50,431 nucleotides of DNA from Oscillospiraceae bacterium (GTDB taxonomy: Bacteria > Bacillota > Clostridia > Oscillospirales > SIG530). The translations under genes and the position numbers were made by a program. Location of the stretch: the NCBI GenBank assembly GCA_015067075.1, contig SVND01000014.1, forward strand, positions 1 to 50,431, given 5' to 3'. Of the stretch, positions 1-50,431 are shown in pieces; within the stretch, counting starts at the first letter, position 1; the number at the start of each line of letters is the position of its first letter. Under the pieces are notes generated by a model. It was given only the letters and a program-made list of their open reading frames with translations. It was not told the origin of the DNA and ran no database searches.

Positions 1-1167
1 TACATAGTAAATAAACTCTTTTGCCCATGCATAGATATCGTCTGCGTCCGCAAATGCTACTTCGCTTGCTGTGATATCAGCACCAAGTACCTTTGCCGCA
101 AGTGCAAGCATCTTTGCTGCTTCCTGACGTGTGATGTTTGCAGAAGGATCGAATGCTCCGCTGGATCTGCCGTTTACAATACCGAGCTTTGCTGCTGCGA
201 TCACGTTTGCGCTATCTGTATCGGGGAAGGATACGTCACCCTTTGCATCTGCGTAGCCTGCGATCACGTCAGCGATAGCTTTACCGCTCTTTTTCTCGAT
301 CATCTTGATGATAAGGTCACAGAAATCGCTTCTTGTGATATCTGTTGTGTAGTTGCTGTTTACGTGCTCGGGAACAAGGTCTGCTTCAAGAGCCTTGAGG
401 ATCTCTTCCTTTGCCCATGCAGAAGGCTCGCCGTTAAGTGTGGGAGCTACAGGGGCAGGTGTGGGATCAGCGGGCTTGGGAGCTTCGATTGCGGGAAGGC
501 TTTCGTAATCTACTGTTGCTCCGCCTTCAACAACAGCAAGACCGTCATACCAGCAAGAGCCAGCCATAACGCCCCAAAGCTTTACACAGAACTTGATGTA
601 TGCATTTTCAACCTCAGGCATTTCAAATGTAACGGAAAGGAGTGTCCAATCCTTTGTTCCTGTGATAATTTCGCTCATAAGGTCAGTCCAGCCTTGAACA
701 GCGCTATGATCCTTATGTGTCAATTCAATACCGATATAGCATCCGCTGTCAGCAGACATGATCTTCTGTGTCTTAACGTATGCCTGGAATGTGTATGTCT
801 TGCCTGCTTCAAAATCAGCGGCATCCATAATGGGCATAGCGAGCATATGGGGATAATCTTTTCCGCCCGCCTTCATACCGATAGATCTTGTACCAAATTT
901 AACTGTTTCCGTGTCAAAGAACATGTACTCGGACGGGAACCAGCCGCCTTCGATCTTTTCACCGTTGTTTACCCAGCTACCCATAGAAGGAACAGGCTTC
1001 TGACCTTCTCCGTCGCCGTAGCCGCCCATCCATGCGTCAGCATAGATAGTATCTACTGTTTCTTCGTCAACCTTAAGAAGGTTTTTAGCCTCTGCGCTGC
1101 CGCCGAATCCGACTGCTAAAGTGAGAAGCATTGCCAATGCGAGAACGATTGATAAAACTTTTTTCAT
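1..1167 (-). CDS. SLH-domain secreted protein with carbohydrate-binding-like module (C-terminus beyond left edge)
   Basis: The reading frame stays open from an ATG at 1167 to the window edge (389 codons seen). It starts with a signal peptide (MKKVLSIVLALAMLLTLAVG, then GSAEA). Residues about 40-225 resemble CBM_4_9-type sandwich modules (AGKTYTFQAYVKTQK, then WYDGLAVVEGG). A proline-rich linker (PKPADPTPAPVAP) leads into SLH repeats: one near 240-300 and another with FPDTDSANVIAAAKLGIVNG and ITRQEAAKMLALAAK, and a third probably begins at the edge. SLH domains normally bind pyruvylated secondary wall polymer, so the protein is probably displayed on the cell surface and may bind glycan. The RBS AAAGGAG and a promoter lie upstream. 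Its module resembles that of the protein at 18871-19785. The ligand is unknown. Confidence 0.88.
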   Translation of the reverse strand, partial: MKKVLSIVLALAMLLTLAVGFGGSAEAKNLLKVDEETVDTIYADAWMGGYGDGEGQKPVPSMGSWVNNGEKIEGGWFPSEYMFFDTETVKFGTRSIGMKAGGKDYPHMLAMPIMDAADFEAGKTYTFQAYVKTQKIMSADSGCYIGIELTHKDHSAVQGWTDLMSEIITGTKDWTLLSVTFEMPEVENAYIKFCVKLWGVMAGSCWYDGLAVVEGGATVDYESLPAIEAPKPADPTPAPVAPTLNGEPSAWAKEEILKALEADLVPEHVNSNYTTDITRSDFCDLIIKMIEKKSGKAIADVIAGYADAKGDVSFPDTDSANVIAAAKLGIVNGRSSGAFDPSANITRQEAAKMLALAAKVLGADITASEVAFADADDIYAWAKEFIYYV

Positions 1168-1198
1168 AAATACAACTCCTTTAACTATTTGTAATTAA

Positions 1199-1227
1199 AT
1201 AATACACCTCTAAGACAAAAATGTAAA
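1199..1227 (-). promoter_or_regulatory. Sigma-A-type promoter of the SLH protein gene
   Basis: Reading the minus strand, TTTACA (1227-1222) and TATTAT (1204-1199) are separated by 17 bp and lie about 32 bp upstream of the ATG at 1167. The spacing is canonical and each hexamer has one mismatch to consensus. Confidence 0.55.
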
Positions 1228-1272
1228 TAGAATTTTTTTGGGTTATCTTGTACTATTTTTGGTTTTTACAAT

Positions 1273-1300
1273 AAAAAGAGCGGGTTTTCCCGCTCTTTTT
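1273..1300. terminator. Intrinsic terminator
   Basis: A perfect 12-bp stem (AAAAAGAGCGGG / CCCGCTCTTTTT) with a 4-nt loop sits 12 bp past the stop of the esterase-like gene. It ends that minus-strand gene and insulates the SLH gene downstream. Confidence 0.9.
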
Positions 1301-1312
1301 ACTCAATTCCCT

Positions 1313-3922
1313 TTATTTTTTCTTCTTGCGGAATATTGCTACTGCAACAGCCGCAACTACTGCCGCAACAGCCGCGGCAATACCGACGATCGCGCCAACA
1401 TTTGCACCGCCCTTATCATCCTTTTCCACAGGCGTGGGTGCTGTAGTTTCATCAGCTTCGCCCTCTGTGGGAGCAGGCGTTTCTTCAATGGGTGCTTGTG
1501 TAGGTTCATCTCCTTTTGTCTTTACGACGATAGCTTTACCAAACTCAGAGGCCTTGAATACTTCATTTTCTGCAAAACGTGCGCAGATCGTGTATTCTGT
1601 ATTGGGCTCAAGTCCCGTAATCGTTGCGTCAGTATACATCATGCCTTCAGCAAGAGCTTCGCCATTTACAGCTGTGATCATATAATCCAAGCCTGCATCG
1701 GAGGATGTTACCGTAAAGGCTGTTTCAGTTATATCCGCTTCATCAACACGGATAGTCGGCACATTTGTACGATCTTCCTTTTCGGGTGCTTCACCTGGGA
1801 AGCTGATGCTTACATAATCTATTTTGCCCATGTATGCAAATCCCGTTGTGCCCGACTTACCGAAAAGCGTTGTCAAATTGATGGGAGAATTAAACTCCTG
1901 AACATTGAGAAGCTTGCCATTGCAATATGCGTTCATATATCCGTCGATAAATTCAAGCGTCCATACAAGGTCGTCAGACATATCAAATTCGCCGCGCTGT
2001 GCCGAGCAGGTAACACCCGTCGAGCCTGCTACGAATATACCGGAAATGCCGTTATAATTGCAAAGCGTTATAAAGTCTCCGCCATCATGTGTGTTTCCAA
2101 GGATAAAGCAAAATCCTATATTATTGCTGATAGTCGCGCCCTTCCATTCAAGACGCCAGTTTTCGCCTGCGGCAAGCTTAAGAGGCTGTGCCATATCATA
2201 AGTTGTTTCCTGATAGAGGAATATTCCGTCGTCAAGGAAATCGGGAACGCCGACTGTCCCAGGAGAATCGCTCAGAGTGTTTTCACCGACAGTTGCATCT
2301 GTATTGCCGTTAAAATCCCATCTATATGCTTCTTCCCAGAATATCTTCTTTGCCGCGCCGATATAAACGGTAAAGCTTGTTGAAACACCGTCAACAGTAG
2401 CTGTTATTGTCGCTTTTTCGCCTGCTTCCGCGTTTTCGCTCGCTTTTATACAGCCGTCTTCATTTACAAGAATATTTTCGTTGGAGCTTTCCCATTTTAC
2501 TTCGGATGCTTTTGCATAAGCAGGCTCAACGTGAAGCTCGGTGTAAAAATCAATGCCCGGAAGGATCATCGTTTCCGTCGTTTCGGAAAGAGGCTCGTTG
2601 TTTACATAAGCCGTTACAGATTTCACAGCTTTATCGCTGTCTGCGCTTACAACTGCCGCTATATTTTTAGCGCAATCCTCCGCAAGCTGATTATATTTTT
2701 CCTGATTGAAATGCAAGTCGTTTGAAATATCGGGGCCTAAACGAGTGCCCATATATATGGTTTCATTCTCTCTCGTAAGCTCTTCCTGCGCTCTGTGGGG
2801 AAGACCTGCAACAGAGCCGCTTGTAAGCTGACCGGGCTTGATTATAACACCAAATTCCATATTGCACTTATCCAAAAACGCGTCATGCATCTGGATATAC
2901 TGCGCTTTATATGAGTCAACGGGCGTAGAAGCGTCAGACTCGCCCTGAAGCCACAGATAGAAGGAGCGGCGAGTTTCATACTTGTCAGCATAAACTCCTT
3001 CGCCCGTAAATCTTTCGGCAAATGCGTTATAAATATTTACAGCGTTTCTCATTGCAGGGCCGTTGGGTACCCACTGACCGACGCCTGTTGCGCCGATACC
3101 TGTATGCACAAGAACTGTACGTTCTCCTGTAAGCTTATACCAATCTACTGCAAAGGGCTGACCGACGCCCGTCTGTCCGGGGCCGTCATCCATGGGCTCA
3201 TACGTATCGTAATATGTATCATCGAGGGGAACAAAATGAAGCTTGTCATCATTGTAAGGACCGCTGCTAAAGTTTCCGCCTTCTTTTCTGCCGTAATGGT
3301 ACGCAATACCTGTTTCGGGAATTTCAAGCTCGTGGGGGAAGCCGTATGCGTCAAACATAGCGTTACTCTGTCCCGCAAGCAAGACCACGTTCACCTGTGC
3401 CTTGACAACTCTGTCAACCTTGAGAGTCTCAACAGCCGTGCCATCCTTGTACGCCGTTATTTCAACAGCCGTATCGCTTACAGCGAGAGGCACGAGAACT
3501 CCCGCTTCGTCAACGGAAATTATCTCGGGATTGCTGCTTTCAAAAGTATATGTGCCTGCTTGCTTCGGTACAAATGTGTATCTCATATCATACTGAAGCT
3601 CAAAGCCTGCGGAGCTGTCCTTACGGAAAGTGATGTTGTAGGTCTTGCCGTCCTTTGTAACTACTTGACCTTTTCCTTCTGTAGCACCGGGCGCGATCAT
3701 CGCCTGATAAACAGTGCAATCATCGGAAGCAGTTATCTGCGGAATACGCGGAAAGCCCTCGGGCAAAGTCACCGTGTATTCGGTAACAGCCTCGGAAAAT
3801 CCCAGCTCATATCCGCCGTCAACAGATACATTAACAGAATTGTCGGCACTTACTGCCATAAAGCCGGAAATCATAGTAGTCACCATCAAAACTGACAAAA
3901 AAATCATTAAATATTTTTTCAT
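1313..3922 (-). CDS. Secreted multidomain sialate O-acetylesterase-like protein (SASA/CE6-type) with C-terminal membrane anchor
   Basis: The start is placed at the ATG at 3922 (869 aa) because GGAAGGG lies just upstream and a signal peptide begins there (MKKYLMIFLSVLMV). A longer frame opens upstream but lacks an RBS. After an Ig-like region (about 30-175) comes an SGNH/SASA esterase domain with GQSNA (Ser about 186), WLQGESD (about 325-331) and a C-terminal DLH (Asp402, His404), the expected catalytic set. A BIG2-like domain (about 430-520), a concanavalin-like domain (about 530-690) and an FN3-like domain (about 700-790) follow. Then come a Thr/Pro/Glu-rich spacer and a C-terminal membrane helix ending in RKKKK, which would anchor the protein without LPXTG. 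Likely role: deacetylating host or plant glycans at the cell surface. The exact substrate cannot be read from the sequence. Confidence 0.85.
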   Translation of the reverse strand: MKKYLMIFLSVLMVTTMISGFMAVSADNSVNVSVDGGYELGFSEAVTEYTVTLPEGFPRIPQITASDDCTVYQAMIAPGATEGKGQVVTKDGKTYNITFRKDSSAGFELQYDMRYTFVPKQAGTYTFESSNPEIISVDEAGVLVPLAVSDTAVEITAYKDGTAVETLKVDRVVKAQVNVVLLAGQSNAMFDAYGFPHELEIPETGIAYHYGRKEGGNFSSGPYNDDKLHFVPLDDTYYDTYEPMDDGPGQTGVGQPFAVDWYKLTGERTVLVHTGIGATGVGQWVPNGPAMRNAVNIYNAFAERFTGEGVYADKYETRRSFYLWLQGESDASTPVDSYKAQYIQMHDAFLDKCNMEFGVIIKPGQLTSGSVAGLPHRAQEELTRENETIYMGTRLGPDISNDLHFNQEKYNQLAEDCAKNIAAVVSADSDKAVKSVTAYVNNEPLSETTETMILPGIDFYTELHVEPAYAKASEVKWESSNENILVNEDGCIKASENAEAGEKATITATVDGVSTSFTVYIGAAKKIFWEEAYRWDFNGNTDATVGENTLSDSPGTVGVPDFLDDGIFLYQETTYDMAQPLKLAAGENWRLEWKGATISNNIGFCFILGNTHDGGDFITLCNYNGISGIFVAGSTGVTCSAQRGEFDMSDDLVWTLEFIDGYMNAYCNGKLLNVQEFNSPINLTTLFGKSGTTGFAYMGKIDYVSISFPGEAPEKEDRTNVPTIRVDEADITETAFTVTSSDAGLDYMITAVNGEALAEGMMYTDATITGLEPNTEYTICARFAENEVFKASEFGKAIVVKTKGDEPTQAPIEETPAPTEGEADETTAPTPVEKDDKGGANVGAIVGIAAAVAAVVAAVAVAIFRKKKK

Positions 3923-3950
3923 TGTTTTTCCCTTCCTTATTTTTTTCTTA

Positions 3951-3979
3951 ACTTTATCACATTTAATTTCAGTTGTCAA
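3951..3979 (-). promoter_or_regulatory. Promoter of the esterase-like gene
   Basis: On the minus strand TTGACA (3979-3974) and TAAAGT (3956-3951) have a 17-bp spacer, about 29 bp before the ATG. Just upstream lies the short palindrome AAAC-C-GTTT (3988-3996), a possible repressor or activator half-site arrangement. Confidence 0.65.
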
Positions 3980-4050
3980 CCTTTTTCAAACCGTTTAAAA
4001 ATTTCATGCTTATATCGTGCTTATATAATAGTTTTGTGCTTGTTTTAAAT

Positions 4051-4080
4051 TAAAAGCGGCAAGCAAAAACGCTTACCGCT
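4051..4080 (-). terminator. Intrinsic terminator after the zinc-ribbon gene
   Basis: AGCGGTAAGC and GCTTGCCGCT (minus strand, 4080-4055) form a 10-bp stem with one G-T pair and a 6-nt loop, followed by TTTTA. It ends the GH27/zinc-ribbon unit. Confidence 0.8.
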
Positions 4081-4085
4081 CTGTT

Positions 4086-4289
4086 TTATAAGAAAAATCT
4101 GCATCCTGTTTTACGGAAATGCTCCGCTAGCTCACGAAGCTCGTCTTCCGTCGTTTTATAAAACTCCGCAAGACACGTTATACACATAAACTCCATTGCA
4201 CCGCGATTTATAAGCTTTTTATGCAAGCCCTTTTCCGTATGGGAAAGCCTTTTCCCGCATTTCATGCAATGCGTCCCTTCGGTTATCAT
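4086..4289 (-). CDS. Small zinc-ribbon-like protein, unknown function
   Basis: A 67-residue protein with two CxxC pairs (CMKCGKRL near residue 8 and CITCLAEF near 36), the spacing expected of a zinc ribbon, followed by a charged helix. I do not recognise the family. Its ATG overlaps the TGA of the upstream alpha-galactosidase gene (ATGA), implying translational coupling, and a terminator follows within 6 bp. It has no signal peptide, so it is probably cytosolic. It could be a small regulator or redox/metal protein; nothing shows which. The four ordered cysteines and the coupled start make it more than a chance frame. Confidence 0.7.
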   Translation of the reverse strand: MITEGTHCMKCGKRLSHTEKGLHKKLINRGAMEFMCITCLAEFYKTTEDELRELAEHFRKTGCRFFL

Positions 4290-5401
4290 ACGCGAACAAA
4301 CTTACCGCGATATACTCGGCAATCGTGAGCAGGGATAGTTTCGTACAAGTTTTCGGAAACAACGCCAATCTTTTCACCGGAAATAGCGTCAACAAAATCA
4401 AATCCGTGGTCAGCTGACACGCCGATATCGAAAAATTCGCAGCCTACCATTCCATCTTCGTCGGAAAGGTTGAACAGCGCCAAAACGTATTCGCCGTTTG
4501 CCATATGCTTAAAGAAAACAGGTCTGTCTTTGTTCCAGTTGACCATCATCGGCGGACGACCGTCCTCATCCTGATTGATAGCAATAAGTCCCTTGTTCTG
4601 CAAAAGGTTACGGCAATAATCGTTCATATTTGTTATGTCGCCGCCTATCATAAGGGGAGACTGCATCAAGCACCACATTGCAAAGTGCGTCTTATATTCC
4701 GCATCGGTGCATCCGCCTTTAGCGACGAGGCCCTTGCCGTACATTCCGCAAATAAGCATATCCATATCGTTATAGCAACCCGTTGCGGAATAGTTTATCT
4801 TATCAAATTGGCTCTGTGCAATGAATTTAACGCTCTCAAAATGGTCAAAAATGTCACCTGTTGAGCGGTAAACGTGTGCACCCGTAGAGCGTATCCACGT
4901 TTCTACGTCGTCTGCGCCCCAGTTGCAAGCGGAGAACAAAATATCTCTGCCCGTAGCCTTAAGTGCCATGCTCATTTTATTGTAAAGAAGCTTGCCTACC
5001 GCATGCATGGGCTTGTAGCAAAAATCGTATTTGAGATAGTCTACACCCCAATCGGCAAACATCTGCGCATCTTCATATTCATGCTCAAAGCTTGCAGGGA
5101 AGCCTCCGCAGGTCATTGTTCCCGCGCAGGAATACATACCGAATTTAAGTCCTTTTGAATGAATATAATCTGACAAAGCCTTCATTCCCGAAGGGAATTT
5201 TTCCTTGTTTACAGCGATTTTTCCGTCAGCTCCACGCTTTCTTTCAGACCACCAATCGTCGATAACAACGTATTCGTAGCCAGCATTCTTGTAGCCAAGC
5301 TCCACCATAGCGTCAGCAGTGTCGCGAATAACCTTTTCGCAAACCTCGCCACCGAAAGTATTCCATGAATTCCAACCCATAGGCGGTTTTTTGATAATCA
5401 T
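4286..5401 (-). CDS. Glycoside hydrolase family 27 (alpha-galactosidase-like)
   Basis: A 371-residue TIM-barrel enzyme beginning MIIKKPPMGWNSWNTFG, the classic GH27 N-terminus. YVVIDDWWSE follows near residue 47. YLKYDFC (near 130) carries the expected nucleophile Asp, and YNDMDMLICG (near 210) lies in the acid/base region. The C-terminal 90 residues fit the usual beta-sandwich. There is no signal peptide, so it would act in the cytosol on imported alpha-galactosides, although alpha-N-acetylgalactosaminidase specificity cannot be excluded. AAGGAGC precedes the ATG. A TATAAT (5428-5423) lies just upstream without a good -35, next to a palindrome AAGATG-N5-CATCTT. It is translationally coupled to the zinc-ribbon gene. 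Confidence 0.9.
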   Translation of the reverse strand: MIIKKPPMGWNSWNTFGGEVCEKVIRDTADAMVELGYKNAGYEYVVIDDWWSERKRGADGKIAVNKEKFPSGMKALSDYIHSKGLKFGMYSCAGTMTCGGFPASFEHEYEDAQMFADWGVDYLKYDFCYKPMHAVGKLLYNKMSMALKATGRDILFSACNWGADDVETWIRSTGAHVYRSTGDIFDHFESVKFIAQSQFDKINYSATGCYNDMDMLICGMYGKGLVAKGGCTDAEYKTHFAMWCLMQSPLMIGGDITNMNDYCRNLLQNKGLIAINQDEDGRPPMMVNWNKDRPVFFKHMANGEYVLALFNLSDEDGMVGCEFFDIGVSADHGFDFVDAISGEKIGVVSENLYETIPAHDCRVYRGKFVRV

Positions 5402-5478
5402 AATAACAGCTCCTTAATTTTTATTATAAAGATGTCTCCCATCTTATTAATTCATGTTCACACGATTTTTAACCTGAA

Positions 5479-6999
5479 CTATTGCCAGAATTTTCTGTCC
5501 AGGCTTCTGTACTGTATCGCCTCTGCCACATGGTCGCTACATATGGTGTCCGAGCAATCAAGGTCGGCTATCGTGAGCGCCACACGGAGTATTTTTCCGT
5601 AAGCTCTTGCCGATAAGCCAAGCCTGTCAAACGCATTTTTTACAAGCATATCAGCATCATCGGTCAGCTTGCAAAATCTTTTCATCAGTGGCGCTGTCAT
5701 AGCTCCGTTTGAATGTATCCCCGTGCCTTGAAGCCTCTCTTGCTGGCGCTTTCTTGCCGCATTCACACGCTCTCTTATTTTCGCAGAGGCTTCAGCCTTC
5801 TGGTGTGTCTGTAGCTGTTCGTATTCAACAGGTGGCACTTCAATATGTATATCCATTCTGTCAAGAAGTGGTCCCGATATGCGCTGTAAATAACCGCGCC
5901 TTTCCTGTGGCGAGCAGGAACAAGGTCTTGTAGGATGTCCGTAATAACCGCAACGGCAGGGGTTCATCGCACAAACAAGCATAACGTCACAAGGGTACGT
6001 TATTGTGCTTTTCACTCGCGATATTGTAACGATGCCGTCCTCAAGAGGCTGTCGAAGCACCTCAAGTGCATTTTTCGAAAATTCGGGAAGCTCGTCTAAA
6101 AACAGCACGCCATTGTGTGCTAAGGAAAGCTCACCCGGCTTCGGCATCGCGCCGCCTCCCGCAAGCCCGACAGCCGACACCGTATGGTGGGGCGATCTGA
6201 ACGGACGGCGGAAGATAAAGGGGCATTCGCTTTTCACAAGTCCTGCCACAGAGTGGATTTTCGTCGTTTCAAGTGCTTCATCAAATGTCATTTCAGGCAA
6301 AATCGATGGAAGCCTTTTCGCCATCATGCTTTTACCCGAGCCCGGTGAGCCAATAAGCAGAATGTTATGAGCTCCCGCCGCGGCAACCTCCATAGCGCGT
6401 TTTGCATCGCTTTGTCCTGCCACGTCGGCAAAATCAGGTTCAGCAAAAATTTCAGCGAGCTGTGAAACCGTGCGTGTCTCCGTCTTTTTAATTATTGGCA
6501 TATCAAAATGAGCCAAAAGCTGTGACAAATTTTCAACGGGGTATATATCTATCCCCGCCACGAAAGCCGCTTCATTTGCGTTTTGCGCAGGTAAAAATAT
6601 ACCTTTAAATCCTGCCCTTTGCGCCGCAATTACCGTTGGAAGCATACCGTTTACAGGGCGAAGCTCACCGGAAAGCGAAAGCTCGCCTGCAAAAGCATAT
6701 TGACTTACATCCTGTTTCAGTACTCCCGATGCCGCAAGTATGGCAAGGGCAATTGGCAGGTCAAGGGACGCGCCTTCCTTTTTCGTGTCAGCAGGCGCAA
6801 GATTTACAACTATTCTTTTAACAGGAAAGGAAAAACCGCAATTTTTCAGCGCCGAGCGCACTCTCTCGCGGGATTCACGCACCGCCGCATCAGGCAAGCC
6901 CACTATATCAAACGCAGGTAATGCGTTGACAAGGTCTGCCTCCACGTCAATTACGTATCCGTCTATTCCCAAAAGCCCAATACTCTTAACGATCTGCAT
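5479..6999 (-). CDS. comM: YifB/ComM family Mg-chelatase-like AAA+ ATPase
   Basis: A 506-residue full-length family member. The N-terminal ChlI-like domain (about 1-160, with GLPDAAVRESRERVRSALKN) precedes an AAA+ core with Walker A GSPGSGKS (near 217), Walker B GVLFLDELPEF and the arginine-rich sensor region. A cysteine cluster (CRCGYYGH, then CSCS) and the Mg_chelatase_C domain follow. In naturally transformable bacteria ComM is a helicase that aids branch migration during integration of donor DNA; in Firmicutes the role is less certain. It is the last gene of the unit from the OLE RNA, 29 bp after hslO. Confidence 0.92.
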   Translation of the reverse strand: MQIVKSIGLLGIDGYVIDVEADLVNALPAFDIVGLPDAAVRESRERVRSALKNCGFSFPVKRIVVNLAPADTKKEGASLDLPIALAILAASGVLKQDVSQYAFAGELSLSGELRPVNGMLPTVIAAQRAGFKGIFLPAQNANEAAFVAGIDIYPVENLSQLLAHFDMPIIKKTETRTVSQLAEIFAEPDFADVAGQSDAKRAMEVAAAGAHNILLIGSPGSGKSMMAKRLPSILPEMTFDEALETTKIHSVAGLVKSECPFIFRRPFRSPHHTVSAVGLAGGGAMPKPGELSLAHNGVLFLDELPEFSKNALEVLRQPLEDGIVTISRVKSTITYPCDVMLVCAMNPCRCGYYGHPTRPCSCSPQERRGYLQRISGPLLDRMDIHIEVPPVEYEQLQTHQKAEASAKIRERVNAARKRQQERLQGTGIHSNGAMTAPLMKRFCKLTDDADMLVKNAFDRLGLSARAYGKILRVALTIADLDCSDTICSDHVAEAIQYRSLDRKFWQ

Positions 7000-7028
7000 G
7001 CGACACTTTCCCCTTTCCCAAGTATTTT

Positions 7029-7913
7029 TTATTTTTTCAAAGCTCTTTGCAAAAGCTTATATATCTGATCCGATGTAAACGTGTATTTTTTATCGCAGAA
7101 TTGACAGCCCGTTTCAATAGGCTTATTCTCCGCAACCATTTCCGCAAGGTCCTTTTTACCGAGTGAAACAAGCGCACGCTCAACCTTTTCGCGGCTGCAA
7201 CGGCACTTATACGATGCATCGTACTCATCCAAAAGCTCGACCTCAAATCCGTCAAGCACGCGAGTCAGCATATCCATGGGCGTAAGTCCCTTTTCAAGCA
7301 TCGCCGTTACAGACTCAATGGATGATACGTTTGTTTCGATTCTTGTGATTTCCTCATCGGTTATCAGCGGAAGAGGCTGGATTATATATCCGCCTGCACG
7401 TTTTACCGTGCAATCTCTATCAATAAGCACGCCGAGGGCGCAAACAGTCGGTGTCTGCTCACTTGTTACAAAATACTGTGTAATATCCTCAGCAATCTCG
7501 CCCGATACGATGGGAGTTTGTCCCACATACGGCTCACGCATACTAAGGTCTTTTATTACTGTTACAAAGCCGTCTGTACCGACTATGCCTGCTACGTCAA
7601 GCTTTCCTCTGCTGTTAAGAGGCACTTCCGCAGACGGGTTTTGAATATATCCGCGAACGTTTCCCGTATAGTCCGAAACTGTAAGAACAGTTCCGCCTAT
7701 ACCGCCGCCGTTTATCTTAAGCGTTACGCTGTCCGTCTCACTTTTCAGCATTATGCCCATCATGGATGCCGCCGTAAGCGTACGTCCCAGTGCCGCGCTT
7801 GCTGTCGGCGATGTATTATGTATGGCTCTTGCCGTTTCTACTATATTTGTGGAGTCGATGGCAAAAGCGCGCACTACTCCGTCCGTCGTTATTGCTCTGA
7901 ATAAATTTCCCAT
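7029..7913 (-). CDS. hslO: Redox-regulated chaperone Hsp33
   Basis: The start is set at the ATG at 7913 (294 aa, MGNLFRAITTDGVVRAFAID), preceded by AGAAAGGA; an upstream in-frame extension lacks an RBS and overlaps the preceding gene. The C-terminal zinc redox switch is complete: CRC near residue 237 and CQFC near 270. Hsp33 is a cytosolic holdase activated by oxidative unfolding when the four cysteines form disulfides. The start lies one base after the stop of the methyltransferase gene, so the two are probably coupled. Position in a unit with OLE RNA and recN fits a stress theme, which is inference. Confidence 0.95.
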   Translation of the reverse strand: MGNLFRAITTDGVVRAFAIDSTNIVETARAIHNTSPTASAALGRTLTAASMMGIMLKSETDSVTLKINGGGIGGTVLTVSDYTGNVRGYIQNPSAEVPLNSRGKLDVAGIVGTDGFVTVIKDLSMREPYVGQTPIVSGEIAEDITQYFVTSEQTPTVCALGVLIDRDCTVKRAGGYIIQPLPLITDEEITRIETNVSSIESVTAMLEKGLTPMDMLTRVLDGFEVELLDEYDASYKCRCSREKVERALVSLGKKDLAEMVAENKPIETGCQFCDKKYTFTSDQIYKLLQRALKK

Positions 7914-7914
7914 G

Positions 7915-8664
7915 TTAATTTTCCTTTCTGACCACATAAAACAGGCGCTGACAATCTTCTTTTGGCTCGTCAAAGGTTAACTCACCGTATACGCCGAGCA
8001 AGGAAAGACCCGCTTCCTTTATCAGCTTTTCCATATGCCGCTGTGAATACGCACGTTCACGGTGCAGCTCATCAGTTCTGAAATAGCTTCCATCTCTTTG
8101 TTCGCCGAAAAACGTCAAATAAAAATCACACAGCTTCGTTTTCCTGTTATAATCGTTTTGCCAAACGCAATACACATCCTGCTCGTCATATACAAAGGTG
8201 TTTCCGTCGAGCACATTTTCAAATTTCCATCGCGAATTCATATCGAAAATGAAAATTCCACCGGGCTTTAAAAAGAGCTTTACTCTTTCAAGGCACGCCT
8301 GCATCTGTTCCGTTTTCGTAAGATAATTCATTCCGTCCAAACAGCAAACAGCTCCGTCAACACAGCCGTAAAGATCGAGCCGTGTCATATCCTGCCGTAA
8401 AAGCATGGTATGCGTAAAGCCCTCGTCGTCAAGCTTTGCTCTTGCAACGGAAAGCATTTCCTCGGACAGATCCGTTCCTATAACGTCATATCCCTTTTTG
8501 CAAAGCTGAACAGTCACGTTACCCGTTCCACATCCAAGCTCCGCTAAAAGCTTAGGCGATAAATTGTGACGCGAAAACAGCTCCGAAATATAGTCAGCCC
8601 ATGCGCCGTAATCTATATCGGAGGTCAATACGTCGTAAAACGACGCAAAGCTCTCATACATCAT
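7915..8664 (-). CDS. Class I SAM-dependent methyltransferase
   Basis: A 249-residue protein with the SAM-binding motif I AELGCGTGNV (residues 41-50) and motif II-like VIGTDLSEEML, then a GGIFIFDMNSRW strand typical of the Methyltransf_25/UbiE-like fold. The substrate is unknown. AAAGGTG precedes a double ATG; the first is used here and the second is equally possible. It lies 10 bp after yerC and one base before hslO. A similar methyltransferase beside YerC occurs in other Clostridia to my knowledge, but that is recall and not checked. Confidence 0.85.
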   Translation of the reverse strand: MMYESFASFYDVLTSDIDYGAWADYISELFSRHNLSPKLLAELGCGTGNVTVQLCKKGYDVIGTDLSEEMLSVARAKLDDEGFTHTMLLRQDMTRLDLYGCVDGAVCCLDGMNYLTKTEQMQACLERVKLFLKPGGIFIFDMNSRWKFENVLDGNTFVYDEQDVYCVWQNDYNRKTKLCDFYLTFFGEQRDGSYFRTDELHRERAYSQRHMEKLIKEAGLSLLGVYGELTFDEPKEDCQRLFYVVRKEN

Positions 8665-8674
8665 GATAACACCT

Positions 8675-8974
8675 TTATTCCGAATCTTTTTCCTCTATTC
8701 TTTCAAGCACGCACTTGTATCCGTTTTTTCCGTAATAAAGCGAGCGGTTAACTCTGCTTATGGTCGCCGTTGACGCCCCTGTTTTTTCAACGATATCGCT
8801 GTAAACAAGCTTATCAAGTAACAGCTCTGCAACGGCAAGACGCTGTGCCATAGCTTTGATTTCAAAAACGGTGCAAAGGTCCTCAAAAAAGTTGCGGCAC
8901 TCCTCCTCCGTTTTGAGAGCCAAAATCGCTTTGTAGAGGCGATCTGTGTTTCCATCCTTTAAATCGATATTCAT
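8675..8974 (-). CDS. YerC/YecD family TrpR-like DNA-binding protein
   Basis: A 99-residue helical protein matching the YerC/YecD family of Trp-repressor-like proteins. The first half (LYKAILALKTEEECRNFFED) is the family signature and the second half contains the helix-turn-helix (YSDIVEKTGASTATISRVNR). Its target is unknown; in Firmicutes these are putative repressors with no clear tryptophan role. Its start overlaps the recN stop by 4 bp. Confidence 0.9.
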   Translation of the reverse strand: MNIDLKDGNTDRLYKAILALKTEEECRNFFEDLCTVFEIKAMAQRLAVAELLLDKLVYSDIVEKTGASTATISRVNRSLYYGKNGYKCVLERIEEKDSE

Positions 8975-10662
8975 TTCTTGCCCGTCCTTTCTGCATTTGC
9001 TCCGTTTATCATTTCTTCTGCATTTTCAAGCGCCGCCTTCGTTATAGCACCGCCTGTGATTATTCTTGCTATTTCTTCTGCACGCTGTGCTCCGTCAAGA
9101 AGCGAAGCACTCGTAAATGTTCGGCCTTCCTTTTCACCCTTTACAACTACAAGGTGATTTGCGGCATAAGCTGCTATCTGCGGCAAATGTGTCACACAGA
9201 TGACCTGTCTGTTTTTTGAAACCTGCTGAAGCTTTTCCGCAAGTTTTTTTCCTGCTTTTCCGCTGACACCGCTGTCCACCTCATCGAAAATAAGCGTTCC
9301 GACAGTGTCACTTTCGGCTAAAATATTTTTGATCGACAGCATTATGCGAGAAAGCTCACCGCCTGAAGCTGTTTTTGCAAGGGGCTTTACACTTTCTCCC
9401 GAGTTTGTCGCTATCATAAACTCGCATTCATCTATTCCGTCCGCGCCGAAAAGCACGCCGCCTTTAGCATTTACTTTTCGCTTTAAGGATACGGAAAATT
9501 GCGCTTTTTCCATGGCAAGAAAATGAAGCTCTGCGTTTATTCTTTCAGACAGTTCATTTGAAATAGCTTTGCGCTTTTCGCTGAGTGTCTCTGCTTTTTC
9601 CAAAAGCTCCTTAGTAAGCTGTGAAAGCATCTGCTCCGCCTCCGCCACGTTTTCGGAGACAAGCTCTATTCGCTCCGCTTCCTCTTTCGCCTCGGCAAGC
9701 TGCGCCATGACAGCTTCATAAGATCCGCCGTATTTCCTGTATATTTTCTTTATCTCATCAAGTCTGTCGCCCACATTGTCGATGTTTTCTCCGCTGTCAA
9801 GGGAATAAAGCTGTGACGAAATTTCGCCGCTTATATCCTGAAGCTCATAATAAGCCGTACTCAACCTTTCCCACAGCTGTTCAAGCTCAGGTAAAAGCTC
9901 CTTTGCATTATTCATCAGCGACAGCGCCGTTCCGACAGCAGAAACAGTGCCATCCTGCTGTAAAACAGCTTCCGCGCCTGACAAAGCCGCCGTAAGCTTT
10001 TCCATGTTGCGCAATTTCTTTTCAAGCGCCGTGAGCTCCTCAAGCTCGCCCTCGGTTATGGCGGCTTGCTCTATTTCATTTATGCGGTATTTCAGCAGAT
10101 CCAGCTCATGAAGCTTTTTCTCTTCATTTTCACGGAAATCTTTTATCTGCCTGCGCAGTGCGACAGCTTTTTCATATATGACCTTATACTGCTCAAGCTC
10201 CTTTTCTGCTTTTCCGTACAGGTCAAGGTAGCCCAGATGCGCCCTCGGGTCAAGAAGAGACTGATTTTCATGCTGTCCGTGTATATTTATAAGGCGCGAG
10301 CCTATTTCCCTGAGCATCGCCAAGGGTGCAGGCACACCGTTTATGCGAACGCTGTTTCTGCCGTCTGCAGACAGATCGCGCTGTAAAAGAATAGTTCCGT
10401 CCTCATTTTCCGCCTGAATCTGCTTCAAAAGCTCACATACAGCATTATCTCCGCCGTCAAACTCTGCACTTACGCGTGCACGGGATGCACCTGTTCTTAT
10501 TATATCGCGCGAGCCTCTGCCGCCTGTGACAAAGCTTATGGCATCAACGATTATGGACTTACCTGCACCTGTTTCACCCGTCAAGACAGTAAGCCCCTTG
10601 CGCATTTCTATATCGGCGCGTTCAATTACCGCGACATTTTCTATATGAAGATATGTCAGCAT
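8971..10662 (-). CDS. recN: DNA repair ATPase RecN
   Basis: 563 residues, full length. Walker A is GETGAGKSIIVDA (near residue 30). Two coiled-coil arms (about 150-365) flank the central region. The C-terminal half has the ABC signature ASGGELSRIML and Walker B TLIFDEVDSGVSG, as in SMC-like RecN. RecN acts early in double-strand-break repair on the nucleoid. The argR-recN order is standard for Firmicutes. It starts 24 bp after argR and overlaps yerC by 4 bp at its end. Confidence 0.96.
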   Translation of the reverse strand: MLTYLHIENVAVIERADIEMRKGLTVLTGETGAGKSIIVDAISFVTGGRGSRDIIRTGASRARVSAEFDGGDNAVCELLKQIQAENEDGTILLQRDLSADGRNSVRINGVPAPLAMLREIGSRLINIHGQHENQSLLDPRAHLGYLDLYGKAEKELEQYKVIYEKAVALRRQIKDFRENEEKKLHELDLLKYRINEIEQAAITEGELEELTALEKKLRNMEKLTAALSGAEAVLQQDGTVSAVGTALSLMNNAKELLPELEQLWERLSTAYYELQDISGEISSQLYSLDSGENIDNVGDRLDEIKKIYRKYGGSYEAVMAQLAEAKEEAERIELVSENVAEAEQMLSQLTKELLEKAETLSEKRKAISNELSERINAELHFLAMEKAQFSVSLKRKVNAKGGVLFGADGIDECEFMIATNSGESVKPLAKTASGGELSRIMLSIKNILAESDTVGTLIFDEVDSGVSGKAGKKLAEKLQQVSKNRQVICVTHLPQIAAYAANHLVVVKGEKEGRTFTSASLLDGAQRAEEIARIITGGAITKAALENAEEMINGANAERTGKK

Positions 10663-10686
10663 AGCTTGTCCAACTTCCTTTTACGT

Positions 10687-11148
10687 TCAGTGATGCTTTA
10701 TCATCGCGGAAAGCTCCGCCGCAACAGTTACAGCCGACTCACTGCTTCGCATCGCAAGAAAGATAGTATCATCGCCTGCAATGCTTCCTACAACTGTCGC
10801 AAAGCCCAGCGCATCAATTGCCGCCGCCGCCGCATTTGCCATGCCTGAATACGTTTTTACAACAATAAGATTTACTGCCGTATCAACGGAAGCAAGGCTT
10901 TCACCTAAAATATTTACATATTTTGCCGTTGAAACTCTCGTTTGCACACCCTTCATTCCGCGGGTATATTTATGTTTACCGTTTCCGTCGGTGCTCTTCA
11001 TCAAATGAAGCGTGCGTATATCTCGGGAAATTGTCGCCTGCGTGACCTCGAAGCCGTTTTCTTGAAGTAAACCGAGGAGCTCCTCTTGGGTTTCCACATC
11101 ATTTTGTTCGATAAGATCAAGTATTTTTGCGTGACGTTGTGCTTTCAT
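10687..11148 (-). CDS. argR: Arginine repressor ArgR/AhrC
   Basis: The ATG at 11148 (153 aa, MKAQRHAKILDLIEQNDVET) is chosen because GGAAAGGG lies 8 nt upstream; an in-frame TTG at 11172 has no RBS. The N-terminal winged helix contains SQ-type recognition elements (FEVTQATISRDIRTLHL). The C-terminal arginine-binding/oligomerisation domain ends with GTIAGDDT-like VVGSIAGDDTIFLAMR, the Asp pair expected to contact arginine. It represses arginine biosynthesis and activates catabolism as a hexamer. It lies between nadK and recN as in many Firmicutes. No arg genes are in this window. Confidence 0.95.
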   Translation of the reverse strand: MKAQRHAKILDLIEQNDVETQEELLGLLQENGFEVTQATISRDIRTLHLMKSTDGNGKHKYTRGMKGVQTRVSTAKYVNILGESLASVDTAVNLIVVKTYSGMANAAAAAIDALGFATVVGSIAGDDTIFLAMRSSESAVTVAAELSAMIKHH

Positions 11149-11168
11149 AGCTTTTTCCCTTTCCTTTA

Positions 11169-12038
11169 TCAATCTGTATTTCTGACTAATTTTTCATTGA
11201 ATATATTAAAAAACTTGCGGTCATCCAGCCTCAATATATCTGTGCTGTACTTTGAACGGTTTATAACAACGGTATCACCGCAGGAAAGCTCCGCCGACTC
11301 CTCTCCGTCAACAGTTAAAAACGCTTGACGGTCAATAAGGTCGGGCGTTTTTATCTCTAGCACCGTTTTATCCGAAAACAAAACGGGTCTCATATTCAGT
11401 GAATACGGACATATTGGTGTGACGAGAATACTTTCCAAGGCCTGGTCAATTACAGGTCCGCCCGCCGACAGGGAATACGCTGTCGAGCCCGTTGGCGTTG
11501 CGATTATAACGCCATCCGCATTGTATTTGCGCATGGGAATACCGTTAACGCTCATATGCAAATGTATCACACGCGACAAGCTACCCTTTGATATTACAGC
11601 TTCATTGAGCGCATGAAAATGCGCCTGCTCTAAGCCTGCTCTCCACAGCTTTACGTTGAGCATCATACGCTTTTCAGCCGTATATTCGCCCTTGAAGTAG
11701 TCGGCAATTCTCGGTATCTGCTCCATTTCAAGAGAAGTCAGGTATCCGATATTGCCCACGTTTACACCTAAAACGGGGACCCGCTTCAGCGCCGCATGGC
11801 GAGCCGCTCGCAAAAGCGTGCCGTCACCGCCTAAGGTTATAACAAGCTGAGCATCGCAAAGCAACTGCTCATATTTTCCGAATACACAGCATTTTGATGC
11901 AAAAAAATCTCTGTCCGCCGTAAAATCAGCGGGAAGCATCACCGTGCAATCGTATTTTTCAAGCTCATTTACCATCATACGAGCCGCTTGAGTTGCAAGC
12001 TCTTTTCCTGTGTTAGGGTAAATAATTATTTTTTGCAA
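11169..12038 (-). CDS. nadK: NAD kinase
   Basis: 289 residues. The start is taken as TTG at 12038 (MQKIIIYPNTGKEL) because a GGAGG (12052-12048) sits 9 nt upstream. A GTG at 12056 would place that RBS inside the gene. The nucleotide-binding motif GGDGTLLRAARH (near 70) and the NADP/NAD motif DGVIIATPTGSTAYSLSAGG (near 160) are intact. It phosphorylates NAD to NADP in the cytosol using ATP or polyphosphate, depending on the enzyme. It directly follows dxs: the tlyA gene often found between these two in Firmicutes is missing. Confidence 0.95.
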   Translation of the reverse strand: MQKIIIYPNTGKELATQAARMMVNELEKYDCTVMLPADFTADRDFFASKCCVFGKYEQLLCDAQLVITLGGDGTLLRAARHAALKRVPVLGVNVGNIGYLTSLEMEQIPRIADYFKGEYTAEKRMMLNVKLWRAGLEQAHFHALNEAVISKGSLSRVIHLHMSVNGIPMRKYNADGVIIATPTGSTAYSLSAGGPVIDQALESILVTPICPYSLNMRPVLFSDKTVLEIKTPDLIDRQAFLTVDGEESAELSCGDTVVINRSKYSTDILRLDDRKFFNIFNEKLVRNTD

Positions 12039-12055
12039 AATATTCGACCTCCACA

Positions 12056-13900
12056 CTATTTATGTAAGATGGCTTCTTCTATGGACTGTTCGTCAAGACC
12101 GCACAGCTTCAAAAGCGTTTTTGTATCGCCGTGGGGAACAAAACCGTCCACCGCCCTTATATGATATCGGCATTTTATGCCCTGCTCCGCTATTGCGGCG
12201 CCAAGGCGCTCCGCAACGGAGCCGGCTTTTGCCGCTTCTTCAAAGAAAAACACCTCGTCGTATTTCGACAGCACTTCACAGATGCCTTGCGTATCGAGGG
12301 GCGCAATTACATTCAGCTTCATTACATCGCACACAACCTGCTTCTTATAAAGCTCCTTTACCGCGCCGAAAACGCGGGAGATCTCTCTGCCATACGTAAT
12401 AACGAGCGTCTTTGCTCCTTGTGAAGACATTCTGTAAATATCAAACGCGTTACCCGTGTATCTGCCCTTATAGCTGTCGGGGTCATCCTTGGGATAGCGC
12501 ACAGCGACAGCGCCTTCCACCTCAAAGCACGCCTTTTTCAGCATTTCCTTAAGCTCATCACCGTTTGCAGGGGCAAAAACTGTCATTTTCGGCATTGCGG
12601 TCAAAAACTGCACGTCGTTCATTCCGTGATGTGTTGCACCGTCTGCACCGACAAGCCCTGCCCTATCAACGGCAAAAACCACTTTTTGCTGTTGCAAAGA
12701 AACATCGTGCAGTATCTCATCATACGCCCTTTGCAAAAACGTAGAATACACCGCAAACACAGGTATCTTTCCGCCCTTCGCGAGCCCTGCCGCAAAGGTC
12801 ACCGCATGTTCCTCGGCAATTCCGGTATCAAAAAATCTATTCGGAAAGCTTTCCTTAAACTTATCAAGCTTCGTTCCGTCTGCCATTGCCGCAGTTATGG
12901 CGCAAATGCGCTCATCATCTTTCGCAAGCTCGCACACAGTATCGCCAAACACGTTGGAAAAGCTTTTTTTGCTTTCACCCTTTACCTCGCCCGTTTCCGC
13001 ATTAAATGGCCCAACACCGTGGAACTTTCCGGGCGCATTTTCTGCAGGAGCATAGCCCTTACCCTTGACAGTGCGCACGTGAATAAGCACGGGGCTGTCG
13101 ATCTCTTTAGCATATGTCATAACGTCGCAGAGCTGTTTGACGTTGTGTCCGTCAACAGGGCCGATATAGTAAAATCCCATTTGCTCGAAAAGTGTGCTTC
13201 GGAAAAAGTAATCCTTAAGCACCATTTTCATTACCGCAAGCTTTTCAAAAAGAAACTTTCCGCAAAATGGGATACCGCTGACAAACCGTTTAAAGCCTTT
13301 TTTGAAGGAAAAGTAGGACGGCTTTATGCGCAATTTTGACAAATAGCTTTGCACGGCGCCAACATTGGGCGAAATGCTCATTTCATTATCGTTAAGTATT
13401 ACAATAAATTTTTTACCGCTTTTTCCTGCGTTATTCAGCCCTTCATACGCCAGACCGCCTGTCAGCGAGCCGTCTCCGATGACCGCGACTGTAAAATCAT
13501 CGCGGCCGTCAAGGTCCGCGGCAACAGAAATGCCAAGTGCCGAGGAAACAGACGCACTGCTGTGTCCCGTTTTAAAAACGTCGTGCTCACTTTCCGCAGG
13601 ATCGGGAAAGCCCGATATTCCCCCGTAAGTGCGCAAGGTCGAAAAGCTGTCCAATCTACCTGTAAGCAGCTTATGAACGTACGCCTGATGGCCAACGTCG
13701 AAAATTATTTTATCCTTCGGGGAAGAAAAGGCATGATGAAGCGCGACGGTAAGCTCAACAACGCCAAGATTTGACGCAAGATGTCCGCCGTTATCTGAAA
13801 TTGTTTTGATCAAAATTTCACGTATTTCCCCGCAAATTTCCGTAAGCTTGTCAACGCTGAGGCTTGCAAGCCCGTCGGGTAGCTTCATTTTTTCAAGCAT
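12056..13900 (-). CDS. dxs: 1-deoxy-D-xylulose-5-phosphate synthase
   Basis: 614 residues, full length. The thiamine-diphosphate motif GDGSLTGGLAYEGLNNAG (near 142) and the N-terminal DVGHQAYVHKLLTGR are diagnostic. The transketolase pyrimidine domain (GIAEEHAVTFAAGLA) and C-terminal domain follow. It condenses pyruvate and glyceraldehyde 3-phosphate in the first step of the MEP isoprenoid pathway. It starts 20 bp after oapA with GGAG before the ATG. In many Firmicutes xseA-xseB-ispA precede dxs; here the OLE RNA and oapA take that place. Confidence 0.96.
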   Translation of the reverse strand: MLEKMKLPDGLASLSVDKLTEICGEIREILIKTISDNGGHLASNLGVVELTVALHHAFSSPKDKIIFDVGHQAYVHKLLTGRLDSFSTLRTYGGISGFPDPAESEHDVFKTGHSSASVSSALGISVAADLDGRDDFTVAVIGDGSLTGGLAYEGLNNAGKSGKKFIVILNDNEMSISPNVGAVQSYLSKLRIKPSYFSFKKGFKRFVSGIPFCGKFLFEKLAVMKMVLKDYFFRSTLFEQMGFYYIGPVDGHNVKQLCDVMTYAKEIDSPVLIHVRTVKGKGYAPAENAPGKFHGVGPFNAETGEVKGESKKSFSNVFGDTVCELAKDDERICAITAAMADGTKLDKFKESFPNRFFDTGIAEEHAVTFAAGLAKGGKIPVFAVYSTFLQRAYDEILHDVSLQQQKVVFAVDRAGLVGADGATHHGMNDVQFLTAMPKMTVFAPANGDELKEMLKKACFEVEGAVAVRYPKDDPDSYKGRYTGNAFDIYRMSSQGAKTLVITYGREISRVFGAVKELYKKQVVCDVMKLNVIAPLDTQGICEVLSKYDEVFFFEEAAKAGSVAERLGAAIAEQGIKCRYHIRAVDGFVPHGDTKTLLKLCGLDEQSIEEAILHK

Positions 13901-13920
13901 TTTTATCTCCGTTTATTATC

Positions 13921-14553
13921 CTATTGCTGTTTTTTCCAAAAGCTGATATAGCTTATCAATTTAGCTGTCATAAAGACGATCTCTTTATTATAGGTCATCG
14001 CAAACCCTTTGCCCACAGCCTTACCGCCGACAGTCAGCGCGGAGGCGAGCGCCGTTACAACAAGGGAAAGCACGATGTCGTTTACATTATTAAAATAAAC
14101 CAAAAGCGCAGAAACGATTGCCGCAGACGTCGTACCGCTTATAATGCCTGCAATATCACCGATAACGTCGTTGCAAACGCTGGATACGCGCTCCGCATTT
14201 TTTATCAGCGCAAGTGCTTCACGGGAGCCGCGCACTTTTTTCGCCGCCATTGCGTGAAACTGTACGGGTGTTGCCGTAGCAACAGCTACGCCGATCATAT
14301 CAAAGAAGATACCGACGGCAACGATAAGGAGCAGTATCAAAAATGCGATTATAATGTTTACGGAATGCAGAGCATTTGACGCCGCGAAGGAAAAAATAAC
14401 AGACGTTATAAAGGTAATACAAAGAATGGTGACGATCCATTTTACGTCAACTAATTTTTTCTGTTGCTTTTTCACATTTTTTTGCGTTTCCTTGCTTCTT
14501 TTCACTTTTTCATTGCTGTTTTCCTCGCGTTTTCGAGGGGGAATCTCGTCCAT
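13921..14553 (-). CDS. oapA: OapA-like membrane protein (OLE RNA partner, DUF21-related)
   Basis: A 210-residue protein with a strongly basic cytosolic N-terminus (1-36, Lys/Arg-rich) and four predicted membrane helices at about 38-58, 65-93, 128-154 and 160-180. FFDMIGVAVATATPVQFHAMA and NDVIGDIAGIISG look like conserved DUF21/CorB-type membrane-domain motifs, but the CBS and CorC domains of transporters are absent. Size, four helices, basic tail, position just downstream of a roughly 620-nt structured noncoding region, and linkage to dxs-nadK-argR-recN match OapA, which in Bacillus halodurans binds OLE RNA at the membrane and affects magnesium and alcohol tolerance. The assignment rests on context and topology. 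The alternative is an unassociated DUF21-like membrane protein. Confidence 0.8.
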   Translation of the reverse strand: MDEIPPRKREENSNEKVKRSKETQKNVKKQQKKLVDVKWIVTILCITFITSVIFSFAASNALHSVNIIIAFLILLLIVAVGIFFDMIGVAVATATPVQFHAMAAKKVRGSREALALIKNAERVSSVCNDVIGDIAGIISGTTSAAIVSALLVYFNNVNDIVLSLVVTALASALTVGGKAVGKGFAMTYNKEIVFMTAKLISYISFWKKQQ

Positions 14554-14585
14554 GATAGGTTTCCTTTCTTGATAAATGTAATATA

Positions 14586-14613
14586 TGCCTGACAGACCGT
14601 TACCCGTCAGGCA
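14586..14613 (-). promoter_or_regulatory. Hairpin between the candidate OLE RNA and oapA
   Basis: TGCCTGAC and GTCAGGCA form a perfect 8-bp stem with a 12-nt loop, about 33 bp before the oapA ATG. No uridine tract follows on the minus strand, so it is probably not an efficient terminator. It may be a processing or stability element separating the RNA from the mRNA. Confidence 0.5.
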
Positions 14614-14624
14614 ATTAAATTAAG

Positions 14625-15245
14625 CCAAAAGGCTGATTTTAAAAAGGAAAATGGCGATATATACGATAAATCTTACGGCATAAGGTCGAGTAGGCTTTCC
14701 CCAAGCTTTACTCTCTGTCGCCATGAGAGCGGTTTCCCTTTAAAAAGCAAGGCAGCAAGTCGCCTTGTCTGCAACTCGATCGCCACTGAGTCCGTACTGC
14801 AATCCCATATATATTTCGGCGTCCGAACAGCCTAGAGGTTTTCCCTGACAGTCACGTCTGCTCTTTAGCCTCTTTTGCAGCGTCGATTTCAAACGGCAAT
14901 TACCTCTTCGTACCGGCCGGAACGAAGGCGGTATGGTTCCGTTATCCTTTTTGACCACTCAAGGCAGGCTACTCTGCACACAGCACATTATGTACCGCAT
15001 GACAGGTTTAATCCCGTACCGTAATCATCCGAAAATGGTCGGCATGACCACGCATACGGGTCTCCACGGTCGGCGGGTCGCGCACCGCATGCCATTGCGG
15101 GTCGCCCGAAGACCTATCTCCCAGCATCCACCCTGTACCGGCATACAAAGCAAACACAAGAAGCTTCATCGATATGCCCTTCAACGGCTTTTTAGGTCCG
15201 TCCTCGGAGCTGACAGATCTGACTAGGATACTGCGCCATTTTTAC
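14625..15245 (-). ncRNA. ole: Candidate OLE (ornate, large, extremophilic) noncoding RNA
   Basis: A 920-bp non-coding gap contains about 620 nt of base composition unlike the AT-rich flanks, with many internal palindromes, and no plausible gene. On the minus strand CAAGGC-N8-GCCTTG (14766-14747), CTTCGT-N10-ACGAAG (near 14925-14904) and GGTCATGCCGACC (near 15050-15038) can form hairpins, and GC-rich arms around 15110-15060 can pair. The 5' end is inferred from the promoter at 15281-15253. The 3' end is approximate. OLE RNAs are about 600 nt, lie directly upstream of oapA, and cluster with ispA/dxs/nadK/argR/recN genes; all of this is met except that ispA is missing. The identification is from context and size, not alignment. 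RNase P, tmRNA and 6S RNA were considered and do not fit. Confidence 0.78.
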
Positions 15246-15252
15246 AAATAAA

Positions 15253-15281
15253 ATTATACACGATTTTATGCATAAAGTCAA
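15253..15281 (-). promoter_or_regulatory. Strong sigma-A-type promoter for the OLE RNA/oapA/dxs operon
   Basis: TTGACT (15281-15276), 17-bp spacer, TATAAT (15258-15253) on the minus strand. Transcription should start near 15245, exactly where the structured region begins. The OLE RNA would then be the first product of the long operon. Confidence 0.8.
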
Positions 15282-15404
15282 GCATAATATCCACCGTTAT
15301 TATCGCAAATTTCCGTGAAAAACAACCGTTTTCCCGATTTTTCAATGTTTTCTCCTCTTGCTTGCTTTTTTAAAAAATATTCATCCATTGCTTTAACTTT
15401 CACG
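15282..15404. other. AT-rich intergenic stretch, no gene seen
   Basis: About 120 bp between the SLH-gene terminator and the OLE promoter. A 36-codon minus-strand frame exists from 15388 but has no clear RBS and runs across the -35 region. I see nothing else here. Confidence 0.5.
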
Positions 15405-15405
15405 C

Positions 15406-15441
15406 AGCAAAAAAGACCTTATGCCGAAGCATAAGGTCTTT
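15406..15441 (-). terminator. Intrinsic terminator of the large SLH gene
   Basis: On the minus strand AAAGACCTTATGC and GCATAAGGTCTTT form a 13-bp perfect stem closed by the extra-stable C(TTCG)G loop, followed by a T tract. It lies about 37 bp after the stop codon. Confidence 0.93.
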
Positions 15442-15477
15442 CTCTTAAGCGTTACCGCTTTTTGCTAAAGTTAAAGC

Positions 15478-18400
15478 TTATTTCTTTGCAAGATAGAGCT
15501 CTGTTACGTAAGCATCGCCGTTAGCGTTGATTTCGTATCTCATCCAGCCGAGGTCATAACCCTTGATGTAGAAGTACTCTTCAAGGTCATAATACGGATT
15601 GAATGCAGAACCCTGTGCTACTGTGAATGCAGAGGATGTTGCGCCGAATGCACTCATGAAGCGAACCTTTGTAGATGTATCGATGATGAAGTTATCTCTG
15701 CCTGTTGCAGTGTAAACGCCAACAACATCGTCCTTAGCTGTGTATTCGAAGAAGATGTCACCGATCATTACGCCGAGAGTAGGCTCGTAGGAAAGGCCAG
15801 CAAGCTGCATGCTGTAAATGCCGTTGAGACCAGCCGGTCTGTCGAAGTCAACGCCGTCCCATTCATGGAAAGCAATGATCTCGTTGTTAGCTGTATTTAC
15901 AGTGTACATGTATGTGAAGCCCTTAGCCCAAGGATGAGCCATGTTGTTGATGAGTTCGTTAGCAATCTTGTATGTCTTTGTGCCGGAGATTTCTGTGAAG
16001 GAAACTGTCCAGCTCTTAACTTCGCCATTTTCGATCGTTGCGATCTGGCTGATTGCATGGATACCGATAGCTGTCTTTGTTGTGGGAGCAGCTGAAGAAA
16101 TTGTATTTACGAATACTACGCAATCGTTGTGGTATACGTTCTTAACGTTGGATACAAATGTATCGTCAGCGTAAACCATTGCGTTTGTAGCTGCTACGTC
16201 AGCAAAGTTGATGTATGTTGCAGCTTCAGCTGCGTCCTTCTTGCCGTTGAGGTTTGTATCTTCGAAGGAGAAGATAACTGCGTTTTCATCAAGCTGATAT
16301 CTTGTGTCAGCAATTACGCTGCTTGCGTTGATGAGGAGGTAACCTGTAGCCTTATTGAATGTGAGAGGATCGCCGGCGTTAGCCATTACGTTTGTCCATC
16401 TGTCATCAATAATGCTTGCCATTGTTACGAGTCTGCCGTTAGCATCAAGAGTATACTTAATGAACTCTGTGCCGCAGATGTCGAGCAATGCTGTGTATTC
16501 GGGGTTGACAACAGGTGTCATACCGCTTGTCTTGGAAACCCAAGTTGTTGTTGTGTTGTATACGTTTACAGCGCCTGTCTTGTCAAGCATCTGAACCTGT
16601 ACTGTCCAGTCAGGTGTTGCGAAGAGGTTGTTTGCGTTAAGGTTTACAGCAGTACCAGCAACAGCTGTGATGATACCGTAGTTGCCCTTAGCATCGTTTG
16701 TGCTGGAAGCGATAGGTGTTTCCATAGCCTTCCAGAACTTTGTGCCAGCCTTGTTCATAACAAGTGTGAAGGACTTATTGATGTTTGCATAGATGGAGTG
16801 TCCGCCTGCTGCAAGAACTTCTGTGAAAGCGCCCATGTATTCGTTGGAAAGTCTGATGTCGCCATCAAGAGCTTCGTAAACGCCGTCGCCGTCAACGTCA
16901 AGAACGAGCTTGTCAGAAGCTGTGATTCTGTAGCCGTCGTAGTTCCACATCATACCAGCGATAAGAGGAGAATAATCCTTGCCGTCAAGCTGGATCTTTT
17001 CAAGAGCAGCACCCTGATAGCTCATGTATGTGCAGTTACCTGTAACTGTCTGAGCCTTTTCAAGGTTGTAGTTCCACTGAGAACCAGCCCATACGGGTGT
17101 AACGATTACCCAATCGCCTTCAACTGCGTTGCCCCAGTCGTTGATTCTTGTGAAAGGTACGAGACCGTCGCCGAGAGCTGTAACCTTAGCGGAAGCGCCC
17201 CATGCGAAGCTTGTATCCTGAACCCAAGCGCTGCCATTCCAGTAGAAGTAGCCAAGGCCGGGAACATAGTCAGGTCTGTTGATACCACCCATGAAACCGT
17301 CAAAGTGGTCGCCAAGTCTGTCTGAGTAAACAACGGAGTTACGTCCGGGAAGGAGAGATTCATAGTATGCAAGGTTCATAGCACCAACGTTGCCTGCAGG
17401 AGAAGCAACAGAGGATGTTGTACCCCAGTCAAAGCCGTTGTGATATACGCAGTTGTGGCCAGCGAATGCTACGTAGCAGTTCTTGCCGTCAGCGCCTGTG
17501 AACATGAAGGAGCTTGTTGTGGGAGCAGCGTCGATAGAGGAAATCTCTACAGCGCCGTATGTGTCATAGCTGTTGCCAAGCTGGCCAGCGTTGAAGCTAA
17601 GTGTGAGGTAAGCGATTTCGATCTTGCCGTCGCCATCGTTATCGATGTACTTGTATTCACCGTACATTGCAGAACCTGCAAATGTGTCGATGAGAGCAGC
17701 ATTTGTTGCAAGCTTTGTGGAATAACCGTTAACGTTAACGTATGTGAATTCCTCGTTGCCTGCGAAGCCCTGCTGAGGAGCTGTTTCCATTTTGTATGCG
17801 GGGTTGATGTAGCCCTTGTTCTCTGCGTCATATGTGTATGTCTTGGAGTAAGGAGCCTTTACAACGTAGATCATCTTGTCAGCGCTATTGAAGATATCGT
17901 CTTTGTTAGCGTCAACAACGTAAGCGATAACACCGTGGCCGAAGAGGTCAGCAGATGTCTTGAACTTAAATGTAGCATCTCTGAGGCTGGGGTTGCGGAA
18001 GAGGCTCCAAAGAGAACCGTCCTGGAGATAATCATACTTGTTAAAGATGTCAACAATGAGAGAATCATAACCGTCGATAGCACGGATCGTTGTGGAGTCG
18101 CCTGTTGCGATAACAACAGCGTTGTAAGCTGTCATGTTGAATACAGCCTTATCGAGTGTGAGGCCCTTGCCATCTCTGAGGTAAGCGCTGCCGAGAGCCT
18201 TGAAGCACATGGAAGCAACTTCGCCTCTTGTAGCAGCCTTGGAGCCGCCAACAGCGATAGATGTGAGACCAAGTTCGTAAGCCTTTGCAAGACCTTCGTC
18301 AACTGTCTTGAGACCGTCATAACCGAGAGCACGAACAACGAGTGTTGCAGCTTCAGCGATTGTTACGTTGTCTTCAGGATCGAATTCACCGCTTGTACGG

Positions 18401-18747
18401 CCAAGGATAACAGCCGGATCAAGTGCTGTAGCATACTTTACGTAGCCGGAAGCCCAGTGAGTATTGGGAACGTCGGGGAACTGTGTGTCAGCAGATGTGA
18501 CAGCAGTTGCAACGTCGTTAGTGATCAATCTGTAGATGATTGTGGATACTTCAGCTCTTGTGATGTTGTTGTCGGGTCTGAATTCGCCGTTTGTGTATCC
18601 CTTAATTACGCCAAGTGCAGAGAGAACGCCGATAGCTTCTTCATTTGCAGAACCAGCCTTAACGTCTGTGTAAGCAGCACTTGCCATCATTGTAAGGGAA
18701 AGAGCAAAAACTAAGATAAGAGCCATTACTTTTTTAAGGTTTCTCAT
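15478..18747 (-). CDS. Large SLH-domain surface (S-layer-like) protein
   Basis: 1089 residues with a signal peptide (MRNLKKVMALILVFALSLTM, cleavage after SAA) and three N-terminal SLH repeats: about 26-70 (AIGVLSALGVIKGYTNGEFR, ITRAEVSTIIYRL), 88-135 (FPDVPNTHWASGYVKYAT, VTIAEAATLVVRAL) and 142-188. The remaining 900 residues are beta-rich and Asn/Thr/Ala/Tyr-rich, with aspartate-rich loops resembling calcium sites: NDGDGKIEIAYLTL, DVDGDGVYEALDG and DTNLNGKKDAAEA. The SLH repeats would attach it to the cell wall. Length, even composition and a perfect AGGAGGA site suggest an abundant S-layer or scaffold protein; no enzyme motif is seen in the C-terminal part. It lies downstream of the calcium-repeat protein with no terminator between them, so the two may share a transcript. 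Confidence 0.9.
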   Translation of the reverse strand: MRNLKKVMALILVFALSLTMMASAAYTDVKAGSANEEAIGVLSALGVIKGYTNGEFRPDNNITRAEVSTIIYRLITNDVATAVTSADTQFPDVPNTHWASGYVKYATALDPAVILGRTSGEFDPEDNVTIAEAATLVVRALGYDGLKTVDEGLAKAYELGLTSIAVGGSKAATRGEVASMCFKALGSAYLRDGKGLTLDKAVFNMTAYNAVVIATGDSTTIRAIDGYDSLIVDIFNKYDYLQDGSLWSLFRNPSLRDATFKFKTSADLFGHGVIAYVVDANKDDIFNSADKMIYVVKAPYSKTYTYDAENKGYINPAYKMETAPQQGFAGNEEFTYVNVNGYSTKLATNAALIDTFAGSAMYGEYKYIDNDGDGKIEIAYLTLSFNAGQLGNSYDTYGAVEISSIDAAPTTSSFMFTGADGKNCYVAFAGHNCVYHNGFDWGTTSSVASPAGNVGAMNLAYYESLLPGRNSVVYSDRLGDHFDGFMGGINRPDYVPGLGYFYWNGSAWVQDTSFAWGASAKVTALGDGLVPFTRINDWGNAVEGDWVIVTPVWAGSQWNYNLEKAQTVTGNCTYMSYQGAALEKIQLDGKDYSPLIAGMMWNYDGYRITASDKLVLDVDGDGVYEALDGDIRLSNEYMGAFTEVLAAGGHSIYANINKSFTLVMNKAGTKFWKAMETPIASSTNDAKGNYGIITAVAGTAVNLNANNLFATPDWTVQVQMLDKTGAVNVYNTTTTWVSKTSGMTPVVNPEYTALLDICGTEFIKYTLDANGRLVTMASIIDDRWTNVMANAGDPLTFNKATGYLLINASSVIADTRYQLDENAVIFSFEDTNLNGKKDAAEAATYINFADVAATNAMVYADDTFVSNVKNVYHNDCVVFVNTISSAAPTTKTAIGIHAISQIATIENGEVKSWTVSFTEISGTKTYKIANELINNMAHPWAKGFTYMYTVNTANNEIIAFHEWDGVDFDRPAGLNGIYSMQLAGLSYEPTLGVMIGDIFFEYTAKDDVVGVYTATGRDNFIIDTSTKVRFMSAFGATSSAFTVAQGSAFNPYYDLEEYFYIKGYDLGWMRYEINANGDAYVTELYLAKK

Positions 18748-18784
18748 TTTTGTTCCTCCTAATATTATTGTGAACTCTGTTCAC
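18748..18784 (-). promoter_or_regulatory. RBS and palindrome in the 5' region of the large SLH gene
   Basis: AGGAGGAAC lies 4-12 bp before the ATG. Slightly upstream is a perfect inverted repeat GTGAAC-TCT-GTTCAC (18770-18784) followed by CACGTG. It could be an operator or an mRNA-stabilising 5' hairpin. No clear promoter was found in the 123-bp gap. Confidence 0.45.
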
Positions 18785-18870
18785 GTGAAAAACTTTAATA
18801 ATTTACAATTTGATGTTTGTATAGACAGAAATAAGCTTAACTTAAATTTTAATGTTTGTTAAAGGTTTAA

Positions 18871-19785
18871 TTACTTTATAACAACGAACGAAGAAACTAA
18901 ACCGAAGGGATTGTCGTCAGCACCGTTAGCAACCTTGTCGCCATCGATGTCATAGTCCCAAACGTTCTTTGTGCCGTCGCCGTCGATATCTGTGTCATAC
19001 TGGTTGGGGAGATCGTCGCCGTCTACGTCGAAGTCTTCATCGGGATAGAGCTTGTCGCCGTCAATGTCCATCGGATTCTTGTAGTTGTTTTCATAGTATG
19101 TTGCGTCGATGTCAGCGCCGTTGCCTTCTACCATTGCGATACCGTCAACATAAAGGTAACCGTCGATTTCTTCCTGCTCAGCAAAAGCGATTCTCATGCA
19201 AGCCGCTTTGCCTTCAACAGCTGTGAATGTAACCTTAACAAGCTGCCATTCATTTGTAACTGTTACGTTAACTTGAGGAGCACCTGCTGCCATATTGTTA
19301 GCATAGTTGCCTTCATGATAGGAAGCAACCTTGAGCTTATCGCCGAAGTTGTCGCTGCCCTTGATCATGTAGAACATTGTGTATGTCTTGCCGGCTTCAA
19401 CCTTGTTAGTTGTTATGTCAAGGAAAACGCCCCAACCGGGTGCATTGTCAACCTGAACGCCAGACTTGGAAAGATCAGCTACAAGAGCCTGAGCATCACC
19501 GTAACGGTTTTCACCATCGATGATAACGTCGCTCTGAACTGTCCAGAGTTTACTTACGCTACCTTCAGCGTAGCCCGGGAAAACGCTGCCGCCCGGATAG
19601 CTCCATGTGCTAATAAAACCTTCGCCGCACTGTGCGCCCCAAGGAGCAGAGTCGTAAACTACGCTTACGCTTTCTTCTGTTGTTGTCAGAAGATTGCCCC
19701 AGTAGATCTCAGCGCTTGTGGGTGCAAAAGCGAAGCAAGCGATCGCCATGCAAAGTACAAGTGCAAGGGATAATACTTTTTTCAT
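18871..19785 (-). CDS. Secreted protein with carbohydrate-binding-like module and calcium-binding (TSP3-like) repeats
   Basis: The ATG at 19785 (304 aa) follows AGGAGG and starts a signal peptide (MKKVLSLALVLCMAIACFAF). Residues about 35-220 form a CBM_4_9-like beta-sandwich (AGKTYTMFYMIKGSDNFGDK, then YLYVDGIAMVEG), closest in the window to the module of the SLH protein at 1-1167. The C-terminus holds tandem aspartate loops (DIDGDKLYPDEDFDVDGDD, then DTDIDGDGTKNVWDYDIDGD) like thrombospondin type-3 or dockerin-like calcium sites. Its role is probably binding glycan or surface structures in a calcium-dependent way. There is no anchor, so it may be released or associate with the SLH protein encoded downstream. 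Two copies of an operator-promoter module lie upstream. Confidence 0.85.
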   Translation of the reverse strand: MKKVLSLALVLCMAIACFAFAPTSAEIYWGNLLTTTEESVSVVYDSAPWGAQCGEGFISTWSYPGGSVFPGYAEGSVSKLWTVQSDVIIDGENRYGDAQALVADLSKSGVQVDNAPGWGVFLDITTNKVEAGKTYTMFYMIKGSDNFGDKLKVASYHEGNYANNMAAGAPQVNVTVTNEWQLVKVTFTAVEGKAACMRIAFAEQEEIDGYLYVDGIAMVEGNGADIDATYYENNYKNPMDIDGDKLYPDEDFDVDGDDLPNQYDTDIDGDGTKNVWDYDIDGDKVANGADDNPFGLVSSFVVIK

Positions 19786-19831
19786 TGTTTTTTTCCTCCT
19801 AATAAAATAGTACTGTCTATACTGTGATACT

Positions 19832-19886
19832 ATCATATTATATTTTGAGAAAAAAGTCAATAGATTTTATGTTACGATTATGTTAC
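19832..19886 (-). promoter_or_regulatory. Proximal operator-promoter module (copy A)
   Basis: On the minus strand GTAACA-N5-GTAACA (19886-19871, 11-bp period) lies 9 bp before TTGACT (19860-19855). A 17-bp spacer leads to TATGAT (19837-19832), and the start codon is at 19785. An 11-bp direct repeat abutting the -35 is the layout of OmpR/PhoB-family activator sites. The regulator is unknown. Confidence 0.7.
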
Positions 19887-19971
19887 ATTTGATTTTATGC
19901 AATGTAACAATTGGTTTTTTTCTTGTAACTTTATTTTTTCGGGTAAAACCGCTTGACTTTTTACAATATAG

Positions 19972-20026
19972 ATTATAATACATTATTTATTTAAAGTCAA
20001 TCGGTTTTACGTTACGTTTGCGTTAC
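19972..20026 (-). promoter_or_regulatory. Distal operator-promoter module (copy B)
   Basis: It has the same arrangement as copy A: GTAACG-N5-GTAACG (20026-20011), 9 bp including TAAAA, TTGACT (20000-19995), 17 bp, TATAAT (19977-19972). The module is shifted by exactly 140 bp. Sequence between the motifs has diverged while the geometry is kept, which suggests both copies are functional. Confidence 0.7.
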
Positions 20027-20108
20027 AATTAACGCAACAGAGATTATCTGATGCCTCGCCTGTTTGCTGTATTTTATGGCAGTATTATATATGTATACTC
20101 TCCCCTAC

Positions 20109-20317
20109 GAGCTCGTTCTATAATTTCTAAAATAATTGGATACATTAAGATGAATGCGTCAAAAAGCATTCATAACAAATTTGGTTATACGAATATCCGG
20201 CAACGCGGATTCTACGACCATATTCTCCGCAATGACGAGGACTACGCCATGCATCTTAAATACATCAGCGAAAACCTACTTAAATGGCAATTGGATGAAT
20301 TATATACTGAATTTTAG
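20109..20317 (+). pseudogene. C-terminal remnant of a RAYT (REP-associated tyrosine) transposase
   Basis: The frame from about residue 20 onward (IISKIIGYIKMNASKSIHNK, IRQRGFYDHILRNDEDYAMH, YISENLLKWQLDE) matches the conserved C-terminus of Y1/IS200-like RAYT transposases, including the RGFYDHIIR-type block with the catalytic tyrosine. The N-terminal part with the HUH histidine pair is missing, and the residues upstream do not resemble the family, so the gene is decayed. It is the only sign of a mobile element gene in the window. A terminator follows the stop. Confidence 0.8.
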
Positions 20318-20322
20318 CGCAA

Positions 20323-20349
20323 AAAAACCGCAGAAGATCTGCGGTTTTT
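20323..20349. terminator. Bidirectional intrinsic terminator
   Basis: AAAAACCGCAGA and TCTGCGGTTTTT form a 12-bp stem with a 3-nt loop, with A and T tracts on both sides. It lies between the convergent transposase remnant and the MFS gene, whose stop is 8 bp away. Confidence 0.9.
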
Positions 20350-20356
20350 CTATATC

Positions 20357-21637
20357 TTATTTGCTGTCGCCGTGTTTTACAAACAGCATCATCACAAACG
20401 CCAACGCGATAAACACTGCGGAATACGGGAACAAGGACACATAACCCACGTGCTCAAGCAATGCGCCCGATAAAATCGGCGTCGCTATTTGTGCCAGCAT
20501 GGAAAAAGTGTAGTAATAGCCCGTGAATTTACCTACCTCCGACCCGTCGCACATTTCTACGACCATGGGGAGCGTGTTTACGACTGTTGCCGCATATGCG
20601 ACACCCACTATGGCGAACAAAATGAACAAAACAGGTGAAAAGAAATTGAAAAAGAACGAATACACCGACATCACGGCAAAACCTGCGGCTTGTATCGCCG
20701 TACCGTAAAGGACGGAGCGCCGTCTGCCGATGCGCTGAGCAAGATTGCCCATCGGCACAAACGCTATCGTTGCGATAACGAGCACGACTAAAAGGCATAT
20801 GTTTGCGTAGCCGACGGACATATTCCATTGCAACGTGGCGTATTTTGTAAACGCCGTTTCAAGGGCGTTGTAACCCATGTACCAAAACGCAACGGTTAAA
20901 AGCATAAAAATTACGCTTTTTCTTACATCCTTTGGCATTTTTTTCGAAGTATCGTCCTGTGCTTGCTCCGAAACAGCCTCGACGCTATCTTTCTCTGCCA
21001 CCTTTGCCACAAGCTTCGGCTCGTTTACCGTGAAAAACAGCGCCGCCACCGATGCCACCATAACTGCGGCGATTGCGATAAATATCGCAAGATAGCTGAC
21101 GTGCGCACCGCTCGTTTTCGTTCCTGACAGCATTATCGCCGACAAAACAAGGTAAAGCCCTGCGCCGACCGTGCCCATTACGTTGATAACTGCGTTTCCG
21201 CTGCTTCTCAGCGGTTTCGGCGTAACGTCGGACATGAGCGCCACCGCAGGTGAACGGTAGACACCCATTGTGATGAGCAAAACGCCTAAAAGCAAAATAA
21301 AAACTACCGTCAGCCACACCGCCGGCTTTGCGCTATACGCATCGGCGATTACGGGGAGCAGTACGGTCAGCACTGCCGCAACGGCTGTACCGCCAACTAT
21401 GTAAGGCATTCTGCGTCCGATAGGCGTGTTCGTTTTGTCCGAAAACGCGCCAAATACAGGCAGAAGAAACAGCCCGATTATGTTATCGCCCGCCATGATA
21501 ACACCCGCAACAGTGTCACCGATTTTAAAAGTGTCGCGCAGGATCAGCGGAATGAGGTTATTGTACATTTGCCAAAACGCGCAAATTGAAAAGAACGCTA
21601 AGCCAATGAGAAATGTCTTTTTATAATCAAGTTTCAT
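20357..21637 (-). CDS. MFS transporter (GPH/SLC45-like sugar transporter)
   Basis: 426 residues with 12 predicted membrane helices. The N-terminus (FQMYNNLIPL-type FWQMYNNLIPLILRDTF) and the loop after helix 2 (GAFSDKTNTPIGRRMPYIV) are typical of GPH/MFS_2 and SLC45-like sugar:cation symporters. An acidic central loop (AEKDSVEAVSEQAQDD) joins the halves, and a second GNLAQRIGRRRS loop follows helix 8. It probably imports a glycoside or sugar with a cation. RBS strength is modest (GAAAGCG). A hairpin lies 23 bp upstream, leaving little room for a separate promoter, so it may depend on read-through from the DUF4956 gene. Confidence 0.85.
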   Translation of the reverse strand: MKLDYKKTFLIGLAFFSICAFWQMYNNLIPLILRDTFKIGDTVAGVIMAGDNIIGLFLLPVFGAFSDKTNTPIGRRMPYIVGGTAVAAVLTVLLPVIADAYSAKPAVWLTVVFILLLGVLLITMGVYRSPAVALMSDVTPKPLRSSGNAVINVMGTVGAGLYLVLSAIMLSGTKTSGAHVSYLAIFIAIAAVMVASVAALFFTVNEPKLVAKVAEKDSVEAVSEQAQDDTSKKMPKDVRKSVIFMLLTVAFWYMGYNALETAFTKYATLQWNMSVGYANICLLVVLVIATIAFVPMGNLAQRIGRRRSVLYGTAIQAAGFAVMSVYSFFFNFFSPVLFILFAIVGVAYAATVVNTLPMVVEMCDGSEVGKFTGYYYTFSMLAQIATPILSGALLEHVGYVSLFPYSAVFIALAFVMMLFVKHGDSK

Positions 21638-21660
21638 ATGTTTTCGCTTTCATCTTTTAA

Positions 21661-21698
21661 AAAACGGACATTCCGCTTTCACAGCTAATGTCCGTTTT
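21661..21698. terminator. Hairpin between DUF4956 gene and MFS gene
   Basis: AAAACGGACATT and AATGTCCGTTTT form a 12-bp stem with a 14-nt loop and end in T-rich sequence on the minus strand. It probably terminates the VTC-DUF4956 unit, perhaps incompletely. Confidence 0.75.
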
Positions 21699-21722
21699 AA
21701 TATTTATGAGAAAATCAATGAA

Positions 21723-22436
21723 TTATGCGCCGTAATCGCCGTTGTAGCTTACAAGGCTTGCTGTGTAAACGCCGTCAAGAGCAAGAACTCTGTCGAGGAT
21801 CTCGTTTTGTTCCTTGGGATCAAGCTTGACCTGGAATGTAACTTCGCCTTCGTTGAGGTTCTTTGTCTTCGTCTTCATCTTTACGTTCTTGTATGCCTTC
21901 ATGATTGCGCGGGAAACGTCAGCCTTAGTTGCATCGTAGCGAACAACAAGAAGGAAGGGCGCCGCTTTGCCGAAGCGGATGATCGTAAGAAGGTAGAAAA
22001 GTAAACCGATAATGAGCGAGCCGATAAGAGCAACTTCAAAGAAGCCTGCGCCGACAGTGATACCTGCGGCAATCGCCCAGAACATGAACGCCGTATCCGA
22101 GGCTTCCTTTACTGCCGTTCGGAATCGAACGATGGACAGCGCGCCGACCATACCGAGGGAAAGCGTAATATTAGATGTGATAGTTTTAATGATAAGGGAT
22201 GTTACCATTGTAAGTAAAACGAGAGTAAGTGCGTAAGAATCGCTGAAAACTACGCCCTTGAATGTAAGCTTATAAACAAGCAGTACGAAAAGACCGATAA
22301 GGAATGCAAAGGAGATGCAAATAAGCATTTCGCGCCAGTCAATTCCGCCTGAGAACTGATCTACAAAGCTTTTTTTCAGAATATCCATAAAGGAGAGAGC
22401 TTCAGTTGTTGTCGTTGCAATAAGTGGCATTGTCAT
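21723..22436 (-). CDS. DUF4956 membrane protein
   Basis: 237 residues. Several membrane helices (about 35-60, 68-92, 118-160) surround the family signature GALSIVRFRTAVKEASDTAF, followed by a cytosolic C-terminal domain (VTFQVKLDPKEQNEILDRVL). DUF4956 proteins are commonly encoded beside VTC-domain proteins and are thought to form membrane complexes with them; no reaction is established. It starts 29 bp after the VTC gene with AAGGAAAGG before the ATG, so the two are co-transcribed. Confidence 0.9.
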   Translation of the reverse strand: MTMPLIATTTTEALSFMDILKKSFVDQFSGGIDWREMLICISFAFLIGLFVLLVYKLTFKGVVFSDSYALTLVLLTMVTSLIIKTITSNITLSLGMVGALSIVRFRTAVKEASDTAFMFWAIAAGITVGAGFFEVALIGSLIIGLLFYLLTIIRFGKAAPFLLVVRYDATKADVSRAIMKAYKNVKMKTKTKNLNEGEVTFQVKLDPKEQNEILDRVLALDGVYTASLVSYNGDYGA

Positions 22437-22465
22437 TGTAAGTGACCTTTCCTTTCTTTTTTATC

Positions 22466-23149
22466 TTATTGGAATTTTCTGCACATGGCATATTTGGAGA
22501 ACGAGGTCTGCGTTGCGTTTGTCATGGAGAGAATGTTGCTTATATGCGTCGGCATATATTCGTCAAACTTTACTTCCATCAGCATGTAGCCTTTATCCAT
22601 AACAGCCAACGTCGGCAGGTTCGGATCAAACAGCTCCGTTGCGTAATTACCCGTTCGCAGGTTTTTATCAAAGGTAATTCGTGTTCGTGAAAACGGACTT
22701 GTGTACGCCTCGCGGTTATAATCCACAATTACCTTCGGGCGAAGAAGCTTTACTCGCATTTTCGCGCAAAACTCATCGACGAGTGGCGAGGTGTTAAGCG
22801 GTATCGCCTCGGGACGGCCTGCAATCAATGCCCTGCAAGTTTCGAGGTCGATGGTTTCAGACGCTTTAGCGTTATAAAAACCGGCTTTTTCCTTTTTTTC
22901 AAGCTTAATGACCTTGTCGCTGCAATTATAAATGCGGATACGGAATTTTTCCTTTTCGCACCTGCCGTCAAGCTTTTCAGCGTATGCAGTATCATTTATA
23001 TCGTCAAAATAAAGGCTTCGGATAAAATATTCTCCTTTTTCGCCTGCGTTTTTATCCAAATCAACGATTTTCTTCAGCCTTGAACGTATCTCGTGGTAAT
23101 CCTTTGTGGAAATTAAGTATTTGCGTTCATATCTGAAGGGCTTGTCCAA
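22466..23149 (-). CDS. VTC-domain protein (polyphosphate polymerase-like)
   Basis: A 227-residue single VTC domain. The tunnel-lining basic residues of the triphosphate tunnel fold are visible: FRYERKYLI at the N-terminus, FIRSLYFDD, KEKFRIRIYN, KLEKKEKAGF and, later, RPKVIVDYNREAY. In eukaryotic Vtc4 such a domain makes polyphosphate from ATP; in bacteria the activity is inferred and not always shown. The start is TTG at 23149, decided by GGAGGTGAG 9 nt upstream; no in-frame ATG is nearby. It has its own promoter after the rplQ terminator and pairs with DUF4956. Confidence 0.88.
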   Translation of the reverse strand: MDKPFRYERKYLISTKDYHEIRSRLKKIVDLDKNAGEKGEYFIRSLYFDDINDTAYAEKLDGRCEKEKFRIRIYNCSDKVIKLEKKEKAGFYNAKASETIDLETCRALIAGRPEAIPLNTSPLVDEFCAKMRVKLLRPKVIVDYNREAYTSPFSRTRITFDKNLRTGNYATELFDPNLPTLAVMDKGYMLMEVKFDEYMPTHISNILSMTNATQTSFSKYAMCRKFQ

Positions 23150-23180
23150 ACCGACTCACCTCCAACTTTATAATATATGT

Positions 23181-23209
23181 ATTATACTTTATTTTTCTCG
23201 TTTTGGCAA
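23181..23209 (-). promoter_or_regulatory. Promoter of the VTC-DUF4956 unit
   Basis: TTGCCA (23209-23204), 17-bp spacer, TATAAT (23186-23181) on the minus strand, 32 bp before the TTG start. Confidence 0.75.
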
Positions 23210-23271
23210 TAGGTATAATAAAATTTTTTATTATTTTTTTATTGCGGCTTGCGTTTCGTTCTTTTTATATG

Positions 23272-23301
23272 AAAAAAGACTGCCGCATTTAAGCAGCAGT
23301 C
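23272..23301 (-). terminator. Terminator of the ribosomal superoperon
   Basis: GACTGCTGC and GCGGCAGTC (minus strand) form a 9-bp stem with one wobble pair and a 6-nt loop, followed by TTTTTT. It lies 20 bp past the rplQ stop. Confidence 0.9.
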
Positions 23302-23321
23302 CTCTGTTTAATCATAAATTG

Positions 23322-23663
23322 TTATATCAATTTGATGATTGCCATTTCAGCAGCATCTCCGCGACGCGGACCGGTCTTGAATATCTGTGTATATCCGCCC
23401 TGTCTGTCAGCGTACTTCGGAGCGATTTCGTCAAAAAGCTTCTTTACAACATCTTCTTTTGTAATGAAAGCCATTGCTTGTCTCTTTGCGGCAAGAGTAT
23501 TCGTTTTGCCAAGTGTGATCATCTTATCGGCAATAGCGCGAACCTCTTTTGCACGGTAAACTGTAGTTTCTATCGTGCCTTTTTCCAAAAGATAGGTTAC
23601 CAGAGCGCGAAGCATCGCACGGCGATGATCGGTCGGTCTGCCTAATTTACGTGTGCCCGGCAT
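23322..23663 (-). CDS. rplQ: 50S ribosomal protein L17
   Basis: 113 residues, the usual bacterial length, beginning [20 protein letters not shown], the L17 signature. It is part of the large subunit near the exit tunnel. It is the last gene of the superoperon, 41 bp after rpoA with AGGAGGT ahead of the ATG, and is followed by an intrinsic terminator. The N-terminal residues PGTRKLGR replace the more common RHRKLGR pattern, which occurs in some Clostridia. Confidence 0.97.
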
Positions 23664-23704
23664 TTTGATTTACCTCCTTTTACCTGATTAAGGTCAAGAT
23701 ATGA

Positions 23705-24655
23705 TTATTCGTCTTCTTTCTTGAGAGACTGACCTAAGCTGTGAAGCTTGTTGATAACTTCTTCAAGCGACTTTCTGCCGAGGTTTCTTACCTTCATCAT
23801 ATCTTCTTCGTTTTTGTTTATCAAATCTTCAACGGTATTGATACCGGCTCTCTTCAAGCAATTGAAGGAACGAACCGAAAGGTCAAGCTCCTCAATGGTC
23901 ATCTCAAGAACCTTATCTGTCTTTGCTTGATCTTTTTCCACCATGATCTCTACATCATCTGTCTCATCGGACAAGTCGATGAAGAGCTTGAGATGCTCGT
24001 TGAGAATCTTGGCTGCGAGTGACACCGATTCCTTTGCGCTGATTATGCCGTTTGTCCACACGTCAAGCGTAAGCTTGTCAAGGTCAGTAACATTACCTAC
24101 ACGTGTGTTTTCAACGGTATAATTTACCTTCAGCACAGGTGTGAAGATAGAATCCGTAGGAATGACACCTATAACAGGCTGCATAGCTGCTTTGTTCTTT
24201 TCCGCAAGAGCATAGCCTCTGCCATGTCCTAAGGTTATCTCCATGTAGAACTGTGCGTCCTCGTTCAATGTGGCTATGTGAAGCTCAGGGTTAAGAATTT
24301 CAACCTCGCCGTCAGCCTTAATATCAGCCGCGGTTACTTCACACGGACCTTGTGCCGAAATATAAACGGTCTTTGCTCCTTCACTGTAGAGCTTTGCAAT
24401 CAAGCTCTTCATGTTAAGGACAATCTCAGTAACATCCTCTTTTACACCGGGAATGGTGGAAAACTCATGCTGCACGCCATCAATCTTGATCGCTGTAACT
24501 GCAACACCGGGTAATGAGGAGAGCAAAATTCGACGAAGCGAGTTGCCAAGCGTAGCACCATAGCCACGCTCAAGGGGCTCGACGACAAATCTGCCGTAAG
24601 TGTTATCTTCTGTGAGATTTACGACCTCTATATGCGGTTTCTCTATGACTATCAT
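23705..24655 (-). CDS. rpoA: DNA-directed RNA polymerase alpha subunit
   Basis: 316 residues. The N-terminal dimerisation domain contains [20 protein letters not shown] and the assembly surface. A linker near 225-245 leads to the alpha-CTD with [20 protein letters not shown] and [11 protein letters not shown], which contacts UP elements and activators. It nucleates core polymerase assembly. It is encoded 152 bp after rpsD, the longest gap in the alpha portion of the operon, and 41 bp before rplQ, with GGAGGG before the ATG. Confidence 0.98.
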
Positions 24656-24807
24656 AAATAGCGTACCCTCCTTTTTCGGTCAACATAGCTGTTTCTTTTT
24701 AAGCTATAAGACTTCTTTGCCAACAAGCTGTAGCTTTATGCAGCCTGTCGGACTCTCGACATCTGATCTTTTGTGCTGTGAGGGTGTATGTCCACCTGAT
24801 GAGCTTC
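24656..24807 (-). other. rpsD-rpoA intercistronic region with possible RNA structure
   Basis: 152 bp without a gene. On the minus strand GGTG-N6-CACC near its start and AAGCTA/TAGCTT arms in the middle could form hairpins. No promoter with good hexamers or terminator is seen. It might be a ribosomal-protein binding element or only a spacer. Confidence 0.3.
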
Positions 24808-25434
24808 TTATTTGGAGTACAACTCGACGATGAGATGCTCTTCGATGGGAAGTTCTATATCTTCCTTTGTCGGCAGCGCGATAACCCTTGCTTCAAGCTT
24901 ATCCTTATCAAGGTCAAGCCACTTTGCAATAGGCTTCGATGCATTAGCCTCAACAACAGCCTTTATCTTTTCAGACTGTCTGCTCTTATCCTTAACAGCA
25001 ATAACATCGCCGACCTTGAGAATGTAGGAAGGAATGTTTACGATTCTGCCGTTAACTGTGAAATGTCTATGGGTAACAAGCTGTCTTGCTTCAGGTCTGG
25101 ACATTGCGAAGCCCAAGCGAGCTACTACGTTGTCAAGTCTTCTTTCAAGAAGCTGGATAAGGTTTTCACCTGTTACGCCGGGCATCTTTTCAGCCATATC
25201 GAAATACTTTGCGAACTGGCTTTCAAGAACGCCGTAATATCTTCTTGTCTTCTGCTTCTCACGAAGCTGTGTGCCGTATTCAGAAACCTTTTTTCTGCTC
25301 TGTCCATGCTGACCGGGAGCAAAGGCTCTCTTTGTAATTGCACATTTATCGGTATAGCAACGATCGCCCTTTAAGAAAAGCTTTGTGCCTTCTCTACGGC
25401 AAAGCTTGCATACCGCACCGGTATATCTGGCCAT
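24808..25434 (-). CDS. rpsD: 30S ribosomal protein S4
   Basis: 208 residues. This is the zinc-binding form: CKLC at 9-12, then a third and fourth cysteine ([10 protein letters not shown]). The S4 RNA-binding domain follows ([38 protein letters not shown]). S4 nucleates assembly of the 30S body and in many bacteria represses its own operon. Placement between rpsK and rpoA is standard for Clostridia, whereas Bacillus keeps rpsD elsewhere. Confidence 0.98.
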
Positions 25435-25469
25435 ATTATTACACCTGTTTCCTTTCTATAACCTTCGAC

Positions 25470-25874
25470 TTAGACACGTCTTCTCTTCGGAGGACGGCAG
25501 CCGTTGTGCGGGATGGGTGTTACGTCTTTGATAAGACTTACTTCAAGTCCAGCACCCTGAAGAGCTCTAATAGCTGCTTCACGGCCCTGACCCGGTCCCT
25601 TAACGTATACTTCTACTGTCTTAAGGCCGTGTTCCATTGCTGCCTTAGATGCTGTCTCTGCAGCCATCTGTGCTGCGAACGGAGTGGATTTCTTGGAGCC
25701 TCTGAAGCCCAAGCCACCTGCGGAAGCCCAGGAAATAGCATTTCCGGCCGTGTCTGTAATTGTTACAATTGTGTTATTGAATGTGGAACGGATATGAACA
25801 GCGCCACGTTCAATATTCTTGCGCTCGCGGCGTCTTTTAACTGCCGTTTTCTTTGCGCTTGCTGCTTTTGCCAT
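25470..25874 (-). CDS. rpsK: 30S ribosomal protein S11
   Basis: 134 residues. A basic N-terminus ([20 protein letters not shown]) precedes the S11 core with [28 protein letters not shown]-like [18 protein letters not shown] and the terminal [17 protein letters not shown]. It binds 16S rRNA at the platform next to S18 and IF3 sites. It lies 15 bp after rpsM and 35 bp before rpsD. The N-terminal basic extension is slightly longer than in Bacillus. Confidence 0.98.
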
Positions 25875-25889
25875 AATATGCTTACCTCC

Positions 25890-26255
25890 TTACTTCTTCT
25901 TGTTAGCAATGGTCTTCTTCGGACCTTTTCTTGTTCTTGCGTTTGTCTTTGTTCTCTGTCCACGTACAGGTAAGCCCTTTCTATGGCGTACACCTCTGTA
26001 GCAGCCGATTTCAACAAGACGCTTTATATCGAGCGCTACCGCTCTTCTGAGATCACCTTCAACCTGATATGTGTCGAGGCAGTCACGAAGACGCGATACT
26101 TCGTCGTTTGTAAGATCCTTTACTCTTGTGTCAGGATTGATGTTAGTTGCCTTTAAAATCTGGTTTGCTGTTGTTCTGCCAATACCGTAGATGTAGGTAA
26201 GACCGATCTCTACGCGTTTCTCTTTCGGCAGGTCAACACCGGCTATTCTTGCCAT
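25890..26255 (-). CDS. rpsM: 30S ribosomal protein S13
   Basis: 121 residues with [20 protein letters not shown] at the N-terminus, the helix-two-turn-helix region ([19 protein letters not shown]), and the basic C-terminal tail ([20 protein letters not shown] type) that reaches the A and P site tRNAs. It contacts L5 across the subunit interface. It lies 26 bp after rpmJ and 15 bp before rpsK, the conserved order. Confidence 0.98.
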
Positions 26256-26281
26256 TTGTTACTGCACCTCCTGTTTATAGG

Positions 26282-26398
26282 TTATCCCTGTCTCTGCTTA
26301 TGCTTCGGGTCTACAGGGCAGATAATCATGACCTTGCCCTTTCTCTTGATGACCTTGCAGCTATCGCACATTTTCTTGACAGACGGTTTAACTTTCAT
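26282..26398 (-). CDS. rpmJ: 50S ribosomal protein L36 (zinc form)
   Basis: A 38-residue protein: it opens [20 protein letters not shown] and ends DPKHKQRQG. Three cysteines (CDSC and a later ICP) and a histidine form the zinc knot of the C+ type. Most C+ L36 proteins have 37 residues; here CPVDPKH carries one extra residue before the histidine compared with the common CENPKH. The reading frame is clean and flanked by infA (27 bp) and rpsM (26 bp), so the insertion is probably real. Confidence 0.95.
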
Positions 26399-26425
26399 TG
26401 TAGTCATCCTTTCCTGCAAAATGCA

Positions 26426-26644
26426 CTATTTTGCTCGCCATGTAATTCTGCCTTTTGTTAAATCATACGGTGATAATTCAACCGTTACTTTATCGCCCGG
26501 CAAAATCTTGATATAGTTCTGCCTGAGTTTGCCTGATATGTGTGCGATGATCTTAAAGCCGTTTTGAAGCTCGACTCTGAAAACCGCACCGGGCAACGCT
26601 TCAGTTACTGTACCTTCCATTTCGATTACATCGTCTTTAGCCAA
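26426..26644 (-). CDS. infA: Translation initiation factor IF-1
   Basis: 72 residues, an S1/OB-fold protein with the family sequence [20 protein letters not shown] and ending [11 protein letters not shown]. It blocks the A site during initiation and assists IF2 and IF3. It lies 16 bp after the KOW-protein gene with GGGAGGTA ahead of the ATG. Co-location with rpmJ-rpsM-rpsK is universal in Firmicutes. Confidence 0.98.
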
Positions 26645-26660
26645 ACAAATACCTCCCTGT

Positions 26661-26975
26661 TTACGCTAACTCGTCGGCAACTTCCGTATCGGATATTTCC
26701 GACCTTATGCTGAATAACAGCTTTCTTACCTCTGAATTCGTTACTTGAGCACCTGTTATGAGCTTATCTGCAGTTCTTTCGCTTTTTTCATAAAGCATTT
26801 CCGCAGGATATATCAGCTTCAGATGCTTTAGCTTTTTGTGCTTCGGTTTTTCAACTCGCCGTCCCTTGCCGTCAACAATGTCGGCAAAGCCGTTTTCGAC
26901 GCTTATCACCGCAAAAAGCTTTCCGCTGTCTCGTCCCGCTGTCGCGGTTACAATACAGCCACTGGATATTTCCAT
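26661..26975 (-). CDS. oapB: KOW-domain RNA-binding protein, OapB-like (L14e-type)
   Basis: 104 residues. The N-terminal KOW motif ([20 protein letters not shown], then [20 protein letters not shown]) folds like eukaryotic L14e, followed by a charged helical tail. In Firmicutes the gene between map and infA (YbzG in Bacillus) is of this kind, and OapB, which binds OLE RNA with high affinity in Bacillus halodurans, belongs to this family. Since the same window carries a candidate OLE RNA with oapA, OapB is the preferred call. OapB-like proteins also occur in genomes without OLE, so a ribosome-linked role is possible. It starts 4 bp after map with GGAGG and ends 16 bp before infA. Confidence 0.8.
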
Positions 26976-26979
26976 TCGA

Positions 26980-27741
26980 CTAATCCTCCGCTGTTGGTGC
27001 CGTAAGGATTACAGGACCGTTTTTGGTTATAGCAATCGTGTTTTCATAATGCGCTGAGCGCTTCATGTCACGAGTCAGGACTGTCCAGCCGTCGGAAAGC
27101 CTCATCACGTGCGATGTTCCCGCATTTATCATGGGTTCTATCGCAATGGTCATGCCTTCACACAGTCTGCATCCATGTCCCGGTTCTCCGTAGTTTGGCA
27201 CACTTGGTTGTTCGTGAAGCTCTTGCCCTACACCGTGACCTGTATATTCGGTCACGACGGAAAAGCCTTCAGCCTCAACCGTTCTTTGAACGGCGTTAGC
27301 TACATCTCCGATCCTGTTTCCGACTACAGCCGCTTTCATTCCTTCATAGAAGGCTCGTTCCGCAGTTTTCATCAAGCGCTCCGACAGCTCATCCACCTTG
27401 CCAACTGCAAATGTGCGGGCAGCATCTGAATGGTAGCCGTCTAAAAATGCGCCAACATCAACCTTTACCAAGTCACCCTCACGGATTACCGTCTTCGCAG
27501 ACGGTATCCCGTGGATAACCTGTTCATTGATAGATATACATGCGGAGCCTTTAAAGCCGCCGTATCCGAGAAAAGAGGGTTTTGCACCTTTTGATCGGAT
27601 GTATTTCTCGATAATGGTATCTAACTCTTTAGTTGTCATACCGGGTTTTATGCGCTCTTGCGCAAGGCGCAACGCGTCGCCTGTAATTCTACCTGCTTTT
27701 CGCATTATTGCAAGCTGCCCGGAATTTTTCAGTATTATCAT
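26980..27741 (-). CDS. map: Methionine aminopeptidase type I
   Basis: 253 residues. The five metal ligands fit: Asp in KVDVGAFLDGY, Asp in YHSDAARTF, His in TGHGVGQELH, and the two glutamates in AIEPMIN and YENTIAITK. It removes the initiator methionine from nascent chains as they leave the ribosome. Its ATG overlaps the adk stop by 4 bp (ATGA), and the KOW gene follows 4 bp later, so translation of the three is tightly linked. Confidence 0.98.
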   Translation of the reverse strand: MIILKNSGQLAIMRKAGRITGDALRLAQERIKPGMTTKELDTIIEKYIRSKGAKPSFLGYGGFKGSACISINEQVIHGIPSAKTVIREGDLVKVDVGAFLDGYHSDAARTFAVGKVDELSERLMKTAERAFYEGMKAAVVGNRIGDVANAVQRTVEAEGFSVVTEYTGHGVGQELHEQPSVPNYGEPGHGCRLCEGMTIAIEPMINAGTSHVMRLSDGWTVLTRDMKRSAHYENTIAITKNGPVILTAPTAED

Positions 27742-28376
27742 TTGCGCTCCTCTAACGCGGCAAAAATCTCTTCTGTGGTTTCTGCCACGGAACGGCGTCC
27801 GTTTACAGTAACAAGCTTACCTGCCTTACCGTAATACTCCTTAAGAGGCTCCGTCTGCGTGTGGAATACCTGTAATCTTTCGAGAACAGTTTCCGGCATG
27901 TCATCTTTACGAGTGACAAGCTCTGTACCACAGCCGTCGCAGGTCTTGCCATCCTTTGAAGGATTGTTTTTAACGTGATAGCTGTTGCCGCATGTGGGGC
28001 AAACGCGTCTGCCTGACATACGAGCAACAATATCCTCGTCGTCAACATCTATATCGAGCACCGTGTCTATACCGAAACCAAGCGCATCAAGCGCTTCGGC
28101 TTGCGGAATCGTACGCGGGAAGCCATCAAGCAAAAATCCGTCAGCACAGTCTGCCTGTGCAAGGCGCTCTTTTATAATGCCGATAACAACTTCATCGGGA
28201 ACGAGCTTGCCGTTGTCTGTATAGCTTTTTGCCATAAGACCTGTTTCGGTTCCCTGCTTGATTGCTTCTCTGATGATATTACCTGTAGAAATCGTGGGAA
28301 TATTATATTTTTGGGCTATTTTTTCAGCCTGTGTGCCCTTCCCTGCACCGGGCGCACCGAATAATATGATCTTCAT
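27738..28376 (-). CDS. adk: Adenylate kinase (zinc-LID type)
   Basis: 212 residues. The P-loop GAPGAGKGTQAEK is at 7-19, and the NMP-binding segment (STGNIIREAIKQGTE) and GFPRT follow. The LID domain holds four cysteines (CPTCGNSYH, CDGCGTEL) that bind structural zinc, as in Gram-positive enzymes. It interconverts AMP, ADP and ATP. It lies 13 bp after secY and is translationally coupled to map. Confidence 0.98.
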   Translation of the reverse strand: MKIILFGAPGAGKGTQAEKIAQKYNIPTISTGNIIREAIKQGTETGLMAKSYTDNGKLVPDEVVIGIIKERLAQADCADGFLLDGFPRTIPQAEALDALGFGIDTVLDIDVDDEDIVARMSGRRVCPTCGNSYHVKNNPSKDGKTCDGCGTELVTRKDDMPETVLERLQVFHTQTEPLKEYYGKAGKLVTVNGRRSVAETTEEIFAALEERK

Positions 28377-28389
28377 TTGACTGACCTTT

Positions 28390-29676
28390 TTATTCTAAGA
28401 ATCCCTTATAGTGACGCATCAACATCTGAGATTCGAGAGCTCTTACTGTTTCAAGAGCAACACCGATTACGATGAGGATGGAAGTACCACCGAGCGAGAA
28501 GCCTGCAAGCTTGTCGCTGAAAAGGGAAATAATTGTAGGAACGATAGCGATTATGCCGAGGAACAACGCACCGATAACTGTTACTCTGTAAAGGATCTTC
28601 TTGATGAAGTCCGAAGTCGGCTTACCGGGACGAATGCCGGGAACAAATCCACCGCTGCTCTTTATATTGTTTGCCATTTCAACAGGGTTGACGGAAATTG
28701 CAATATAGAAGAATGCGAATGCGATTATCAAAATGAAGTAGATAACTGCATAAAGGGGAGAGTTCGGAGCAAAGTTGTTCTCAACCCAAGCTCTGAAGCC
28801 GTTGCCCTGTGCAAGGAAAGCGGCAATCGTGCTGGGGATCGCAAGGAATGTACCTGCGAAGATGATGGGCATAACGCCTGTGTTGTTAACCTTGATGGGA
28901 ATAAAGCTGCTCTGTCCGCCGTACATCTTGCGGCCGACAACCTTCTTGGAATATTGTACCGGGATACGTCTTTCTGCATTCGTCATGAATACGATGAAAA
29001 CGATCATAGCAAATGTTACAACAAGGATGAGGAGCAGAAGCAGGTAGTTAACGATATTGAAGCCTTCGCTGATGATAAATGTGTTTACCATGCTTACGAT
29101 AGCGGAGGGGATTCTGGAGATGATACCTGCAAAAAGAATCATAGAGATACCATTGCCGATACCCTTTTCGTTTACCTGCTCGCCGAGCCACATGATGATA
29201 GCGGCACCAGCTGAGAATGTGGCAATTATAACGATTGCCGCGAATACGTTTGCAACCTCAAGAAGATTGTATCTGTTGAGGATCGTGTAGTAGCCGAAGC
29301 CCTGGATGACACCGAGGCCCACAGCAAGGTATCTTGTTATCTGACCGATCTTCTTCTGTCCGTCCGGCTCCTTGGAAAGTCTTTCAAGTGCGGGAATACC
29401 AACAGCAAGAAGCTGCATGATAATAGATGCGTTAATATACGGTGATATACTCATCGCAAACAGTGTGCCCTGTGAAAACGCGCCGCCGCTGAACATATCG
29501 AGATATGCAAACAAGCCCGAACCTGCCAAACCGGCAAGAGAACCGATTGCATCAAGGTTTACGAACGGTACCGGGATGAAAGAGCCTAAACGGAAAACTA
29601 CGACAACAAGAAGTGTAAAGAGCAACTTTTTGCGCAATTCCGGAATGCTCCATGCGTTGCGAATGATTTTTAACAC
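28390..29676 (-). CDS. secY: Preprotein translocase subunit SecY
   Basis: 428 residues with ten predicted membrane helices. Typical segments are PFVNLDAIGSLAG near the N-terminus, the plug region after helix 1, RRIPVQYSKKVVGRKMYGGQ in the cytosolic loop, and SSGGFVPGIRPGKPT. The start codon is GTG at 29676, immediately after the rplO stop, with GAGGTGA inside the end of rplO as RBS. SecY forms the SecYEG channel for export of proteins such as the SLH and esterase proteins of this window. Confidence 0.98.
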   Translation of the reverse strand: MLKIIRNAWSIPELRKKLLFTLLVVVVFRLGSFIPVPFVNLDAIGSLAGLAGSGLFAYLDMFSGGAFSQGTLFAMSISPYINASIIMQLLAVGIPALERLSKEPDGQKKIGQITRYLAVGLGVIQGFGYYTILNRYNLLEVANVFAAIVIIATFSAGAAIIMWLGEQVNEKGIGNGISMILFAGIISRIPSAIVSMVNTFIISEGFNIVNYLLLLLILVVTFAMIVFIVFMTNAERRIPVQYSKKVVGRKMYGGQSSFIPIKVNNTGVMPIIFAGTFLAIPSTIAAFLAQGNGFRAWVENNFAPNSPLYAVIYFILIIAFAFFYIAISVNPVEMANNIKSSGGFVPGIRPGKPTSDFIKKILYRVTVIGALFLGIIAIVPTIISLFSDKLAGFSLGGTSILIVIGVALETVRALESQMLMRHYKGFLE

Positions 29677-30117
29677 TTATATCACCTCAGCCTTTCCGCC
29701 GGCAGCCTCGATTTTCTGTGTTGCCGAGGCGGAAAAACCGGCTGCTTTAACCGTCAACGGTTTTGTAAGCTCGCCGTTAGCGAGAACTCTTACACCGTCA
29801 TATGCCTCTTTGATTACGCCTGCATTGAGTAATGCTTCTGCGTCTACAACCGCGTTTGCGTCAAATTTATTCAAATCGCAAAGGTTGATAATTGCATATT
29901 TCTTGGCAAAAATGTTCTTGAATCCACGCTTGGGGAGTCTTCTCTGCAACGGCATCTGACCGCCTTCAAATCCCGGTCTTACGCCACCGCCGGAGCGTGC
30001 GTTCTGACCCTTATGTCCTTTACCGGCTGTCTTTCCGTTTCCGGAGCCAATACCTCTACCCTTCCGCTTTACGTCCTTAACGGAACCTTCAGCGGGTGAC
30101 AATTCATAAAGTTTCAT
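29677..30117 (-). CDS. rplO: 50S ribosomal protein L15
   Basis: The ATG at 30117 (146 aa, [20 protein letters not shown]) has AAGGAGGTG upstream; an in-frame extension lacks an RBS. The glycine/lysine-rich N-terminal tail ([20 protein letters not shown]) and the globular C-terminal part ([20 protein letters not shown]) are typical. It binds 23S rRNA late in assembly. Its stop abuts the GTG start of secY with no gap, 13 bp after rpmD. Confidence 0.98.
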
Positions 30118-30130
30118 TTTTGACACCTCC

Positions 30131-30310
30131 TTACTTGACTTCTTCAACTTCAATAAGGTAAGAAATCTCTGCTATCTTGCCCTTTGTGGGAGCATTATCG
30201 GGCTGAATCGATACGTCACCGATCTTGAAAAGCTTCATAGACTTTGCTGTTGCAATGTGGCTAGCCTTTCTGCCGATAAGACTCTTTGTCAGTGTTACTT
30301 TCAAAGACAT
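30131..30310 (-). CDS. rpmD: 50S ribosomal protein L30
   Basis: 59 residues, beginning [20 protein letters not shown], the L30 signature, with the small alpha-beta fold ([31 protein letters not shown]). Length and sequence agree with bacterial L30. It lies 15 bp after rpsE and 13 bp before rplO, the conserved spc order, with GGGGAGG ahead of the ATG. Confidence 0.97.
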
Positions 30311-30325
30311 TCTGTTTTCCTCCCC

Positions 30326-30844
30326 TTATTCCTGCTCTGTGGGGACTTCTGCCGTTGCAAGTACCTTGCCGCGCAGCTTAGCTGTCTCTTCATATGTTCT
30401 GAGAGAAGCAAGTCCTCTGATCGTAGCGTTAACTACGTTGCAGTTGTTGTTGGAACGAAGGGACTTTGTACGAATGTCCTTAATTCCTGCTGCTTCAAGA
30501 ACCGCACGGACAGCACCGCCGGCGATAACACCGGTACCGGGAGCTGCCGGCTTCATGAGAATACGGCTTGCGCAAAATGCACCGGTTACTTCATGCGGTA
30601 TTGTTGTTCCCTTGAGCGATACTTTGATAATATTCTTCTTTGCGTCTTCAATCGCCTTGCGAATAGCTTCCGGAACTTCAGCAGCCTTGCCAAGTCCGAA
30701 GCCTACATGACCATTACCGTCACCAACGACCATTAATGCGGAGAACTTCATTACACGTCCGCCCTTGACAGTCTTAGAAACACGGTTAACGCAAACTAAA
30801 TTCTCTTTTAAGTCGAGTGTTGCGGCATCGATTTTTTCTGCCAT
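30326..30844 (-). CDS. rpsE: 30S ribosomal protein S5
   Basis: 172 residues with the double-stranded RNA-binding-like N-terminal domain ([20 protein letters not shown]) and the ribosomal S5 C-terminal domain ([31 protein letters not shown] type). It takes part in translational accuracy and contacts S4 at the mRNA entry channel. Spacing is 17 bp from rplR and 15 bp to rpmD. Confidence 0.98.
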
Positions 30845-30861
30845 GTTGATCCTCCTTAACC

Positions 30862-31221
30862 TTAGAACTTTAATCCGCCTTCACGTGCGCCCTCTGCAAG
30901 CTGCATAACACGACCGTGATAGATATATCCGCCTCTGTCAAAAACGACTTCTGTGATCTGCTTGTCTGCTGCCTTCTTAGCGATTGCAAGTCCGACCTTC
31001 TTAGCCGCTTCTTTGTTTCCACCGTAACCGTCGAAATCTTTATCGAGAGTGGAAGCTGCTGCCAATGTGACTCCGTTTACGTCGTCAATAAGCTGTGCAT
31101 AGATATTGTTCAAAGAGCGGTAAACTGCAAGACGCGGACGTTCAGCAGTACCGGAAATCTTACCACGAACTCTCGTATGTCTGTGAAGTCTTGCCTTATT
31201 GCTATCTTTTCTTGAAACCAA
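30862..31221 (-). CDS. rplR: 50S ribosomal protein L18
   Basis: 119 residues. The basic N-terminus ([20 protein letters not shown]) and core ([40 protein letters not shown]) match L18, which binds 5S rRNA together with L5 in the central protuberance. It lies 18 bp after rplF and 17 bp before rpsE. Confidence 0.98.
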
Positions 31222-31239
31222 TTCTTCTCACTCCTTCCT

Positions 31240-31791
31240 TTATTTCTTGGCCTTACCGGCTTTGCCTTCTTTACGTCTGATTGTCTCAGTAACGTACTTG
31301 ATACCCTTGCCCTTATACGGTTCCGGAGGTCTCTTCTCGCGGATTTCCGCTGCTGCCTGACCGACTATCTGCTTGTCGCAGCCGGAGACAACGATCTTGT
31401 TGGGCTGAGGTGTTTCGATTGTTACTCCTTCAATCGGTCCATAAACAACCTGGTGAGAGAAGCCAAGGTTCATAACGAGCTGATTGCCCTGCATCTGAAC
31501 TCTGTAACCAACGCCGTTTACCTCAAGCTCCTTCTTGAATCCTGTGGAAACGCCTACTACCATGTTGTTGACAAGCGTTCTTGTCAAACCGTGGAGAGAT
31601 CTGTTTTCTTTATTATCATCCGGACGCTCAACCAGAACTGTGTTACCGTCGATGCTGATCTTCATGGACGGGTGCATCTGCTGGGTAAGAGTGCCCTTGG
31701 GGCCCTTCACCGAAACGGTGTTCGTTGCTTCGTCAAGTTTGAAGTCAACGCCTGCCGGTACCGTGATGGGCATTCTGCCTATACGTGACAT
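31240..31791 (-). CDS. rplF: 50S ribosomal protein L6
   Basis: The ATG at 31791 (183 aa, MSRIGRMPITVPAGVDFKLD) follows AGGAGGT; the longer open frame upstream overlaps rpsH and has no RBS. Two similar alpha-beta domains are seen, the second with the conserved KRPPEPYKGKGIKYVTETIR. L6 sits near the sarcin-ricin loop. Spacing is 13 bp from rpsH and 18 bp to rplR. Confidence 0.98.
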   Translation of the reverse strand: MSRIGRMPITVPAGVDFKLDEATNTVSVKGPKGTLTQQMHPSMKISIDGNTVLVERPDDNKENRSLHGLTRTLVNNMVVGVSTGFKKELEVNGVGYRVQMQGNQLVMNLGFSHQVVYGPIEGVTIETPQPNKIVVSGCDKQIVGQAAAEIREKRPPEPYKGKGIKYVTETIRRKEGKAGKAKK

Positions 31792-31804
31792 ATGCGTGTA
31801 CCTC

Positions 31805-32203
31805 CTACCATACAAAGGCAAGAACTTCTCCGCCGATGTTCTGCTGTCTTGCCTGCTTATCCGTAATGATTCCCTTAGATGTTGACACGATAGCAACACC
31901 TATACCGCGCATAACCTGCGGCATGTCTTCGCTGCTTGAATAAATGCGGAGACCGGGCTTGGAGACTCTGCGTAAGCCCTGTAAAACTCTCGATTTATTT
32001 GCACCGTACTTCAGGAACACTCTGATCGTGCCCTGCTTATCATCTTCAATGAGCTGATAGCTCTTTATAAAGCCTTCTTCCACAAGAATGTCAGCGATAG
32101 CCTTCTTCATGTTGGAAGCCGGAATATCTACACTCGGATGCTTTGCTGAATTTGCATTTCTGATTCTAGTAAGCATATCCGCGATAGGATCCGTGATCTG
32201 CAT
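31805..32203 (-). CDS. rpsH: 30S ribosomal protein S8
   Basis: 132 residues with [20 protein letters not shown] at the start and the C-terminal [20 protein letters not shown] block that binds 16S helix 21. In E. coli S8 represses the spc operon by binding the rplE region; whether that occurs here cannot be seen. It lies 33 bp after the S14 gene. Confidence 0.98.
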
Positions 32204-32236
32204 TCGTCTTACCTCCTTTTAAATTCAATGCGGCAT

Positions 32237-32422
32237 TTACCAGCTTGCTTTCTTGACACCCGGAATCTGACCCTTGTATGCAAGCTCTCTGAAGCAAATG
32301 CGGCATACGCCGAACTTACGAAGATAAGCATGAGGTCTTCCGCATATCTTGCATCTGTTATAGTAGCGAGTAGAGAACTTGGGTTCTCTCTGCTGCTTCA
32401 ATATCATGGATTTCTTTGCCAT
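32237..32422 (-). CDS. rpsZ: 30S ribosomal protein S14, type Z (zinc form)
   Basis: 61 residues. CKICGRP (near 24) and CRICFREL (near 40) form the zinc site of the short type-Z S14 used by Gram-positive bacteria, in contrast to the longer zinc-free paralogue. It belongs to the 30S head. It lies 12 bp after rplE and 33 bp before rpsH, the standard spc order. Confidence 0.97.
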
Positions 32423-32434
32423 CTTATTTCCTCC

Positions 32435-32974
32435 TTACTTCGCAAACGGCGCGCCGAGAAGCGTTAAAAGCTCTTTGGCTTCTTCGTCTGTCTTTGCTGT
32501 CGTTGTGAAGCTGATATCCATACCGCGGATCTTGTCGATTTTATCGTATTCGATTTCGGGGAATATAAGCTGTTCCTTCAGGCCCATGGAATAGTTTCCT
32601 CTTCCGTCAAATGCGTTTCCGTTGATTCCACGGAAGTCGCGAACACGCGGGAGTGCAACGTTGAAAAGTCTATCAACGAATTCATACATCTTGTCGCCTC
32701 TGAGTGTTACCTTGACACCAACCGCCATACCCTGACGGATCTTGAAGTTTGCAACAGCCTTCTTAGCGTTGCAGACGATGGGCTTCTGTCCTGTAATCGT
32801 TGTAAGGTCAGTGATAACTGCGTCGATTATCTTGGAATTATCCTTAGCTTCGCCGCATGCTACGTTTACAACAACCTTGTCGAGCTTGGGAATCTGCATC
32901 GGGCTTTTATAGCCGAACTTCTTCATAAGCGCAGGAGCAACCTCGGATACGTATTTTTGTTTCATTCGTGTCAT
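32435..32974 (-). CDS. rplE: 50S ribosomal protein L5
   Basis: The ATG at 32974 (179 aa, [20 protein letters not shown]) is 8 nt after GGAGG; an internal ATG three codons later is possible. [20 protein letters not shown], the [15 protein letters not shown]-like block and [20 protein letters not shown] at the C-terminus identify L5. It binds 5S rRNA and contacts S13 and P-site tRNA. Spacing is 21 bp from rplX and 12 bp to rpsZ. Confidence 0.98.
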
Positions 32975-32995
32975 TTTTGCTTCCTCCTTCCGCAA

Positions 32996-33313
32996 TTAAA
33001 AGCTTTCGTTGCAGTGCTTGCAAACTCTTACTTTTTTGCCGTCTTCCAATACCTTGTAGCCGGCTCTTGTACCCTTTTTGCACTTGGGGCAAACGAGCTG
33101 TACTTTGCATGCGTACAAAGCGCCTTCAGCTTCGATTATGCCGCCCATGTCACCCTGTCTACGGGGCTTTACGTGCTTTTTAACAATGTTTATCTTTTCT
33201 ACGATAACCTTGCCTTCCTTCGGTGCAACTTCAAGGACCTTTCCTTCTTTGCCCTTGTCCTTGCCGGAAAGAACGATTACGTTATCGCCTTTTTTTACAT
33301 GAAGTTTATTCAT
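32996..33313 (-). CDS. rplX: 50S ribosomal protein L24 (zinc-ribbon form)
   Basis: 105 residues from the second of two adjacent ATGs ([20 protein letters not shown]), which gives the better distance to GGAGG; the first ATG at 33316 is possible. A KOW motif ([20 protein letters not shown]) is followed by a C-terminal zinc ribbon (CPKCKKG, CKHCNES). L24 initiates large-subunit assembly. It lies 14 bp after rplN and 21 bp before rplE. Confidence 0.97.
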
Positions 33314-33327
33314 CATGACACCTCCGC

Positions 33328-33696
33328 TCACAGTACTTCCGGAGCAAGAGATAAAATCTTGAGATACTCTTTGTCTCGCAATTCTCTCGCTACGGGTCCG
33401 AAAATACGTGTGCCGCGAGGAGTCTTGTCCTCTTTGATGATGACTGCCGCATTTTCGTCAAATTTAATATATGAGCCGTCTGCGCGTCTGAGTCCCTTTG
33501 CAGAACGAACGATAACCGCTTTTACGACTTCGCCTTTCTTGACAACTCCGTTAGGTGTTGCCTTCTTGACGGACGCCACGATTACATCGCCGATATTGGC
33601 ATATTTCCTTCCGGAACCGCCGAGAACTCTGATGCACATGATCTCCTTAGCGCCTGTATTATCGGCGACTTTAAGATATGTCTGCTGTTGTACCAC
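33328..33696 (-). CDS. rplN: 50S ribosomal protein L14
   Basis: 122 residues, the standard length. [20 protein letters not shown] and [20 protein letters not shown] are family hallmarks, as is [20 protein letters not shown] near the end. It forms an intersubunit bridge and binds L19. It lies 23 bp after rpsQ and 14 bp before rplX. Confidence 0.98.
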
Positions 33697-33719
33697 AGTT
33701 TATCCTCCTCCCGGTTTCC

Positions 33720-33980
33720 TTACTTTGCCTTTTCAACGATCTGAACAAGGCGCCATCTCTTATCCTTGGAAAGAGGTCTTGTTTCCATAACCTCAACCTT
33801 ATCGCCGATGTTGCACTCATTGTTTTCGTCGTGGGCTTTCAATTTATATGTTCTCTTTACAACTTTCTTGTAAAGAGGATGCTTAACACTGTCTTCAATA
33901 GCAACAACGATAGTCTTGTCCATCTTGTCGCTGATGACCTTGCCTACTCTTGTTTTTCTAAAATTTCTTGCTTCGTCCAC
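33720..33980 (-). CDS. rpsQ: 30S ribosomal protein S17
   Basis: 86 residues with an OB fold: [20 protein letters not shown] type N-terminus ([17 protein letters not shown]), then [19 protein letters not shown] and [20 protein letters not shown]. It binds the 5' domain of 16S rRNA early in assembly. It lies 28 bp after rpmC and 23 bp before rplN, with AGGAGG before the ATG. Confidence 0.98.
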
Positions 33981-34008
33981 AGGTGTTCCTCCTTTCCGTC
34001 AGCGAACA

Positions 34009-34212
34009 TTACTTGTTCGCTGTCAGCTCCTTTTCTCTAAGAATGGTCTTGATACGAGCAATATCCTTCTTGACCTCGACTATTCTCATGGGATTGTCGA
34101 GCTGGCTTGTGGAATGCTGGAATCTGAGATTGAAAAGCTCATTTTTGAGATCTGCAAGCTTATTATTAAGTTCTTCTGTAGTCATTTCTCTGACTGCACT
34201 TGCCTTTAACAT
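34009..34212 (-). CDS. rpmC: 50S ribosomal protein L29
   Basis: A 67-residue two-helix protein ([20 protein letters not shown], then [18 protein letters not shown]), which sits at the exit tunnel near the SRP and trigger-factor docking site. Its ATG shares one base with the rplP stop (TAATG), so translation is coupled. It lies 28 bp before rpsQ. Confidence 0.97.
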
Positions 34213-34637
34213 TATGCTTCGACCTCCTCTTCTCTCTTAACGAATTTGCACTTAAGGGGAAGCTTGTGCATAGCAAGACGCATAGCTTCGCGTGCAACTT
34301 CTTCGTCAACTCCCGCGATTTCAAAGAGAACTCTGCCCGGTTTTACTACTGCTACCCAATATTCGGGAGAACCTTTACCGGAACCCATTCGAGTTTCAGC
34401 CGGCTTCTGTGTTACCGGTTTGTCGGGGAATATTTTGATCCAAACCTGACCGCCTCTTTTAATGAAACGTGTCAGAGCGATACGAGCAGCTTCGATCTGG
34501 TTGCTCTTGACCCATGCAGGTTCAAGTGCTACCAAGCCGTACTGACCCTGGTTAACAACATTACCTCTTGTTGCTTTACCCTTCATGCGTCCTCTATGGA
34601 CACGACGATACTTGATTTTTCCGTTAGGCATCAACAT
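34212..34637 (-). CDS. rplP: 50S ribosomal protein L16
   Basis: 141 residues. [40 protein letters not shown]-like and [20 protein letters not shown] identify L16, which helps organise the peptidyl transferase centre and A site. It overlaps both neighbours (rpsC and rpmC) by one base, the tightest coupling in the operon. Confidence 0.98.
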
Positions 34638-35305
34638 TAGCGGTTGCCTCCTTCCTTACGAGGCGCTCTTTTTACTTCGTTGAGAACCTCTCCGGTATAA
34701 ATCCAAACCTTTATACCTATTCTACCATAGGTTGTGTGTGCTTCTGCAAAGCCGTAATCAATGTCGGCTCTCAATGTCTGAAGAGGAATCGTTCCCTCGT
34801 GATAATGCTCGCTTCTTGCGATTTCAGCGCCGCCAAGACGACCGGATACATTAACCTTGATACCCTTAGCGCCAAGCTTCATTGTTCTGTCGATGGACTG
34901 CTTCATAGCTCTTCTGAAAGAAATTCTCTTCTCAAGCTGAGCTGCAATGTTTTCGGCAACGAGCGTTGCGTTGAGGTCAGCATCCTTGATCTGAACAATG
35001 TTTACAAGCACAGGCTTGTTAACAAGCTTCTGAATGCTCATGCGAAGCTTTTCTATCTCTGTGCCGCCGCGTCCGATGATAAGACCGGGCTTTGCACAGT
35101 GGATAAATACTTTTATTCTTGAGCTGTCTCGCTCGATTTCAACCTTAGGAACACCCGCGCCCTTGGACTGTTTCTTAATGAAATTACGGATCTTATAGTC
35201 TTCTACAAGAAGATCACCGAAGTCCGAATCATTAGCAAACCAGCGGGAATCCCAATCTTTAATTACACCAACTCTTAAGCCGTGGGGATTAACTTTCTGT
35301 CCCAT
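34637..35305 (-). CDS. rpsC: 30S ribosomal protein S3
   Basis: 222 residues with the KH domain ([20 protein letters not shown] type, GLIIGRGG motif) and the C-terminal domain ([36 protein letters not shown]). It lines the mRNA entry channel with S4 and S5. It begins [20 protein letters not shown]. Spacing is 19 bp from rplV and a one-base overlap with rplP. Confidence 0.98.
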
Positions 35306-35324
35306 ATTGTTCCTCCTTTGCTGA

Positions 35325-35660
35325 TTATTCCTTTTCCTTTAATGTGATAGTAACGTGGGATGTTCTCTTAAGAATTCTGTTTGCACTTCCGCGCGCTCTC
35401 GGCATAACTCTCTTGAGTGTGGGGCCGGGGCATACGAAGATCTCCGATACATAAAGCTTTTCCTTATCCATGCTGAAGTTGTGTTCAGCGTTTGCCATTG
35501 CAGACTTCAAAAGCTTTACAAGGTATTCGGAGGCCGATTTCGGGGTATTCTTGAGTATACCCATAGCGACCGTCGCCGGCTTGTTTCTGATGAGATCAGC
35601 AACAATTGAAACCTTTCGCGGCGAAATGCGAGCATATTTAAGATATGCTTTTGCTTCCAT
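35325..35660 (-). CDS. rplV: 50S ribosomal protein L22
   Basis: 111 residues: [20 protein letters not shown] near the N-terminus and the extended beta-hairpin with [20 protein letters not shown], which lines the exit tunnel and influences macrolide sensitivity and nascent-chain stalling. It lies 23 bp after rpsS and 19 bp before rpsC with AGGAGG before the ATG. Confidence 0.98.
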
Positions 35661-35683
35661 TGCTTATTTCCTCCTTGTACCTG

Positions 35684-35953
35684 TTATTTAGACTTAGAAT
35701 TTGTATGGCCTTTAAATGTTCTCGTCGGAGCAAACTCGCCGAGTCTGTGTCCTACCATATCTTCTGTAACGTATACGGGCACATGCTTTCTGCCGTCATG
35801 GACAGCGATTGTATGACCCACAAAATCGGGGAATATTGTAGAAGCTCTCGACCAGGTCTTAAGAACTTTCTTTTCGCCTGTTGCGTTGAGCTCACGCACT
35901 CTTTTCAAAAGCTCGGGGGCCACAAAAGGTCCCTTCTTTACGCTTCTGCCCAT
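35684..35953 (-). CDS. rpsS: 30S ribosomal protein S19
   Basis: 89 residues with [20 protein letters not shown] and [20 protein letters not shown], then [15 protein letters not shown], the standard S19 sequence. It pairs with S13 in the 30S head. It lies 29 bp after rplB and 23 bp before rplV. Confidence 0.98.
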
Positions 35954-35982
35954 TTATTTTGCCTCCTTTCGGCTGATCCGGC

Positions 35983-36813
35983 TTATTTGCCGTTTCTTCT
36001 CTTAACGATAAACTTATTGCTCTTAGCTTTCTTGGAACGTGTCTTATAACCAAGTGTCGGCTTACCCCAGGGAGATACCGGGCCGGGACGTCCGATGGGA
36101 GACTTGCCTTCACCACCACCGTGGGGGTGGTCACACGGGTTCATAACAGAACCGCGAACTGTCGGGCGGATACCCATATGACGCTTACGTCCTGCTTTAC
36201 CGATAGATACGTTTTCATGATCGATGTTTCCGACTTCACCAATCGTCGCCATGCAGTTGAGTCTGATAAGGCGCATTTCGTTGGAGGGAAGTCTTACCTG
36301 TGCATAGCCATTTTCCTTAGCCATGAGCTGAGCTGCGTTGCCGGCGGAGCGAACAAGCTGTGCGCCCTTACCGGGATAAAGCTCGATATTGTGGATAACT
36401 GTACCGACAGGGATATTTTCGATGGGAAGAGCGTTGCCCTTCTTAATATCAGCGTCAGGACCGGCTTCAACGATATCGCCTACCGCAAGACCGTTAGGTG
36501 CCAAAATATATCTCTTTTCGCCGTCTTCATACTGAAGCAAAGCGATGTGTGCAGTTCTGTTCGGATCGTATTCGATAGCGATAACAGTTGCCTTACCGAA
36601 CTTATTGCGCTTGAAATCTATGATTCTGTACTTTTTCTTGTTGCCGCCGCCCTGATGACGAACGGTGATTCTGCCGTAGCTGTTTCGACCGGCGTTCTTC
36701 TTGACAGTAGTAAGAAGGCTCTTTTCGGGCTTCTTCTTTGTAAGACCGGAATAGTCTGTAACTGTCATTTGTCTTCTCGCCGGAGAAGTCGGCTTATATG
36801 CTTTTATAGCCAT
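35983..36813 (-). CDS. rplB: 50S ribosomal protein L2
   Basis: 276 residues, full length. The OB and SH3-like domains ([40 protein letters not shown]) precede the C-terminal [16 protein letters not shown]-type motif, here [19 protein letters not shown], near the peptidyl transferase centre. A cysteine replaces the more usual valine in that segment, which is seen in some other Clostridia. Spacing is 27 bp from rplW and 29 bp to rpsS. Confidence 0.98.
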
Positions 36814-36840
36814 TGTTTTGTCTCCTTCCTTTGAGATAGC

Positions 36841-37134
36841 TTATATCATTCCGTTAAAGAACTCAATTGCCTTAGAGTCCTCTGTAAGCGTAACGACAGC
36901 CTTCTTGTAGCTGGATGTTTTGCCGACGTGAACGCCGACTCTCTTCTGTTTGCCGTCATAGCGAAGTGTGTTGACCTTTTCAACCTTAACGCCGAAAATC
37001 GTTTCAACAGCCTTCTTTATCTCGGTCTTGTTTGCGTTTACAGCAACCTTGAATGTGTAGACCTTGTTTGCTATTCCGTCCATGCTTGCTTCGGTGATGA
37101 CCGGAGTAAGAATAATATCGTACAGGCTTTTCAT
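36841..37134 (-). CDS. rplW: 50S ribosomal protein L23
   Basis: 97 residues with [40 protein letters not shown] and the terminal strands. L23 is the main docking point for trigger factor and SRP at the exit tunnel. Its start overlaps the rplD stop by one base, implying coupled translation of L4 and L23. Confidence 0.97.
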
Positions 37135-37757
37135 TATGCGTACACCTCCTCAATATTGGCAACCGCATCCTTAACAATTACAAAATTGTCACAGTTGAGA
37201 ATGTCATATACGTTGAGTGTGGTGGAAAGAGTTGTCTTAACGCCTTCGATATTTCTTGCGCTTGCAACTACCTTTTCATCTACCTGCGGCATAACGATAA
37301 GTGTTTTGCCGTTTACGCTGAGAGCCTTGAGCATCTCGACGATCTTCTTCGTCTTGATCTCGTCAAGAGTGATAGCGTCAACTACTTTGATCTCCTCCGC
37401 CTTAACCTTTGCGGAAAGAGCGGAAATGAGAGCAAGTCTTCTGACCTTCTTGTTCATTGTGATGCGATAATCACGCGGCTTGGGGCCGAGTGCGATTCCG
37501 CCGTGCGTCCACTGGGGAGCACGAGTCGAACCCTGACGGGCATGACCTGTTCCTTTTTGTCTCCAGGGCTTGCGTCCGCCGCCGGAAACTTCTGTGCGAG
37601 TAAGGGTGCTCTGTGTACCCTGTCTCTGGTTTGCGAGATAAACCTTTACCGCCTGATGAAGGACGGCTTCGTTTACTTCCGCACCGAAAACTACATCGGA
37701 AAGCTCAACTTGTCCGATTGTTTCGCCTTTCATATTGTACAGCGCTGTTTTAGGCAT
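37134..37757 (-). CDS. rplD: 50S ribosomal protein L4
   Basis: 207 residues, with the exit-tunnel loop region ([39 protein letters not shown]). In E. coli L4 also binds the S10 leader and represses the operon; the leader found upstream of rpsJ here has attenuator architecture, so a similar control is possible but unproved. It lies 27 bp after rplC and overlaps rplW by one base. Confidence 0.98.
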
Positions 37758-37784
37758 GGTATTTCCTCCTTTCGTCCTTCTGCA

Positions 37785-38414
37785 TTATTTCTTCAGGCTT
37801 GTTCTGATATAGACAACACCGCGCTTCGGGCCCGGGATAGCGCCCTTTACGGCGATCAGATTATTTTCTGCATCGATCTTAACAATGTCAAGATTCATTA
37901 TTGTAACCTGTTCGTTACCGAGCTGACCGGGCATCTTCTTGCCGGGCATAACTCTTGACGGGTCTGTATTAGCACCCATGGAGCCAACGCTTCTGTGAAC
38001 AGGGCCAACACCGTGTGTATGCTGCTGCATGTGAGTGTTCCATCTCTTAACAACACCGGCGTATCCTTTACCTTTTGATGTTCCGGTTACATCAATCTTA
38101 TCGCCTGCTGCGAAGATGTCAGCTTTGATTATATCGCCAACGTTAAGTTCGTCGAAGTTATCGAAATCAAATTCTTTAATGTGCTTTTTGTAGGGAAGCT
38201 CAGCTTTATCAAACTGTCCCTTGTCAGGCTTGTTCATACGAGCGGGCTTTACATCGGAAAAACCGAGCTTTACGGCCTTGTAGCCGTCGCTTTCGGCTGT
38301 CTTCTTCTGCATTACTACGCACGGACCTGCCTCAATAATTGTTACAGGGACAACATTCCCTACTTCGTCGAAGATCTGTGACATACCGATCTTCTTACCG
38401 ATAATACCTTTCAT
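37785..38414 (-). CDS. rplC: 50S ribosomal protein L3
   Basis: 209 residues: [20 protein letters not shown] at the start and the central loop with [20 protein letters not shown] and [20 protein letters not shown], which reaches the peptidyl transferase centre. It is an early assembly protein. It lies 73 bp after rpsJ, a larger gap than most in the operon, and 27 bp before rplD. Confidence 0.98.
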
Positions 38415-38487
38415 TTACTGTTTTCCTCCTAGTATGGTTATTGGTTGACCTTTCGTCAACATGACCTGCCAATGACACAAAATCAGC

Positions 38488-38796
38488 TTACAGCTTGATT
38501 TCGATTTCAACACCGGCGGGAAGTTCGAGACTTGTAAGAGCTTCAACCGTCTTTGCTGTCGGCTGGAGAATGTCGATAAGTCTCTTATGAGTTCTCATTT
38601 CAAACTGCTCACGGGAATCCTTATATTTGTGAACGGCGCGGAGGATCGTGATGATCTCCTTATCTGTGGGAAGGGGTATGGGACCCGATACCTTGGAGCC
38701 TGTTCTCTTTGCAGTTTCAACGATTTTCGCAGCTGACTGGTCGATCAAGGAATGATCGTAAGCCTTAAGCCTGATTCTCATTTTCTGTTGTGCCAT
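38488..38796 (-). CDS. rpsJ: 30S ribosomal protein S10
   Basis: 102 residues: [40 protein letters not shown], and [21 protein letters not shown]10 is part of the 30S head and, as NusE, of antitermination complexes. It is the first gene of the superoperon, preceded by GGAGGCG and by the long leader described separately. No fus/tuf genes precede it in this window. Confidence 0.98.
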
Positions 38797-39148
38797 TTTC
38801 GCTTTTCGCCTCCTTAAAATTTGTCGCTACCGCTCTTTGTCAGCGGCTGCAATTTTGGTTTGGCATTCCTATTATTGAACACTTAGCCGTGCGTTTCTTT
38901 TTTTCGGCATAAAAAAGCCGGATAAGGTATGGTTTTATCCGGAATAAAACCGACACCCGCTCATCATACGCGCCGCAGATATCTGCGAACTTACTACGTA
39001 CTGCCGTCAAAGCATCAGACCACAGCATTCCCACGGAATAAATCCCGTGTTTCGTGCTTCAATTGGACCGCCCAATTTAAAATCGGACTTACTCCGCGGA
39101 AATTACCCGGTTTCCCGGCAACCTCCCGCATCATCGCAACAATCACGC
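38797..39148 (-). promoter_or_regulatory. S10-operon leader RNA with transcription attenuator
   Basis: About 350 nt run from the predicted start near 39148 to rpsJ. Upstream parts contain several possible hairpins (for example TTGCCGGG-N2-ACCGGGTAA-like near 39115 and CACGG-N9-CCGTG near 39050). At 38942-38911 CCGGATAA and TTATCCGG form an 8-bp stem followed by C and six T, an intrinsic terminator. Its 5' arm overlaps a competing perfect hairpin, GGTTTTAT and ATAAAACC (38951-38931). This is the usual architecture of a terminator/antiterminator switch before ribosomal genes, possibly sensing L4 or another operon product. A 64-codon frame inside the leader is not credible as a gene. Confidence 0.7.
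38911..38942 (-). terminator. Attenuator terminator in the S10 leader
   Basis: Stem CCGGATAA/TTATCCGG with a 9-nt loop, then CTTTTTT on the minus strand, 115 bp before the rpsJ start. It would stop transcripts before the ribosomal genes unless the antiterminator 38951-38931 forms. Confidence 0.75.
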
Positions 39149-39154
39149 TTGGCT

Positions 39155-39183
39155 ATTATATCATATATATGTCGCCTTGTCAA
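39155..39183 (-). promoter_or_regulatory. Promoter of the ribosomal superoperon
   Basis: A perfect TTGACA (39183-39178), 17-bp spacer containing ATATATAT, and a perfect TATAAT (39160-39155) on the minus strand. It is the best promoter match in the window and suits a highly expressed operon. Confidence 0.92.
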
Positions 39184-39360
39184 GCATTATTTTTAAATTT
39201 TTTAAAAAATTTTTTCGGCATATTTTTGCCTTTTTTCGAAACACATATATAATAAGGTATATATATTATATAATATAATTATATGTAATTCAAGCTTTAA
39301 ATTATGAATATTGCAAAACAGGATGCATATAATATTAAAAAACACAAAGGTGGTCTTTTT
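39184..39360. other. AT-rich divergent intergenic region
   Basis: 177 bp between the superoperon promoter and tspO, very AT-rich (runs of TATATA at 39245-39285). It probably holds the tspO promoter and upstream A-tracts of the ribosomal promoter; no clear hexamer pair for tspO was found. Confidence 0.4.
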
Positions 39361-39837
39361 ATGTGGAAAAAAATCAAACCATATGTTATCTCTATTCTTA
39401 TTCCGCTTGCGGTAGGAGGGCTCGCCGCATTTTTAACGAGAAACAATATGGATATTTACAGCGAGCTTATACAGCCGCCTCTTGCGCCGCCCGCAATTTT
39501 ATTTCCTATCGTTTGGACAATACTTTATATCCTGATGGGTATCAGCGCCGCTATCATCTATATAAACCGCAACAAAAAGCCCGTCATCGCCACACGTTCT
39601 CTTCGAATATACAGTGCAAGCCTTTTTGTAAATTTTCTCTGGAGCATTCTTTTCTTTAATTTCCGCGCTTTTCTTTTCTCTTTCATTTGGCTTTTACTTT
39701 TGCTGTTTCTCGTTATTTATACAATTATTCTATACCGCCGCATAAAATCCATTGCCGCATATCTGCAAATTCCTTATGCGCTTTGGGTTGCTTTTGCAGG
39801 GTACTTGAACTTCGCGATCTGGCTGCTGAATAAATAG
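39361..39837 (+). CDS. tspO: TspO/MBR family membrane protein
   Basis: The ATG at 39361 (158 aa, MWKKIKPYVISILIPLAVGG) follows AAAGGTGG; an upstream in-frame ATG has no RBS. Five membrane helices are predicted, with the family motifs PPLAPPAILFPIVWTILYIL and MGISAAIIYI, then LWSILFFNFRAF and the C-terminal ALWVAFAGYLNFAIWLLN. TspO proteins bind porphyrins and other tetrapyrroles or lipids and affect stress responses; the ligand here is unknown. It precedes an MtaA/UroD-like gene, but a functional link between them is not shown. Confidence 0.93.
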   Translation: MWKKIKPYVISILIPLAVGGLAAFLTRNNMDIYSELIQPPLAPPAILFPIVWTILYILMGISAAIIYINRNKKPVIATRSLRIYSASLFVNFLWSILFFNFRAFLFSFIWLLLLLFLVIYTIILYRRIKSIAAYLQIPYALWVAFAGYLNFAIWLLNK

Positions 39838-39957
39838 CTTCGCAATAATACATTTTCATTCGCAAAAAGCCACTTGTTTGGTTTAATTATTAAAAAGTGC
39901 GTGCTTTTCTCCTCGTTTTGATATATAATACAGAAAACGAGTTAAGGAGGCACGCAA

Positions 39958-41019
39958 ATGGTTTTTAACGAAAGCTTTCTCGATGTAAGAGCTTATCATT
40001 CACTTTCCCGTATGCCCAACTTTGAAAACATAATTAAAATTCTCAAAAAACAAGCTCCCGATAGACCCACGCTTTTTGAGTTTATGCTCAGTCAAGCCGT
40101 TATGGATGCTTTTACCGCAGAAAAAAGCTATACAGGGTCTGACGTCATCAAATATCTTAAAAGGCTTACCGATACTTTTCACCTGTGCGGATACGACTTT
40201 ACCTGCTTTCACGGCAGCGATTTTTCTTTCGCAAGCGACAGAAAAAAAGAGGATGAGAAAAGTACGCTTTCTCTCAACGAGGGTTTTGTCATAAACGACA
40301 GGAAAAGCTTTGAAAATTACCAATGGCAAGACCCTGCCAAGTTTGATTACTCCCGTATTTCGGAGATAGGCAAATATATGCCCGACGGCATGAAAATAAT
40401 CATTTGCGGTCCGTGCGGACTTTTGGAAAACGTAATAAGCCTTGTCGGCTATGAAAACCTCTGCTTCATGCTTTATGACGACCCTGAATTAGCCGAGCAA
40501 GTGTTCAACGAAGTCGGCTCACGCCTTTTGAAATATTACGAGCTCTCCGTCGGCTACGATGCTGTCGGTGCACTCATGTCCAACGACGATTGGGGCTTTA
40601 ACACGCAAACAATGCTGTCCGTTGAACAAATGCGCCGTTTAGTCTTCCCGTGGCATAAAAAATTTGCAGAGCTTGCCCACGACTACGGCAAGCCGATCTG
40701 CCTTCACTCTTGCGGAAAATTTGACGACGTCGCAAACGATATTGCCCACGTCATGCAATATGACGGCAGGCACTCCTACGAGGACAACATTTTACCCGTA
40801 GAGCAAGCCTATGAAATATACAAAGATCACTTTGCGATCTTAGGCGGCATAGACATAGATTTTCTCTACAGAAAAACTCCCGCCGAAATATATGAGCGTT
40901 GCCGCAACATGGTCAAAAGTGCAAAAACAGGCTACGCTCTCGGCTCTGGAAATTCCATAGCGCCGTATATTCCGTTGGAAAACTATTTGGCAATGATATC
41001 CGCTGCTTTATTTGAATAA
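39958..41019 (+). CDS. MtaA/UroD-like protein (uroporphyrinogen decarboxylase family)
   Basis: 353 residues of a TIM-barrel UroD/MtaA/CmuA-type fold. The zinc-binding motif of corrinoid:thiol methyltransferases is visible as LHSCGKF (His250, Cys252), with DDWGFNTQTMLS near 210 and the C-terminal ALGSGNSIAPYIPLENYLAM. True heme-pathway UroD enzymes lack this HxC site, so a methyltransferase or catabolic role is more likely; no corrinoid protein gene is nearby. RBS AAGGAGG lies 8 bp before the ATG, with TATAAT at 39924-39929. A second family member is at 43563-44588. Confidence 0.88.
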   Translation: MVFNESFLDVRAYHSLSRMPNFENIIKILKKQAPDRPTLFEFMLSQAVMDAFTAEKSYTGSDVIKYLKRLTDTFHLCGYDFTCFHGSDFSFASDRKKEDEKSTLSLNEGFVINDRKSFENYQWQDPAKFDYSRISEIGKYMPDGMKIIICGPCGLLENVISLVGYENLCFMLYDDPELAEQVFNEVGSRLLKYYELSVGYDAVGALMSNDDWGFNTQTMLSVEQMRRLVFPWHKKFAELAHDYGKPICLHSCGKFDDVANDIAHVMQYDGRHSYEDNILPVEQAYEIYKDHFAILGGIDIDFLYRKTPAEIYERCRNMVKSAKTGYALGSGNSIAPYIPLENYLAMISAALFE

Positions 41020-41028
41020 AAGATGAAA

Positions 41029-41100
41029 ACGCTTGCGAGTAGATTCTCGCAAGCGTCAGTCTGTCGAAAAAGCCACTTCTTTGAGTGACTTTTTCGACAG
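41029..41100. repeat. Composite palindromic repeat, copy 1
   Basis: Two adjacent hairpins follow the UroD-like gene. The first has ACGCTTGCGAG / CTCGCAAGCGT arms with loop TAGATT (41029-41056). The second has CTGTCGAAAAAG / CTTTTTCGACAG arms (41061-41100) with an inner CACT/AGTG stem. The same hairpins occur in reverse orientation at 43472-43558. They may be REP-like elements or mobile hairpins that also work as terminators. Confidence 0.85.
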
Positions 41101-41132
41101 AAATAAAGACTATCTTTCGATAGTCTTTATTT
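41101..41132. terminator. Bidirectional terminator between convergent genes
   Basis: AAATAAAGACTATC / GATAGTCTTTATTT form a perfect 14-bp stem with a 4-nt loop. It lies between the plus-strand UroD-like gene and the minus-strand oxidoreductase gene. Confidence 0.88.
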
Positions 41133-41157
41133 CTGCTTTTAAAATATGCAACCGAAT

Positions 41158-42195
41158 TTACAGCTTTATTGCATCATCTTGTTTCGATGACGCATAGACA
41201 CCGTCTATGATTTTTGATATGGTGATTGCCTGCTTCGGAGTACACGGAACTTCCGTTTCATTTATTACTGCACTAACAAAAGCATCTCTGACCGTTTCTC
41301 CCTGATCTTTCAATTCCAAGGGCATAGTAATGGGAACTCCATCTTTATCCGCAATCAAAAGTCCCGTATCATAGATATATCCCTTCTCATTGATCACCGC
41401 GCCGCCTTTTGTTCCGTACAGACGAACCTCCACATAATCATCCATCTCTTCGCGATTTGATGCCCATGAAATTTCCGCATTCATTGTCATGCCGTTTTTC
41501 ATAGCAATCATGGCAACACCCATGTCTTCCGCATCAAACTTTTCGAATCCACGCTTTTTCGCCTCATCCAGCGAAACCTTTTGATAAACCTTTCCCAACA
41601 CCTTATCGGGTTCAGGATATCCGCAAAGCCACATACACAAATCAAGCATATGCACACCCAAATCAATAAAAGCTCCGCCACCGCATTTTTCTTTTGTATC
41701 GTTAAGCGGATACCACCACGGAACATTTCTTGTTCTCTTCCAACAAGTCGTCGCATAGTAAATTTCGCCCAGCACACCTTCATCAATCGCTTTTTTCAAA
41801 GCTACCGATTCCGGATTATAGCGGCGATTAAAGTTTACCATAAGCTTTTTATTATAAAATTCAGCAGCCTTTTGTATTTCTTCTCCCTCTTTCGCCGTCC
41901 TTGCCAAAGGCTTTTCGCAAAGCACATGCGCGCCTGCAGAGAAAGCATCTATACATACTTGTTTGTGAAGAAAATTCGACACGCAAACACTGACAATATC
42001 AGGCTTTTCCTCTTTAAACATGAGATTATAATCTGTATATCTTCCTTTTATACTATATAAATCTCCGATTTTGTTAAGCTTCTCCTCGTTGATATCACAA
42101 ATTATTATTTCATATATTGAAGGATTTTTAAGGTAGTCGACTATATGTCTTTCGCCCACAGTCAAGCCAATTACTGCCGCCTTTAATTTTTTCAT
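41158..42195 (-). CDS. Gfo/Idh/MocA family oxidoreductase
   Basis: The ATG at 42195 (345 aa, MKKLKAAVIGLTVGERHIVD) follows GGAGG at 9 nt; an upstream in-frame ATG overlaps the cupin gene. The N-terminal Rossmann fold binds NAD(P) (the glycine-rich segment is AVIGLTVGERH), the CEKPLARTAKEG lysine motif follows, and the C-terminal beta-sheet domain includes GGGAFIDLGVHMLDLCMWLC. Such enzymes oxidise sugars, polyols or related compounds; the substrate is unknown. It is transcribed with the cupin gene and divergently from an AraC regulator, suggesting an inducible catabolic unit. Confidence 0.93.
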   Translation of the reverse strand: MKKLKAAVIGLTVGERHIVDYLKNPSIYEIIICDINEEKLNKIGDLYSIKGRYTDYNLMFKEEKPDIVSVCVSNFLHKQVCIDAFSAGAHVLCEKPLARTAKEGEEIQKAAEFYNKKLMVNFNRRYNPESVALKKAIDEGVLGEIYYATTCWKRTRNVPWWYPLNDTKEKCGGGAFIDLGVHMLDLCMWLCGYPEPDKVLGKVYQKVSLDEAKKRGFEKFDAEDMGVAMIAMKNGMTMNAEISWASNREEMDDYVEVRLYGTKGGAVINEKGYIYDTGLLIADKDGVPITMPLELKDQGETVRDAFVSAVINETEVPCTPKQAITISKIIDGVYASSKQDDAIKL

Positions 42196-42196
42196 C

Positions 42197-42565
42197 TTAT
42201 TTTTCCTCCATACTTGAAGCACAAATAACGATAATTCTCAAATCTTCAGTACCGTTATTGATAAGTCCGTGCCAGCCGTTAGTGCGGCAAACACAAATAT
42301 CACCGGGATTAAACGGAATTTCTTCTCCATCAAGCTGCATAATTCCAGAGCCCGATACACAATAATACCATTCCTCTTCATTAGCTTCCTTGTGTTGATG
42401 ATATCCAAAAGTCGACTTTGGCGGAATTATATCATCGTGAATAAAACGAATAAACATCTTATCCGCTTCTTCAATCATATCGTAAAAAACAAAAGGACCT
42501 ACACCACCGTGACAGTTGTGAACGACCACTCCTTCTTTTTTGTGAATAAATTGCGATGTTTTCAT
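42197..42565 (-). CDS. Small cupin-domain protein
   Basis: 122 residues with the cupin metal motif YHQHKEANEEEWYYCVSGSG (His pair and Glu) and second motif PGDICVCRTNGWHGLINNG. It may be an isomerase, epimerase or binding protein for a sugar or sugar acid. The stop is one base before the ATG of the oxidoreductase gene, so the two are cotranslated. The RBS is AAAGGAG. Its promoter must lie in the AT-rich divergent region with araC. Confidence 0.85.
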   Translation of the reverse strand: MKTSQFIHKKEGVVVHNCHGGVGPFVFYDMIEEADKMFIRFIHDDIIPPKSTFGYHQHKEANEEEWYYCVSGSGIMQLDGEEIPFNPGDICVCRTNGWHGLINNGTEDLRIIVICASSMEEK

Positions 42566-42611
42566 ATGAAAAAACTCCTTTAACTTTTAGTTTATTATAT
42601 TATATTATATA

Positions 42612-42641
42612 TTGACATTTTTTAAAAAACAATGGTATAAT
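42612..42641 (+). promoter_or_regulatory. Promoter of the AraC-family gene
   Basis: TTGACA (42612-42617), 18-bp spacer, TATAAT (42636-42641), 42 bp before the ATG at 42683. The AT-rich divergent region probably also drives the cupin-oxidoreductase operon on the minus strand, with several TATAAT-like boxes there. Confidence 0.75.
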
Positions 42642-42682
42642 AAAGCGAAAAGTATTCCAAAATCGACATAGAGGGATAAAGT

Positions 42683-43411
42683 ATGATATACGGAGAGCAT
42701 TGTGTAGCAAATTGGGCATGGCACGTAGAGCCACTAAAACATCCCGGATACACCATATGGGGATGCTGGGGCGGCACAGGAGAACTTAAAGTAGGAAATC
42801 AGCGGTATCATTTATCAGCAGGCGATATTTTCTTTCTTGATTATCGAGAAGCCGTCCACGGAACTCAAGGAGACACATGGCTTCAAGTAAGATGTATCGA
42901 TTTCGAGGAATTGCCTATCCACGTAAACGGTGTACATAAGGTAATGCACTCGCATTTTATGGGCTCATTATTTTCTAAATTTAAAAATAGTGCTACACGA
43001 GATGAGCAAAAGCTTTGGCTTAGTGCGATTTTGCTTGAATTTAACAGCTTGAATGATGATTTTTCAAAAGAAAACAAATTAGTAAGGTCTATCACATCAC
43101 TTCACGAGCTTATCGAAGAGCACCCCGAATTGTCGTTTTCCATTAAAAAATTTGCTCAGTCAGCACATTACAACACCGATCATTTCATCAGGGAATATAA
43201 AAAAGCATACGGAATCTCACCTTATCAACAGCGACAAAAGCTACGTTACGAAAAAGCCTATTCCCTTTTGTGCCACTCTTCCTTTTCTGTTTCAAAAATC
43301 AGCGAGCTGTGCGGTTTTGATACACCCAATTCTTTCACCAAATTTTTTCATAAGTATTCCGGTTTCTCGCCCGTAAAATTACGAAAAAAACACCAAACAC
43401 AGACAAAATAA
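42683..43411 (+). CDS. AraC-family transcriptional regulator with cupin sensor domain
   Basis: 242 residues. The N-terminal cupin domain (GYTIWGCWGGTGELKVGNQR, LSAGDIFFLDYREAVHG) binds an effector. The C-terminal part has two helix-turn-helix motifs (FSIKKFAQSAHYNTDHFIRE and FSVSKISELCGFDTPNSFTK) ending YSGFSPVKLRKKH. It is divergent from the cupin-oxidoreductase pair, so it probably activates that operon in response to the substrate; the ligand is unknown. It starts with GAGGGAT 6 bp upstream and is closed by a 19-bp-armed terminator. Confidence 0.92.
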   Translation: MIYGEHCVANWAWHVEPLKHPGYTIWGCWGGTGELKVGNQRYHLSAGDIFFLDYREAVHGTQGDTWLQVRCIDFEELPIHVNGVHKVMHSHFMGSLFSKFKNSATRDEQKLWLSAILLEFNSLNDDFSKENKLVRSITSLHELIEEHPELSFSIKKFAQSAHYNTDHFIREYKKAYGISPYQQRQKLRYEKAYSLLCHSSFSVSKISELCGFDTPNSFTKFFHKYSGFSPVKLRKKHQTQTK

Positions 43412-43432
43412 CTTTATACAAAATGTAAATAA

Positions 43433-43471
43433 AAAAGAGATAATTTTACTGTCAGTAAAATTATCTCTTTT
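43433..43471. terminator. Bidirectional terminator after the AraC gene
   Basis: AAAAGAGATAATTTTACTG and its exact complement with a one-base centre form a nearly perfect long palindrome with A and T tracts. It lies 22 bp past the araC stop, before the composite repeat. Confidence 0.85.
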
Positions 43472-43558
43472 CAGTCTGTCGAAAAACACCCACCATCGCT
43501 CTCGCGTGATGGGCGTTTTTCGACAGACTGACGCTTGCGAGTAGATTCTCGCAAGCGT
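43472..43558. repeat. Composite palindromic repeat, copy 2 (inverted)
   Basis: CAGTCTGTCGAAAAA (43472-43486) and TTTTTCGACAGACTG (43516-43530) form the large hairpin with a different inner loop. It is followed by the same 28-bp hairpin found at 41029-41056 (43531-43558, loop TAGATT in the same strand orientation). Relative to copy 1 the order of the two hairpins is reversed. Confidence 0.85.
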
Positions 43559-43562
43559 TTTT

Positions 43563-44588
43563 TTATTTTTCCGCAAGCTTTTTACTGTAATTAAACGTTT
43601 CATCGAGCACCGCTTCAAAGCTGTCGATAGGGCAATCCTCAGTAATTCCGTTTCCGAAGGTCATGATAAGCCTGCCTTCTTTTCGGAAGTAAGTATCGAG
43701 CATGAATCTTACTTCTTTTCTTACATCCTCCGTCGTGCCGTAAGGAATTGTTTGCTGAACGTCAAATCCCGCCCAAATACATATCTTATCCCCGTATTTT
43801 TCTGCGATTTTACGCTCATCCATCGTATACTTTTGGATAGGATGAATAACGTCAAGTCCAATTTCGATGAAATCATCAAGAAACATCTCAATATTACCGC
43901 AGGTGTGAAGCCAAAAATGCATTCCAAGCTCGTGTGCTGCATCGATGAGCCTTTTGTAATACGGCTTGAAAAATTCTTGGAATATTTCCATGGAGAAAAA
44001 CGTACCCGTTTGCATTCCTATATCATCGCTGGTGAAAACACCGTCAAGGTTATACACCTTTTTCGCCATTTTCATCACCTCAATATAATAGTCGGTCAGC
44101 ATACCGTAAAGCTTATGTGTCTGCTCGGGATAAACATAAAAATCCGTCAGCGCATTTTCCATGCCGCGAAGTGACCAGTGCCTTTCAAAAAAGCAAAACC
44201 ACCAGCTCCCGACTCTGTATCTGCCATCATCGGGCGCATTATACTGCGAGTGGTCAACAAAATCAGCAGGTGGAAATTTGATAAGCTCTTCGAGCCTGTC
44301 CATATCGGCTATGATGATCTGTGCATCAAGCCCTTTTTTTGTTTCATCTCTCGGCGGAAGCTCTTTCACAAGACCAAAGCCGTCTCCGCCATCATAATTC
44401 GGCGCTGTTACAATAGGGAAGGCGGCAAAATCATTGGGGTATTTATCAAGTAACTGCTTCGCACGGTTTTCATTTTCACCAAATCTGTCCGTTGATGTCC
44501 AAAAATTGAAATTTGTCGGCACTCTATGCGCCGCGCCTCGACCTTCTATTACCTTGCAAATTTGCTCTCGTGTAAGCAATCTGTACAT
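43563..44588 (-). CDS. MtaA/UroD-like protein (uroporphyrinogen decarboxylase family), second copy
   Basis: 341 residues, the same UroD/MtaA fold as at 39958-41019 but only distantly related. The zinc motif is WLHTCGNIEM (His228, Cys230), and YNLDGVFTSDDIGMQTGTFF is the family segment near 180-198. No corrinoid or reactivase gene adjoins. AAAGGAGG precedes the ATG, and TATAAT lies about 33 bp further upstream with a weak -35. It is likely a methyltransferase-like or unknown catabolic enzyme. Confidence 0.88.
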   Translation of the reverse strand: MYRLLTREQICKVIEGRGAAHRVPTNFNFWTSTDRFGENENRAKQLLDKYPNDFAAFPIVTAPNYDGGDGFGLVKELPPRDETKKGLDAQIIIADMDRLEELIKFPPADFVDHSQYNAPDDGRYRVGSWWFCFFERHWSLRGMENALTDFYVYPEQTHKLYGMLTDYYIEVMKMAKKVYNLDGVFTSDDIGMQTGTFFSMEIFQEFFKPYYKRLIDAAHELGMHFWLHTCGNIEMFLDDFIEIGLDVIHPIQKYTMDERKIAEKYGDKICIWAGFDVQQTIPYGTTEDVRKEVRFMLDTYFRKEGRLIMTFGNGITEDCPIDSFEAVLDETFNYSKKLAEK

Positions 44589-44733
44589 ATTCCCAAGCCT
44601 CCTTTTTTTTCAATTATACCATACGAACAGTCCTTTATCTATTGAAATATTGTTTTTTTCAGTACTTTTTTACTTAAATCAAATATTTTTAATAAAACTT
44701 AAACATTTTTTTAATTTTTCAAAAACAACGGCT

Positions 44734-44742
44734 TGCTATAAT
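44734..44742 (+). promoter_or_regulatory. Extended -10 promoter of the small membrane-protein gene
   Basis: TGCTATAAT has the TGn extension and a perfect -10 hexamer, 33 bp before the ATG at 44775; no convincing -35 is seen. Confidence 0.45.
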
Positions 44743-44774
44743 ATAGCCAACATAAAACGAAAGAGGTAAACATT

Positions 44775-45140
44775 ATGAACACAAACGACCGCGAATTTCT
44801 CGTACAGAAGATCAGAACACAATACACAGAAAAAGAGCAAACAAGTCTGGATACGCTCAGACAGCTCGACGCCAAGGTAAAACGTCCTGCCAACATCTTT
44901 GCATATATCCTCGGTGCGCTCGGTGCAATAATCATGGGAAGCGGAATGAGCCTTGTTATGACAGACCTCGGCACAATTTTAGGCTTCGAAAACACAATGC
45001 CCGTAGGAATAATTATCGGTATCATCGGGCTTATTCTTTGCATCATTAACTATCCTGTTTTCAAAGCAATTCTCAACTCACGCCGCAAAAAGTACGCAGA
45101 CAAAATAATCGCCCTCAGCGATGAAATAATGAGAGGTTAA
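44775..45140 (+). CDS. Small two-helix membrane protein, unknown function
   Basis: 121 residues. A charged N-terminal helix (TNDREFLVQKIRTQYTEKEQ) precedes two membrane segments (about 43-65 and 75-97) separated by a short loop, and a basic C-terminal helix follows. Similar proteins in Clostridia carry misleading names such as dihydropteridine reductase, but no enzyme motif is present. It is followed after 3 bp by a coiled-coil gene, so the two form an operon. RBS AGAGGTAA. Confidence 0.75.
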   Translation: MNTNDREFLVQKIRTQYTEKEQTSLDTLRQLDAKVKRPANIFAYILGALGAIIMGSGMSLVMTDLGTILGFENTMPVGIIIGIIGLILCIINYPVFKAILNSRRKKYADKIIALSDEIMRG

Positions 45141-45143
45141 ATT

Positions 45144-45395
45144 ATGGGTATTAAAAACTTTTTTAAAAAAGCTTTCAGCGATATCAAGGAAAGTGCAAAA
45201 GCACAGCATGATGTGGATAAGGCAAATTTTGAAGCAGTAAAAGCCGAGTCCAAGGCACAGTGGGAGGAAGCAAAAGCCTCTTCAGAAAAGCGGGCCGAAA
45301 GGGAAAAGCAGCTCCGAGAAAAACAGATTGCTGACGCAAAAGCACGAACAGAAGTCGCGCAACAGCGCATCGACAAAGCAAAAAATAACCGATAA
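45144..45395 (+). CDS. Small charged coiled-coil protein, unknown function
   Basis: 83 residues, almost entirely helical and rich in Lys, Glu and Ala (GIKNFFKKAFSDIKESAKAQ, then ASSEKRAEREKQLREKQIAD). The composition is typical of short coiled-coil proteins. The amphipathic N-terminus may contact the membrane or the preceding membrane protein. It starts 3 bp after that gene, with its RBS (GAGAGG) inside it. I do not recognise the family. Confidence 0.7.
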   Translation: MGIKNFFKKAFSDIKESAKAQHDVDKANFEAVKAESKAQWEEAKASSEKRAEREKQLREKQIADAKARTEVAQQRIDKAKNNR

Positions 45396-45401
45396 AAACA
45401 A

Positions 45402-45437
45402 AAAGCTTCGCAAGCGTACTGCTTGTGAAGCCTTTTA
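45402..45437. terminator. Bidirectional terminator
   Basis: GCTTCGCAAGC and GCTTGTGAAGC pair over 11 bp with one wobble, with A and T tracts outside. It separates the convergent coiled-coil gene and the sodium symporter gene. Confidence 0.85.
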
Positions 45438-45443
45438 TTTATT

Positions 45444-46799
45444 TTATATCTTAAATATTCCGAACGCATCAAGCACAGACGAAACCAATATGAGCACTAT
45501 GCAAATCGGCGCCAAATACTTAATAACAAAAACAAAAATCTTTTTTCTTTTGAATTTGCCCGACGACTCAACTTCATCAATAATCAACTGCGGTTTAACA
45601 ATAAATCCGATGAATATGCACGTCAGGAGCGCAACTATGGGCATCAGCACACTGTTGCTTGCGAAGTCGAAAAAGTCGAAAAGATCCATTCCAAGAACTT
45701 TAACTCCCGAAAGTGCTCCTTTACCCAACGAGGATACTGTACCCAAAGCCAACGAAAACAAAAACACGATAAGACAGGACAGCTTTCTGTCTATCTTCAG
45801 CTTGTCGCATACAATGGAAACGACCGTTTCCATAAGTGAAATAGACGAAGTAAGCGCCGCAAAAAGAACTAAAATGAAGAATGTAATTCCGACAAATGTG
45901 CCACCCGGCATAGTTTCAAAAACCTTCGGAAGCGTTTCAAACATAAGTCCTGCACCCTTTCCAAGGGCTTCAGGCGTTCCGCCGGAGAAAACAAACACAG
46001 ACGGAATTATCATGAGCCCTGCAAAAAACGCAATACCCGTATCAAAAAGCTCTATCTGCGTTACAGACGACTCAATGCTTACATCCTTTTTCATATACGA
46101 GCCGTATGTTATCATGATACCCATGGCAAGGGACATTGAATAGAAAAGCTGACCCATCGCCGCAAGAACTGTCGTTGCGGAGAACTTACTGAAATCAGGC
46201 TTGATGTAATATACAACACCTTCCCACGCTCCGGGTAAAAACGCCGCATAAATGGCAATACCTACGGAAAGCACGACCAATATAGGCATCATTATTTTGC
46301 TGACCTTTTCGATACCCTTTTCAACACCAAGCAAAACAATAACAGCCGTTGCGCCAATGAAGATCAACAACCATACCAGCGGCTCAAATGGTTTTGAAAT
46401 AAAGTCATCAAAAAAAGTCTTACCGGCTGCCTCGTGTCCACCGCCAGTTACATACACAGCAAGATACTTTGTTACCCATCCACCGATTACAGAGTAATAC
46501 GGTAAAATTATTGCAGGAATAATTGCGGCAAGATAGCCGATGAACGTAAACTTCTTATTAAGCTTGTTAAATGCACCTATTGCGCTGAGTCCTGTTTTCC
46601 TTCCGAGACCTATTTCAGCGGTCATAAGTGCAAATCCGAAAGTTACGGCTAAAATAATGTAAACTAAAAGGAATATTCCTCCGCCGTACTTCGCGGCAAG
46701 ATAAGGGAATCTCCAGATATTTCCCAGGCCGACAGCAGAGCCCGCTGCGGCAAGAACAAATCCGAGCTTGCCTGTAAAGCTGCTTCTGTTTTTTTCCAT
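45444..46799 (-). CDS. Neurotransmitter:sodium symporter (NSS/SNF) family transporter
   Basis: 451 residues, 11-12 membrane helices. The N-terminus carries the family signature GSAVGLGNIWRFPYLAAKYG in helix 1, which contains substrate and sodium sites. It also has the broken helices of the LeuT fold (GAGLMFETLPKVFETMPGG region). It probably imports an amino acid with sodium; specificity is unknown. It lies 73 bp after the TRAP permease gene, separated by a hairpin. RBS GGTGAAAGAG. Confidence 0.92.
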   Translation of the reverse strand: MEKNRSSFTGKLGFVLAAAGSAVGLGNIWRFPYLAAKYGGGIFLLVYIILAVTFGFALMTAEIGLGRKTGLSAIGAFNKLNKKFTFIGYLAAIIPAIILPYYSVIGGWVTKYLAVYVTGGGHEAAGKTFFDDFISKPFEPLVWLLIFIGATAVIVLLGVEKGIEKVSKIMMPILVVLSVGIAIYAAFLPGAWEGVVYYIKPDFSKFSATTVLAAMGQLFYSMSLAMGIMITYGSYMKKDVSIESSVTQIELFDTGIAFFAGLMIIPSVFVFSGGTPEALGKGAGLMFETLPKVFETMPGGTFVGITFFILVLFAALTSSISLMETVVSIVCDKLKIDRKLSCLIVFLFSLALGTVSSLGKGALSGVKVLGMDLFDFFDFASNSVLMPIVALLTCIFIGFIVKPQLIIDEVESSGKFKRKKIFVFVIKYLAPICIVLILVSSVLDAFGIFKI

Positions 46800-46831
46800 G
46801 CTCTTTCACCATTCTTTATTTTTCATAGTAA

Positions 46832-46860
46832 AGCCTGTCGAAGCGTTGCTCCGACAGGCT
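46832..46860 (-). terminator. Hairpin between the TRAP permease and the sodium symporter gene
   Basis: AGCCTGTCG / CGACAGGCT form a 9-bp stem (+ strand 46832-46840 with 46852-46860) with an 11-nt loop. The T tract on the minus strand is short, so it may be a weak terminator. Confidence 0.55.
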
Positions 46861-46871
46861 ATTATGTTTTA

Positions 46872-48863
46872 TCACGCAGTAAGCTTCGTCTTCTTTCTCG
46901 TGAAAAACTGAAGAGCTACTGTTATAGCCACAAGTCCCAGACCTATAGCATCCGTAACGATACCGGGATAAATAAGGAGTAAGCCGCCCGTTACACTGAA
47001 CAACCTCTGATACCACGGCATTTTGTGCAGGAAAAATCCTTCAAGCGCCGCAGAAACAGCAAAAATACCAACAAACGATGTTATAATAATAAGAATAATA
47101 TCGGGAACACCTATCTTTGAGATCGATTCCAAGATACCCAAATTTGTTTCGCCTGTTGATGGTATGAACAGCATGGCTGGACTTAACGCAAACACATACG
47201 GAACGATAAATGCGCCGATAGCGAGCTTTGTCGAGGTAAACGCCGTCTTCATCGGGTTTGCCTGCGCAATAGCCGCACCCGCGTAAGCCGCCAAGGCGAC
47301 AGGTGGAGTCAAATCGGCAACGATACCGAAGTAGAATACGAAAAAGTGTGCCGCAATCATTGGAACACCCATCTGAACAAGGATAGGTGCACACGTTGCC
47401 GCCATGATGCAGTAGTTAGCCGTAGTGGGAACACCCATACCGAGAACGATACAGCAAAGCATCGTCAAGAACAGCGCAATAATGAGGTTATTGCCCGCAA
47501 TCGCAACGATTCCGTTGAACAGCATATATGCAAGACCTGTAACGCTTATGATACCCGCAATAATACCTGCAACACCGCAAGCAACGGCAACAGTTATCAT
47601 ACCCTGACCGCCGGCGGCAAGGGCTTCAAGAATGCGCTTGGGGGTAATTCTGTTTTCCTTATTGAAAAGGCTTACAACGATAGCAACAACGATAGCGATA
47701 GCCGCCGCATAAGCAATGGAGCGAGTGCTCGTACCTACGAGGTAGATGAGGAGAATAAGCGGCAAAAGCAAATATGTCTGCTTGAGAAGGGGCTTCAAGC
47801 GAGGAAGCTCTTCCTTTGTAAGACCGCGAAGACCTTCTTTTTTAGCCTCAAGGTGAACGGTGATGAAAACACCTGCAAAGTACAAAAGAGCAGGCAATAT
47901 TGCACGAACAACGATGTTCGAATAGGGGACACCAACTGTTTCAGCCATAAGGAAAGCGGCTGCACCCATGATGGGAGGCATTATCTGACCGCCTGTGGAA
48001 GCAGAAGCTTCTGCGGCTGCAGCAAATTCAGGCTTATAGCCCGTCTTTTTCATAAGAGGAATAGTAACGGCGCCGGAACCGACTGTATTTGCAACAGAAG
48101 ATCCGGAAACCATACCTTCAAGCGCAGATGCAACAACAGCAACCTTTGCGGGTCCTCCCGAAAAGCGGCCAACTAAAGCGTTCGCAATGTTGATGAAGAA
48201 ATCCGCAATACCCGTACGCTCCAAAAACGCACCAAAGATAATGAACATAACTATGTACTTAGAGCAGACGTTAACGGGTGTTGACAAAATACCCTCTTTG
48301 GAATAGAACATAACACGGACATTTTCCGTAATTCTCGCAAAAAAGTCAGGGTTAGTCGAGCCCCAAATGAGTGCATATATCAAAAGCGCTCCTGCAACGC
48401 AGAGGATCGGCAAACCAACACTTCTGCGGCAGAGCTCCGCAAGGCACGCAACGCCTATAATACCTATAAAAACTTCAATTGTTGTAATTTTATATCGCGC
48501 AACTATTGCAGATGCATTAATTGCAAAGTATAAAAATGAGCTTGTACCTAAAACCATAAGTACAACATCGTACCAAGGCATATAGTTAACCTTCTGTTTG
48601 CCTTTTTTAGCAGGAAATACAAGGTAACCGATGAACATAATAAATGCCATAAACGTCGTCAAACGCAGTTCATCAAGCCAAGTTGCCCAAAGGGTAACGT
48701 ATATACAAAAAATAGAAAATGCCGCCAAAATACAAGTCACAACGATTTTCGGGACGCCTTCCCAAACACGGGTATTGGATTCGCGGTCAAACTTTTTCAT
48801 AACCGAATCGAGATCCATCGGCTCCTGCACGGCAGCGGCAGTCTTTTTCTTAAAAAGTGCCAT
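46872..48863 (-). CDS. TRAP transporter permease (fused DctQ-DctM, TAXI type)
   Basis: The ATG at 48863 (663 aa, MALFKKKTAAAVQEPMDLDS) follows GGGAAGGA; an upstream in-frame ATG has no RBS. About 16-18 membrane helices are predicted: an N-terminal DctQ-like part (about 20-130) fused to a DctM-like part with GLEMVSGSSVANTVGSGAVT-like ALEGMVSGSSVANTVGSGAV and EASASTGGQIMPPIMGAAAF. It works with the TAXI solute-binding lipoprotein encoded just upstream to take up an acidic or amino-acid-like solute using the sodium or proton gradient. The ligand is unknown. Confidence 0.93.
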   Translation of the reverse strand: MALFKKKTAAAVQEPMDLDSVMKKFDRESNTRVWEGVPKIVVTCILAAFSIFCIYVTLWATWLDELRLTTFMAFIMFIGYLVFPAKKGKQKVNYMPWYDVVLMVLGTSSFLYFAINASAIVARYKITTIEVFIGIIGVACLAELCRRSVGLPILCVAGALLIYALIWGSTNPDFFARITENVRVMFYSKEGILSTPVNVCSKYIVMFIIFGAFLERTGIADFFINIANALVGRFSGGPAKVAVVASALEGMVSGSSVANTVGSGAVTIPLMKKTGYKPEFAAAAEASASTGGQIMPPIMGAAAFLMAETVGVPYSNIVVRAILPALLYFAGVFITVHLEAKKEGLRGLTKEELPRLKPLLKQTYLLLPLILLIYLVGTSTRSIAYAAAIAIVVAIVVSLFNKENRITPKRILEALAAGGQGMITVAVACGVAGIIAGIISVTGLAYMLFNGIVAIAGNNLIIALFLTMLCCIVLGMGVPTTANYCIMAATCAPILVQMGVPMIAAHFFVFYFGIVADLTPPVALAAYAGAAIAQANPMKTAFTSTKLAIGAFIVPYVFALSPAMLFIPSTGETNLGILESISKIGVPDIILIIITSFVGIFAVSAALEGFFLHKMPWYQRLFSVTGGLLLIYPGIVTDAIGLGLVAITVALQFFTRKKTKLTA

Positions 48864-48894
48864 ATTATTTTCCTTCCCTAAGATCAAATACCAA

Positions 48895-48927
48895 AATGGC
48901 TACGGCGACAAGTTCGCCGCAGCCATT
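48895..48927 (-). promoter_or_regulatory. Intercistronic hairpin between TAXI binding protein and permease genes
   Basis: AATGGCTACGGCGA and TCGCCGCAGCCATT (+ strand) pair over 13 of 14 bases with a 5-nt loop. There is no T tract. It probably stabilises the upstream lipoprotein mRNA and allows unequal expression. Confidence 0.6.
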
Positions 48928-48950
48928 GGATAGCTTTTTCGCGTTAAGTC

Positions 48951-49895
48951 TTACTCTGTAACGACTTCAATACCTTTTTCAGCGAAATACTTTGCTGCAC
49001 CGGCATGGAAAGGAGCTGTCATACCGCTTGTTGCGTTTTCAAGAGAGAGCTCTTCAGCCTTTGCATGAGCGATATCGTCGATGTTGTCGAAGATAGCCTT
49101 TGTAATTTCATAAACTGTCTCTTCGGAAGCGGAAGCGCTTACGATAAGAGTAGCCTTAACTGTAACAGTCTTAACTTCTTCAGTCTGACCCTTGTATGTT
49201 TCAGCAGGGATAGAGTGAACTGTGTAGTAGGGGCAAGCAGCCATAAGATTTTCAGCAACCTCGCCGTCGATGGGAACAAGGTAAGCATTATTTGTCTGGC
49301 AAAGCTCAGTGATAGCGGGTGTGGGAGGACCTGCTACGATGAATGCAGCGTCGATCTTGCCATCCTTAAGAGCATCTGTGGAGTCTGCGAAGGACTGATA
49401 CTGAGGCTCGATATCTGCTTCGGAAAGACCTGCAGCAGCGAGAACGTCCATAGCATTGAAGTAAACGCCGGAACCTGCAGCACCGATAGAGACCTTTTTG
49501 CCTGCAAGGTCAGCAACGGATTTGATCTCGGGGTTCATAGTGATGAGCTGAACAGCTTCTGCATAGAGACCGCCGATTACGCGGAAGGAGTCAAGAGCGC
49601 CTTCTGTTTCGAAAGAGCGAGCGCCTTCCCATGCGTAAGCCATAACGTCGGACTGAACTGTACCGAGCTGATAGTTGCCTTCGTCGATACCAAGGATGTT
49701 AGCCTTGGAGCCGTCTGTGGAAACAACGTTAACTGTGATGCCAGCAACGTTCTTAATGTGAGAGCCAAGTATACCGCCGTAACCGTAGTATGTACCTGCT
49801 GTACCGCCTGTGCCCATTGTCATAGCTGTGCCGCCGCAAGAAGCGAAAGCAAAGAGCATAACTAAAACTAATGCGAGAGAGATAAATCTTTTCAT
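48951..49895 (-). CDS. TAXI-family TRAP transporter solute-binding lipoprotein
   Basis: The ATG at 49895 (314 aa, MKRFISLALVLVMLFAFASC) follows GGAGG; an upstream in-frame ATG overlaps the RBS. The signal sequence ends with lipobox FASC, so the protein is a lipoprotein on the outer face of the membrane. TAXI features include MGTGGTAGTYYGYGGILGSH and the GAAGSGVYFNAMDVLAAAG segment. It captures the solute for the fused permease downstream, separated by a hairpin. A promoter is upstream. Confidence 0.94.
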   Translation of the reverse strand: MKRFISLALVLVMLFAFASCGGTAMTMGTGGTAGTYYGYGGILGSHIKNVAGITVNVVSTDGSKANILGIDEGNYQLGTVQSDVMAYAWEGARSFETEGALDSFRVIGGLYAEAVQLITMNPEIKSVADLAGKKVSIGAAGSGVYFNAMDVLAAAGLSEADIEPQYQSFADSTDALKDGKIDAAFIVAGPPTPAITELCQTNNAYLVPIDGEVAENLMAACPYYTVHSIPAETYKGQTEEVKTVTVKATLIVSASASEETVYEITKAIFDNIDDIAHAKAEELSLENATSGMTAPFHAGAAKYFAEKGIEVVTE

Positions 49896-49936
49896 TTGTT
49901 TTTCCTCCATTTAAATTAATAATAATATTATTCAAC

Positions 49937-49965
49937 ATTATACAATAAAACTTTCAGTTTTTCAA
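49937..49965 (-). promoter_or_regulatory. Promoter of the TAXI-TRAP operon
   Basis: TTGAAA (49965-49960), 17-bp spacer, TATAAT (49942-49937) on the minus strand, 42 bp before the ATG. Upstream to about 50090 the sequence is very A/T-rich with no gene. Confidence 0.75.
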
Positions 49966-50137
49966 GACCTATTTTTCATTTTTTGCATCTAAATGCAAAA
50001 AAAATTGCATTATTTTTCATTTTTTCTTTGTTTTTTTGCGTTTTTTCGATTTGCGCGCTTAAAAAAACTCAATTTTATTTAAAAGCCTTCTTCTAATATC
50101 GTTATAAAAATACCGTTCTTTTCCCTTTTTAAACGGG

Positions 50138-50164
50138 AAAAAGCTCCGTAATATACAGAGCTTT
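50138..50164 (-). terminator. Intrinsic terminator of the SGNH hydrolase gene
   Basis: AAAGCTC / GAGCTTT form a 7-bp stem on the minus strand, followed by TTCCCG with T-rich sequence, 13 bp past the stop. Confidence 0.7.
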
Positions 50165-50176
50165 ATATAAATATAT

Positions 50177-50431
50177 CTATACATTATTATATTGCCGCAA
50201 CGCTTCTCTTATGATATCATGTCCCTTCGGCGTGGGATGAATGCCATCCTTGCAAAAAAGCGAGGAAAAATCATGACGGCACAAAAACGGCGAGCGAATA
50301 TCTATAAGTCCGCATCCCATATCCGATGCAAGCTTTTCAACCAATCTGTTATAGGCTTCCTGCCAACGATACAATATATTCACATCCCCGAGCCATTGCA
50401 AAATATTTCGTAAGATAAATCCTTTGATATC
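50177..50431 (-). CDS. SGNH/GDSL-family hydrolase (C-terminal part, start beyond right edge)
   Basis: 84 residues are visible up to the window edge and the frame stays open there. The C-terminal block V DGIHPTPKGHDIIREAL contains the catalytic Asp and His (DxxH) of SGNH hydrolases, preceded by a helix typical of the fold (WQEAYNRLVEKLASDMGCGL). The N-terminal GDS block is outside, so substrate and localisation cannot be judged. A terminator follows. An in-frame TTG near the edge is not a credible start. Confidence 0.85.
   Translation of the reverse strand, partial: DIKGFILRNILQWLGDVNILYRWQEAYNRLVEKLASDMGCGLIDIRSPFLCRHDFSSLFCKDGIHPTPKGHDIIREALRQYNNV

Follow-up and report, generated by a model that had tools for sequence, protein, structure and literature searches.

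The window, by which we mean the whole 50,431-nt stretch of contig SVND01000014.1 (assembly GCA_015067075.1, labelled Oscillospiraceae bacterium), contains a 924-nt gap that runs from the start codon of oapA (14553) to the end of an SLH-domain gene (15478). Within this gap, the Rfam model for OLE (Ornate Large Extremophilic) RNA occupies 621 nt on the minus strand, which is shared with the genes 3' of the RNA. A first-pass annotation of the same DNA had proposed a candidate OLE noncoding RNA in a gene-free region of about 620 nt at 14625-15245; the region is real, but its coordinates were 10 nt off. The annotation had also read the neighbouring gene as a four-helix basic membrane protein followed by a dxs-nadK-argR-recN cluster. 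The membrane protein is now recognizable as OapA by its Pfam CNNM match, DxxxD motif and fold, and Pfam and TIGR matches place the remaining genes in the order described. The features discussed below are as follows.

8971-10662, minus strand: recN (TIGR00634, 526.4 bits)
10687-11172, minus strand: argR, arginine repressor (profile matches)
11169-12056, minus strand: NAD kinase gene (Pfam NAD_kinase domains)
12056-13900, minus strand: dxs, the usual neighbour of ole-oapA (TIGR00204, 700.7 bits)
13921-14553, minus strand: oapA, 210 aa (Pfam CNNM, 31 bits; CNDVIGD motif; predicted fold)
14586-14613, minus strand: hairpin of 11 bp in the spacer that separates OLE from oapA (14555-14640 folds with z = -3.8)
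14635-15255, minus strand: full-length OLE ncRNA (RF01071, conserved positions and covariation)
15253-15281, minus strand: sigma-70-like promoter, TTGACT-17-TATAAT (11 of 12 consensus matches)
15411-15442, minus strand: terminator-like hairpin and U run where the SLH gene ends (fold z = -5.1)
26661-26975, minus strand: oapB candidate, 104 aa (sole PDB match OLE-associated protein B, 7k9b, E 4.5e-5)

The assignment of the RNA begins with cmscan, which matches model RF01071 to 14635-15255 with 455.7 bits (E ~1e-130), where the gathering score of the model is 50 bits. The alignment spans model positions 1-616 of 616 and is thus full length. When the model is run against the genome, a draft of 2.26 Mb that is 95.9% complete, OLE is found as a single copy, and the region alone returns the same match. 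This search had been suggested in the first-pass annotation, and none of the contrary outcomes named there came true: the model does match, no other family matches better, and the region does not look protein-coding. No other RNA family scores above its cut-off in the Rfam search of the region; isrJ (20.8 bits, cut-off 37) and GIR1 (16.3 bits, cut-off 100) were rejected on this basis. Protein coding was likewise set aside, as frames reach at most 125 codons from stop to stop and conservation tracks the RNA pairs. Judging from the sequence, we regard it as near certain that this stretch of the minus strand is a full-length OLE RNA, which is an ordinary, well-supported addition to an RNA class already known.

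Transcription and flanking elements

The promoter listed above is a consensus match rather than a mapped start, and its score is equalled by 1% of shuffled upstream sequences. From its position, the 5' end of OLE likely lies at approximately 15246. An own-promoter signal of this kind is not uniform among the OLE loci of relatives. The OLE gene looks like its own unit because a strong terminator-like hairpin closes the upstream SLH gene. On the 3' side, the 11-bp hairpin is not followed by a long U run, and we found no clear intrinsic terminator between OLE and oapA. This hairpin is possibly a processing or attenuation element, and read-through from OLE into oapA is plausible. We infer that OLE would be transcribed from its own promoter and that the transcript would probably be shared, at least partly, with oapA.

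It is appropriate to ask whether the region instead acts in cis, as a long and structured 5' leader governing oapA and dxs, and is not a free RNA. The next gene 3' of OLE is indeed oapA, only 81 nt away and in the same direction, followed by dxs, and the two are separated by nothing more than the hairpin just described, with no clear terminator. However, OLE and OapA are encoded on different contigs in genomes G123, G025, G028 and G001 of the order and are separated by about 1.7 kb in G102, and published OLE RNAs act in a multi-protein membrane complex. We consider a leader function in place of a free RNA to be improbable, and the two roles could coexist.

The gene directly upstream of OLE (15478-18747) encodes a protein of 1089 aa in which SLH domains form two stretches. 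The product of the adjoining gene (18871-19860) is probably secreted, matches CBM_4_9 weakly and has an Asp-rich repeat tail (DIDGDG...). Elsewhere in the window, an S10-Clostridia ribosomal protein leader RNA (39065-39142, minus strand; 42.2 bits, cut-off 35.1) precedes the S10 operon.

RNA structure and local variation near P6

When placed on the Rfam structure, the window RNA forms standard pairs at 139 of the 159 consensus pairs and is identical to the consensus at 224 of the 249 strongly conserved (upper-case) positions. Covariation was assessed in a MAFFT alignment of 24 sequences, comprising the window OLE RNA and 23 OLE RNAs from the same order. Given the OLE consensus structure, 87.6% of the cells in this alignment are paired and two-sided changes are evident at 107 of 158 base pairs. 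The alignment scores 0.464 for covariation; shuffles give 0.186 and slid controls no more than 0.132, and none of 500 column shuffles matched the observed pairing or covariation. The weakest helix, helix 10 (50% of cells paired), resides in the long variable arm. Single-sequence folding of the OLE region yields a modest z of -2.4, which would be weak if taken alone. P7 to P9 are present according to the model alignment, both hairpins of the P12.2/P13 region carry GCGA tetraloops, and the G-C pairs of P6 are kept.

Two local details, a shortened J5/6 and a P6 that has no anti-Shine-Dalgarno mimic, may be of use to specialists. The J4a/5 sequence of the window RNA (AUCGAUGAAG) is conserved, whereas J5/6 reads AUA and is one nucleotide shorter than the UUAA of most relatives; variation at J5/6 also occurs in a few other Clostridia. 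The shortening falls at the proposed OapC kink-turn (J4a/5-J5/6), and OapC binding might differ accordingly in this RNA; the kink-turn bound by OapC was described by Lyon et al. (PMC9723947). As a separate observation, the OLE RNAs of family f8 (L083, L084 and L086) carry a self-complementary, AACACCACGAGUGUU-like insertion of about 13 nt at J5/6, which is the site where the kink-turn is proposed.

The CCUCC anti-Shine-Dalgarno mimic is a reported feature of P6 in the OLE RNA of Halalkalibacterium halodurans. It is absent from P6 of the window RNA (15060-15125, J5/6 plus P6) and is missing in nearly all of the approximately 45 relatives whose J5/6-P6 region was read. This absence fits the report that bS21 is still bound in vitro by mutants with an altered mimic sequence in which pairing is kept (PMC12054373). 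With a P6 of this kind, binding of bS21 to the window RNA might nonetheless differ.

Partner genes and distribution in the order

The OapA protein encoded in the window is 40-47% identical to the relatives with which it was aligned, is basic (25 K/R versus 14 D/E), and carries its DxxxD motif as DVIGD at residues 129-133; CNDVIGD is invariant in 26 OapA proteins from Clostridia and Bacilli. Its AlphaFold model (pLDDT 87) has long helices at residues 37-63, 67-93, 120-153 and 159-187, predicted to be four transmembrane segments. The closest fold is that of the CNNM-type Mg2+ transporter MtCorB (Z 13.7, with 130 residues superposed at 2.4 A), and Foldseek matches the model to the CNNM fold with E 0.009. 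This relationship was found by fold search, as a PDB sequence search with OapA gave no significant match. No other protein encoded in the genome matches CNNM.

The oapB candidate sits between map and infA in a ribosomal protein operon, and no Pfam or NCBIfam name matched it. It lies about 11 kb from ole, such that two OLE partner genes share one contig. OapB is also common where OLE is lacking (51 of 90 such genomes), and its presence alone is therefore no proof of partnership. Our OapC candidate is an 82-aa, YbxF-like ORF of the L7Ae family beside rpsL, whose best PDB match is YbxF; a second L7Ae protein, YlxQ, encoded beside ylxR, was set aside in favour of it. A bS21 gene is present. The genome also encodes the sporulation markers Spo0A and SpoIVA, in agreement with the already published correlation between OLE and sporulation. 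There is no CorC_HlyC match in the genome and thus an MpfA-type exporter was not found, an absence that is not absolute in a 96% complete draft.

To place these findings more broadly, we used a sample of 147 genomes from the order of the window organism, taken to be Oscillospirales; the window genome is the sole member of its family there, and named relatives carry labels such as Oscillospiraceae, Butyricicoccus and Faecousia. OLE is present in 57 of the 147 genomes, and OapA is present in exactly the same 57. One extra weak OapA match, in G107, coincides with a 426-aa MpfA-like frame. MpfA, called by CorC_HlyC above cut-off, occurs in 8 of the 57 OLE genomes versus 81 of the 90 genomes without OLE (Fisher 3e-21). 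Ten families hold both OLE states, and the exclusion holds within families (Mantel-Haenszel p 2e-9), with counts that are stratified by family and not corrected for full phylogeny. Within a single order, these numbers reproduce the anticorrelation between OLE and MpfA that had been published before (PMC11332333). Against the general exclusion, five genomes of family f13 have both.

Full-length OLE RNAs are also present in Butyricicoccus faecihominis, Faecousia, Candidatus Woodwardibium gallinarum and ruminant-gut MAGs, and from such relatives we infer a gut habitat for the window organism. The first-pass annotation had drawn attention to OLE in gut-associated Clostridia. The presence of OLE is confirmed, but the surprise is lowered by earlier work that reported OLE RNAs from 2,822 Bacillota genomes, including anaerobic gut-associated clades (Fernando and Breaker, PMC11332333). 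The same study described reduced OLE variants from gut clades, in which OapB and OapC are largely missing.

The 25 of 249 strongly conserved positions that differ, and the J5/6 that is one nucleotide short, might point to an OLE gene that has decayed into a vestige and lost its function. We judge this to be very unlikely given the complete model match, the 139 of 159 standard pairs, and the intact promoter, oapA, oapB and oapC; moreover, the order's 57 OLE RNAs score from 304 to 470 bits and the window RNA lies in the upper part of this range. A minimal gut-adapted RNA that has lost its partners (Fernando and Breaker's variant 1 or 2), as is typical of the gut clades TANB77 and RF39 (PMC11332333), is just as improbable and is largely refuted by the presence of P7 to P9, of P12.2/P13 with its GCGA tetraloops, and of genes for OapB, OapC and bS21. 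The best explanation overall, which we hold with high confidence, is a genuine full-length OLE RNA with its full set of partner genes.

Proposed role and comparison with known systems

To our knowledge, few of the structured bacterial RNAs that still lack an assigned biochemical function are as large as OLE. Published work in H. halodurans indicates that OLE associates at the membrane with a dimer of OapA, that P12.2/P13 is the binding site of OapB and the P5/P6 region that of OapC and bS21, and that the complex adjusts Mg/Mn metal-ion balance and growth under stress. Relevant reports include those on bS21 as a partner (Wencker et al., PMC12054373), on carbon-source and metal phenotypes (PMC10898510), on a proposed membrane-spanning arrangement (PMC12265935) and on the RNA dimer (Kretsch et al., PMC12286853). 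By homology, a particle of OLE, OapA, OapB, OapC and bS21 would form in the window organism, and by analogy with the published system we think it probable that the same particle assembles there.

The distribution data invite a more speculative proposal, the one that we favour for the role of OLE. OLE together with OapA would replace MpfA-type Mg2+ exporters, and the RNA and its proteins would stand in for the cytosolic CBS/CorC module of MpfA, which is absent from OapA. A role for OLE-OapA in metal transport is a hypothesis that we advance tentatively. The stronger version, in which OLE and OapA constitute an RNA-gated divalent-cation exporter interchangeable with MpfA and lineages of the order have swapped one for the other repeatedly, we rate as somewhat unlikely. 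The within-family exclusion agrees with such interchangeability without proving it, and functional overlap of OLE and MpfA was proposed earlier by Fernando and Breaker (2024). The model that we find best supported, as a working hypothesis, is a membrane ribonucleoprotein assembled on a CNNM-like protein and substituting for MpfA in metal and stress homeostasis.

These findings extend the genes for a complete OLE complex, beyond the reduced variants, to ordinary anaerobic and apparently gut-associated Clostridia, where 'extremophilic' is a poor guide to the role of the RNA. Furthermore, families that are split between OLE and MpfA, together with the cultured human-gut species Butyricicoccus faecihominis, make the exporter hypothesis testable outside H. 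halodurans.

Among known systems, the MpfA, CorB and CorC exporters of the CNNM class resemble OapA in that its predicted transmembrane domain superposes on MtCorB, whereas OapA has an extra N-terminal transmembrane helix and the DxxxD motif and has no CBS or CorC_HlyC domains. Variants 1 and 2 of the TANB77 and RF39 gut clades have in common with the window RNA that OLE occurs in uncultured gut-type Bacillota. However, these variants have a shortened P7 to P9 or lack P7/P8 and have lost the OapB site, whereas the window RNA has its full length, in a genome that keeps the OapB and OapC genes. The H. halodurans ribonucleoprotein is alike in its full-length OLE, in the order of OapA directly downstream and then dxs, in its OapB, OapC/YbxF and bS21 genes, and in the DxxxD motif of OapA. 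It differs in that its P6 has the CCUCC mimic that the window P6 does not and its J5/6 is one nucleotide longer, and the window host is of an anaerobic, Clostridia type in which we saw no sign of extremophily. Finally, the OLE RNAs of Clostridium acetobutylicum and C. botulinum, observed as dimers by cryo-EM, belong to the same class, and by model alignment the dimerizing P3 to P9 domain is present in the window RNA.
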